From the NCBI GenBank assembly GCA_030916895.1, contig JAUPVR010000004.1:1-45065 (forward strand): a stretch of DNA of 45,065 nucleotides. The letters are read 5' to 3'. Positions 1 through 45,065 of this stretch are shown piece after piece (positions within the stretch are counted from its first letter, which is position 1; the number at the start of each line of letters is the position of its first letter). The DNA comes from Patescibacteria group bacterium (lineage in GTDB: Bacteria; Patescibacteriota; Minisyncoccia; Phycocordibacterales; UBA5272). The notes beneath the pieces are model-generated. The model did no database searches. It saw only the letters and a program-made list of their open reading frames with translations, and was not told where the DNA came from. Position numbers and translations under genes: made by a program.

Positions 1-2
1 TC

Positions 3-254
3 GATAAGATAAGATCTTTTGGTCCTGATGTCGTTGCTGTTTCTGCTGGTTTTGATGCGTATAAAGACGATCCAATTTTGGGATTAAAATTTACAGAAGA
101 TGGATATACATATGCTGGTAAATTGATAAGAGATATCGGAGTAAAAACTTTTGCTATTTTGGAAGGGGGTTATCATAAAAAAATAGGAAGTTGTATCAGC
201 GCATTTGTTGATGGATTTAATAACCCCCAACAAGAAATAGGAGAATTTCATTAA
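3..254 (+). CDS. Histone-deacetylase/acetylpolyamine-amidohydrolase-like protein, C-terminal part (5' end outside window)
   Basis: Frame-3 translation DKIRSFGPDVVAVSAGFDAYKDDPILGLKFTEDGYTYAGKLI...ILEGGYHKK ends with TAA; SAGFDA..DP.....T and LEGGY motifs are typical of the HDAC-like fold. Confidence 0.75.
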   Translation, partial: DKIRSFGPDVVAVSAGFDAYKDDPILGLKFTEDGYTYAGKLIRDIGVKTFAILEGGYHKKIGSCISAFVDGFNNPQQEIGEFH

Positions 255-282
255 TTGACAATTGATAATACTATGGTATAAT
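255..282 (+). promoter_or_regulatory. Consensus sigma70-type promoter TTGACA-N16-TATAAT
   Basis: TTGACA at 255-260, TATAAT at 277-282; immediately upstream of the next ORF. Confidence 0.75.
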
Positions 283-295
283 GATGTTGTATTAT

Positions 296-1471
296 ATGAA
301 TAGTATTATTAAGATAGTTAATAAGAATAATGCTTTACTTCCTGTCGACTTTAACTCTAAGGGGTGGAGAAAAAGATTAGCCAAAATCTTTAAAGAAGTG
401 GTTGATATTGAACCAGCCTATGATGATTTTAAAGCCGTTAAACAAATTTATGATGCAACTCAAAAAGATTTAAAAAACATAATCGGAACTAACGAATTAA
501 CAATTTTGATTGTGATCATCTCCATCCTTTGCAAAATCCACTTGTCTGATTCTTTTAGGTCTGATTCAAATAAAATTAGTGCAGTGATAAATTTTATAAA
601 AAAATTCATTACTGCAAAAAAAAGCACCGTTATAACTTTTTTGTGTTCGCATAGAGGTTACGGAATTGATAAACATAATGATGAATTGGTGGATAAAATA
701 CCGCAAGAGTATTTAGAAAATTTTGTAAATATAGTTATAGCTTTATGCGAAATTTTTCCACAAAAGCAAAAAACTTTTTCTGTCTATCAGCAATTTCCAA
801 ATAGACTGGTTTCACTTACGATGTTTCCATCAATGTTCAAAAAGTTTGCACAAGAAGGAGCTATAAATAAATTGTTCCAAAAAATTAATTCTCACATTGT
901 TCAATTATTAAGTTTTAAAGATAAATTTAGTGGAAAAAATATAAATTACAAAATAATTGATGTGTCTTCTCACAGTCAAGATGGACTAAATTATTTGGAG
1001 CAAAGATATGGCCCAAACTGGTATCTCAAAACAAATCTTGATGAAACTGATGAACTTGAGAACATTGCTCTAAATTTTACATTAAAATCTATGAAAAGAT
1101 TTTATTCAAATGAAGTGGATAAATTCCCCGATATTGTTAATGAGAATAATTATGATTCAGTTGCAAAGGAGGCCCTTGTGTTTGCGAGAAACTATTCAAA
1201 TATGTCATTGCCAGCCAAGGCTCTTGCTGAGACGGTTTTCTACTATGGATTAGGTATAAAGATTGTAGAAGATGATTTGTTTTATCTTGGTTTCGAAAGA
1301 GACCATCAGCTTTATCAAGAGTTGGCCATAGAAAAAGGTATAAACGATGGCCAAGTGTTTTTTAACAAAGACTGTAAGGGGGCCTTTCTGTACGCTAGAA
1401 GAACAAAAGATGCTAAAGTTGAAAATGGTATAGGAATAAAGGGTATTTCTTTTCGCCAATTTTGGCGTTAA
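296..1471 (+). CDS. Hypothetical protein (start probably ATG at 296; the ORF-track start at 281 lies inside the -10 box)
   Basis: Long ORF, no family recognised with confidence. Confidence 0.65.
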   Translation: MNSIIKIVNKNNALLPVDFNSKGWRKRLAKIFKEVVDIEPAYDDFKAVKQIYDATQKDLKNIIGTNELTILIVIISILCKIHLSDSFRSDSNKISAVINFIKKFITAKKSTVITFLCSHRGYGIDKHNDELVDKIPQEYLENFVNIVIALCEIFPQKQKTFSVYQQFPNRLVSLTMFPSMFKKFAQEGAINKLFQKINSHIVQLLSFKDKFSGKNINYKIIDVSSHSQDGLNYLEQRYGPNWYLKTNLDETDELENIALNFTLKSMKRFYSNEVDKFPDIVNENNYDSVAKEALVFARNYSNMSLPAKALAETVFYYGLGIKIVEDDLFYLGFERDHQLYQELAIEKGINDGQVFFNKDCKGAFLYARRTKDAKVENGIGIKGISFRQFWR

Positions 1472-1476
1472 ATTAT

Positions 1477-3366
1477 ATGAAAAAAAGCAAGACAGATCAA
1501 TTAAAAAAACTTTCAGATTACCTCAGAGAACAAGTTTTACATGTGTGTATGACAGCGAATAATGGTCATATAGGAGGTTCGCTAGGTGCTGTTGAGCTTC
1601 TTACTGTATTATATTTTGGTGGTTTTTTAAAAATAGACTTAAATGATCCAAAGAATGTAGCTCGTGACATGGTTGCAATTAGAGGCCATGTTGGCCCACT
1701 TCGATATCCAATATTTAATTTATTGGGATATTTAGAGGATGATGAAATTAATAATTATAGAAAATTTGATTCAAGGCTTCAGGGTCATGAGGACTATCTA
1801 AAAACTCCAGGTGTAGACTTCTCACCATCAGGCTCCCTTGGGATGCTCTTGTCTTATGTTTGTGGTGCTGCGTTAGAAGGTAAAATCGCAAATAGGAAAA
1901 ATAATTTTTTTGTTTTTTTGGGTGATGGAGAAGAACAAGAAGGTAACATTTCTGAAGCTGCTCGTCACATCTCTCATTTGGGTTTAAACAATATTGTTAC
2001 AATAATGGATAAAAATGGAAAGCAATTATCTAATTCTACAGAAGTAACAGATTCAAAAAGCAATATTAAAAAAATTTGGGAAGGATATGGTTGGAAAGTT
2101 TTGGAAATTAAAAATGGGCACTCAGTAGAAGAAATTTATAAAGTTTATAAAAAAGCTTTGAGTATAAAAGATAGGCCGGTTTTTATTATTGCAAATACTA
2201 TAAAAGGAAACATGATGCCAGGATGCGAAGAAAGTTTTAGTGGATACCATACAGTATCAGTGTGCAAAGACGAAATAATGCTAGCAGCAAAAGAAAAATT
2301 TAGATCAAACATCGATAGTCAAACAGCAAAAACTATAGCAAAAAATAGTATTTCAAGCATCGATGATGCTTACAGAGCCGAAGGATTCAAATCTGTTAAT
2401 TTGTCAATAAGACCTGATGAAAAAACTTTAAATAATCCAGATGATTGTCAATCAGAATATTTCAAAAATCTTTCAAAAATATGGGACAAAGAAGATAGGT
2501 TGTATTTTTTATCTGCAGATACTACCCTGCATCCAGCAGTGGAATATATTCAGCTAAGAAAATTCAGTCATTATTTTAATACTGGTCTACGAGAACAACA
2601 TACTGCAGCCATGATTCATGGAATTAGCCTTTTTAATCCTAGTGCCAGAGCTATATTTAATACACTCGATGCTTTTTCATATCGCTGGATTGATCAATTA
2701 AATGCCTTATCTCAAGGTAATGGTAATGCTGTTATAATTGGTGACTGTTCAGGTTTAACAAACGCTAAAAATGGTAGTACACATCAAACTTCTAGTCAGC
2801 CACATGCAGTATCGAGTATCCCAGGAATTATATATTTAGAGCCGTGGGATAGTTTTGATATGTTTAATTGTCTAAATTGGGCAATTGGAAAATCAAGAGG
2901 TTTGGTATATATAAGATCAGGTAGATATAATGCAAGGTATTCTAATCCGAATTCCAATGTGATAGTGGACAAGCCTTATAACTATCCTTTAATTAAAAAT
3001 GAGAAACCTGAACTTGTAATTTTTGGTTCGGGAGTTGTTTTGAGTGAGGCGTTGGATGCTTGTGAGATTTTAAAAAAGGAAGGCAAAATAATTGACCTAA
3101 TTAATATTGTAAATCATTCTGAACTTGAGGATGTCGTAAAATATATAAATGCAAATACTCCGGTCCTTTTTCTTTACAACGGACAGGCAAATTTCATTAC
3201 TAAAAATATTTTACATACATTGGCAAAAACCCCAAATGTAACTCTACCTAAGATTTATGAAGTTGGCTTTGATCTTGGGCAGACAGGTGATTTAACGAGC
3301 CTACTAAAACATTACAAACTTGATAGTGAAAGTATCCTTGAGAAGTGTAAAGAAATTTTGAATTAA
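1477..3366 (+). CDS. Transketolase family protein (full length, TPP-binding and pyrimidine-binding domains)
   Basis: NNGHIGGSLGAVELLTVLYF, FLGDGEEQEGNISEAARHISHL, GLREQHTAAMIHG motifs; ATG at 1477 preferred over the TTG start at 1462. Confidence 0.85.
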   Translation: MKKSKTDQLKKLSDYLREQVLHVCMTANNGHIGGSLGAVELLTVLYFGGFLKIDLNDPKNVARDMVAIRGHVGPLRYPIFNLLGYLEDDEINNYRKFDSRLQGHEDYLKTPGVDFSPSGSLGMLLSYVCGAALEGKIANRKNNFFVFLGDGEEQEGNISEAARHISHLGLNNIVTIMDKNGKQLSNSTEVTDSKSNIKKIWEGYGWKVLEIKNGHSVEEIYKVYKKALSIKDRPVFIIANTIKGNMMPGCEESFSGYHTVSVCKDEIMLAAKEKFRSNIDSQTAKTIAKNSISSIDDAYRAEGFKSVNLSIRPDEKTLNNPDDCQSEYFKNLSKIWDKEDRLYFLSADTTLHPAVEYIQLRKFSHYFNTGLREQHTAAMIHGISLFNPSARAIFNTLDAFSYRWIDQLNALSQGNGNAVIIGDCSGLTNAKNGSTHQTSSQPHAVSSIPGIIYLEPWDSFDMFNCLNWAIGKSRGLVYIRSGRYNARYSNPNSNVIVDKPYNYPLIKNEKPELVIFGSGVVLSEALDACEILKKEGKIIDLINIVNHSELEDVVKYINANTPVLFLYNGQANFITKNILHTLAKTPNVTLPKIYEVGFDLGQTGDLTSLLKHYKLDSESILEKCKEILN

Positions 3367-3376
3367 TTTTCTTTTT

Positions 3377-4201
3377 ATGATAGTTATAAATAAGTCTGAT
3401 GGTGTAGTAGAAAAAAAAATAAACATTGATGATGGAAAGACGACGCTCAGGCATGGTTTCCAGAGATTTCTGAATATTAAAAAAATTACACAACCCATAG
3501 TTTCAGTAGTACATTTAAAAAATTCAACTATTTTATCTATTGATAATAATCAGAATTCTTTTTTAGTTAAATTGAAATATGTTGAAGGATGTCTTGTTTC
3601 AAAATGCGACTTAGATCCAGAAGTGTTCTACTTTGAATTAAGTAAAATCCATACTTGTTGGCATAATAGACTCGGCGAAGACTTTCTTGAAAATTTGGAT
3701 TGGAATTATTTTTCAAAAAAATACTGGATTTATATCAATGAAAATGAACCCGATCACCCATCTATAGGTTTTTTTAAAAAATATGAAGAATATATTAAGT
3801 TACATTTTAAACCAGCAATATGCCATAATGATATCCATTTTGGAAATTTAATTAAAATGGATGGATCAGGATATTGCTTATTAGATTTAGATGAGATTTC
3901 CATATCCGATTTTCGTAATGATATAGGCGTATCTTGTGCTAATATATTTTTCGACAAATACAAAACACCAACAGAATTAATTGATTTTTTAAAAAAATCT
4001 TTGAGTTCATATTTGTTGACCAGTAATATCTTAATTGTGGATGTACAAATTTGTTTAATTTACGGCTTGAGAAAATTATACAATGCTGAATTTTTTTATA
4101 AATTGACAGACAAGACATCAACATCATTGCAAGACATATTAGATCAACAAGAAATTTATTTATCCGCTATTCAGGAAATAGAAAAACGTTTATTGAAGTA
4201 G
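3377..4201 (+). CDS. Aminoglycoside-phosphotransferase/choline-kinase-like phosphotransferase
   Basis: ICHNDIHFGNLI...GYCLLDLDEI matches HxDxxxxN plus the DFG-like DxD motif of APH-type kinases. Confidence 0.75.
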   Translation: MIVINKSDGVVEKKINIDDGKTTLRHGFQRFLNIKKITQPIVSVVHLKNSTILSIDNNQNSFLVKLKYVEGCLVSKCDLDPEVFYFELSKIHTCWHNRLGEDFLENLDWNYFSKKYWIYINENEPDHPSIGFFKKYEEYIKLHFKPAICHNDIHFGNLIKMDGSGYCLLDLDEISISDFRNDIGVSCANIFFDKYKTPTELIDFLKKSLSSYLLTSNILIVDVQICLIYGLRKLYNAEFFYKLTDKTSTSLQDILDQQEIYLSAIQEIEKRLLK

Positions 4202-4288
4202 TTTGTATCACTCGACGAGCTACCAAAATATATAAGGAGTGTTCAGCGTCACAACTTAACATCAAGGTTTGAGTCCGCAAGACCAACA

Positions 4289-4332
4289 CCGTCGAAACAG
4301 CACCCCTGCCATTTCGGCGGTTTTTGTTTTTT
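4289..4332 (+). terminator. Rho-independent terminator
   Basis: CCGTCGAAA (4289-4297) pairs with TTTCGGCGG (4312-4320, one G-T wobble) followed by TTTTTGTTTTTT. Confidence 0.7.
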
Positions 4333-4373
4333 ACCCACACCCAGCGACCGGGATCTTGCTATATACTGAGTGT

Positions 4374-5093
4374 ATGCTCAAAGTACAAAAAATTACAAAA
4401 CTTTTCGGAAAGAAAAAAGCAGTAAATGGTGTAAGTTTCGAAATTAATAAAGGAGAAATTTTCTCACTCATCGGCCCAAATTCATCTGGTAAGACAACAA
4501 TTGTTAAAACAATTACAGGCCTTTTACGTCCAACGTCAGGCTCTGTTGAAATAGGTGGTATTGATGTTGCAAAGTTTCCAGAAAAAACTAAAGCACAAGT
4601 TGGCTATATTCCTGATGAACCAACTGTTTGGTCATATATGACAGGAGAAGAATTTTTGTACTTCACACAAGCCCTTTTTGGTGTTCCGGAAAGTAAAAGA
4701 AAGGCAAACATCCCAAAACTTCTCAAAATTTTTAAACTTCAAGGATCAGAAAAGGATTACTTTGAAGATTATTCACGTGGAAACAGACAAAAGTTCAGTA
4801 TTGTGGCGGCGATGTCTCATGACCCAAAACTTTTACTCATTGATGAACCAATTGTAGGTCTTGACCCGACCGGTGCAGAAATTGCAAAAAATATTTTTCT
4901 TGAATATGCAAAAAAAGGTGGGTCAATACTACTCGTAACACACACACTTTCTGTTGCACAGGAAATTTCCAACCGTATCGGTATTTTGAAAGATGGTAAA
5001 CTTCGAGCTGTCGGCACACTTGCGGAATTGAGACGAAAAGCTGGGCTTGCCGAGAGTGCTTCTCTTGAGGAGGTGTACATGAAACTTGCTTAA
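4374..5093 (+). CDS. ABC transporter ATP-binding protein
   Basis: GPNSSGKTT Walker A, DYSRGNRQKFSIVAAMSHDP signature, LLLIDEPIVGLD Walker B; start ATG 4374, 7 nt after a TATACT box. Confidence 0.9.
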   Translation: MLKVQKITKLFGKKKAVNGVSFEINKGEIFSLIGPNSSGKTTIVKTITGLLRPTSGSVEIGGIDVAKFPEKTKAQVGYIPDEPTVWSYMTGEEFLYFTQALFGVPESKRKANIPKLLKIFKLQGSEKDYFEDYSRGNRQKFSIVAAMSHDPKLLLIDEPIVGLDPTGAEIAKNIFLEYAKKGGSILLVTHTLSVAQEISNRIGILKDGKLRAVGTLAELRRKAGLAESASLEEVYMKLA

Positions 5094-5099
5094 CAAACC

Positions 5100-6770
5100 A
5101 TGCTCAGACTTTTCTTACAATTTGAATTAGGTAAGGTTAAAAAATACTTTAAGACAAAAACGACCGCTAAGGTTATTACCGCAGTTTTATTTTTGGTAGT
5201 TTTTGTATTTTTGGGTATGGGCATCTATGGTTTTTTTGCTTCTGGTTTTAGATATATCTATTTTGGCATTGAAGAAGAATTTAAAATACCACTATTTCTT
5301 TTTATCTACGAAACTTTTCTACTTATCTTGGCGGGTGTTATTGTTGTAAGTTCCATGGTTTCTGGAGTTTTCAACCTTTTTCGTGGACAAAATGACGCAT
5401 GGTTTATTGGTACACCTGGGTATAAAATTTTTCCGAAATTAATTTTTGTAAAAAGCCTCTTTGTGTCGATTTGGCCACTCATTATAATCTTCTTGCCGGT
5501 GGTGCTTGCATTTAATAAGATGTACCAATTAGGTTTTGGTAGTTTTCTCCTCATTATTTTTTCTGTCATACTGTTACTTGTACTTACAAATGCAATTACC
5601 CTTTCTTTAATTGTATTTATTGGGTATTTGTACTTCCTTGTTTCGAAAATTATCACACCCGTAGCTTTTCATTTCAAAGGATTTGTTGCCATTCTCCTTG
5701 TTACTGTTATTGTAAATTTAGTATACGTGTGGAAGGTTGTTTCTCAGCTTGACCTGGTGAGAATCTTTAAGGCAGATAATGCTGATGCAATAATTACAAC
5801 CGCAAATATAGGATCTTATTTTGAAGCATTTCCTACCCATTCTCTTGCGATGGAAATTCTAAGTTTACAGAGAGGAAATTTTAATGAAGCACTTACACAT
5901 GCCGGAAATCTAACCTTAATTGCACTTGTTGCTATTATTGCTTGGTGGCTTGTTTCCTACCTCTTTTATCCTCTTTGGCAGGTATTTCAGGAGGGAAATA
6001 ACAAAGAAACAGAAAAAAAGAATACACGATCAGGTAAGGTTTATCAATTTCAGGGGAGCCAACTAACGGCCCTCTTTAAGAAGGAATCACTTATTGCGAG
6101 TAGAAATTGGAAAAATGTTTTATGGTTTTCTTTTTTGGCATGTATCTGGCTTGTTCAGATAGGAGTAAGTGTCATCATGGAACATAATATTCGTCGCCAT
6201 GAAACTGATATTAGTGCAACGCTTGCCATACTTCAGACAATACAGTTTGTGATTGCAGCATATTTTATTTGCGCATTCACGTTACGGTTTGTTTTCCCCT
6301 CATTTTCAATCGAGAAAAAAACTTCATGGATTTTGGGTACAGCGCCTGTAAGTATGACAAGACTATTTTTTGGTAAATATTTTTTCTATACCTCCTTCTT
6401 TGTTCTCCTTGGACTCGTAATGAACTATATCAATGTTAATGTTTTAAATGTTTCTATCACACAAGCTCTCTACTCAACCACTCTTCTTGTTGTGACAATT
6501 GTTTTTGTCGTAACATTCGGTATGATTTTAGGAGCACTTTTCCCAAACAAAGAATCCGATGATCCAGGCGTTATATCAACAAGCATGTCCGGTCTTTTTT
6601 TCACAGCGTCATCACTTCTGTATGGAGGACTGGGTGCGTGGACACTTTATCAAGCGCTCACTAAAGGAGAACTGGTTTTTATTGAAGCCTTTGTTCTCTT
6701 TTCTTTGCTTTTAGTTGCCGTAATGCTTTCTCGAGTTTCTTATGTTATGAGACGAAGTATTTTTGATTAA
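5100..6770 (+). CDS. ABC-2-type transporter permease
   Basis: Multi-TM protein directly downstream of the ATPase. Confidence 0.75.
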   Translation: MLRLFLQFELGKVKKYFKTKTTAKVITAVLFLVVFVFLGMGIYGFFASGFRYIYFGIEEEFKIPLFLFIYETFLLILAGVIVVSSMVSGVFNLFRGQNDAWFIGTPGYKIFPKLIFVKSLFVSIWPLIIIFLPVVLAFNKMYQLGFGSFLLIIFSVILLLVLTNAITLSLIVFIGYLYFLVSKIITPVAFHFKGFVAILLVTVIVNLVYVWKVVSQLDLVRIFKADNADAIITTANIGSYFEAFPTHSLAMEILSLQRGNFNEALTHAGNLTLIALVAIIAWWLVSYLFYPLWQVFQEGNNKETEKKNTRSGKVYQFQGSQLTALFKKESLIASRNWKNVLWFSFLACIWLVQIGVSVIMEHNIRRHETDISATLAILQTIQFVIAAYFICAFTLRFVFPSFSIEKKTSWILGTAPVSMTRLFFGKYFFYTSFFVLLGLVMNYINVNVLNVSITQALYSTTLLVVTIVFVVTFGMILGALFPNKESDDPGVISTSMSGLFFTASSLLYGGLGAWTLYQALTKGELVFIEAFVLFSLLLVAVMLSRVSYVMRRSIFD

Positions 6771-6823
6771 TGATTTAACAACACTTCAAATAGTTTGGTG
6801 GAAACCTTTTTTACGTCTTACAT

Positions 6824-8086
6824 TTACACATTACTCCCTGCAACGTATCCAGTTGTCCAGCAAAGTTGCAAACTATATCCACCGGAGGGTCTATCAATAT
6901 CTAATACATCACCAATGAGAAAGAGGTTTGGCACAAGGCGTGACTGCATTGTCTTGAAATCAACTTCTGTAAGCGTAACGCCACCAGAAGAAACAATTGC
7001 CTTATCTTTCCCAAGTAAGCCTTTGACGGATAGTTTGATATCTTTAATATTTTTAATTAACTTCACACGGTCCTCGCTACTTACACTATGACAAGAAGTT
7101 TCTCCATCAATATCTGCAAGTTTTAGTACAATGGACACAAGCGGAGAGGGGATAAATTGACCAAGAACATTCTTTAACTTCTTATTGCTTTCTTCTACAA
7201 GAATTGACTGCATTCGTTGCTTTAGGGTTCCTGTATCAACAGATGGAAACATGTCGAGCGAAATGGTAACTTCTCCATACTTAAGCAGTTCACCCACATC
7301 TTTACTCATATTTAAAACCGTTGGTCCACTGATGCCGGTGTGTGTAAACAAGAGTTTACCCTTGTAGCTTTCTTGCTTTTGGTTATTTTGAAAAGTAGTG
7401 AGTTTGATTTCGGGGAGTGTAAGTCCACTTATTTTTTTTACCCACACATCAGAAAGTGTGATAGGGACAAGCGCACCAGTATCTTCTTTCACGGCATGTC
7501 CTAATTTTTTAAGCCAAACAAACCCTTCTCCTGTTGAACCAGTTTCTGGACGAGAAAGTCCTCCTGTTGCAAGGATGCATGATTTTGTATAAATATCATT
7601 TCCACTCTTGGTTTTGATAATAAGTCCACCATCTTCTTTGTCCATGGTAATTCCGCTTACGGTGCTACTTTTTTGTATAGTGACCTTTCCTTCTTGCATG
7701 TATTTGTAGAGTACATCAAATACGGTTTGTGCAGAGTCAGAGACAGGGAAGATGCGTCCCTCGTTCTCTTCTTTGGTTGCCATTCCTCGTTTATTAAAAA
7801 ATTCAAGAGTGTCTGTTACGTCGAACTGTGAAAATGCAGAAAAGAGGAATTTATCATTTCCTTTGTACTTTGCAAGCATTTCGCGAGTATTTGTTTTGTT
7901 GTTGGTTACGTTACAACGACCACCACCAGTGATGAGCAATTTTTTACCCAAAACAGTGTTCTTTTCAAGGAGAAGTACCTTCTTACCACGCTCTCCTGCA
8001 CGGCCTGCTGCCACCATACCCGCAGGACCACCACCGACAACAACAACATCCCACACTGTGTGTGTTTCTTTTTTCAATAAAGCCAT
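6824..8086 (-). CDS. HI0933/YhiN-like NAD(P)/FAD-dependent flavoprotein
   Basis: VVVGGGPAGMVAAGRAGERGKKVLLLEKN.VLGKKLLITGGGRCNVTN and the C-terminal LIGDVLDIDRPSGGYSLQLCWTTGY. Confidence 0.9.
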   Translation of the reverse strand: MALLKKETHTVWDVVVVGGGPAGMVAAGRAGERGKKVLLLEKNTVLGKKLLITGGGRCNVTNNKTNTREMLAKYKGNDKFLFSAFSQFDVTDTLEFFNKRGMATKEENEGRIFPVSDSAQTVFDVLYKYMQEGKVTIQKSSTVSGITMDKEDGGLIIKTKSGNDIYTKSCILATGGLSRPETGSTGEGFVWLKKLGHAVKEDTGALVPITLSDVWVKKISGLTLPEIKLTTFQNNQKQESYKGKLLFTHTGISGPTVLNMSKDVGELLKYGEVTISLDMFPSVDTGTLKQRMQSILVEESNKKLKNVLGQFIPSPLVSIVLKLADIDGETSCHSVSSEDRVKLIKNIKDIKLSVKGLLGKDKAIVSSGGVTLTEVDFKTMQSRLVPNLFLIGDVLDIDRPSGGYSLQLCWTTGYVAGSNV

Positions 8087-8144
8087 TATAGCACAATTTT
8101 GAAAATATTGACAGAGATATTTTTATATTGTTTTGTGAACAATT

Positions 8145-8173
8145 TTGACTAAGTATTTTAAAGAGGGTAGAGT
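8145..8173 (+). promoter_or_regulatory. Putative promoter TTGACT-N17-TAGAGT
   Basis: Near-consensus boxes at 8145-8150 and 8168-8173 with 17-bp spacing. Confidence 0.55.
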
Positions 8174-8214
8174 ACGTACTGAATCTTTTTCATTAAATTA
8201 TGGAAAGGGAAAAA

Positions 8215-8622
8215 ATGATTATTGAACAGTTCTTAGATCTAAAAAAAGGTCATCGTCTTAGGAAACGAAACGGGGACGGATCAATCTATACCATTCTCGA
8301 GAAGTTCGGTCACGCACTTCTTGTTGTCCATGTGGCGATGGTTATTGACCCACATGAGTGGGAATACGAGAACGGTAGACGGGTTGAGCGTTTGAGTGAT
8401 CTTCGTCTTGGTGTCCTCATAAGGAAAAGGACCACAGGGGCTGAACTCTCCATCGTAACAAAACTTGTTACGGAACCAGGTAGGGAATATGCTCAGGCGA
8501 CAATTACAGACACGGTGTCATTGTCAGAGGCTAATGGTTGGATGCATGTCGTTTCTGTTGTTGTGCATCCACACTCAATTACCGACCTTGTTGGGGCAGC
8601 GCTTCATTTTAGGCGCCCATAA
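8215..8622 (+). CDS. Hypothetical protein
   Basis: ORF; ATG at 8215 preceded by the SD AAAGGGA (ORF-track start 8200). Confidence 0.6.
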   Translation: MIIEQFLDLKKGHRLRKRNGDGSIYTILEKFGHALLVVHVAMVIDPHEWEYENGRRVERLSDLRLGVLIRKRTTGAELSIVTKLVTEPGREYAQATITDTVSLSEANGWMHVVSVVVHPHSITDLVGAALHFRRP

Positions 8623-8644
8623 TTAACGCGGAGGAAGGTAGACA

Positions 8645-8839
8645 ATGTTGCCACTCATTATTTTAGAGGTTGGTCCGTTTTTTGCCTATGGTTTCATCGT
8701 TGCCGTACTGTTTGTTCTCTTTGTTGCACTTCCCACCTCTCTTTATGTGTGGGTAAGGGGGAGACGTAAAGATGCTCCCATTCCTCGAGTAAACAAGGTA
8801 CGTAGGAATGATCCGTGGAAGAAACACGGTGATACATAA
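8645..8839 (+). CDS. Small membrane protein, hypothetical
   Basis: N-terminal TM helix, basic C-terminus, strong SD GGAGGAAGG upstream. Confidence 0.6.
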   Translation: MLPLIILEVGPFFAYGFIVAVLFVLFVALPTSLYVWVRGRRKDAPIPRVNKVRRNDPWKKHGDT

Positions 8840-8846
8840 ATTCTGA

Positions 8847-8893
8847 TAACCGCTGAAACAGTAACCGCGCTGTTCCAGCGGTTTCTGTTTTTA
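8847..8893 (+). terminator. Rho-independent terminator
   Basis: AACCGCTGaAACAG...CTGTTcCAGCGGTT hairpin followed by a T-rich tract. Confidence 0.75.
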
Positions 8894-8994
8894 TAAGAGT
8901 TATTATTTTAAAATGAGGGAAATCAAAAAAACAATTAAAACTATGAATTTAAAAATAAAAAAATTATGATTAGTTTTGCTATACTTAAAACTGT

Positions 8995-9372
8995 ATGAAC
9001 AACACAACATATATCAAGTTTTCGGTCTATGCGACACTTGCAGGAGTTTTGTTTTCTGGGTACCTAAGCGCGACTAAGCTTTTCTCAGAAATTTGCGCTT
9101 TTAATGAAAGTTGTGCGTATTTTATGGGATATCCAGCGTGCTATATTGGTTTTGCGATTTTCCTCATGATGTTTATTGTTTCAGTCGCGGGAGCTCTTGG
9201 CCTTGTTTCAGCAAAAAATCTCTCGGGGTCACTTAGCGGGCTATCATCTGTTGGGGTTTTGTTTTCTGGGTACATAGTTTTTCAAGAGAACTTTGCTTTT
9301 ACAACTTGTACACTCGGATTTCTTTTTTACGTCTTGATTTTCTTTGTGAGTGCAAGAAAACTTACTTCATAG
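8995..9372 (+). CDS. VKOR-like small integral membrane protein
   Basis: TM1-loop-TM2 pattern EICAFNESCAYFMGYPACYIGFAIF resembles the VKOR loop; the expected CxxC is represented only by TTCT. Confidence 0.4.
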   Translation: MNNTTYIKFSVYATLAGVLFSGYLSATKLFSEICAFNESCAYFMGYPACYIGFAIFLMMFIVSVAGALGLVSAKNLSGSLSGLSSVGVLFSGYIVFQENFAFTTCTLGFLFYVLIFFVSARKLTS

Positions 9373-9381
9373 GTGTGTCAG

Positions 9382-9424
9382 AAAATAAAAACTGCCTGTA
9401 CTATAAGGCAGTTTTTATTTTATA
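9382..9424. terminator. Bidirectional terminator
   Basis: AAAATAAAAACTGCC-loop-GGCAGTTTTTATTTT between convergent genes. Confidence 0.8.
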
Positions 9425-9428
9425 GAAT

Positions 9429-9815
9429 TTAGTGATGGACGTTTTGGTTGTGATGGTCTACAACACGACCGTAGTTATCCTCCAGGCGTTCGATGTCACC
9501 TTCATCAAATTCTCCCATCGCAACTTCTAAGAAAATAATTGGCTCATCAGTTGCCTCCATTCGGTGGATTGTACCGCGAGGAATTGTGTAAACCTTTCCA
9601 ACCTCAACCGGTGTTCGGTCATTATTTAGGGTAATGAATCCCTTACCAGAGAGGACTTTATGGAATTCATCTCGCTTGGTGTGTCTTTGAAGAGAAAATC
9701 CTTGTCCAGGAGCAACGGTGATTATTTTCACCGTTGAAACTTGATTCAAAGTAAATTGTTCAAATTGTCCCCAAGGGCGCTGTTCAACGAAGTGGTGTTC
9801 TAATTTGTCTATCAT
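9429..9815 (-). CDS. Cupin, mannose-6-phosphate isomerase type II-like
   Basis: RPWGQFEQF...VKIITVAPGQGFSLQRHTKRDEFHKVLSGKGFI...GKVYTIPRGTIHRM. Confidence 0.85.
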   Translation of the reverse strand: MIDKLEHHFVEQRPWGQFEQFTLNQVSTVKIITVAPGQGFSLQRHTKRDEFHKVLSGKGFITLNNDRTPVEVGKVYTIPRGTIHRMEATDEPIIFLEVAMGEFDEGDIERLEDNYGRVVDHHNQNVHH

Positions 9816-9859
9816 ATTAGTTAAGTATACACGGGGAGCGTAAAATTTGTAGGGAAGAT

Positions 9860-10333
9860 TTATACAAAAATAATTTGTACACCATCTGTTTGTGCGCGTT
9901 CATAGAACTGTCCAACAGTGAGAATGCCATCCAAATCGTCTCGCATATCTTCTTTCTTTAGTTTAAACATATCCATTGCAAGCTTGCATCCGTAGAGTTT
10001 ACCGCCAGCGGCTTTAATCATATCCAAAAACTCAGGAACTGGAGGGATATCGAGCTCCTCCATACCCTTCATCATCATCGATGTTGCGAGTGCTTCCATA
10101 CCAGGAACAGCTCCAACGATGGTTGGAATGTGCATGGCTGGGTTACCGACAGTTGCAACATGTAAATGTTTTGCCTTTTCTTTGTGGATGGCCTCAAGCC
10201 CGAAGAAGGTGAAGAACATTTCTGCTTCCATTCCTTCGGAAAGGGCTCCGTTTGCAAGAACAAGGGAGGCGTAGACACTCTCAATTGTTGCTTTTGAGTT
10301 AATAACGAGAACGCGTTTTAGTTTTTTATCCAT
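9860..10333 (-). CDS. DsrE/DsrF/DrsH-like (DsrE2-type) sulfur-relay protein
   Basis: EMFFTFFGLEAI...AAGGKLYGCKLAMDMFKLKKEDM pattern, conserved Cys. Confidence 0.8.
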   Translation of the reverse strand: MDKKLKRVLVINSKATIESVYASLVLANGALSEGMEAEMFFTFFGLEAIHKEKAKHLHVATVGNPAMHIPTIVGAVPGMEALATSMMMKGMEELDIPPVPEFLDMIKAAGGKLYGCKLAMDMFKLKKEDMRDDLDGILTVGQFYERAQTDGVQIIFV

Positions 10334-10351
10334 AATAATTAAAATTATTTT

Positions 10352-10663
10352 TTATAAACAGCTCATTGGCTTCATAATGCCTGCGATTTTTGAGGCATTT
10401 TTAAGGGGTCCCCCTGGAAATAGCGCATAAAATTCCTTAATGTCGACAAGTCCTGAAGATCCAACTTGGCGAATGGAGAGATGTGTTCCACCTGCATCCT
10501 GGTCGCGTAACCATTTGATGACTGCCCAATGTTTTTCTGTTAAGTCGTTAATACCCAGTTCTTTTGCAATTTCTTTGGCAATGTCTTCATTCCAATCACC
10601 CTTGTTGGTGAGGTATCCTTCCTCATTTACATCTACTTCTTTATTGGCAATAGTTTTTAGCAT
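10352..10663 (-). CDS. DsrC/TusE/RspA-family protein
   Basis: DVNEEGYLTNKGDWNEDIAKEIA...LTEKHWAVIKWLRD...LFPGGPLKNASKIAGIMKPMSCL; penultimate Cys present. Confidence 0.88.
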   Translation of the reverse strand: MLKTIANKEVDVNEEGYLTNKGDWNEDIAKEIAKELGINDLTEKHWAVIKWLRDQDAGGTHLSIRQVGSSGLVDIKEFYALFPGGPLKNASKIAGIMKPMSCL

Positions 10664-10668
10664 AATTT

Positions 10669-11925
10669 TTATTTCTTAATTTTCTTTCCGGCTAAAGGCA
10701 CACCTGGGCCGACAAAAGGAATCGATAATCCGCGCATCAGCACATTCCAGTATATATAGCGGAAGGCTAATTTGCCTAGGTGGTTTATCACCGTTGGTTT
10801 GAGTAAAGAGAATGGTCCAATAAAGGGGAGGGGAAATGTTCCTTCAACTGGTTCAATGTCGTAACCAAAATCAACTAAGAGAGCTTTCCCATCTCCTGAT
10901 TCTACGTAACAGTTTGCATGACCATCAAATTTCGCCGAAAGAGGTTTACCCTCAAGAAAACTCAAGATATTTTCTTCTAAGATTTCTGCTTCAAAATGAG
11001 CAACAGAGCCTGCTTTTGATGCTGGAATATTTGTTGCGTCACCAATAACAAAGATATTTTCATGACCGGTTGCTTGGAGGGTGTTTTTATCAGTCGGGAT
11101 GAAATTAAGTTCATCACCAAGACCTGAACGCGCAATGAGTGCGTCACCCATATTCGGTGGGATAGTCACAAGAAGGTCAAAAGGAACAGTTTTTTCATCG
11201 TAAGAACGAATAATATTTTCCTTTGCATCAACCTCTGAGATGGAGAAATCGGGTACAAGTTTAATATTTCTTTCTGAGAGCATGCCCCCCAAAACGCGCG
11301 ATGCTTCTGGTTTTGTAAAGGCACCTGAAAGTGGTGTAACATAAGTTATTTCCACCTTATCACGCATATTTTTTTTCTTGAAAAAGTCATCTGCAAGGAA
11401 AGAAAACTCAAGCGGAGCCACAGGGCACTTAATGGGCATCTCTGAGATGTGGATGACAAGTTTTCCACCGGGCCAGTCCTTGAGTGTGTTGTAGAGAGCA
11501 TTTGCGCCCTCAAACGTATAGAATTCATGCATATTTTTTCGCCACCTGTCGCCTATAAGGTTTGGAATTTGCTCAGGAGCAACTTGTGCTCCTGTTGCGA
11601 TGATGAGGATATCGTATGGCAGAACTTCACCAATATGAAGCACTATCTCTTTTTTTGTTGTATCGATTTTTTCGATACTATTTTGTATATAGGTAACACC
11701 ACGTGGGATAAAGTCACTCCTTCTTTTAACAACATCTTCTCTTCCATAGACACCAAAAGGAATAAAGAGAAAACCTGGTTGGTAGTAATGTTCACTTGCT
11801 TGATCAACAAGGGTGATGTCAAGGCCGTACTTTGTTCTGTGGTTTGCTAGTTTATTTGCAATCATGGTGCCGGCAGTACCCGCACCTAAAATGAGAATTT
11901 TCTTACGTGAAGAGATTTGTTCCAT
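10669..11925 (-). CDS. Sulfide:quinone oxidoreductase-like FAD-dependent oxidoreductase
   Basis: ILGAGTAGTMIANKL, DITLVDQ..EHYYQPGFLFIPFG, MPIKCPVAPLEF, IFVIGDATNIPASKAGSVAHFEAE, FDGHANCYVESGDGKALLVDFGYD. Confidence 0.88.
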   Translation of the reverse strand: MEQISSRKKILILGAGTAGTMIANKLANHRTKYGLDITLVDQASEHYYQPGFLFIPFGVYGREDVVKRRSDFIPRGVTYIQNSIEKIDTTKKEIVLHIGEVLPYDILIIATGAQVAPEQIPNLIGDRWRKNMHEFYTFEGANALYNTLKDWPGGKLVIHISEMPIKCPVAPLEFSFLADDFFKKKNMRDKVEITYVTPLSGAFTKPEASRVLGGMLSERNIKLVPDFSISEVDAKENIIRSYDEKTVPFDLLVTIPPNMGDALIARSGLGDELNFIPTDKNTLQATGHENIFVIGDATNIPASKAGSVAHFEAEILEENILSFLEGKPLSAKFDGHANCYVESGDGKALLVDFGYDIEPVEGTFPLPFIGPFSLLKPTVINHLGKLAFRYIYWNVLMRGLSIPFVGPGVPLAGKKIKK

Positions 11926-11984
11926 GTAGTTTATGTTTTGGTTACTAATTTAGTTAGTTTATCACGCAATTTTTTCATGCACAG

Positions 11985-12013
11985 TTGACAGAAAGATTTC
12001 CAGGGTGTAACAT
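11985..12013 (+). promoter_or_regulatory. Promoter TTGACA-N17-TAACAT for the ArsR-Grx-rhodanese operon
   Basis: TTGACA 11985-11990, TAACAT 12008-12013. Confidence 0.8.
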
Positions 12014-12031
12014 TCAAATATGCATTTGAAT
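12012..12031. promoter_or_regulatory. Putative ArsR operator, inverted repeat ATTCAAAT-ATGC-ATTTGAAT
   Basis: Perfect 8-bp arms overlapping the -10 box, predicted TSS and first ATG of the ArsR gene. Confidence 0.7.
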
Positions 12032-12298
12032 GAAATAGCAACAACCATGAAGACAGTCGGGGAAGAGAGTAGGCTTAAGATACTCTGTACCCTCTTTGAA
12101 CACAAAAAAATATGTGTCTCCGATATTGCCTCTTCCCTTGGTATGAGTGTGGCAATTGTTTCTCACCACTTACAGGTATTGGAGAAAAAAGGTGTGCTTA
12201 CACATACAAGGAAGGGGAAGACCGTTTGCTATGACCTCTCAAATGAGCCAATTGTTAAAGATCTTAAGAAATTTATCTGTAAATATAAACAACCATAA
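12020..12298 (+). CDS. ArsR-family winged-helix transcriptional regulator
   Basis: SRLKILCTLFEHKKICVSDIASSLGMSVAIVSHHLQVLEKKGVLTHTRKGKTVCYDL. Confidence 0.9.
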   Translation: MHLNEIATTMKTVGEESRLKILCTLFEHKKICVSDIASSLGMSVAIVSHHLQVLEKKGVLTHTRKGKTVCYDLSNEPIVKDLKKFICKYKQP

Positions 12299-12303
12299 AT
12301 ACT

Positions 12304-12555
12304 ATGAACACAATGAATAATTCAGTTACTGTTTACTCAACACCAACATGCCATTACTGCACCATGGCAAAAAATTTCTTCAAAACTCACAATGTTCCCT
12401 TTAAGGATGTTGATGTGAGTAAGAGTCGTGAGTCGGCAATGGAAATGATGATGAAGTCTGGTCAAATGGGAGTGCCTGTTGTCGATATTAATAGCAAGAT
12501 TATCGTTGGATTTGACCCGAACGCTTTTACTGACCTCCTTGGTCTTAAGAAATAG
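12304..12555 (+). CDS. Glutaredoxin/NrdH-like protein
   Basis: VTVYSTPTCHYCTMAKNFF (CHYC) and GVPVVDI. Confidence 0.9.
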   Translation: MNTMNNSVTVYSTPTCHYCTMAKNFFKTHNVPFKDVDVSKSRESAMEMMMKSGQMGVPVVDINSKIIVGFDPNAFTDLLGLKK

Positions 12556-12569
12556 TAAACACCAAAAAC

Positions 12570-12986
12570 ATGAAAAAGAATTTTATATACGTTATTGGAC
12601 TTACAATACTTGTTGGTGGTTTTCTGTATGTTTCTTCCCTCGAAAAGGAAGTGACATCGACTTCTGAAAAAGTAATTAAGCATGTGACGTTTGATGAAGG
12701 TGTGCAGGTTATTGCAGGGAACCCATCAATGGTGATTCTTGATGTGAGGACACCGGAAGAATATGCTCAAGGACACTTGGCGGGGGCGATTAATGTAAAC
12801 GTAGAAAGCGGTACGTTTGATGAAGAGATTTCAAAGCTTGATAAAAATACTTCTTATTTTGTATATTGTCGTAGCGGAAGGAGAAGTGCTGTAGCAGTAA
12901 GTCGTATGAAGGATTTAAGTTTTTCTTCAACGTATAATCTCCTTGGAGGAATTCAAAGTATAAATCCAACAAGTCTAGTGCGCTAG
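12570..12986 (+). CDS. Membrane-anchored rhodanese-like domain protein
   Basis: N-terminal TM helix; ILDVRTPEEYAQGHLAGAINV and active-site loop CRSGRRS. Confidence 0.9.
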   Translation: MKKNFIYVIGLTILVGGFLYVSSLEKEVTSTSEKVIKHVTFDEGVQVIAGNPSMVILDVRTPEEYAQGHLAGAINVNVESGTFDEEISKLDKNTSYFVYCRSGRRSAVAVSRMKDLSFSSTYNLLGGIQSINPTSLVR

Positions 12987-13105
12987 ATAAAAAGGAAGCT
13001 TAGTTTTTTGTTTTGTATAAGTTCGCCACAGATTTAAGAAGGGCCCCTTTTTAGTTATTAACTAGTAAAAGGCTTCTGTCTCCTGTATCCTAGAAAAATA
13101 TCAAT

Positions 13106-13678
13106 ATGTATCTTCGCCTCATTGTAAACACACTTTGTGAGTTTGTTCCAATTGTCACATTTGTTTTGGTGAGCGAATACATCGGGTTTATTCAGGCGGT
13201 TTTCGCTCTTGTGGTTGCAACAGTAGTTGCTACGGCAGTTTCTTGGTATACCGAAAAACACATCCCTCGATTTGGTATTACCGCCGCAGTGTCTATTCTT
13301 ATTTTTGGTGCTCTTACACTTATTTTTAATAACCCATTCTTTATTATTATTAAAGATACGATTTACTATGCCGGTTTTGGTATTGCCCTCCTTCTTGGGT
13401 TTTATTTAAAACGGTCTGTCTTTAAATTCTTTTTTAATGATTTCTTTGCTATGACTGAGAAGGGGTGGAGAATACTTGAAACAAGGTGGGCGATCTTTTT
13501 TATTCTTCTTGCAGTTGCTAATGAATTTTCAAGGCAAATATTTCCTCCAGAAGCTTGGGTAGAATACAAGCTTGGGATTGTTATTATCACGTGGGTTTTC
13601 GGCTTTTATCAATTGACCCTTTCAAAGAGAGAAAGATTACCGGGAGCAAGTGAGCTTGGACTACGTATTAAAGAGTGA
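13106..13678 (+). CDS. YciB/IspZ-like inner membrane septation protein
   Basis: Multi-TM protein with LTxAVSWYTEKHIPRFG.. and ..GWRILETRWAIFFILLAVANE.. pattern. Confidence 0.8.
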   Translation: MYLRLIVNTLCEFVPIVTFVLVSEYIGFIQAVFALVVATVVATAVSWYTEKHIPRFGITAAVSILIFGALTLIFNNPFFIIIKDTIYYAGFGIALLLGFYLKRSVFKFFFNDFFAMTEKGWRILETRWAIFFILLAVANEFSRQIFPPEAWVEYKLGIVIITWVFGFYQLTLSKRERLPGASELGLRIKE

Positions 13679-13735
13679 TTTTTGCGCTATACTAGGTAGT
13701 ACGTAAAGAAGATTAAAGGTCTTATAATAAAAACA

Positions 13736-13927
13736 ATGATATATTTTATTTCTCGTATTTTAATTGTTATTGGTGGTTTGAACTGGGGTGCTATTGGTTT
13801 TGGAATTGTTTTTGGAAATAAAGATTGGAACATTGCTCATATTGTTTTAGGGAATCTTCCGATGATTGAATCTGTTTTTTATATTTTGATCGGCCTTGCG
13901 GCTCTTCGTGTCCTTTTGCCTAGGTAG
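13736..13927 (+). CDS. DUF378-like small membrane protein
   Basis: IGGLNWGAIGFG...LPMIESVFYILIGLAAL. Confidence 0.8.
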   Translation: MIYFISRILIVIGGLNWGAIGFGIVFGNKDWNIAHIVLGNLPMIESVFYILIGLAALRVLLPR

Positions 13928-14062
13928 ATTTACCCACAATAATTATTTTAGAGTATTAAGTGTCAGCAACACTCCAATCACAAGCCATCGTTGGGTTTGT
14001 TTGACTTATTATTATTTTTGGGTAAGGATGAGTAGCAGAGTAACAACTGTAAAAAGGGGAAA

Positions 14063-14524
14063 ATGATGCCTCGCATTGCACGGAACCTCCTCATGGTTTT
14101 TTGGATAGCGGTCATTCCATTTTCTGCACAAGCGTTGGAGGCAAAGCAATACCTTAATTTTAAAATCGTTATCCCGACAGTTCTTTTTCTTCAATCCGCA
14201 ACAGTCACTCAGGGTGTTGTCGTTAGTAACGAAGACGTGTCGCGTGGGTATGTGGATGTCCCCACCCAGTATGTCATTGTTTCTAATAGTAAAAAGGGAT
14301 TTATTTTTGAAGTAACACTTGGAGGCGCGCAATCCTTCACCGCCTTTCAGGTTATAAATCATAACACTGAAGCATCGACGAGGTTCTCTCTTTCGCTCAA
14401 TGCTATCAATACTTCAAACAAACAAATCTCTTTTACCCTGGTGTATCGCTTCTGGTTTAACCAGCCGGAAATACATCCCGGAATGTATCAGTGGCCAGTT
14501 GTGGTCACATTGATACAAAATTAA
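14063..14524 (+). CDS. Hypothetical secreted protein
   Basis: Signal peptide-like N-terminus ending SAQALEA; SD AAGGGGAAA. Confidence 0.6.
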   Translation: MMPRIARNLLMVFWIAVIPFSAQALEAKQYLNFKIVIPTVLFLQSATVTQGVVVSNEDVSRGYVDVPTQYVIVSNSKKGFIFEVTLGGAQSFTAFQVINHNTEASTRFSLSLNAINTSNKQISFTLVYRFWFNQPEIHPGMYQWPVVVTLIQN

Positions 14525-14525
14525 G

Positions 14526-14556
14526 AAACGCCTGTATGAATGGGCGTTTTTTTGTT
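14526..14556 (+). terminator. Rho-independent terminator
   Basis: AAACGCC-loop-GGCGTTT + T-run. Confidence 0.7.
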
Positions 14557-14565
14557 TTCTGTGTC

Positions 14566-14820
14566 TTATGGTTTGATTTTAAAAAATCTTCGTATTATTT
14601 TTGCGAGCCGGTGATACCAATGTTCTACGCGATGATTTTTCTTGACCGCATTTTCTAAAGCGCTTTGTACATATTTACTTTCAAAGGAGAGTAAGATGAG
14701 ACCAATTGTGATTGGTATGATGCCATTTAAAATAGGAAGCACTAAACCAAGAACCCCAACGAAGAGAAGAACGACGGCAAGCGTAATGCGAAAAATTTTT
14801 CTAACATGATTAACGTTCAT
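14566..14820 (-). CDS. PGPGW-like small transmembrane protein
   Basis: FRITLAVVLLFVGVLGLVLPILNGIIPITIGLILLSFES; ATG at 14820 behind a TATACT box. Confidence 0.5.
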   Translation of the reverse strand: MNVNHVRKIFRITLAVVLLFVGVLGLVLPILNGIIPITIGLILLSFESKYVQSALENAVKKNHRVEHWYHRLAKIIRRFFKIKP

Positions 14821-15013
14821 AGTGGGGCTTAGTATAGCAAAGAGATTCATTTTTGAAATAAATAAAAAAACAATTGGTTTATCCACAGACTCTTTTTATG
14901 TATGCGTTGTACACTATGGGCATAGAAGCTTGGTTGACGGCACGCTTTCCCCTTTGTTTATCATGAGTACATTCTTTCATCTTCCACCTCATATAATTTT
15001 TTAATGTAGCACC

Positions 15014-16129
15014 ATGTTTTATTCTCTCGCCTTTCTCCTCCTCGTTGTATTTGCGACAATTTCGTATGAGAAATATTTGCGTACGGAAGGTAAGGGGGGT
15101 GTTGGCAAAAAAAGGTTTCCAAGAATAAAGAGGGTCGAGCATCCACTTCATCGCGCTCATCGTAATCCTCTTATTTCACCGACACCGTATAGTCATTGGC
15201 AGTCGGAATGTGCTTTCAATCCAGCGGTTGTTCAAGATGAAGAGGGGAAGGTTCACCTCATTTATCGAGCTATTGGCTCTGATGGCGTTTCTCGTTTCGG
15301 CTATGCAGCAAGCAAGGACGGTTTTAACTTCGATGAACGATGTCCATATCCAGTTTTTGAGGCGGCAGCCCTTAATAATCCAAATCGCGGTATGCGTCGT
15401 TACGACCCAAAGCTCTATCCCTCCGGTGGAAGCTGGGGAGGATTTGAAGACCCTCGAACCGTTCTTATCAATGGTCGTGTGTACATGACCTTCATTGCTT
15501 TTGGTGGTTGGCAATCAATTCGTATCGGTCTTACTTCGATCGCGCTTTCTGATTTGAAACAAAAAAAGTGGAACTGGAAGGAACCTTTCTTTATTTCTCC
15601 AGAAGGTGAACGCCACAAAAACTGGGTACTCTTTCCAGAAAAAATTAATGGTAAGTATGCCATTTTTCACGGTATTGCCCCAAAGATTTATGTCGATTAT
15701 GTAGATTCTCTTACGGAACCGTTTACAATTCAAAGTCCTCGACCAGAAGGACCTCAGCCGGGACGTAAAGATTTTTGGGACAATCGTATGCGCGGTATTG
15801 GTCCTCCGCCAATTAAAACTGGTTTGGGGTGGCTGGTGCTCTACCATGCAATTGATAAGATAGAGCCACATAAGTACAAACTTGGTGCTATGGTTCTTGA
15901 TCTTCATGATCCAACGAAGGTTCTCTATCGTTCACCCGAGCCAATCCTTTCTCCTGATATGGATTATGAAAACGATGGTAAGCCAGGCATTGTGTACGCG
16001 TCAGGCGCTGTTGTGCGCAACAACATCCTATATGTCTATTACGGTGGTGGTGATAAACATGTCTGCATTGCACAAACCCCACTTAATGAACTCCTTGACT
16101 ACCTCGTGCGCCATGGGCAAGAAGTGTAG
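15014..16129 (+). CDS. GH130-family glycosidase/phosphorylase with N-terminal membrane anchor
   Basis: N-terminal TM segment; HLIYRAIGSDGVSRFGYAASKDG, GGFEDPRTVLINGRVYMTFIAF. Confidence 0.85.
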   Translation: MFYSLAFLLLVVFATISYEKYLRTEGKGGVGKKRFPRIKRVEHPLHRAHRNPLISPTPYSHWQSECAFNPAVVQDEEGKVHLIYRAIGSDGVSRFGYAASKDGFNFDERCPYPVFEAAALNNPNRGMRRYDPKLYPSGGSWGGFEDPRTVLINGRVYMTFIAFGGWQSIRIGLTSIALSDLKQKKWNWKEPFFISPEGERHKNWVLFPEKINGKYAIFHGIAPKIYVDYVDSLTEPFTIQSPRPEGPQPGRKDFWDNRMRGIGPPPIKTGLGWLVLYHAIDKIEPHKYKLGAMVLDLHDPTKVLYRSPEPILSPDMDYENDGKPGIVYASGAVVRNNILYVYYGGGDKHVCIAQTPLNELLDYLVRHGQEV

Positions 16130-16157
16130 TAAATAATTTTTTTGATAACCAATCAGT

Positions 16158-18059
16158 ATGTTTAATGTAAAAAGAATAGAAGAAAATCCAATCTTATCAC
16201 CAAAAGAAGATCATCCATGGGAGGCGCTTGCAACCTTTAATGGGTGTCCTGTTCTTGAAGATGACGGAACGGTGCACATGGTGTATCGTGCCATGTCACA
16301 CCCAGATTTAATGGATGAAAAGCATTTAAGTATTTCTGTTGTTGGTCGTGCTGTTAGTAAAGATGGTATCCACTTTAGTTCACGCCACCCCTTTATTGTT
16401 CCCGAACATGACTTTGAGCGTTTTGGTTGCGAAGATCCGCGAATTACAAAATTAGATGGAAAATACTACACCTTTTACACTGGTATTTCAGAGTATCCTT
16501 TTGTGCCGGAGGGCATTAGAGTCGCGCTTGCAATAAGTAGGAACTTACAGACAGTCGATGAGAAACATCTCATTACACCATTTAACGCAAAAGCGATGGC
16601 TTTGTTTCCTGAAAAAGTTAATGGTAAATTTGTTGCGCTCCTTACACCAAACACTGATTTACCACCTTCAGAGATTGCGATTGCTTATTTTGATAAAGAA
16701 GAGGATATGTGGAATGAAAGTTATTGGAATGAGTGGTATAAACATCTGAAACAACACATTATTCCACTTCGCAGGAGGGAAGATGATCAAGTTGAGCTTG
16801 GTGCACAACCACTTAAAACAAAAGATGGATGGCTTGTTATTTATTCACATATCTTACACTATACAGATCAATCAAGGCGAACGTTTGGTATTGAGGCAGT
16901 TCTTCTTGACTTAGAAAATCCTCAAAAAATCATTGGTCGCACAGCGCGCTCTTTCTTAACACCAGAGGCTTACTACGAAACAACGGGAATGATTCCACGT
17001 ATTGTGTTTCCATCAGGTGCGGTTATCAAAGGGGACTTTGTTGAGCTCTACTATGGAGGGGCTGATACACATTGTGCGAAAGCAAAGATTCATCTACCAC
17101 ACCTTTTAGCTGTTCTTAAAGGTGAAATAAAACTTTTTGAACGAGCAAAAGAAAATCCAATACTTGCCCCTCGTGAAGGGAAAGACTGGGAAGCCCTTGG
17201 TGTTTTTAATCCGGCAGCTGTTGATATTGATGATACGGTACATATTTACTACCGCGCAGCAACAAAGACAAATGTTTCAACAATTGGTCACGCAACAGCA
17301 AAGGACGGTATTCATATTGATTTTCGAACAGAGGAGCCAATTTATAAGGCACGAACAGAAGAAGAAGGAATTGGTAGAACAGAGTATGCTGGGTGTGAAG
17401 ATCCACGCATTGTTCGTATTGAAGATATGCTCTATATGACCTATACCGGATATAACGGAAAACAGCCTCGTGTCGCACTAAGTACTATTTCGGTTAATGA
17501 TTTTAAAGAAAATAAGTATGAAAACTGGTCGTTACCAATTGCAATTTCTCCTATGGGGGTTGATGATAAGGATGCATGCCTTGTTCCAAAGAAATTTAAA
17601 AATGGGTACCTAATTTTCCATAGAGTTGCTCATCATCTGTGTGCTGACTATATAGAAACGCTTGATTTCACTAAGGAGCGACTCGATCAATGTATTGATG
17701 TTTTTGGTCCACGGCCTGGCATGTGGGATGGTCTTAAGGTTGGTATTGCTGGACCTCCTCTTGAAACTGAGAAGGGATGGATTCTCTTTTATCATGGTAT
17801 TTCTGAACTTGGCGAATACAGAATGGGGGCCGTTCTTTTAGATAAGGATGATCCAACCATTGTCATTGGTCGTACCGCATCACCACTTTTTGAACCCGAA
17901 GAGGAGTATGAAAAAGCAGGCATTGTTCCAAACGTTGTTTTCCCATGTGGAAACCTTGTTCGTGGGGACAAAGTTTATATTTATTACGGAGGGGCTGACT
18001 ATGTTGTTGGTGTTGCGACCGCGTCACTTCATAAATTGCTTGATATTCTGACACACTAA
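16158..18059 (+). CDS. Two-domain (tandem) GH130-family protein
   Basis: Two copies of the domain: ENPILSPKEDHPWEALATFNG...GCEDPRITKLDGKYYTFYTG and ENPILAPREGKDWEALGVFNP...GCEDPRIVRIEDMLYMTYTG. Confidence 0.9.
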   Translation: MFNVKRIEENPILSPKEDHPWEALATFNGCPVLEDDGTVHMVYRAMSHPDLMDEKHLSISVVGRAVSKDGIHFSSRHPFIVPEHDFERFGCEDPRITKLDGKYYTFYTGISEYPFVPEGIRVALAISRNLQTVDEKHLITPFNAKAMALFPEKVNGKFVALLTPNTDLPPSEIAIAYFDKEEDMWNESYWNEWYKHLKQHIIPLRRREDDQVELGAQPLKTKDGWLVIYSHILHYTDQSRRTFGIEAVLLDLENPQKIIGRTARSFLTPEAYYETTGMIPRIVFPSGAVIKGDFVELYYGGADTHCAKAKIHLPHLLAVLKGEIKLFERAKENPILAPREGKDWEALGVFNPAAVDIDDTVHIYYRAATKTNVSTIGHATAKDGIHIDFRTEEPIYKARTEEEGIGRTEYAGCEDPRIVRIEDMLYMTYTGYNGKQPRVALSTISVNDFKENKYENWSLPIAISPMGVDDKDACLVPKKFKNGYLIFHRVAHHLCADYIETLDFTKERLDQCIDVFGPRPGMWDGLKVGIAGPPLETEKGWILFYHGISELGEYRMGAVLLDKDDPTIVIGRTASPLFEPEEEYEKAGIVPNVVFPCGNLVRGDKVYIYYGGADYVVGVATASLHKLLDILTH

Positions 18060-18080
18060 TCTACTGTATACTGAATAAAT

Positions 18081-18830
18081 ATGCCGATTATTCCGAAAAA
18101 ACTCATCATGTTTGATCTTGATGGCACACTTGCCATCAGTAAACAAGCGCTCGACGAGGAAATGACAGATTTGTTAAGAAAGTTACTCGACCACTACAAG
18201 GTTGCGATTATTTCAGGGGGGGCACTTCCCCAATTCCAGAAACAAATTCTTGGCCCACTTAATGCAACGAAAGAACAGCTCGATAACTTTATCCTTATGC
18301 CGACAACATCGGCAAATATTTATACTCACGAGCAAGGAGAATTAAAGCATATTTTTGCCGAACTCTTGACTTCAGATGAAAAGAAAAAAATCTTTCAACA
18401 TTTAAATGAAGCCATAGATTTATTTGGTCTTCGTCCAGAAACACAGTACGGTGAACTTATTGAAGATAGGGGAACACAGGTTTCATATTCAGCACTTGGA
18501 CAAAAAGCACCACCTGAGGTTAAAGCCGTATGGGACCCAACAGGTGCACGAAGAGTTGAAGTTATTGCATATCTTAAGCCATTTCTTCCTGGTTTTTCAA
18601 TACGAAGCGGAGGTGGAACGACAATTGATATTACCCATGAAGGAATAGATAAGGCGCACGGCGTACACCAGGCAATGAAAATTCTCAATATCACACTTTC
18701 AGATATTGTATTTGTTGGAGATGCTCTTTACCCTGGGGGAAATGATGAGGCGGCTAAAACAACCGGCGTTGACTGTATTGAGGTAAAAACGGTTGATGAT
18801 ACAAAAAACTATATCAGAAGTATTCTTTAA
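18081..18830 (+). CDS. HAD-IIB family hydrolase, eukaryotic-type phosphomannomutase-like
   Basis: LIMFDLDGTLAISKQ, AIISGGALPQF, GIDKAHGVHQAMKIL, IVFVGDALYPGGNDEAA. Confidence 0.8.
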   Translation: MPIIPKKLIMFDLDGTLAISKQALDEEMTDLLRKLLDHYKVAIISGGALPQFQKQILGPLNATKEQLDNFILMPTTSANIYTHEQGELKHIFAELLTSDEKKKIFQHLNEAIDLFGLRPETQYGELIEDRGTQVSYSALGQKAPPEVKAVWDPTGARRVEVIAYLKPFLPGFSIRSGGGTTIDITHEGIDKAHGVHQAMKILNITLSDIVFVGDALYPGGNDEAAKTTGVDCIEVKTVDDTKNYIRSIL

Positions 18831-18847
18831 GAAGACACCAGCAAACT

Positions 18848-19441
18848 CTATCGTTTATAGTGTGGAGTGATTGTTTTGTAAATGTATCCTGATGCAAGGA
18901 GGGTGATAGGAAATGTTATGAGGAATCCGACGCCAAGTGCAAGAATACCCAAGAAGTTAACAAAGAGGGCTACAACAGAGAAAAGGAAGAGTTTCCAAAA
19001 GTTTCCTTCGGTCATTGAAAAAATTTCTTGTAGCGATTCTCCAATGGTCTTGTGTTCATGTTCTAGTACGTAGTACTGGTAAAACATAAATCGAATACCA
19101 ATATAAATCCCTGGAATAATAAAGAGAAAGAGGCCAAGAATGGTAAGGGTGTGGACAATAATTGAAATAATGAGCATTCTCAAGGGTTTTTTGTAATTTG
19201 CAAAGTATTTTGTTAAGTCGTGTATTTTTGGTTTCCTATCATGGACAATTGTGAGAACAACACTAGAAAGGGAGAGAAGTACAAATACCTTTACAATATA
19301 GCCAATTAAAAAAACCTCTTGAAATATGCTAGTAATACCAAGAAAAATAAGAACAGAAAGTACTAAAAACCATACATGATCTTTCGTTTTTTCCCAACTT
19401 TTCGAAAAGATATTTTCAATGTTAAATGTGTGTGTTGTCAT
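18848..19441 (-). CDS. Multi-TM membrane protein (DUF975-like)
   Basis: Repeated hydrophobic segments, FIIPGIYIGIRFMFYQYYVLEH; start ATG 19441 behind TATACT. Confidence 0.6.
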   Translation of the reverse strand: MTTHTFNIENIFSKSWEKTKDHVWFLVLSVLIFLGITSIFQEVFLIGYIVKVFVLLSLSSVVLTIVHDRKPKIHDLTKYFANYKKPLRMLIISIIVHTLTILGLFLFIIPGIYIGIRFMFYQYYVLEHEHKTIGESLQEIFSMTEGNFWKLFLFSVVALFVNFLGILALGVGFLITFPITLLASGYIYKTITPHYKR

Positions 19442-19505
19442 ATGATGTAAGTATAGCAATCTTTTTAAAAAAGTTTGGTATACTCTGTGTGTAACCAAAA
19501 GAATT

Positions 19506-19871
19506 ATGCACATAACAATCACAGGAGTACATTTGGAGATTACGGAAGCAATAAGGAACTATACGCTTGAGAAGATAAAAACAATCGAAAAGTATGTTCC
19601 AAAAGGGGATTCTAGCGCGCATGCGCAGATTGAGCTTTCTAAGACAACGCACCACCATACGAACGGGGATGTGTTCCAGGCGGAAGCTGTAGTGCACATA
19701 CGCGGAAATGATTTTACCGTTCGCACCACTCAGGATGATTTGTACAAAGCAATAGATACACTTAAAGATATGCTGACACGAGAACTTGCGGCATATAAAG
19801 ATAAAGAGAGGTCTATTCTACGAAGAGGAGCATACAAGGTTAAGCAGTTACTAAAGAAATTAACAGATTAA
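19506..19871 (+). CDS. raiA: Ribosome hibernation-promoting factor / RaiA
   Basis: MHITITGVHLEITEAIRNYTLEKIKTIEKY...DDLYKAIDTLKDMLTRELAAYKDK. Confidence 0.85.
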   Translation: MHITITGVHLEITEAIRNYTLEKIKTIEKYVPKGDSSAHAQIELSKTTHHHTNGDVFQAEAVVHIRGNDFTVRTTQDDLYKAIDTLKDMLTRELAAYKDKERSILRRGAYKVKQLLKKLTD

Positions 19872-19887
19872 GTAAATTAGGGTATTT

Positions 19888-20601
19888 ATGGATAATGATG
19901 TCAAATTAACATATGGGGTTATTGCAGGACTTGTTGTTGTCCTTGCGGTGTTAGCTTTTTTCTTGCAAGGAAGTTTGATTAGCTTAGATACAAACAATGT
20001 AGTGGAAAATGCAACTTCAACTCGTGTAATAACAACAAAACCAAAGTCAGACGACACAACACAAACGACATCATCTTCTAGCCCATCGACACCAACTATG
20101 GATTTACCAGAACAATATTCGAAAGCAATTATTACGACAAACAAGGGTAGTATAGAAATAACATTTGCATCTAGTACACCAAAGACAGTTGAGAACTTTG
20201 CAAAACTTGCAGTGTCTGGGTTTTACAACGGAACGCGATTTCATCGAATTATTAATGACTTCATGATTCAAGGAGGTGATCCACTTTCTAAGGATGTTAC
20301 CAAGAAGAACATTTGGGGGACCGGTGGACCAGGATACTCTTTTGCTGACGAGGTGTATCCAGAGACTGACAAGATGGTTCGTGGTGTTATTGCTATGGCA
20401 AACTCTGGCCCAAACACAAATGGCAGCCAGTTTTTTATCGTAACCGCCCAAGCCGGTGCGCCATGGCTTGTTGGTAAACACACCATCTTTGGTACAGTAA
20501 CTAAGGGTATGGATGTAGCCCTTCTTATTCAAAATGTTCAAACTGATGGTTCAGATAGACCAACGCAAGATATTCTCGTAGAGAAAGTAGAAATACAATA
20601 A
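19888..20601 (+). CDS. Membrane-anchored cyclophilin-type peptidyl-prolyl isomerase
   Basis: FYNGTRFHRIINDFMIQGGDP...MANSGPNTNGSQFFI. Confidence 0.92.
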   Translation: MDNDVKLTYGVIAGLVVVLAVLAFFLQGSLISLDTNNVVENATSTRVITTKPKSDDTTQTTSSSSPSTPTMDLPEQYSKAIITTNKGSIEITFASSTPKTVENFAKLAVSGFYNGTRFHRIINDFMIQGGDPLSKDVTKKNIWGTGGPGYSFADEVYPETDKMVRGVIAMANSGPNTNGSQFFIVTAQAGAPWLVGKHTIFGTVTKGMDVALLIQNVQTDGSDRPTQDILVEKVEIQ

Positions 20602-20611
20602 TAGGGACTAG

Positions 20612-20649
20612 AAAAATCAAAACCGCACAATCGTGCGGTTTTGATTTTA
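20612..20649. terminator. Bidirectional terminator
   Basis: AAAATCAAAACCGCAC-AATC-GTGCGGTTTTGATTTT. Confidence 0.85.
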
Positions 20650-20675
20650 TTTCTTCTTGTTTGCTCATCTTTTAT

Positions 20676-21557
20676 CTACCCCATGTATCCTCGTTTAAAA
20701 CTCTCAAAGTCCATTTTTGATTTTCCTTCAGGTGTAACTTCTAGAATAATGTCTTTAGCTGTTCCTCCAATAATTTGCGTTGATAGGTCAACAAGAGTTA
20801 CTTTTACACGAATTTGTTTTCCGTCGTGATTGTGAAAAAAATAAAGGCCAGGCCAAGGGGTGAGTCCTCTAAACTTTCTTTGTACTTCTTCTGCTTTTGT
20901 TTCGAGAGTTATTTCACCTAAACTTTTTTCTATTTTTTTACAAAATGTCGCCTTGTTGTGATCTTGCTCCTTTGGGACGAGTGTTCCGTCAAGATAATGG
21001 GAAAGAGTTTGAGAAAGTAATTCTCCCCCTAACTGTCCACAGGTAATTTCCATAGTTCCCGCCGTTTCCCTGGTATCAATCATGAATGCAGACTGTACAA
21101 GAATCGGGCCATGATCCATTTCTTTGTCTAGTTTAATAATTGAAACCCCTGTTGTCAGGGTGCCATCTAGTAACGTACTCTCAATTGGGGAAGCTCCGCG
21201 ATATAAGGGAAGGAGTGACGGGTGAACATTTAAAAAGCCGTGCCTCGGAAATGAAAGAATATTCTCGGGAATTATTTTTCCATAGGAAGCAACAATCGCG
21301 ACATCAAACACCTTAGTAAGAAGAGGGGAATTATGTGGAAGTTCGCGCAGTGTTTCTGGTTGGTACACAGGAATATTTTTCATCTCACACCAAGTTTTTA
21401 TGTGTGGTGCGGTTAGGTGCATATGGCGTCCTTGAGGGGTGTCCGGTTTTGTTACGACAAGCGTAGGTATAAAATTATTTCGGACAAGCGTTGCAAGCAC
21501 GCTCTCTGCTAGTGGCCCCGTTCCGAAAAAAACAAAAGAAAGAGAAGAAGGTTGCAT
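20676..21557 (-). CDS. fmt: Methionyl-tRNA formyltransferase
   Basis: FFGTGPLAESVL, GFLNVHPSLLPLYRGASPIESTLLDG. Confidence 0.92.
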   Translation of the reverse strand: MQPSSLSFVFFGTGPLAESVLATLVRNNFIPTLVVTKPDTPQGRHMHLTAPHIKTWCEMKNIPVYQPETLRELPHNSPLLTKVFDVAIVASYGKIIPENILSFPRHGFLNVHPSLLPLYRGASPIESTLLDGTLTTGVSIIKLDKEMDHGPILVQSAFMIDTRETAGTMEITCGQLGGELLSQTLSHYLDGTLVPKEQDHNKATFCKKIEKSLGEITLETKAEEVQRKFRGLTPWPGLYFFHNHDGKQIRVKVTLVDLSTQIIGGTAKDIILEVTPEGKSKMDFESFKRGYMG

Positions 21558-21560
21558 GTG

Positions 21561-22106
21561 TTATTTATGGCCGGCATTCATTTCGGCCTCCTTTACCTCC
21601 TCTTCTGAATATTCCTCTAACTCAAACCCGTGATCTGTAAAGAGTATTCCTTCAAGGTGGTCGGTTTCATGTTGAAATATTTGTGCGAGAAGTCCTGATG
21701 CCCCAAAAGAAAACTTATTTCCCATTTCATCATACGCTTCTACGGTTGCAGAAACAGAGCGATTGGTTTTTCCATAGATCCACCTAACAGAGAGACATCC
21801 TTCCTGCACATTGACATGTTTTTTTGAAACCTTGGTAAGGACGGGGTTGATAAAAACAAGAGGTTTCCACTTCGCTTCTTTCTTGTAAGCGCTTGGTGCA
21901 ATCACAAAAATCCTCTTCGTGATGCCAATTTGTGGTGCAGCTAAAGCAACGCCATCACTTTCTTTGGCTAGCACTTGCTGCATAAGCTTTATTGTTTCAA
22001 GTAATTCTTTTCCGCCGAATTCACTCTTTTTAATAGGTGAAGCGGTCACCCGAAGCGGATTATTTTTACTGTCATCAATTTGGACTATTTCTCCTAGTTT
22101 TTTCAT
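21561..22106 (-). CDS. def: Peptide deformylase
   Basis: GVALAAPQIG, EGCLSV, QHETDHLEGILF. Confidence 0.92.
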   Translation of the reverse strand: MKKLGEIVQIDDSKNNPLRVTASPIKKSEFGGKELLETIKLMQQVLAKESDGVALAAPQIGITKRIFVIAPSAYKKEAKWKPLVFINPVLTKVSKKHVNVQEGCLSVRWIYGKTNRSVSATVEAYDEMGNKFSFGASGLLAQIFQHETDHLEGILFTDHGFELEEYSEEEVKEAEMNAGHK

Positions 22107-22131
22107 ATCCTTACTCTATCATGTTTTTGTT

Positions 22132-23994
22132 TTACATAAAAAAATGAAGTGGGTTTACTTGAGGTTTTCCACTTTCAAGAACGTATCTTATTTTTTCGCG
22201 AAGCTCACGATCATTACTCCATGTTGCTTCTTTAATATGAATAAAAAGAAGAGTAATACCACGTCCAGCCTCGAACCAATCAAGAACATACGTATCAAAT
22301 GCTTGTGACATTTTTGCACGCATTTCATCGGAAAGGTTTTCAAATGTAGCTTTTACAACAATATAGTACGGAGGAAGCAATGTTTCCTCTCGCTCACGTA
22401 GCATGTCCTGGTATACCGTGACGTATGAGCTTGCTTGTAAGTGTCTAATGACGGGCATTTTTTTGAGACGAGTTTGGAGTATGAGTCGTCCGTTATGATC
22501 TTGGGTTTGTTTTACTTTTTCTGCAAGTTCTGTCACAAGAGTTATAATTTTTTCATCAGTTCTATATTCAGGAAGTGAGAATAGAGAATCAAGTGAGAGA
22601 ATTGTTGCTCCATCACATTCCTCAATCAAATTATGAGCCATTTCTGTTCCAATGAGAACAGCATACTGACTTTCTTTCCATTGCTTGTAAACTTTTTTGG
22701 CTTTGGTTCTTGTATTCGTGCGCTCGCTATCAATGACAAAAACCGGGAGGCCAAGGCGTTTAAGTTCTTCTTCAACACCCGTTGTTGCAATTCCAAGTGT
22801 CACCATTCGCCATCCGCCACAATGTCTACACGCCAGGGTGTTGTCTTTGTTGACGGAAACAACATGCTCACACTCATGACAGACATAGGTTCGTACACCG
22901 CCAATTTTGTGTAACACGTAAGGACGATTACATTTTTCACAGGCAAAAATAGTTCCGCAGTCTGCACACACCGTTGTCGGGTACATACCTTTTCTATGTG
23001 CGTAAAGAAAGTAGTGTCCTTTTTTTGCTTTTTTAATACCATGTAACGTCGCGAGTGTTTTGTGTGAGAGGTATGGTGATGCAGATTGGTTCTCATCATG
23101 CATTGGCACAATATCAAGAGGGGCATCATTTCTTGAGTGAAGTGGCATAACCTCAAACGCTTCATGTTTTTTGTAGAGGAGCTGTGCATCAAGTGAAAGC
23201 ATGTGCGAACCACGAATGAGTGGAAGACTTGTCTCTTTGGCAAGTCGTACAAGTACTCCCCGTATGTCATACCCATGATCTCCGTGTGTGTAATAGTACT
23301 GGCTGTGCTCACGTTCAATGACAACAAGACCTAAATCTTTACGTAACCAGGGAACAAGTGATGGGGTACTTAAGATAAGTAGGGGGTGTTCTTCTTGTTT
23401 TAGTTTTGAAATAGAAAGGGAAAGATTTTTTTCAGATAATCCACTATGAAATGGAACAACATAGTCTTCAATACCAAAAGAAAGAAGTGCCTGAGTATGC
23501 TCAATGTCACTTATTGTTGGAAAAAAAATAACGAGTGATTGTTTTTTTGCAAATGTTTCCCTAATGGTTGACTTATATCGTGTCATTCTGTCTTTATAGG
23601 GTTGCTGGAGAAGGAGATTTTCAAATCCACGGGCGTTTTCTGGTTGTACAAAGTCTGCATCAACAGAAAACATTTTTTCTGGGATAAGATCGTACATACT
23701 TTTTCCTAATGGGATAAGTTGATATGAAGCACTTTTGTCGAGCGCTTTCCATAAATTTTCATGAATATAAGATTTTTTGATAACTCGATTTATTTTTTTT
23801 ATGCGAAAGTTTGCATGTCGAAGTGACTGTTTCTCCTCTTTTAAAGGAGAGGCATTTATGACGATCGCACGACAAATGCGTTTCTTGATAGTAATTGCAA
23901 CAAGATCTCCAGAATGCAGTTCTTCTTTTGAAAAATAAGAAAGCTCTTCGTAGGGGATTCCGGATACAAGCGGAGCGACCGATAAGACGTACAT
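22132..23994 (-). CDS. priA: PriA-like primosomal protein N' with degenerate helicase motifs
   Basis: N-terminal PriA-like domain; CADCGTIFACEKCNRPYVLHKIGGVRTYVCHECEHVV...CRHCGG zinc region; GTEMAHN. Confidence 0.8.
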   Translation of the reverse strand: MYVLSVAPLVSGIPYEELSYFSKEELHSGDLVAITIKKRICRAIVINASPLKEEKQSLRHANFRIKKINRVIKKSYIHENLWKALDKSASYQLIPLGKSMYDLIPEKMFSVDADFVQPENARGFENLLLQQPYKDRMTRYKSTIRETFAKKQSLVIFFPTISDIEHTQALLSFGIEDYVVPFHSGLSEKNLSLSISKLKQEEHPLLILSTPSLVPWLRKDLGLVVIEREHSQYYYTHGDHGYDIRGVLVRLAKETSLPLIRGSHMLSLDAQLLYKKHEAFEVMPLHSRNDAPLDIVPMHDENQSASPYLSHKTLATLHGIKKAKKGHYFLYAHRKGMYPTTVCADCGTIFACEKCNRPYVLHKIGGVRTYVCHECEHVVSVNKDNTLACRHCGGWRMVTLGIATTGVEEELKRLGLPVFVIDSERTNTRTKAKKVYKQWKESQYAVLIGTEMAHNLIEECDGATILSLDSLFSLPEYRTDEKIITLVTELAEKVKQTQDHNGRLILQTRLKKMPVIRHLQASSYVTVYQDMLREREETLLPPYYIVVKATFENLSDEMRAKMSQAFDTYVLDWFEAGRGITLLFIHIKEATWSNDRELREKIRYVLESGKPQVNPLHFFM

Positions 23995-24098
23995 GGCCTT
24001 AAGTATACAGGAAAAAAAGTAATAAAAATATGCCTTATTTTTTGTGACATCAGTAAAAAAGCCTTATAAATCAATGATTGTATGATCGGTTTTTGTGT

Positions 24099-24104
24099 TA
24101 TAAT
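24099..24104 (+). promoter_or_regulatory. Extended -10 box (TGT-TATAAT) of the orphan mreB
   Basis: TATAAT 24099-24104, start codon at 24115. Confidence 0.65.
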
Positions 24105-24114
24105 GGTTGGCACT

Positions 24115-25128
24115 ATGGGATTTTTCTCACAAAAACTTGGCATTGATCTTGGTACCGCAAACACACTGGTTTATGTCCCAAAAAAAGGCGTTGTCCTTGT
24201 GGAACCATCAGTTGTTGCAGTTTCTGAGTTTGATAATCGTATTTTGGCTGTTGGTAATGAAGCAAAAGATATGATTGGTAAAACACCAGATTCAATCATT
24301 GCTTATCGTCCAATGCGTGATGGAGTAATTGCAGACTATCGAGTCACGGAAGCAATGCTTCGTTACTACATTAATAAAGCACTCGGTGGTTTTAACATTT
24401 TTAAACCAGACGTGATGATATCTGTTCCTGCGGGAGTAACATCAACCGAACGACGTGCAGTGATTGAGGCTGCGATTAAAGCGGGGGCAAAGAATGCGTA
24501 TGTGGTGAAAGAACCAATTCTCGCCGCAATTGGTGCTGGTATCAAAATTCACGAAGCGCAAGGAAGAATGATTGTTGACATTGGTGGAGGCACAACCGAC
24601 GTCGCGGTAATTTCACTTGGGGGTATTGTTTGTAGTACATCAGTAAAGTGTGCTGGAAATAAGATTGATCAAGCAATTATTGATCACATGAAAAAAACAT
24701 ACAATCTTTCGATTGGCGATCAGACGGCAGAGGAGATTAAAGTAACCATCGGAGCAGCTCTTCCGCTTGAGGAAGAGTTATCAATGAAAGTTAAGGGGCG
24801 TGATTTTATTGCCGGACTTCCTCGTACAGTTGAGGTTAAGACAAATGAAATTGTGAAGGCAATTGATAAAGAACTTCGTCTCATGATTAAAGCAATTAAA
24901 GATGTGCTTCAGGAAACTCCACCAGAGCTAGCATCAGATATTATCGACAACGGCATTATTATGTCAGGTGGTTCTTCAATGCTTCGCCATTTTCCAGATC
25001 TCGTTGAACGTCGTACTGGCGTAAAGGCGGTGCTTGCTGAAGATGCTTTCTTTTGTGTTGCAAAGGGGACTGGAATTGCACTTGAGCATTTGGATACATA
25101 CAAGCGAAGTATTTTCGCGAAAAAATAA
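24115..25128 (+). CDS. mreB: Rod shape-determining protein MreB (copy 1, orphan)
   Basis: LGIDLGTANTLVYVPKKGVVLVEPSVVAV, VDIGGGTTDVAVISLGGIV. Confidence 0.93.
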   Translation: MGFFSQKLGIDLGTANTLVYVPKKGVVLVEPSVVAVSEFDNRILAVGNEAKDMIGKTPDSIIAYRPMRDGVIADYRVTEAMLRYYINKALGGFNIFKPDVMISVPAGVTSTERRAVIEAAIKAGAKNAYVVKEPILAAIGAGIKIHEAQGRMIVDIGGGTTDVAVISLGGIVCSTSVKCAGNKIDQAIIDHMKKTYNLSIGDQTAEEIKVTIGAALPLEEELSMKVKGRDFIAGLPRTVEVKTNEIVKAIDKELRLMIKAIKDVLQETPPELASDIIDNGIIMSGGSSMLRHFPDLVERRTGVKAVLAEDAFFCVAKGTGIALEHLDTYKRSIFAKK

Positions 25129-25157
25129 AGAACCGCGCGATGCAAGCATCACGCGGT
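25119..25157 (-). terminator. Minus-strand terminator of the glycosylase operon
   Basis: Stem 25132-25157 has a G-U wobble only as minus-strand RNA; minus strand continues TTCTTTATTTTTT. Confidence 0.6.
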
Positions 25158-26318
25158 GTCGGAAAACAGGGTTCCTGTTTCAGAAACGGAAAAAGAACGA
25201 TCTTTGTACTTGGGTTGGAATACAAGAGGGTGTTCCCAAGTACTTTTTTGTGTGTAGGTTTTTGTACTGACCGGGCCGGTACAACACTTCTCAATCGGAC
25301 AAAGAACATCAGCGCCTTTTTGCCTCGTGCAAACGTCGCACATCTTGGCGCCATTTTGCCACAATGCATGTGCAAGGTCGACCTTACTTTTACTAAAGCG
25401 CGCACAGAAGCCACACAAGTAAGGACGCAAGACCCGTTCAAGCATGCTCGCGATGACCCGTTCTTTAAGCAAAACGGTTTTGGTTTGCAGAAAGAATCGT
25501 TGCACATGGACATCAACAGCAAACGCATCGTCCGGCATCGGAAACTTGCCAAGCTCTTCGTAAAAGAGGAAAAGGAGGGATGTTATTTTTGGTCCGAACC
25601 CAGGCAGGGAAAGCGAACCAACTTCTTTTCTCCAGTTCTTCTTAAACGCAAGGACTCCAGCAACCGTACCACCACAGTACTCAAGTAGCTTGATGGGATC
25701 TCCAGCAAAGCACTTGAACAACGTTCTGGCCTGGTGTGGCCAGTACCTGCTTGTATCTTCGGGGATGCCGAACTTGAACTCACGCAAGATTTTCTCAAGC
25801 TCACGCGGTTCAAGGTGTTGCGCTTCGCCACGGTACAGTCCTGGTTTTTCGTGGTAAAGAAGCGAGTGATTTCGGTATACGTTCGTGCTCTCTTGCCTCC
25901 TATCCGAACCAACTGTTGGAAAAAGCCACTGAAGGTGATCACGCGAACCAATTTTCATCGGCTCAATCGCTTTCTCTTCTTCAGATGTTCCGTCGAGATT
26001 GATTTGGGTCGGCACTTTTCCATGAAACACGCTTGGCATGAGAACGTTCTGTGGGGCGTTTGCAACGTTGTTGTGTTGGTAATGCCCCAATCCTCGATTA
26101 AACCAAAAAAGCATTTCAAGGAGGATGTCGTCCGCCCTTTTTGTATCAAACCACAGGCGGTCATTTTCGTAGGGTTCGCCAGATTTCGGCGGATCATACA
26201 GGCGCATCAGCTCTTCATCAAACAAGCTTTCGCCCGATGCTGATTTTCTTGGGGATGTAACCGCCGACGAGAAGAGCGCCGGCGTAATAATTCCTTTTTC
26301 CGGTGCGATGGCGCTCAT
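25149..26318 (-). CDS. HhH-GPD/endonuclease III-like DNA glycosylase with N-terminal extension and Cys-rich C-terminus
   Basis: SLPGFGPKITSLLFLFYEELGKFPMPDDAFAVDVHVQRF (HhH + Asp); CDVCTRQKGADVLCPIEKCC. Confidence 0.65.
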   Translation of the reverse strand: MSAIAPEKGIITPALFSSAVTSPRKSASGESLFDEELMRLYDPPKSGEPYENDRLWFDTKRADDILLEMLFWFNRGLGHYQHNNVANAPQNVLMPSVFHGKVPTQINLDGTSEEEKAIEPMKIGSRDHLQWLFPTVGSDRRQESTNVYRNHSLLYHEKPGLYRGEAQHLEPRELEKILREFKFGIPEDTSRYWPHQARTLFKCFAGDPIKLLEYCGGTVAGVLAFKKNWRKEVGSLSLPGFGPKITSLLFLFYEELGKFPMPDDAFAVDVHVQRFFLQTKTVLLKERVIASMLERVLRPYLCGFCARFSKSKVDLAHALWQNGAKMCDVCTRQKGADVLCPIEKCCTGPVSTKTYTQKSTWEHPLVFQPKYKDRSFSVSETGTLFSDTA

Positions 26319-26333
26319 CTCTATTCCTTTCGG

Positions 26334-27398
26334 TTAGAATTCAGCGTGGTACTCAGGAAGGGGAACTTCTTCTGTTTGTTTGCTTACCCGCCAAGCTTCT
26401 CTTGCTTCTTTCTGAAGCTCTTTTGACGGGAGCACTTCCACGCGCAAGCAATGCTTAGGAAGCGTTACCCTTTTTTTGTCGAGTTTCGGGTGCGTTGCAA
26501 TAGAAAGAGGGCACAGAGTGGTAACGGTATTCATCTTTCCATACCTTTGTTCAAGGTTTAGAAGACGCATCTCGTACCACTCTTTTTTCTTGCGCAAGGG
26601 AACACAAAGGAGATCAAGGATACGCTCAAGAAGGTCTCGGTACTTTGTTCTATTTTTCTTACTTAAGTACTCCAGGACAACAGCGATTTGTTCTTCGGTG
26701 TAGCGACGCTTCATTCTTGAGACGATAATCCGAACACCCTTGTGCGCTTCCATTTGTTTCTTTGAGTATCGAGCATGCTTTAATCCTTTTAGCTCGTATA
26801 TGACTTGTTTGGCAAATGACACTATAAAGTCCATATCTCGCCCTTGTCTATTTCTTGCCAAGAGCAAGTACTCAAGAAGGGTTGGTTCGTTGGGAACTGT
26901 TATAAACGCCCCACGAGGAAACTCGCGGTACGAGTTTTTCCCAATTTGCTTGCGAAAGATAACCAGCTTTCTTTTCCGCAAATCTTCATCGATGATACGC
27001 CCAATAGTTTCAGAAATGGTTGGCATGATTTTCACCAACTCTTCATCACAAAGAGGGGAGTACCAACGACGACGCATGACATATTTCTTTCCATCCTCTT
27101 TCCATCTAAATTCTTCGTACGGAACAGAGGGCCCAAAAGCGATTTCAAGACGAACCGCTTCGGAGATGTTCTCTCTGTGGGCATAGACGGGTCCGATGAC
27201 GGTAAGATAATTTCCACGATAGACAAAGTCAGGGTGGATATCAACAGACGCAACCGTGCCGTCTTTCGAAAGGGTAATCACAGCCCGGCTCAATGCACGC
27301 ATCATTGCCGTTTTTCTTTCCAGTTGTTCTTTTGCTCGTTTTGGTGTCCATCCACTTTTTAAGGGGACACCATCACGAAAACGTGTATCTGCTCTCAT
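26334..27398 (-). CDS. Hypothetical protein, partner of the glycosylase-like gene
   Basis: Long ORF, strong SD AAGGAGA, 15-nt gap to the downstream gene. Confidence 0.65.
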   Translation of the reverse strand: MRADTRFRDGVPLKSGWTPKRAKEQLERKTAMMRALSRAVITLSKDGTVASVDIHPDFVYRGNYLTVIGPVYAHRENISEAVRLEIAFGPSVPYEEFRWKEDGKKYVMRRRWYSPLCDEELVKIMPTISETIGRIIDEDLRKRKLVIFRKQIGKNSYREFPRGAFITVPNEPTLLEYLLLARNRQGRDMDFIVSFAKQVIYELKGLKHARYSKKQMEAHKGVRIIVSRMKRRYTEEQIAVVLEYLSKKNRTKYRDLLERILDLLCVPLRKKKEWYEMRLLNLEQRYGKMNTVTTLCPLSIATHPKLDKKRVTLPKHCLRVEVLPSKELQKEAREAWRVSKQTEEVPLPEYHAEF

Positions 27399-27466
27399 GG
27401 TGTGTCTCCTTGGGTTTATGTGGGGAAAGACGTTCTTTTTCTTTTTTTAAACGAACAGTCGGGTTC

Positions 27467-27495
27467 ATTCTACGCGTATTTAGGTAAATAGTAAA
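27467..27495 (-). promoter_or_regulatory. Putative promoter TTTACT-N17-TAGAAT of the two-gene glycosylase module
   Basis: Boxes on the minus strand with 17-bp spacing. Confidence 0.45.
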
Positions 27496-27552
27496 CATCA
27501 ACTTTTCCAGTGCTTTTTATCAAATTTTGCTATACTTTCAAGTACTACTTTT

Positions 27553-28215
27553 ATGTATCTGAAAGATTTACCAGCACACCATGCCGTACTTATTGTTCAC
27601 CATAACCGAAAGGAAATAGGGTCTTTATTGTGGGAAGAATTGGGTACCACTCCATCAATGCATAAATTTGTTGATCAGGCGGTGTTTGATATTGATACGG
27701 CACGTGAACTTATTGTATGGGCAAATACTCCGTATCACGAACCACGCTTTGCTATTGTTTCATTTCACACCGCAACACTTCCTGCGCAAAACGCAATGCT
27801 CAAGGTCCTTGAGGAGTCGAGTGAAGGAGTTCGTTTTGTGCTTGTCACATCAAACAAAGAGCACCTCCTTGAAACAGTGATTTCAAGAATGAGGTTTTTT
27901 GTTCCCGATAAAAAAGAAACTATTTCTTCCCTTGCTCAGGAATTTCTAGAAACTAATCCATCATCGCGCATGAAGCTTAAAGGTATTGTTGAACTTCTTG
28001 GGCAGGAAGATGAAGAGGGGCGTAAAGATAGAGAAGCAATTCGTGCTTTCATTTTAGGTCTTATCAACACACTCTCACGTAATACAAAGATACCTAAAAA
28101 ATACATCAAAGAAGCATTTGTAATGGCATCCTATGTGGGAGATCCATCAACCTCTGGTAAAACAATAGTAGAATATCTTTCCTTTTTACTTCCTAAGTGT
28201 GATACTATTGCATAA
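27553..28215 (+). CDS. holB: DNA polymerase III delta'-like protein
   Basis: LPAQNAMLKVLEESSEGVRFVLVTSNKEHLLETVISRMRFF. Confidence 0.8.
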   Translation: MYLKDLPAHHAVLIVHHNRKEIGSLLWEELGTTPSMHKFVDQAVFDIDTARELIVWANTPYHEPRFAIVSFHTATLPAQNAMLKVLEESSEGVRFVLVTSNKEHLLETVISRMRFFVPDKKETISSLAQEFLETNPSSRMKLKGIVELLGQEDEEGRKDREAIRAFILGLINTLSRNTKIPKKYIKEAFVMASYVGDPSTSGKTIVEYLSFLLPKCDTIA

Positions 28216-28229
28216 CGATAATAAAAAAT

Positions 28230-28784
28230 ATGGCATATTCATTTACTAAAGCAACAGAGGAAAAAACAAAAATTTTAGAGTGGTTAGCAGCAGAGTACCG
28301 ATCCATTCAAACAGGACGCGCAACACCGCAGGTGCTTGATTTAGTACACATCGATATGTACGGTTCGCGTACTCCCGTTGCACACACATCATCTATAAAT
28401 GTTGAAGATCCTCGCACACTTCGGGTGTCTCCGTGGGATAAGGCCATTGTGCGCGACATTGAGAAGGCGATTAACGATGCAGATCTCGGGCTTTCCGTTT
28501 CCTCTGATAGCGATGGTCTTCGAGTTCACTTTCCAGCACTTACCACGGAAACAAGACAAAAGATGATTAAGCTTTTAAAAGATAGACTTGAGGATGCTCG
28601 TATAAAAGTGCGCGCGCTTCGCGAAGAAATAAATAAAGATATTGATGCCCGTGCGAAAGAAGGAGAATTTGGTGAAGATGAACAGCACAGGTATCGTGAA
28701 GAAAATCAAAAACTCGTTGACGCAATGAATCAAGAACTGGAGGTGCTTTTTGGAAAAAAGGAGAAAGAAGTACTAGGGGAGTAA
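28230..28784 (+). CDS. frr: Ribosome recycling factor
   Basis: SIQTGRATPQVLDLVHIDMYGSRTPVAHTSSINVEDPRTL. Confidence 0.95.
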   Translation: MAYSFTKATEEKTKILEWLAAEYRSIQTGRATPQVLDLVHIDMYGSRTPVAHTSSINVEDPRTLRVSPWDKAIVRDIEKAINDADLGLSVSSDSDGLRVHFPALTTETRQKMIKLLKDRLEDARIKVRALREEINKDIDARAKEGEFGEDEQHRYREENQKLVDAMNQELEVLFGKKEKEVLGE

Positions 28785-28802
28785 TCTGGTATACTTGGTT
28801 GC

Positions 28803-29900
28803 ATGTCACTTTCAGCGATACTCCTTTTCTTTGTTATCTTACTTGCACTTGTCATTGTGCATGAATTTGGACATTTCATTGCCGCGAAGCTAACAGGCAT
28901 GCGTGTTGATGAGTTTGCTTTTGGTTTTCCGCCAAAGCTTTTCAGTAAAAAGAAAGGGGAAACAACATATTCATTCAATGCACTTCCTCTTGGGGGGTAT
29001 GTTGCTATTTATGGTGAAAATGGTGAACCTGATGATAAGGCCAAGCACGATCCGCGCGCGTTTGGTAATCGTCCATGGTGGGCACAGTTAGTAACGCTTG
29101 TTGCTGGTGTTGTTATGAACATGGTTCTCGCAGTTATTGTTTTCATTTTTATTTCTTATGGGGAAATTCGTGTTTCCGTAGATGATCCAGAGTATGGTGC
29201 GCGTGTCACAAAGCCAGAACTTGTTGTTGTTGAATCTTCTCCAGAATCACCTGCGTATAAAGCAGGACTTATCCCTGGTTCGGTGATTACAAATATAACT
29301 GGGCGCAAGGCTTCTTTTGCTGGTGTTAATGCAACATCTGCTGCGGAATTTATCAGGAAGCACATTGATGAGCCACTCACTATTACCTACATACTTCCTA
29401 ATCAGGCGCTCGCTTCAACAACCGTTACTGGCGTCTATGGAATTATTCCTGACAGAAAAGCGCTCGGTGTTTCGCTCGACTCTATTGGTTATGTTGATGC
29501 TGGTGTACTTGATGCTCTTGTTATTGGTGTTGAGCGAACATACAACATGACACTCATGACCCTTGATGGCCTTTCAATGCTTCTTGCTTCGATTGGGAAA
29601 GGAGAAAGTGTCATTGATTCACTTTCTGGTCCGATTGGTATTGCTCGTATTGTCGGGCAAACGAGCGAGTATGGCTATGATGCGGTACTAAATCTTGTTG
29701 CTGTTCTTTCAATTAATCTTGCGATTTTTAATATTCTCCCACTCCCAGCTCTTGATGGTGGGCGTATGATTATTGTGATTGGGGAAACAATAACAAGAAG
29801 AAAGTTTCCTCATAAGTATATGAGCGCAATTAATGCGGTCGGTTTTGTTCTCCTTATTCTTCTCCTTATTGTTGTCTCAGTAAAGGATGTCACTATGTAG
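28803..29900 (+). CDS. rseP: RseP-type site-2 metalloprotease with PDZ domain
   Basis: VIVHEFGHFIAAKLTGMRVDEFAFGFPP; NILPLPALDGGR. Confidence 0.93.
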   Translation: MSLSAILLFFVILLALVIVHEFGHFIAAKLTGMRVDEFAFGFPPKLFSKKKGETTYSFNALPLGGYVAIYGENGEPDDKAKHDPRAFGNRPWWAQLVTLVAGVVMNMVLAVIVFIFISYGEIRVSVDDPEYGARVTKPELVVVESSPESPAYKAGLIPGSVITNITGRKASFAGVNATSAAEFIRKHIDEPLTITYILPNQALASTTVTGVYGIIPDRKALGVSLDSIGYVDAGVLDALVIGVERTYNMTLMTLDGLSMLLASIGKGESVIDSLSGPIGIARIVGQTSEYGYDAVLNLVAVLSINLAIFNILPLPALDGGRMIIVIGETITRRKFPHKYMSAINAVGFVLLILLLIVVSVKDVTM

Positions 29901-29926
29901 TGTTTCCTCTGTGGTATAATTTTTTT

Positions 29927-31192
29927 ATGCGACAATCACACCTATTTACAAAAACAAGAAAAGAAAATCCAAGCGATGAAGTATCAAAAAACGCCGAACT
30001 TCTTATTCGTGCGGGATACATTCATAAAGAGATAGCTGGAGCGTACAGTTTTTTACCCCTTGGTTTACGCGTGCTTGAAAATATTAAGACCATCATTCGT
30101 GAAGAGATGAACAGAGAAGGAGGACAGGAAGTTTTTATGACCGCACTTCAAGATAAGAGTATTTGGGAAAAGACAGATAGGTGGGACGATGCAAAGGTTG
30201 ATAATTGGTTTAAGACAACCATTAAGGGTGGAGGCGAAACAGGGCTTGCAATTACGCATGAAGAACCACTAACAAACATCATGACGGGATTTATTTCGTC
30301 ATACCGCGATTTGCCACGGTATGCATACCAATTTCAGAATAAGTTTAGAAATGAAGCGCGAGCAAAATCAGGCATTATGCGTGGACGCGAGTTTCTAATG
30401 AAGGATATGTATGATTTTTCGAAAAATGAAGCCGAGCACAATGAGTTTTACAACAAAATGCGCGAAGCATACATTCGCACCTTTGATCGCTTAGGTATTG
30501 GCGAAAAAACATATGTAACATTTGCATCGGGCGGAATCTTCTCACCATTTTCTGAGGAATTTCAAACACTGTCAGATGCTGGGGAAGACATGATTTATGT
30601 TGACGAGAAAAAGAAACTCGCCGTTAATAAAGAGGTATACAATGACGAAGCGTTGGCAAAACTAAATTTAAAGAAAGAAGATTTAGTTGAAAAGAAATCA
30701 ATTGAAGTTGGAAATATTTTTCACTTAGGTACAAAGTTTTCAGTACCACTTGGACTTTTCTATACTGATGAAAAAGGGGAGAAACAACCAGTGTATATGG
30801 GTTCGTACGGCATGGGTCCATCACGAATCATGGGAACTATTGTGGAAGTGCTTTCAGATGAGAAGGGAATTGTTTGGCCAACCTCCATCGCTCCGTTTTC
30901 TCTTCACCTTATAGCACTCTATAAGAATAAAGACGAAGAAAGTTACAAAAAAGCAGAATCCCTATATAACGATTTAACTGCCAAAGGAGTTGAGGTATTG
31001 TTTGATGATCGTGAAGCAAGTCCTGGAAATAAATTTGCAGATAGTGATTTGATAGGTATTCCAATGCGCGTTGTTGTAAGTGAAAAGTCTTTGACAGCAG
31101 GAGGGGTTGAGATAAAAGAACGCACATCTGATACAAGTGAGATTGTGACTGTTGAGGAACTTTTTAAAACGTACCAAAAGAATTGCGAATAA
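29927..31192 (+). CDS. proS: Prolyl-tRNA synthetase, short form
   Basis: MRQSHLFTKTRKENPSDEVSKNAELLIRAGYI...REFLMKDMYDFS...YGMGPSRIMGTIVE; start 7 nt after TATAAT. Confidence 0.93.
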   Translation: MRQSHLFTKTRKENPSDEVSKNAELLIRAGYIHKEIAGAYSFLPLGLRVLENIKTIIREEMNREGGQEVFMTALQDKSIWEKTDRWDDAKVDNWFKTTIKGGGETGLAITHEEPLTNIMTGFISSYRDLPRYAYQFQNKFRNEARAKSGIMRGREFLMKDMYDFSKNEAEHNEFYNKMREAYIRTFDRLGIGEKTYVTFASGGIFSPFSEEFQTLSDAGEDMIYVDEKKKLAVNKEVYNDEALAKLNLKKEDLVEKKSIEVGNIFHLGTKFSVPLGLFYTDEKGEKQPVYMGSYGMGPSRIMGTIVEVLSDEKGIVWPTSIAPFSLHLIALYKNKDEESYKKAESLYNDLTAKGVEVLFDDREASPGNKFADSDLIGIPMRVVVSEKSLTAGGVEIKERTSDTSEIVTVEELFKTYQKNCE

Positions 31193-31325
31193 AAAAGGAG
31201 ATCAAACGATATGATTAAGCCTTTTTTGTAACGAGTAGCTAGTGTAGAAAGGTATATCCATTATACCATTTTATTTTTATTTTGTCAAATTAGTTTAGAA
31301 AAAATCGTTATGGTAGAATACCCGC

Positions 31326-32375
31326 ATGTTTGACCGATTTTTCCGCCATTTTTCAAACGATATTGGTATTGACCTTGGTACCGCTAACACGCTTGTGTAT
31401 TTACGTGGTCGAGGAATTGTCATTGATGAACCCTCGGTTGTTGCACTCAACGCAAAAACCGACCGTGTGGTTGCGGTTGGTAACGAAGCAAAGGACATGA
31501 TGGGAAGAACTCCAGCTCACATCAAAATTGTCCGCCCTCTTGTTGACGGTGTGATTTCTGACTATGAAGTAACAGAAGAAATGCTTTCATACCTTATCAA
31601 CAAAGCAAACGATATGGTTAAGAAATTTTTACGTCCACGTGTCGTTATCGGTATTCCTGTTGGCATAACGAATGTTGAAATGCGTGCTGTGTATGATGCT
31701 GCAAAATCAGCCGGTGCGCGTGAAGTGTACATTGTTGAAGAACCAACCGCTGCCGCAATCGGTGTCCACCTTCCAATTCATGAACCAGTTGGAAGCATGA
31801 TTGTTGATATTGGTGGAGGCACAACAGACATTGCCGTTATTGCTCTTGGTGGTGTTGTTCGTTCCAAAAGTTTGAAAGTGGCAGGAGATGTCATGAACAC
31901 AAATATTATTACGTACATTCGTGATGAATTCAAAATGCTCATTGGTGAAAAAACAGCGGAGCACATCAAGATGACAATTGGTTCAGCGGTTCCAGGTGAA
32001 CATACAGAAGAAATGACAGTAAAAGGGCGTGACTTAATTACTGGTCTTCCTCGAGAAGCGGTTATCACTGATACTGATATCCGTGAAGCAATGTACGGAC
32101 CACTTTCTCAAATCGTGGAAGCAATTAAGGAAGTTTTGGAAACAACACCGCCAGAGGTTCTTTCAGATATTATGTATAAGGGTATTACGGTTTCAGGGGG
32201 AGGGGCTCTCATTAGAAACCTTCCGGAACTCCTCAAAATGCAACTTAAAGTTCCTATCAACATTGCGGATGATCCTCTCACATGTGTTGCGCGTGGAACA
32301 GGTGTTATCCTAGAAGATATAGAGAGATATAAAGACGTTGTAATACAAAATACCGATGACATATCGTTCCGCTAG
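31326..32375 (+). CDS. mreB: Rod shape-determining protein MreB (copy 2)
   Basis: NDIGIDLGTANTLVYLRGRGIVIDEPSVVAL; VDIGGGTTDIAVIALGGVV. Confidence 0.93.
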   Translation: MFDRFFRHFSNDIGIDLGTANTLVYLRGRGIVIDEPSVVALNAKTDRVVAVGNEAKDMMGRTPAHIKIVRPLVDGVISDYEVTEEMLSYLINKANDMVKKFLRPRVVIGIPVGITNVEMRAVYDAAKSAGAREVYIVEEPTAAAIGVHLPIHEPVGSMIVDIGGGTTDIAVIALGGVVRSKSLKVAGDVMNTNIITYIRDEFKMLIGEKTAEHIKMTIGSAVPGEHTEEMTVKGRDLITGLPREAVITDTDIREAMYGPLSQIVEAIKEVLETTPPEVLSDIMYKGITVSGGGALIRNLPELLKMQLKVPINIADDPLTCVARGTGVILEDIERYKDVVIQNTDDISFR

Positions 32376-33171
32376 ATCAAAAGATAAAGGAAAGCACATT
32401 AAGACAAGTGTTCTTGTTTTTTGCGTGCTCATCCTTTCTCTTTTTTGGAAACCAACACAAGATTTTTTGTATCCAGTTTTTTCTCCAGTTCTTTCTACGT
32501 ACGTTGCGATACGTGATACGGGAACAGGAATTCCACACGCAGTTATTGCGTACTTTACAGATAGAAATACATACGAAAATAAAATTACTAACCTCGAAGA
32601 GCAAATTGAGTATCTTGAAAATGAACTTGCATATGCACATGTACTTACCGACTCTTTTGAAGAGGGAATTCCCCTTGATACTGGAACGACAACAGAATTA
32701 AACACACTGTCAGGTGGCCTATCAACGCTTAAACTGTATCCAATCATAAAAGACAAGACAACAATCTATAATACCATTCTCGTTTCTGGTGGTTTTGACG
32801 ACGGCATTGAAGAGGGCATGGTTGTTTACGTGCGTGGATACGAGGCTGTTGGCTACATTGCAAAGGTGCATAAGTCTTCCTCAGTGGTTAATCTTTTTTC
32901 TTCCGGTAACGAAGAAATTAATGGTGTCATTAAAGATATAGACACTTCACTTATTCTTTTTGGTGATGGTGGTGGTGCGTATCGTATTGAGGCACCAAAG
33001 AGTGTTGATCTTGCGGTTGGTCAAAAAGTGTTTTTGGCAGAGAACCAAAGCATGATACTTGGCACTATCGTTGAAGTTACCGATGATCCACAAGACACAT
33101 TTACACGTGCGTATGTCCGCGGAGCGTACAACCCAAATAGAGCACACATTTTCTATGTCGACTCCAAGTAA
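32356..33171 (+). CDS. mreC: Rod shape-determining protein MreC
   Basis: Position after mreB; VSGGFDDGIEEGMVVYV...GYIAKVHKSSSVVNLFSS. Confidence 0.82.
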   Translation: MTYRSARSKDKGKHIKTSVLVFCVLILSLFWKPTQDFLYPVFSPVLSTYVAIRDTGTGIPHAVIAYFTDRNTYENKITNLEEQIEYLENELAYAHVLTDSFEEGIPLDTGTTTELNTLSGGLSTLKLYPIIKDKTTIYNTILVSGGFDDGIEEGMVVYVRGYEAVGYIAKVHKSSSVVNLFSSGNEEINGVIKDIDTSLILFGDGGGAYRIEAPKSVDLAVGQKVFLAENQSMILGTIVEVTDDPQDTFTRAYVRGAYNPNRAHIFYVDSK

Positions 33172-33322
33172 GCATACCTGGTATAGTATTTTAATAATCA
33201 CATCTGCTCTAGGTATCGATGTCTTTCTTTCCACATCAACGTATCCGCTTTTGACAATTATTGTCTGTGGTATAGTAATTGTACTAGCGTATGTTTCGCC
33301 ATATATCAGGAAATCGTATTAA
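33155..33322 (+). CDS. Small two-TM protein in the mreD position
   Basis: 55-aa ORF MSTPSKHTWYSILIITSALGIDVFLSTSTYPLLTIIVCGIVIVLAYVSPYIRKSY overlapping both neighbours. Confidence 0.4.
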   Translation: MSTPSKHTWYSILIITSALGIDVFLSTSTYPLLTIIVCGIVIVLAYVSPYIRKSY

Positions 33323-34979
33323 GCGCACCTATCGGGAAATTGATCCTGAGGACGTTTTTTTGGATTCACACAACATCCCAACATTTAACACCGATCAAAT
33401 GGAGGGGCATCTAGAAAGGCCATTACCAAGCTATTTCGGGTACCTTGTACTGATTACAATTTTCTTAGTGTTTAGTGTTTTTATTGGGAAACTTTATTCA
33501 ATGCAAATCAAGGAAGCTGATACCTATAGAGAGTTGGCTGATAAAAACCATCTAAAGAGTACGCCGATTTTTGCACATCGCGGAACGATAAGTGACAGAA
33601 AAGGAGAAGTGCTTGCATGGAATGATAGTGCGGGCGGTAATCACGAAATTCCTGAACGCAGGTATACAAAAATTCCTGGATTTTCTAATTTGCTTGGGTA
33701 TGTAAGCTACCCCAAAAAAGATGTAAGCGGTATCTTTTGGCAGGACACATATATTGGGAGAGACGGTATTGAAAAAGCATACAATGCAATCCTTCAGGGT
33801 ATGACAGGAGAGAAAATTATTGCTGTAAATGCCGCTCGAGAAATTGAATCGGAAAATGTGATTGTTGATCCAATTAAGGGAGAAAATATAAAACTTTCAA
33901 TTGATGGTGGTGTACAAGCAAAGCTCTACGAACGTATGCAGGCTCTCTCAGCAAAAGCAGGATTTACAGGAGGTGCTGCGGTTATTATGGATGTACACAC
34001 AGGTGAGATACTGGCGCTTGCAAGTTTTCCTGAGTATGACAACAATCTCATAACTAACGCAACATCAACTGAAGACAGAAATCGTGTGGCAAAAGATCTT
34101 GTCGATAAGCGAGGTAAGTTTATCAATCGTGCAATTTCAGGATTGTTTACACCTGGTTCAACAGTGAAGCCCTTTGTTGCAATTGCCGCACTGATGGAAG
34201 ATGTTATCACGCCAGAGAAACAAATTTATAGTTCGGGGGCTCTTGTTATCAAAAATAAATATGGCGGTCCAGACACTGTCTTTAAAGACTGGAAAGCACA
34301 CGGCTATGTCGATATGCGTGAAGCCCTCTCTGTTTCTTCCGATGAATATTTCTATCAAGTCGGCGGAGGGTACCAGACGCAAAAAGGTTTAGGGATTGAG
34401 AAGATACATACATATGCGACGATGTTTGGATTTGGTACAACAACAGGCATTGATTTACCAAACGAAAAATTCGGTACCATTCCGTCTCCAGAATGGAAGA
34501 AAAAAACATTCGGTGAGGATTGGCTCGTCGGAAATACCTATCACACAGCAATTGGTCAATATGGATTTCAGGTAACACCACTTGAACTTACTCGTGCGGT
34601 TGCGTCAATTGCAAATGGGGGATACCTCGTGACACCACACCTCTTTCTATCCCTTGATGTTGGGAGCTCATCTATTGGACTACAAGAACAAGATCTACGT
34701 GTTATTCGTGAAGGCATGAGAGAAGGTGTTCTTACTGGTACAGCAAAAGCACTTAATCTTTCTGGTGTCACTATTGCTGCAAAGTCAGGAACGGCAGAAC
34801 TTGGTATCACCAAACAACTCGTGAATAGTTGGATTTCTGGTTATTTTCCTTATGAAAATCCAAGGTATGCTTTTGTTGTGATTATGGAAAAAGGGGATAG
34901 ACATAACCCATATGGAGCTGTGTTTGTCATGCGCGAAACACTTGAATGGATGAGAGATAACACGGATTATACGAAATAG
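33291..34979 (+). CDS. mrdA: Penicillin-binding protein 2
   Basis: PGSTVKPF (SxxK), SSDEYFY, AKSGTAE (KSG). Confidence 0.9.
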   Translation: MFRHISGNRIKRTYREIDPEDVFLDSHNIPTFNTDQMEGHLERPLPSYFGYLVLITIFLVFSVFIGKLYSMQIKEADTYRELADKNHLKSTPIFAHRGTISDRKGEVLAWNDSAGGNHEIPERRYTKIPGFSNLLGYVSYPKKDVSGIFWQDTYIGRDGIEKAYNAILQGMTGEKIIAVNAAREIESENVIVDPIKGENIKLSIDGGVQAKLYERMQALSAKAGFTGGAAVIMDVHTGEILALASFPEYDNNLITNATSTEDRNRVAKDLVDKRGKFINRAISGLFTPGSTVKPFVAIAALMEDVITPEKQIYSSGALVIKNKYGGPDTVFKDWKAHGYVDMREALSVSSDEYFYQVGGGYQTQKGLGIEKIHTYATMFGFGTTTGIDLPNEKFGTIPSPEWKKKTFGEDWLVGNTYHTAIGQYGFQVTPLELTRAVASIANGGYLVTPHLFLSLDVGSSSIGLQEQDLRVIREGMREGVLTGTAKALNLSGVTIAAKSGTAELGITKQLVNSWISGYFPYENPRYAFVVIMEKGDRHNPYGAVFVMRETLEWMRDNTDYTK

Positions 34980-35021
34980 TGAAAATCGACAGAACTCATT
35001 TTTTATGCTATCCTGTTTGCC

Positions 35022-35477
35022 ATGGAATATTTAACAATCGAAAAGAAAAACGCCCTCGAAGAAGAACTTAATCAGCTAAAATCAGTTCGCCGAAAGGAGA
35101 TTGCTGATGCTCTTGAATACGCAAAGTCCCTTGGTGACCTCTCAGAAAATGCAGAGTATCATCAAGCTCGTGAGGACCAAGCAAACTGCGAAGAACGCAT
35201 CGCGCACATCGAGCAAATTTTGAAGAATGCTGTTATTTTAAGTGACCACAAGGACGGATTTGTAAGTGTTGGGAGTAAAGTTGTCGTTTTAAAGAAGGGT
35301 GAAAAGGAAACACGAAATTTTGACATTGTTGGTAGTGAAGAAGCAGACTCAATCGCTGGAAAAATTTCTAACGAATCTCCAATTGGACGAGCTCTCCTTG
35401 GTAAAGTTAAAGGTGATACGGTAACATTTGAAACACCAAAAGGCCAAGCAACCTACACGATTAAATCGGTGGAGTAA
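35022..35477 (+). CDS. greA: Transcription elongation factor GreA
   Basis: RRKEIADALEYAKSLGDLSENAEYHQAREDQ...ESPIGRALLGKVKGD. Confidence 0.95.
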   Translation: MEYLTIEKKNALEEELNQLKSVRRKEIADALEYAKSLGDLSENAEYHQAREDQANCEERIAHIEQILKNAVILSDHKDGFVSVGSKVVVLKKGEKETRNFDIVGSEEADSIAGKISNESPIGRALLGKVKGDTVTFETPKGQATYTIKSVE

Positions 35478-35496
35478 AGAAACAAGAGGAAAGATA

Positions 35497-35540
35497 GATG
35501 ATAGAAGAAAATCGCCTTTTGGCGATTTTCTTCTATCATC
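35497..35540 (+). terminator. Long perfect terminator-like hairpin
   Basis: 20-bp perfect stem GATGATAGAAGAAAATCGCC / GGCGATTTTCTTCTATCATC with a TTTT loop. Confidence 0.75.
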
Positions 35541-35585
35541 TTATATCGTGTATCCATCATCATTTTGTGTTATAATTTTTCCCAT

Positions 35586-37040
35586 ATGGCAACACTTTCA
35601 GAACTTCGCGCTGAGCGCGTCAAAAAATTAAAAGCACTAGAAGAAAAAGGCCAAGAAGGGTACCCTGGTGTTTCAAGGAGAACACATGACTTGGCGGATG
35701 TAATTCGTAACTTTAAATCACTCCACGATGACGCAACACAGATAATTGTGACTGGTCGTATTATGGCATCTCGCGGACAAGGGGCACTCATTTTCTTTGA
35801 TCTTTTTGATGGTACCGCAAAACTTCAAGCAGTTATTAAGCTTCCAGAATCAGGGGAAGAGGTACATTCGTTTTACACAAGTTTTGTGGATATCGGTGAT
35901 TTTGTTGAAGTTACAGGTACACTTTTTATCACAAAAGCTGGACAAGAAAGTGTTCATGTTACTAACATGCGCATGCTTTCAAAGGCGCTTCTCCCTCTTC
36001 CGGATAAATATCATGGTCTTCAAGATGAAGAGCTTCGTCTTCGTGAACGTTATCTCGATATTCTCACGAACCCTGAACTCCGCGAGATGATAGAAAAAAA
36101 ATCAAAGTTTTGGGAAGTGACTCGTGCATTTTTGAAGGAAAGAAAATTTATTGAGGTTGAGACACCAACACTTGAAGTAACGACAGGTGGGGCAGAGGCG
36201 CGACCGTTTGCGACGCATCATCACGATTTTGATTTGGACGTATTTATGCGTATTTCTGTCGGAGAATTATGGCAGAAACGCCTCATGGCCGGGGGTCTTC
36301 CTCGTACGTTTGAAATCGGCCGTGTGTATCGTAATGAAGGATCTTCACCTGAACATGTACAGGAATTTACAAATTGTGAATTCTATATGGCATATGCCGA
36401 TTACGAGGATGGTATGAATCTCGTGGAGGATCTTTATCGCACCATCGCTAAAGAAGTTTTTGGTACAACAACATTCACCACTCGCGGACATACCTTTGAT
36501 TTAAGTGAGGCGTGGGCGCGTCTTGACTATCGTGAAGAAGTAAAAAAACAAACCGACATAGATATTAACACCGCAACAGACGACGAAATTAAAAAGAAAC
36601 TGAATGAATTAAAAGTAACGTACGACGGAGAAAATCGTGAGCGTCTTGTCGATACACTTTGGAAACATTGTCGTAAGCAAATCTCCGGTCCTGCTTTTCT
36701 TATTAATCACCCGATACTGGTTGCTCCACTTGCAAAGAAAAACAAGGATGGTGAAACAGCACAGGTGTTCCAACCAATTTTAGCAGGTAGTGAATTAGGT
36801 AAGGGGTATACAGAGTTGAATGATCCAATTGACCAGCGTACACGCTTCGAGCAACAACAGTCGCTTCTTGAAGGTGGAGACGAAGAAGCTATGATGGCGG
36901 ATTACGATTTTGTAGAAATGCTTGAGCATGGCATGCCACCAACATGTGGTTTTGGGTTCGGGGAACGACTATTCGCTTTTCTTTCTGATAAACCAATTCG
37001 CGAAATACACACCTTCCCACTCGTAAAGCCAAAAAATTAG
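35586..37040 (+). CDS. lysS: Lysyl-tRNA synthetase, class II
   Basis: LRLRERYLDILTNPELR, TGGAEARPFATHHHDFD, ERLFAFLSDKPIREIHTFPLVKP. Confidence 0.95.
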   Translation: MATLSELRAERVKKLKALEEKGQEGYPGVSRRTHDLADVIRNFKSLHDDATQIIVTGRIMASRGQGALIFFDLFDGTAKLQAVIKLPESGEEVHSFYTSFVDIGDFVEVTGTLFITKAGQESVHVTNMRMLSKALLPLPDKYHGLQDEELRLRERYLDILTNPELREMIEKKSKFWEVTRAFLKERKFIEVETPTLEVTTGGAEARPFATHHHDFDLDVFMRISVGELWQKRLMAGGLPRTFEIGRVYRNEGSSPEHVQEFTNCEFYMAYADYEDGMNLVEDLYRTIAKEVFGTTTFTTRGHTFDLSEAWARLDYREEVKKQTDIDINTATDDEIKKKLNELKVTYDGENRERLVDTLWKHCRKQISGPAFLINHPILVAPLAKKNKDGETAQVFQPILAGSELGKGYTELNDPIDQRTRFEQQQSLLEGGDEEAMMADYDFVEMLEHGMPPTCGFGFGERLFAFLSDKPIREIHTFPLVKPKN

Positions 37041-37120
37041 ATTTGTTGACATTTACCTTGTTTTAATAAAAACTAGAGAAATACTTGTTCTGTTCTACCA
37101 TTCTTAAAAAGGGGGAGTTG

Positions 37121-37429
37121 ATGAGCCACTATGTCGTTCTCCTCGTTAATCTTGGGGAGATTGAAAAAATTCGAAAAGAGCGTTTTTTTGGAGAAAGAAT
37201 TGCTGAAGCGGTTCGCAATAATCATTCCCCGAATGATAACGTTCACATCATTTCCGAAGACGGCACTGTTCTTGCAACAGTTATCGGAACTGAATTTCAC
37301 ATCACCTCAACAAAAATTGTCATCGTTGAAGAGGGTGTGGGATGGCTTGCAAGTGGCACTTGGCGACCAGCGTGGTCAAAGGTTACCCACGTTGACGCTA
37401 CCGAAATGATTTTTGGAAAAAAAGAATAA
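37121..37429 (+). CDS. Hypothetical protein
   Basis: ORF with strong SD AAGGGGGAG; start ATG 37121. Confidence 0.6.
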   Translation: MSHYVVLLVNLGEIEKIRKERFFGERIAEAVRNNHSPNDNVHIISEDGTVLATVIGTEFHITSTKIVIVEEGVGWLASGTWRPAWSKVTHVDATEMIFGKKE

Positions 37430-37432
37430 AAA

Positions 37433-37462
37433 CAAAAAGGCCACAGGTGAAAACCTGTGGCC
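37433..37462. terminator. Terminator hairpin between convergent genes
   Basis: GGCCACAGGT-GAAA-ACCTGTGGCC (37439-37462); T-run best on the minus strand. Confidence 0.75.
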
Positions 37463-37484
37463 GTTTGCATTCTTGTCTGTCAGA

Positions 37485-37646
37485 CTACGGAAGCAGTACG
37501 ACGGGGCGCTTGAGCGTCTTTGAAATCTTGTTTCGCACTGACGAAGCAAGCCCAATAACTTCCGTTTTTGAAAGTCCGGTTACGAGAATCGTGAATGCGC
37601 CAGACCTTCTGTTGACGTTGGTTGCAACCATGATTCTTTTTCGCAT
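37485..37646 (-). CDS. Small (53 aa) hypothetical protein, below the ORF-track cutoff
   Basis: MRKRIMVATNVNRRSGAFTILVTGLSKTEVIGLASSVRNKISKTLKRPVVLLP*, SD AAAGGA, terminator directly downstream. Confidence 0.5.
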   Translation of the reverse strand: MRKRIMVATNVNRRSGAFTILVTGLSKTEVIGLASSVRNKISKTLKRPVVLLP

Positions 37647-37655
37647 GATTTTCCT

Positions 37656-38012
37656 TTACCTGAAGCCTTTGATGTTTGGAATCACCTGATGAAGCTCGCA
37701 TCCGTTCTTGATGAGATAGTACCCGCGGGGAATGAAAATCCACAGTACAGGTTTTCTTACGGGGGTATTCCCTTCAAAACCAGACCACCCGAATCCATCA
37801 AACGTTGGAATCTTTTGTTGCCGATGGTAGTAAATAACTTGCCACCCATGTTTCTTCGCATATTCTCGAAATAGTTTTCTCCACCGAACAAGAGCGCGCC
37901 TTCGAAACATGCTCGGGGCATCACCAATTCTTCCTTCCTCGAGCGTTTTCTTTACAATCGCCCGGGACAAATCATCACAGGTAAGTGTCTCTTTTGGAAA
38001 CACAATGGCCAT
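37656..38012 (-). CDS. Hypothetical protein
   Basis: ORF with consensus SD AAGGAGG. Confidence 0.6.
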   Translation of the reverse strand: MAIVFPKETLTCDDLSRAIVKKTLEEGRIGDAPSMFRRRALVRWRKLFREYAKKHGWQVIYYHRQQKIPTFDGFGWSGFEGNTPVRKPVLWIFIPRGYYLIKNGCELHQVIPNIKGFR

Positions 38013-38152
38013 ACGGCCTCCTTATTTTGAACAATTGTTTTTTATCCTACAGCAAACTTTCTTTTTTCACTACTAATTTATAAAAAGGCTTATTTTCCAA
38101 GCACTTTTAAGTGGGAGATATCCACATATTTGTGTAGCACTTCGACACTAAA

Positions 38153-38188
38153 GTGGGGTATAATGTATTGCAGTGGGGCAATGTGGGA
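38153..38188 (+). promoter_or_regulatory. MraZ-box-like GTGGG repeats around a TATAAT box
   Basis: GTGGG starts at 38153, 38173, 38183 (10-bp phase); TATAAT 38159-38164. Confidence 0.65.
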
Positions 38189-38211
38189 GAATCGCTCCAA
38201 ATATAACAAAA

Positions 38212-38646
38212 ATGTTAATCGGCCAGTACACACACGAACTCGATCCAAAAAAGCGCCTCACGCTGCCTGCTAAGTGGCGCAAAGATCTCGGGAAAAAAGT
38301 TGTGATTACAAATGGCTTTGATGGTTCTTTATTTATTTTTACAGAGAAAGAATGGGGAAAGATCGCAGAGAAACTCGCACAGACCAGTTTCGGTAATGCC
38401 GACTCGCGAGGACTCAACCGTGTCATGCTTGCTCACGCTTTTGAGCTCGACATCGACGCTGCGGGACGCGTTCTTATTCCAGATACTCTCAAAGATCAAG
38501 CCAGTCTCACATCTAAAGTGGTGCTTGCGGGAATGTTCTCGCGCATTGAACTTTGGGATGAGGAGAATTGGAAGAAGTATTCAACGAAAGCTTTGGGAGA
38601 AGCTGACGCGCTTGCTTCTAAGTTAAGTGACCTAGGAATGCTCTAA
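38212..38646 (+). CDS. mraZ: Transcriptional regulator MraZ
   Basis: MLIGQYTHELDPKKRLTLPAKWRKDLG...ELDIDAAGRVLIP. Confidence 0.93.
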   Translation: MLIGQYTHELDPKKRLTLPAKWRKDLGKKVVITNGFDGSLFIFTEKEWGKIAEKLAQTSFGNADSRGLNRVMLAHAFELDIDAAGRVLIPDTLKDQASLTSKVVLAGMFSRIELWDEENWKKYSTKALGEADALASKLSDLGML

Positions 38647-38743
38647 ACGACCATTTATGAACATCGCCTTCTCAACAATTTTTTATCGTCTTCCTCAAAC
38701 AGTTGTTAAAAAAACTGTAAAGAAGACCACCAAGACACAAACC

Positions 38744-39640
38744 ATGCTACACACGCCGGTACTTCTTAAGGAATCAATCGAAGGACTCAGTTTAAAAAAG
38801 GGAGGCGTGTATGTTGACTGCACGGTTAATCGCGGAGGACACAGTATTGAAATCGCAAAAGCAATAGGCAAGACTGGGACACTTGTCTGTATCGACCTTG
38901 ACCAGGACGCGCTTGCGCAAGCAAAAGAAAAACTTGAGGGAATGAAGCGGGGAGCGCCAACATTCCATTTCGTGCACTCAAATTTTAGGCACTTGATGAG
39001 TATTTTAAAGAAACTCGATATTGATAAAGTTGATGGAATTATTGCGGACTTTGGTATTTCATCACAGGAATTGGAAACATCAAATAGAGGATTTTCGTTT
39101 CTTCGCGACGAACCACTTCAAATGACATTTGATGCACATCCGGGAGAGGACATGACAACCGCGTTTGACATTGTTAATTTCTGGAGCGAATCAACAATTG
39201 CTGATGTGTTGTTTGGTTTTGCGGATGAAACCTATGCACGACGCATCGCAAAAGCAATTGTTGAAACTCGTACCAAGGAACCAATCAAGACAACACTTCA
39301 GCTCGTTTCAGTTATTGAGCGTGCGGTTCCTGTTATGTATCGTCACAAAAAAACACACTGTGCAACAAAGACATTTCAAGCACTTCGTATGGCGGTGAAT
39401 GATGAACTTGGAAGCATTGAAGAGCTTCTTACGGTTGCCCCAGATGTTTTAAAGCACGGGGGAAGAATGGCGGTTATTACATTCCACAGCACCGAAGACC
39501 GAATTACAAAAAAAGGACTTCGCGCGCAACAGGATTCATTCATTTTTATTAATAAAAAAGCAATTATCCCAAGTGACGAAGAATTAAAAAAGAATCCTCG
39601 GTCACGAAGCGCACAGCTAAGAATCGTAGAAAGAAAGTAA
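38744..39640 (+). CDS. rsmH: 16S rRNA (cytosine1402-N4)-methyltransferase RsmH
   Basis: MLHTPVLLKESIEGLSLKKGGVYVDCTVNRGGHS...ITFHSTEDRI; start 38744 preferred to 38657. Confidence 0.93.
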   Translation: MLHTPVLLKESIEGLSLKKGGVYVDCTVNRGGHSIEIAKAIGKTGTLVCIDLDQDALAQAKEKLEGMKRGAPTFHFVHSNFRHLMSILKKLDIDKVDGIIADFGISSQELETSNRGFSFLRDEPLQMTFDAHPGEDMTTAFDIVNFWSESTIADVLFGFADETYARRIAKAIVETRTKEPIKTTLQLVSVIERAVPVMYRHKKTHCATKTFQALRMAVNDELGSIEELLTVAPDVLKHGGRMAVITFHSTEDRITKKGLRAQQDSFIFINKKAIIPSDEELKKNPRSRSAQLRIVERK

Positions 39641-39674
39641 ACATTAATTAAAAGCAAAACAGTCACCAAACACC

Positions 39675-40001
39675 ATGAAAAAACAAATCGCCATCTACAA
39701 AACCATGACATTCCGAGAGAGAATTGTTAATAGTATGCTCGTTACCATGGCTGTTCTTATGGTTTTGTACTGTCTTATTTTGCTTTCAATTGTGTTTTCC
39801 GTTATTGAACGTAAGCAAGCGATTTCTCAAACAAAAGACCTTATTTCTACTTTAAGTAGTATTGAAGGTTCATATGCAAATGAGATTTCAAAAATAAATG
39901 ATAGCGTCCTTTCCGCTAAGGAATATGTTCGTTTGGATGCTACGACACTTACTGTTCGCAAAGACCCAATTGCCGGGTATACTGTGCTCTATGAGCGATA
40001 G
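39675..40001 (+). CDS. FtsL-like bitopic membrane protein
   Basis: Single TM + coiled-coil-like region between rsmH and ftsI. Confidence 0.5.
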   Translation: MKKQIAIYKTMTFRERIVNSMLVTMAVLMVLYCLILLSIVFSVIERKQAISQTKDLISTLSSIEGSYANEISKINDSVLSAKEYVRLDATTLTVRKDPIAGYTVLYER

Positions 40002-41736
40002 GGAGGCACCAGTACTTACAGAGAAACAAGAGCTGCGTTCTATATTTAGGGCACAGCTCTTGTCACTTTTGTGGCTTGTGATTCTTTTTATCGCAGTTTC
40101 TCGTGTTGTTCAGGTGCAGATTTTTAAACACGAATATTACACTGATTTGGCAGACAGGCAATACATCGCAAAAGTTCCTTCATCCTTTGATCGTGGTTCT
40201 ATTTTTTTTACAACACCATCAAAAGAAACAATTTCCGCCGCAAAACTTTCTTCGGTATATCGTGTAGCAATTGACCCAACAAGACTTGAAGACAAGGAAG
40301 GAGTATTTGAAGCCCTTTCGGAAAAAATAGCGCTCTCACGAGAAACTTTTTTTCTAAAAGCAAATAAGGAAAAAGATCCGTATGAAGAAATTGCTGTAGG
40401 TGTTCCTGAGGCTGTCGCAACAGATTTACAGAAAAAGAAATTTAAGGGAGTCATGTTTGTAAAAGACAATAAGCGCTCGTATCCGCAAGGGGACATAGGA
40501 GCACAAGTGCTTGGTTTTGTGGGAAGTGACGGAAAGAACGTGCGTGGACAGTACGGAGTTGAAAAGTATTATGACGATGTGCTAAGTCGAGGCATGGAAG
40601 AAAGGAGTATTAATTTTTTTGCGGAACTTTTTGCGGATATTGATGCAGGCTCTGTTTCAAATGTTGATGCTCGTGTTGGGGATGTTGTGCTTACGATCGA
40701 TGCAGAGGTACAACGACTCCTCCACAAGACGCTTGTTGAAACAAAAGCACAATGGCGCTCAGAAATTGTTGGGGGAATTGTCATGGATCCAAAAACTGGG
40801 GCAATTGTTGCGATGGATTCTCTTCCTTCATTTGATCCAAACGATTTTTCTCAAGTGGAAAATCAGGCGGTCTACCGAAACCCTCTCGTTTCAAGTGTGT
40901 ATGAAATGGGAAGTATCATTAAACCAATCACTGTTGCTTCAGCCTTAGATGCGGGCGTGGTGACTGAAGAGAGTACTTACTACGACACTGGCTTTCGTGA
41001 TCTAAACGGTTACAAAGTTCGCAATTATGATGAAAAGGCACGAGGCACAACAAAGATACAAACCATTCTTGATAAGTCACTTAACATCGGTATTGTTTTT
41101 TTGGTTGAAAGTCTTGGCACAAAACGATTTCAAGAATATTTTAAAAAATTCGGTATTGGAGAAGAGACAGGAATTGATTTGCCAAGCGAAGCCGGGGGCC
41201 TTGTTAAAAATTTACGAAGCAATGTTTTGGTTGATAGCGCAACAGCTGGTTTCGGACAAGGAATTGCAATTACACCCATTCAAACCATTCGCGCACTTTC
41301 AGCACTTGGAAATGGGGGATACTTACCCGCTCCGCATGTTGTTGATAGAGTTCTTTACAAAAACGGTACGGTCAAGCAAATTATTCCAGATCAAGGACAA
41401 ATGATTTTAGAGAAAGGAACAAGCGAACGAATTACAAGAATGCTTGTGCATGTGGTGGACACCTCTCTTAAGGACGGCGCGTACAAAATGCCACGCTATT
41501 CTGTGGCCGCAAAAACAGGCACAGCACAGATGGTAAAACCAGGGGCTGGATACTACGATGATAGGTATTTGCACTCATTCTTTGGCTATTTTCCGGCCTA
41601 CGAGCCACGCTACATTGTCTTTCTCTTTCATACCTATCCAAAAGGGGCTGAGTACGCATCCGCAACGCTTACGGAACCGTTTTATAAGATTGTAAAATTT
41701 TTGATTTCCTATTATCAAATTCCACCAGATAGGTAG
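39991..41736 (+). CDS. ftsI: Penicillin-binding protein 3 / FtsI
   Basis: EMGSIIKPITVASAL (SxxK), KSLNIG (SxN), AAKTGTAQM (KTG). Confidence 0.9.
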   Translation: MSDREAPVLTEKQELRSIFRAQLLSLLWLVILFIAVSRVVQVQIFKHEYYTDLADRQYIAKVPSSFDRGSIFFTTPSKETISAAKLSSVYRVAIDPTRLEDKEGVFEALSEKIALSRETFFLKANKEKDPYEEIAVGVPEAVATDLQKKKFKGVMFVKDNKRSYPQGDIGAQVLGFVGSDGKNVRGQYGVEKYYDDVLSRGMEERSINFFAELFADIDAGSVSNVDARVGDVVLTIDAEVQRLLHKTLVETKAQWRSEIVGGIVMDPKTGAIVAMDSLPSFDPNDFSQVENQAVYRNPLVSSVYEMGSIIKPITVASALDAGVVTEESTYYDTGFRDLNGYKVRNYDEKARGTTKIQTILDKSLNIGIVFLVESLGTKRFQEYFKKFGIGEETGIDLPSEAGGLVKNLRSNVLVDSATAGFGQGIAITPIQTIRALSALGNGGYLPAPHVVDRVLYKNGTVKQIIPDQGQMILEKGTSERITRMLVHVVDTSLKDGAYKMPRYSVAAKTGTAQMVKPGAGYYDDRYLHSFFGYFPAYEPRYIVFLFHTYPKGAEYASATLTEPFYKIVKFLISYYQIPPDR

Positions 41737-41753
41737 GTCGAGGCGTGTCGAAA

Positions 41754-41788
41754 GTTTCTAAACCCTAGTCCCTAAAACCTAATCCCTA
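41754..41788 (-). repeat. Heptad tandem array (GTTTCTA AACCCTA GTCCCTA AAACCTA ATCCCTA)
   Basis: Five consecutive 7-nt units ending in CTA; TAGGGAC-type on the minus strand. Confidence 0.75.
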
Positions 41789-41807
41789 TTCGTGTTAGTA
41801 TGTGTAT

Positions 41808-42608
41808 ATGAAGCTAGCAAAATCAGACTCTAATAAACCAAAAAATACTGAAACCTCGTGGGGAAATGTTGCATCATGGTATGACACACACCTTGAAAAA
41901 ACAGGCGACACGTATCATGAAAAAGTGGTGTATCCGAACCTCGCTCGATTGTTAGGTGACATGAAAGGAAAGCATGTACTTGATCTTGCGTGTGGACAAG
42001 GGCAATTCTCTCGTTTGCTTGCAGAAGCTGGAGCGTCGGTTATTGGTATTGATTTGGGAAAAGAGTTGCTCGCAATTGCGGAAAAGAAAAACAAGCCGTA
42101 CAAGTTTAAGATTTTTTATTACAATACGACAGCTCACGATTTGTATATGATAAAAGACGGCACACAAGATATTGTCGTGTGTGTGCTTGCACTTCAGAAT
42201 ATTGAAAAACTGCAAGAAACTTTAAAAGAAGTTTCTCGTGTACTTACAAAAGAAGGAAAGTTTGTGTGTGTGCTTAATCATCCGAGTTTTCGTATTCCAC
42301 GCGCAAGTGGTTGGATGTATAACGAGCATGAACAAGTACAGTATCGAAGAATTGACGCGTACCTTTCTGAATCGAAAGTAAAAATTGATATGACGCCAGG
42401 AAGTGAGAAAGATAAAAAGTTCACTGTTTCATTTCATCGTCCACTCCAGGTGTATGTGAAAGCATTTGCAAAGGCGGGGATGGCAATTACTCGTCTTGAA
42501 GAATGGGAGTCGCACAGAAAAAGTGAGAAAGGACCAAAGCAGAGACTAGAAGATAAGGCACGAAAAGAAATTCCACTGTTTATGTGCATTGAATTAAAGA
42601 AAATCTAA
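41808..42608 (+). CDS. Class I SAM-dependent methyltransferase
   Basis: GKHVLDLACGQGQFSRLLAEAGASVIGIDLGKELL. Confidence 0.9.
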   Translation: MKLAKSDSNKPKNTETSWGNVASWYDTHLEKTGDTYHEKVVYPNLARLLGDMKGKHVLDLACGQGQFSRLLAEAGASVIGIDLGKELLAIAEKKNKPYKFKIFYYNTTAHDLYMIKDGTQDIVVCVLALQNIEKLQETLKEVSRVLTKEGKFVCVLNHPSFRIPRASGWMYNEHEQVQYRRIDAYLSESKVKIDMTPGSEKDKKFTVSFHRPLQVYVKAFAKAGMAITRLEEWESHRKSEKGPKQRLEDKARKEIPLFMCIELKKI

Positions 42609-42612
42609 AGCA

Positions 42613-42644
42613 AAGAAAGCGCGACCTTACGGTCGCGCTTTCTT
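42613..42644. terminator. Bidirectional terminator
   Basis: AAGAAAGCGCGACC-TTAC-GGTCGCGCTTTCTT. Confidence 0.8.
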
Positions 42645-42653
42645 ATTGGTACT

Positions 42654-42881
42654 TTACTTTTCAAACAATCCTTGCAATTCTTTCTGATACTTCTTCATCA
42701 CATCAAGTGCCGCGTACATTTCTGGTTTGCCTTGCTTTTTCAAAACATCAATTTCTTTTGCAATCTTTTCAAAAAGTTTTGGGTCTTTTTCAACCGCCGT
42801 TCGTAGCATTTCTTGTTGCTCTTTTGGAAGGTTGCGTGAACCAAATTTTACTGCCTGTTTTAGGAAAAAATCTTTGAACAT
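42654..42881 (-). CDS. Hypothetical small helical protein
   Basis: 75-aa ORF, Lys/Glu-rich, no TM. Confidence 0.55.
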   Translation of the reverse strand: MFKDFFLKQAVKFGSRNLPKEQQEMLRTAVEKDPKLFEKIAKEIDVLKKQGKPEMYAALDVMKKYQKELQGLFEK

Positions 42882-42921
42882 AGGGGTAGGGGCTAGGGGT
42901 TAGTAGTTAGGGACTAGATAA
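42881..42921 (+). repeat. Heptad tandem array (TAGGGG TAGGGGC TAGGGGT TAGTAGT TAGGGAC TAGATAA)
   Basis: Consecutive units of 6-7 nt starting with TAG. Confidence 0.75.
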
Positions 42922-42925
42922 TCCT

Positions 42926-43279
42926 TTAATTTGATAATTTGCTAATCATAGCATTTAACATTTTCATGACTTCTGTGTGAAGTTTTGTAAGAGCAGTATA
43001 ATCTTCTTTTTTCAATAGTCCAAGGTCTTTCGATAATTCAATTTGTGCTTCCAATTCTGCGCCGGATCCGAAGGCAATTCTCAAAAATTGAACATATTCT
43101 TTCTTACTTCCTCTTGCATTTCCTTCGGCAATATTTGAAATAATAGAAACAGACGCTCTACGCATTTGAGAAACTAGGCCAAAAATTTCATCCTTGGGAA
43201 AATTTTTTGTTGCAGAATAAATTTTTAGAGATAACTGATATGCTTTTTGCCAAACAAACAGTTCTTTATAGGATTGCAT
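42926..43279 (-). CDS. Four-helix-bundle protein, S23/23S-rRNA-IVS family
   Basis: MQSYKELFVWQKAYQLSLKIYSATKNFPKDEIFGLVSQMRRASVSIISNIAEGNARGSKKEYVQFLRIAFGSGAELEAQIEL. Confidence 0.93.
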   Translation of the reverse strand: MQSYKELFVWQKAYQLSLKIYSATKNFPKDEIFGLVSQMRRASVSIISNIAEGNARGSKKEYVQFLRIAFGSGAELEAQIELSKDLGLLKKEDYTALTKLHTEVMKMLNAMISKLSN

Positions 43280-43282
43280 GTA

Positions 43283-43317
43283 TTTCCTAGTCCTTAGTCC
43301 CTATAACCTAGTCCCTA
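43283..43317 (-). repeat. Heptad tandem array (TTTCCTA GTCCTTA GTCCCTA TAACCTA GTCCCTA)
   Basis: Five 7-nt units; inverted relative to 42881-42921. Confidence 0.8.
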
Positions 43318-43974
43318 CTGTGCCTTTGCTTTTTTAATTAATTCATTAAATTCTTCAGGTGAACGAGGACTGTCGATTAGTTTGCCGTTTAAGAAGAAAC
43401 TTGGTGTCCCTGGGAGTTTCAAGCGTATTGCTTCTTGGTATTCTGCCATAACCTTCTTTTCAATTGCCTCACTTTTTAGATCTGCTTCAAATTTCTTTGC
43501 ATCAAGACCAAGCGATGTTGCGTAGGTGACCATCATACTGCTCGCGTTTAATGCTCCAGACCATTCAGCTTGTTTTACAAAGAGGAGATCATGCATTTCC
43601 CAGAATTTTCCTTGAACCGATGCCGCCTCGGATGCTTTTGCAGAGATGAGGGCATTTTTGTGAATTTGCATGAGTGGGAAGTGACGGAAAACGACCTTCA
43701 AATCTTGTGGGTTATCTGCAAGTACTTTTTGAATAAGTCCTTCGTATACCGCGCATGCTGGACACTGGAAGTCAGCGAATTCAACAAGGGTTACTTTTGC
43801 CGTAGGGTTACCACGAACATGATCGGTTTGTGTTACTTCAACAACACCAACAGGTTCTTGTCCGCGCGTACCAGTTACATAGAAATAATATGCGAGCACA
43901 AGCACGATAACAGCTACTAATCCGAGCACAAGTTTCATTTGTGGGGTATCTAATGATTTTGGCAATAATTTCAT
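43315..43974 (-). CDS. DsbA-like thiol oxidoreductase with N-terminal membrane anchor
   Basis: VTLVEFADFQCPACAVYEGLI; LPGTPSFFLNGKLI; ATG 43974 behind TATAAT. Confidence 0.9.
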   Translation of the reverse strand: MKLLPKSLDTPQMKLVLGLVAVIVLVLAYYFYVTGTRGQEPVGVVEVTQTDHVRGNPTAKVTLVEFADFQCPACAVYEGLIQKVLADNPQDLKVVFRHFPLMQIHKNALISAKASEAASVQGKFWEMHDLLFVKQAEWSGALNASSMMVTYATSLGLDAKKFEADLKSEAIEKKVMAEYQEAIRLKLPGTPSFFLNGKLIDSPRSPEEFNELIKKAKAQ

Positions 43975-44010
43975 ATGGGAATTATTATAGCATAGAGGGG
44001 GGAAAGGAAA

Positions 44011-44037
44011 GGCGGGGCTTGCTTCGCAAGTCCCGCC
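44011..44037 (+). repeat. GC-rich hairpin without T-run (REP-like)
   Basis: GGCGGGGCTTGC-TTC-GCAAGTCCCGCC, 12-bp stem with one G-T wobble. Confidence 0.6.
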
Positions 44038-44052
44038 TGGTACACTAAAATA

Positions 44053-45045
44053 ATGAAGAAAAAAGCTACCAATAAAAACGAAACCATAATTTACCAGACA
44101 AAATCTGGTGCACTTGAACTTCGCGGAGATTTTAAGAAAGAAACTGTTTGGGCAAACAGAATGCAAATGGCTGAAATGTTTAATGTTAATCCACAGGCAA
44201 TATCAAAACATATTCAAAATATATATAAAGAGAAGGAATTGGAACGAAAGACAACTAGTTCCAAAATGGAACTAGTTCAAAAAGAAGGAAATAGAACAAT
44301 TTCGCGCGAAGTAGACATATATAATCTCGATATTCTCATTGCGGTTGGGTACCGAATTAATTCCGTCACAGGTACAAAATTCCGCCAGTGGGCCACAAAA
44401 ACACTTCGCGAGCACCTCACACGCGGTTATACGCTCAATAAAAAAGTTATTCTCAAAAATTACGATCAATTCATCAAGAATGTTTCAGACATTCAAGCGC
44501 TTTTGCCCGCACATGTAACACTCGACCCGAAGCAAGTTTTGGACTTGGTGAAAGAGTATTCAACCACATGGGCAAAACTTGATGCTTACGACAAGAATGC
44601 ACTCAAAACCGAAGGTGTTAGTAAAAAGAAAATCAGACTCGCTTCAGGAGAATTACTTTCGGCAATTGAAACATTCAAAAATGAACTTATCAAACAAGAC
44701 GAGGCAACAGAAATTTTTGCACAAGAACGAGCACGTGGAAACATTGAAGGAATACTTGGAAACGTCATGCAGTCATTTGGTGGAAACGACGTATACAAGA
44801 CACTTGAAGAAAAAGCGGCACATTTTTTGTATTTTATGGTAAAAAATCATCCATTTGTTGACGGCAACAAGCGAACAGGAGCTTTTACTTTTATTTGGTT
44901 TTTGCGTAGATCGGGAGTAAAAGGTGCGCGCAATATTAATCCTTCCGGACTTACCGCCATCACACTTCTCATTGCCGAAAGTGATCCACGACATAAAGAA
45001 AAATTAATTGCACTTGTGGTAGAATTGTTGCACATTAAGAAATAA
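44053..45045 (+). CDS. RhuM-like N-terminal domain fused to a Fic/Doc-type domain
   Basis: RMQMAEMFNVNPQAISKHIQNIYKEKEL...IYNLDILIAVGYRINSVTGTKFRQWATKTLREHLTRGY; HPFVDGNKRTGAF. Confidence 0.9.
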   Translation: MKKKATNKNETIIYQTKSGALELRGDFKKETVWANRMQMAEMFNVNPQAISKHIQNIYKEKELERKTTSSKMELVQKEGNRTISREVDIYNLDILIAVGYRINSVTGTKFRQWATKTLREHLTRGYTLNKKVILKNYDQFIKNVSDIQALLPAHVTLDPKQVLDLVKEYSTTWAKLDAYDKNALKTEGVSKKKIRLASGELLSAIETFKNELIKQDEATEIFAQERARGNIEGILGNVMQSFGGNDVYKTLEEKAAHFLYFMVKNHPFVDGNKRTGAFTFIWFLRRSGVKGARNINPSGLTAITLLIAESDPRHKEKLIALVVELLHIKK

Positions 45046-45065
45046 ATTATATGTACCCTATGAAG

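Follow-up and report, generated by a model that had tools for sequence, protein, structure and literature searches.

An S23-family gene between inward-facing heptad arrays: a likely mobile, REPIN/RAYT-like element in a CPR-like genome

The window, the whole 45,065-nucleotide stretch of DNA that was analysed, contains a small module in which a gene of the S23 family lies between two facing arrays of heptad repeats. We consider it likely, with a probability of roughly 0.68, that this module is one copy of a mobile, REPIN/RAYT-like element; the action of the S23 protein on the arrays is part of that reading by inference. The S23 gene and its arrays form a unit that is gained or lost whole, with a fixed polarity and with ends specific to the element. 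The unit has gene-less and internally deleted derivatives, and their co-occurrence with S23 is dose dependent. That the S23 protein recognises its own array and spreads array-ended segments with the help of host enzymes is inferred from association only.

Anatomy of the window module and its S23 protein

The module, whose coordinates are given in Table 1, separates a DsbA-like gene from a gene for a conserved 75-aa protein and does not lie in an rRNA gene. The left array overlaps the CAT start codon (42879-42881) of the minus-strand 75-aa gene by its first T, and the last CTA of the right array (43315-43317) doubles as the TAG stop of the DsbA-like gene. On the sense strand the units of the 5' array read TAGGGAC TAGGTTA TAGGGAC TAAGGAC TAGGAAA. 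The 10-mers TAGGGACTAG (42908-42917) and CTAGTCCCTA (43308-43317) are perfect inverted copies of each other. An earlier note, made from sequence alone, had described the arrays, the gene, the coordinates and the inverted 10-mers, and all of these held on direct reading. It had also proposed to fold the transcript and see whether the arrays pair. In the predicted fold they do make a closing stem, yet the whole transcript is not more stable than shuffles (z = -0.97), and strong RNA folding of the module was rejected.

Table 1. Features of the module, its neighbourhood and a recurrent intergenic element
Feature	Position	Strand	Remark
Whole module, 433 nt	42882..43314	-	bounded by the stop codon of DsbA and the start codon of the 75-aa gene
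5' (upstream) heptad array of the S23 gene	43283..43317	-	opens with the DsbA TAG stop; direct reading TTTCCTA GTCCTTA GTCCCTA TAACCTA GTCCCTA (right array)
S23 / 23S_rRNA_IVP four-helix-bundle gene, 117 aa, Avd-like fold	42926..43279	-	PF05635, TIGR02436
3' (downstream) heptad array	42881..42922	-	inverted relative to the 5' array (TAGGGGC/TAGGGAC on the + strand); direct reading from 42881 TAGGGG TAGGGGC TAGGGGT TAGTAGT TAGGGAC TAGATAA (left array)
DsbA-like gene	43315..43974	-	neighbour on the 5' side of the module
75-aa conserved gene	42654..42881	-	opposite side of the insertion site
Gene-less array CTAAACCCTAGTCCCTAAAACCTAATCCCTA	41758..41788	+	directly upstream of the methyltransferase gene 41802-42608
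Further gene-less TAGGGACTAG copy	20602..20611	+	
Structured-looking element, ~100 nt	L231, L236, L240, L234 (gap-rpiB gap); L196, L206 (after the 75-aa gene)		

The repeats are enriched beyond the module. With at most one mismatch, the window has nine copies of CTAGTCCCTA where 1.08 are expected, a number that none of the shuffles reached; the bare 7-mer TAGGGAC is only weakly enriched there (6 against 2.6, with 3 of 100 shuffles reaching 6). Over the whole genome TAGGGACTAG was found 24 times and the reversed-pattern control not once. Most of the 24 sites have no S23 gene and many are inverted pairs with short spacers, the window's S23 gene being the only one found in this 660-kb CPR-like genome (G000). 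The cysteine desulfurase (nifS-like) gene of the same genome also contains an in-frame TAGGGAC array, which encodes VLGARDWGLGTSTIP (about 1345-1375 of L010; ORF 226-1494 of L011). Elsewhere in the window, at 44053-45045, one 330-aa protein combines RhuM-like and Fic/DOC domains.

The window gene is a clear member of the S23 / 23S_rRNA_IVP family, on the basis of profile scores above the curated cutoffs and a four-helix fold predicted by modelling. Its product matches PF05635 with 136 bits (cutoff 33.8, E=5.6e-40) and TIGR02436 with 131 bits against a cutoff of 24, and the AlphaFold model is a confident four-helix bundle (pLDDT 97). The best structural matches of the model are XCC0516 (2gsc, TM 0.95), BT_0352 (2rld) and the diversity-generating retroelement (DGR) protein Avd (4dwl, TM about 0.8; 8ube). 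The S23 family and Avd form pentamers, with which the five chains present in each of the entries 2gsc and 2rld agree. Conserved residues include E31, Q38, R41, S45, N49, E52, R56, S72 and E75. No enzyme domain was recognised in the protein, be it nuclease, recombinase or polymerase, and it stays below the cutoff of the NCBIfam model DivGenRetAVD (38.7 bits against 80). Searches by Pfam, NCBIfam and fold found no transposase in the window unit, its sole gene being that of PF05635. S23 is the only gene enclosed by arrays in this unit and at the polymorphic sites that were inspected, and there is no DDE, HUH or serine/tyrosine recombinase. A single weak RVT_1 match in G000 is on a different contig from the S23 gene. 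PADLOC gave no match for S23 and phages contained none, so that a defence or phage gene reading is not supported. S23 matches number 23 in G160 (the 1.1-Mb Peregrinibacteria genome of L161); a Clostridia genome has 16 of them and an Aquimarina genome 15.

Inward-facing arrays around S23 genes across bacteria

Two sets of flanks were compared, those of 30 S23 genes in the window's genome and in relatives of it, and those of 80 loci from named genomes of about 18 major groups. On the sense strand, units of ~7 nt follow one another on the 5' side of S23; they are rich in G, A and T and usually include TAG or AG. The 3' side carries the reverse complement of that run, so both arrays read inward. 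In 78% of 107 S23 loci, inverted flank similarity lay beyond the 95th percentile of mismatched flanks, and in 55% beyond the 99th, as compared with none of 209 shifted-position controls above the 99th percentile; direct-orientation matches in the same test amounted to about 7%. About a quarter of the flanks, the window's own included, miss the strict inverted-alignment threshold. Flank autocorrelation peaks at 7 nt (0.393 vs 0.263) and at 14 nt. The period-7 threshold was passed by 73 of 136 5' flanks and 79 of 136 3' flanks; of the arrays that passed, about two thirds have a fully conserved AG, which holds for both sides in the inward reading, and C makes up 10-11% of the bases. The dominant period is 7, with 14 as a harmonic, and sometimes 8 or 9; these longer periods in some flanks led us to reject a strict heptad rule. 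Bracketed loci also occur in GC-rich sequence, for example L146, L158 and L171.

Plasmid-borne cyanobacterial S23 genes mostly obey the inverted-array rule, with one direct-orientation exception. This exception, on a Pseudanabaena galeata plasmid (L355, 601-960), has S23 between cas6 and cas4 and long AAAAGCT/AAAAGCC arrays that both run in the same direction. At another locus (L046, 1477-2757 in reverse-complement coordinates) the S23 frame continues through the 3' array and into the adjoining gene as a single long fused open frame. Upstream neighbours of S23 are co-oriented with it in 96 of 106 cases and downstream neighbours in 80 of 101, against a background of 299 of 372 (80%); the difference is too small, and transcription-coupled insertion was rejected.

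The ends are specific to the element. S23 copies inside one multi-copy genome bear different motifs, which rules out a motif set by the genome. The two ends of one element match each other with a median of 19.5 (n=28), compared with a median of 10 (n=136) for the ends of different S23 elements in the same genome (p=3e-14). End similarity increases with S23 protein identity. Across phyla the correlation of protein to motif is weak yet significant (rho 0.12; 0 of 500 permutations), and with so weak a between-phylum correlation a motif set strictly by the protein is not supported. The GTTAGTG motif is common to mostly gut or rumen bacteria of several phyla (L130, L133, L145, L182, L188), and S23 identity among them can be only 33-51%.

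Insertion polymorphism and array load

All 16 genomes of the genus have the dsbA-like gene next to the 75-aa gene, and the 433-nt unit is missing from this junction in 15 of the 15 other genomes. Twelve of these have no array at the junction, with a gap of 1-13 nt in 11 and of 37 nt in G015. Three have gene-less arrays, a single one in G006 and G013 and a pair around a hairpin in G001, and G000 has arrays plus S23. The DsbA stop codon is TAA at 12 of 12 array-free sites and TAG at 4 of 4 sites with arrays, a split expected by chance once in 1820, and in G000 the TAG stop is the start of the array. No clean target-site duplication was seen at the compared dsbA / 75-aa-gene junctions. Between nifS and sodA, S23 elements with differing motifs are present in G005 and G006; other genomes have gene-less pairs or single arrays at this site, and G011 and G012 just 13-18 nt. 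Between gap and rpiB, S23 is found in G003 and G008, and in G001 the arrays flank an internally deleted, 31-residue C-terminal S23 remnant (74% identity, E=8e-12). From the polymorphism at these three junctions it follows that the unit between the arrays comes and goes and that shortened versions exist. Array occupancy of one junction varies even between close relatives. A separate, structured-looking intergenic element of ~100 nt (TTACGGAG...GTAC...CTCCGTGCCTCG-like, with a closing stem) recurs at differing places in several genomes of the genus (Table 1) and has no Rfam match.

Arrays without S23 genes far outnumber S23 genes. The gene-less array statistics are based on sampled genome stretches, not whole genomes. 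Dispersed inverted repeat pairs have a fixed polarity: in the sampled stretches of five S23 genomes, 32 of 121 TAG arrays had an inverted partner on their inner side, and 3 of 121 had one on their outer side. Two genomes without S23 gave no array in 100 kb and one in 58 kb, respectively. Over 148 relatives, the median count of TAGNNNNTAGNNNNTAG was 54 with a strong S23 match versus 2 without (control medians 10 and 4). Array-rich genomes made up 39 of 53 with a strong match versus 11 of 65 without (p=6e-10), and array count followed S23 copy number with a Spearman coefficient of 0.65, unchanged when one genome per family was kept. In 151 Flavobacteriaceae, arrays per Mb rose from 2.6 with no S23 to 13.0 with six or more copies (partial rho 0.57). 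The reversed-pattern control likewise climbs with S23 number in both the relatives and the Flavobacteriaceae, less steeply.

Gene-less arrays resemble the ends of resident S23 elements over foreign ends, clearly so in G000 and G046; this test was weak or null in several genomes (G003, G124, G001), and the likeness was absent in G003. Some genomes are array-rich with no S23 over the cutoff (G030, G062, G041, G050, G056), and their arrays are possibly relics or the genes were missed. The three-unit TAG pattern has 55 matches in G030 and 166 in G062. Arrays of TAGGGACTAG are present in genus members whose sampled S23 gene has another motif, and past elements or another agent must therefore be invoked for them.

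The earlier note had read the module, by inference, as REPIN/RAYT-like, with a small gene that either travels along with the short repeats on its flanks or acts on them. Travelling with the repeats held, as the unit is missing from its junction in the rest of the genus and S23 is likewise bracketed elsewhere. Acting on them rests on association only, namely array load, the resident-end likeness in G000 and G046, and protein relatedness. The likeness to REPIN/RAYT holds for organisation and not for homology, because RAYT is an HUH nuclease and S23 is not. Of the checks that the note proposed, the search for empty sites found junctions without the unit across the genus, and the search for co-occurrence found that array load follows S23 presence and copy number. 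It had named two outcomes as refuting, the same S23 gene at this locus, without arrays, in all relatives, and arrays distributed independently of S23. Neither was met: the gene is not at the locus in the relatives, and the arrays are not independent of S23, though they persist in some genomes without a detected copy (G030, G062).

Proposed mechanism, rival explanations and known systems

In the mechanism that we propose, the facing arrays (degenerate ~7-nt units, G/A/T-rich, C-poor and usually with an invariant AG) would serve as the ends of the element. The gene-less derivatives scattered over the same genomes would consist of an array, a short spacer often with a hairpin, and a second array. 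The S23 protein, probably a pentamer like its relatives, may bind the motif of its own arrays in single-stranded or RNA form, by analogy to Avd, which binds RNA. It would then guide host enzymes in copying array-ended segments, or moving them, into gene junctions, although no catalytic step is known. A resident RVT_1 reverse transcriptase would not be required, because 17 of the 39 array-rich S23 genomes have no RVT_1 match; arrays are not reduced in those genomes, and on this ground mobility dependent on a reverse transcriptase was rejected.

The most serious rival holds that S23 is a passenger, and that an unidentified host process makes and spreads inverted heptad arrays and carries or maintains S23 inside them. 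The excess of gene-less arrays over S23 genes, the array-rich genomes without S23 and the sharing of GTTAGTG by gut bacteria with dissimilar S23 proteins speak for it. We regard it as unlikely, since in about 18 groups the arrays enclose members of one and the same gene family, two unrelated groups each show an array load that tracks the number of S23 copies, and every S23 paralog has its own motif. That the signal is a chance or compositional artefact of AT-rich genomes can be all but excluded. The mild enrichment of the 7-mer alone in the window favours it, but the reversed-pattern, shifted-locus, mismatched-flank and shuffle controls all fail to reproduce the signal, and GC-rich loci are bracketed as well.

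Two further explanations appear very unlikely to us. Arrays could be regulatory sites by which S23 governs how neighbouring genes are translated or how stable their RNA is, having spread by selection and not by transposition. Arrays do touch stop and start codons, the Avd fold belongs to the DGR ribonucleoprotein (PDB 8ube/8ub7), and MacGregor suggested translational regulation by heptamers (PMC4679880); UAG-like repeats also resemble targets of RNA-binding proteins. Against this stand the differing occupancy of one junction even among close relatives, the position of the S23 gene itself between arrays, the transposon-like fixed polarity of paired arrays and the array inside the nifS coding sequence. 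Alternatively, mobility could occur at the RNA level, with arrays pairing in the transcript, host RNase III cutting the stem, and the freed RNA being reverse-transcribed and inserted. Known intervening sequences (IVS) do consist of S23 genes whose terminal inverted repeats are cleaved by RNase III (PMC4990558), the window arrays make a closing stem in the predicted fold, and the S23 fold matches Avd of DGR reverse transcriptase complexes. However, many array-rich S23 genomes give no RVT_1 match (the 17 of 39 above), the fold is no more stable than shuffles, and the upstream co-orientation of 96 of 106 is set against a background already at 80%.

The mobile-element reading that we prefer invites comparison with REPIN/RAYT (TnpA-REP) systems. 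Both have short inverted units dispersed in intergenic DNA, mostly with one pairing polarity, and a dedicated gene beside matching repeats, the match of dispersed arrays to those beside S23 being clear in G000 and G046 and weak or absent elsewhere; in REPINs, too, different gene copies go with different repeat families (PMC3116915). RAYT is an IS200-like tyrosine (HUH) transposase, whereas S23 is a 117-aa helical protein of the Avd fold. REPs are palindromic and are analysed as 16-mers, whereas the S23 element ends are degenerate tandem 7-mers; and each RAYT is single copy, in contrast to S23 genes, which sit within an element and occur in as many as 9 copies in the genus and as many as 23 in other genomes. 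The S23 system is not a member of REPIN/RAYT because the defining HUH transposase is absent. IVS of 23S rRNA, such as that of Coxiella (PMC4990558) and the rRNA insertions of CPR bacteria (PMC11270868), resemble it in having an S23 gene within terminal inverted repeats and in being sporadic and apparently mobile, and the IVS ORF was long ago suggested as a mobility component (Ralph and McClelland 1993, as cited in PMC4990558). The window element differs in lying between protein genes, in its heptad-array ends and in its many gene-less relatives in the same genome; the rRNA intervening sequences may be rRNA-inserted cousins of S23 elements. With Avd of DGRs, S23 shares the fold and a distant sequence match, but it is under the NCBIfam Avd cutoff; no reverse transcriptase lies beside the gene, and the genome often gives no RVT_1 match at all.

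Orphan heptamers are known as GGGAATC in Xanthomonas and GGGGA(C/T)T in Nostoc (PMC4692102) and as TAACTGA in Beggiatoaceae (PMC4679880). Like the arrays described here, they are tandem heptads and mostly intergenic. Xcc has 70 convergent pairs among 186 repeat sites (Rehm et al., PMC4692102) and encodes XCC0516, the best structural match of the window S23 protein. Rehm et al. found no general association of the heptamers with mobile elements (PMC4692102); both papers discuss G-quadruplexes or regulation, with no mechanism of spread, and a term search of the two texts found no mention of S23. The S23 system could conceivably explain the Xanthomonas, Nostoc and Beggiatoa heptamers, for which we have no data from those genomes. 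S23 genes in cas loci have been noted as a CRISPR-Cas-associated function (PMC3936711); insertion by an array element is a possible and simpler reading. No earlier link between S23 and heptads was found in the literature searched, most subscription papers and preprints being outside its scope. Subject to that scope, the S23-array system appears to be undescribed, and we do not assert priority.

S23 probably is the master gene of a widespread mobile-repeat system, its role in spreading being inferred. A bolder reading, which as a joint claim we could as readily doubt as accept, is that S23 proteins found a bacteria-wide class of mobile repeats, in which a protein of the Avd fold, lacking its own nuclease and reverse transcriptase, would read its own ~7-nt code, host enzymes would write and spread the inverted arrays, and the code would shift from element to element. 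The class would also account for the long-unexplained excess of heptamers in bacterial genomes. Structures have been solved for the S23/IVS family, whose function is unknown, and the over-representation of heptamers in bacteria has lacked a mechanism. A single anatomical rule, S23 between inward-facing heptad arrays, joins both puzzles and gives each a testable function. If true, this would be a REPIN-like system with a non-transposase protein and a repeat code that apparently diversifies element by element, and it would explain why S23 genes are found inside unrelated operons such as cas loci, dsbA, nifS-sodA and gap-rpiB.
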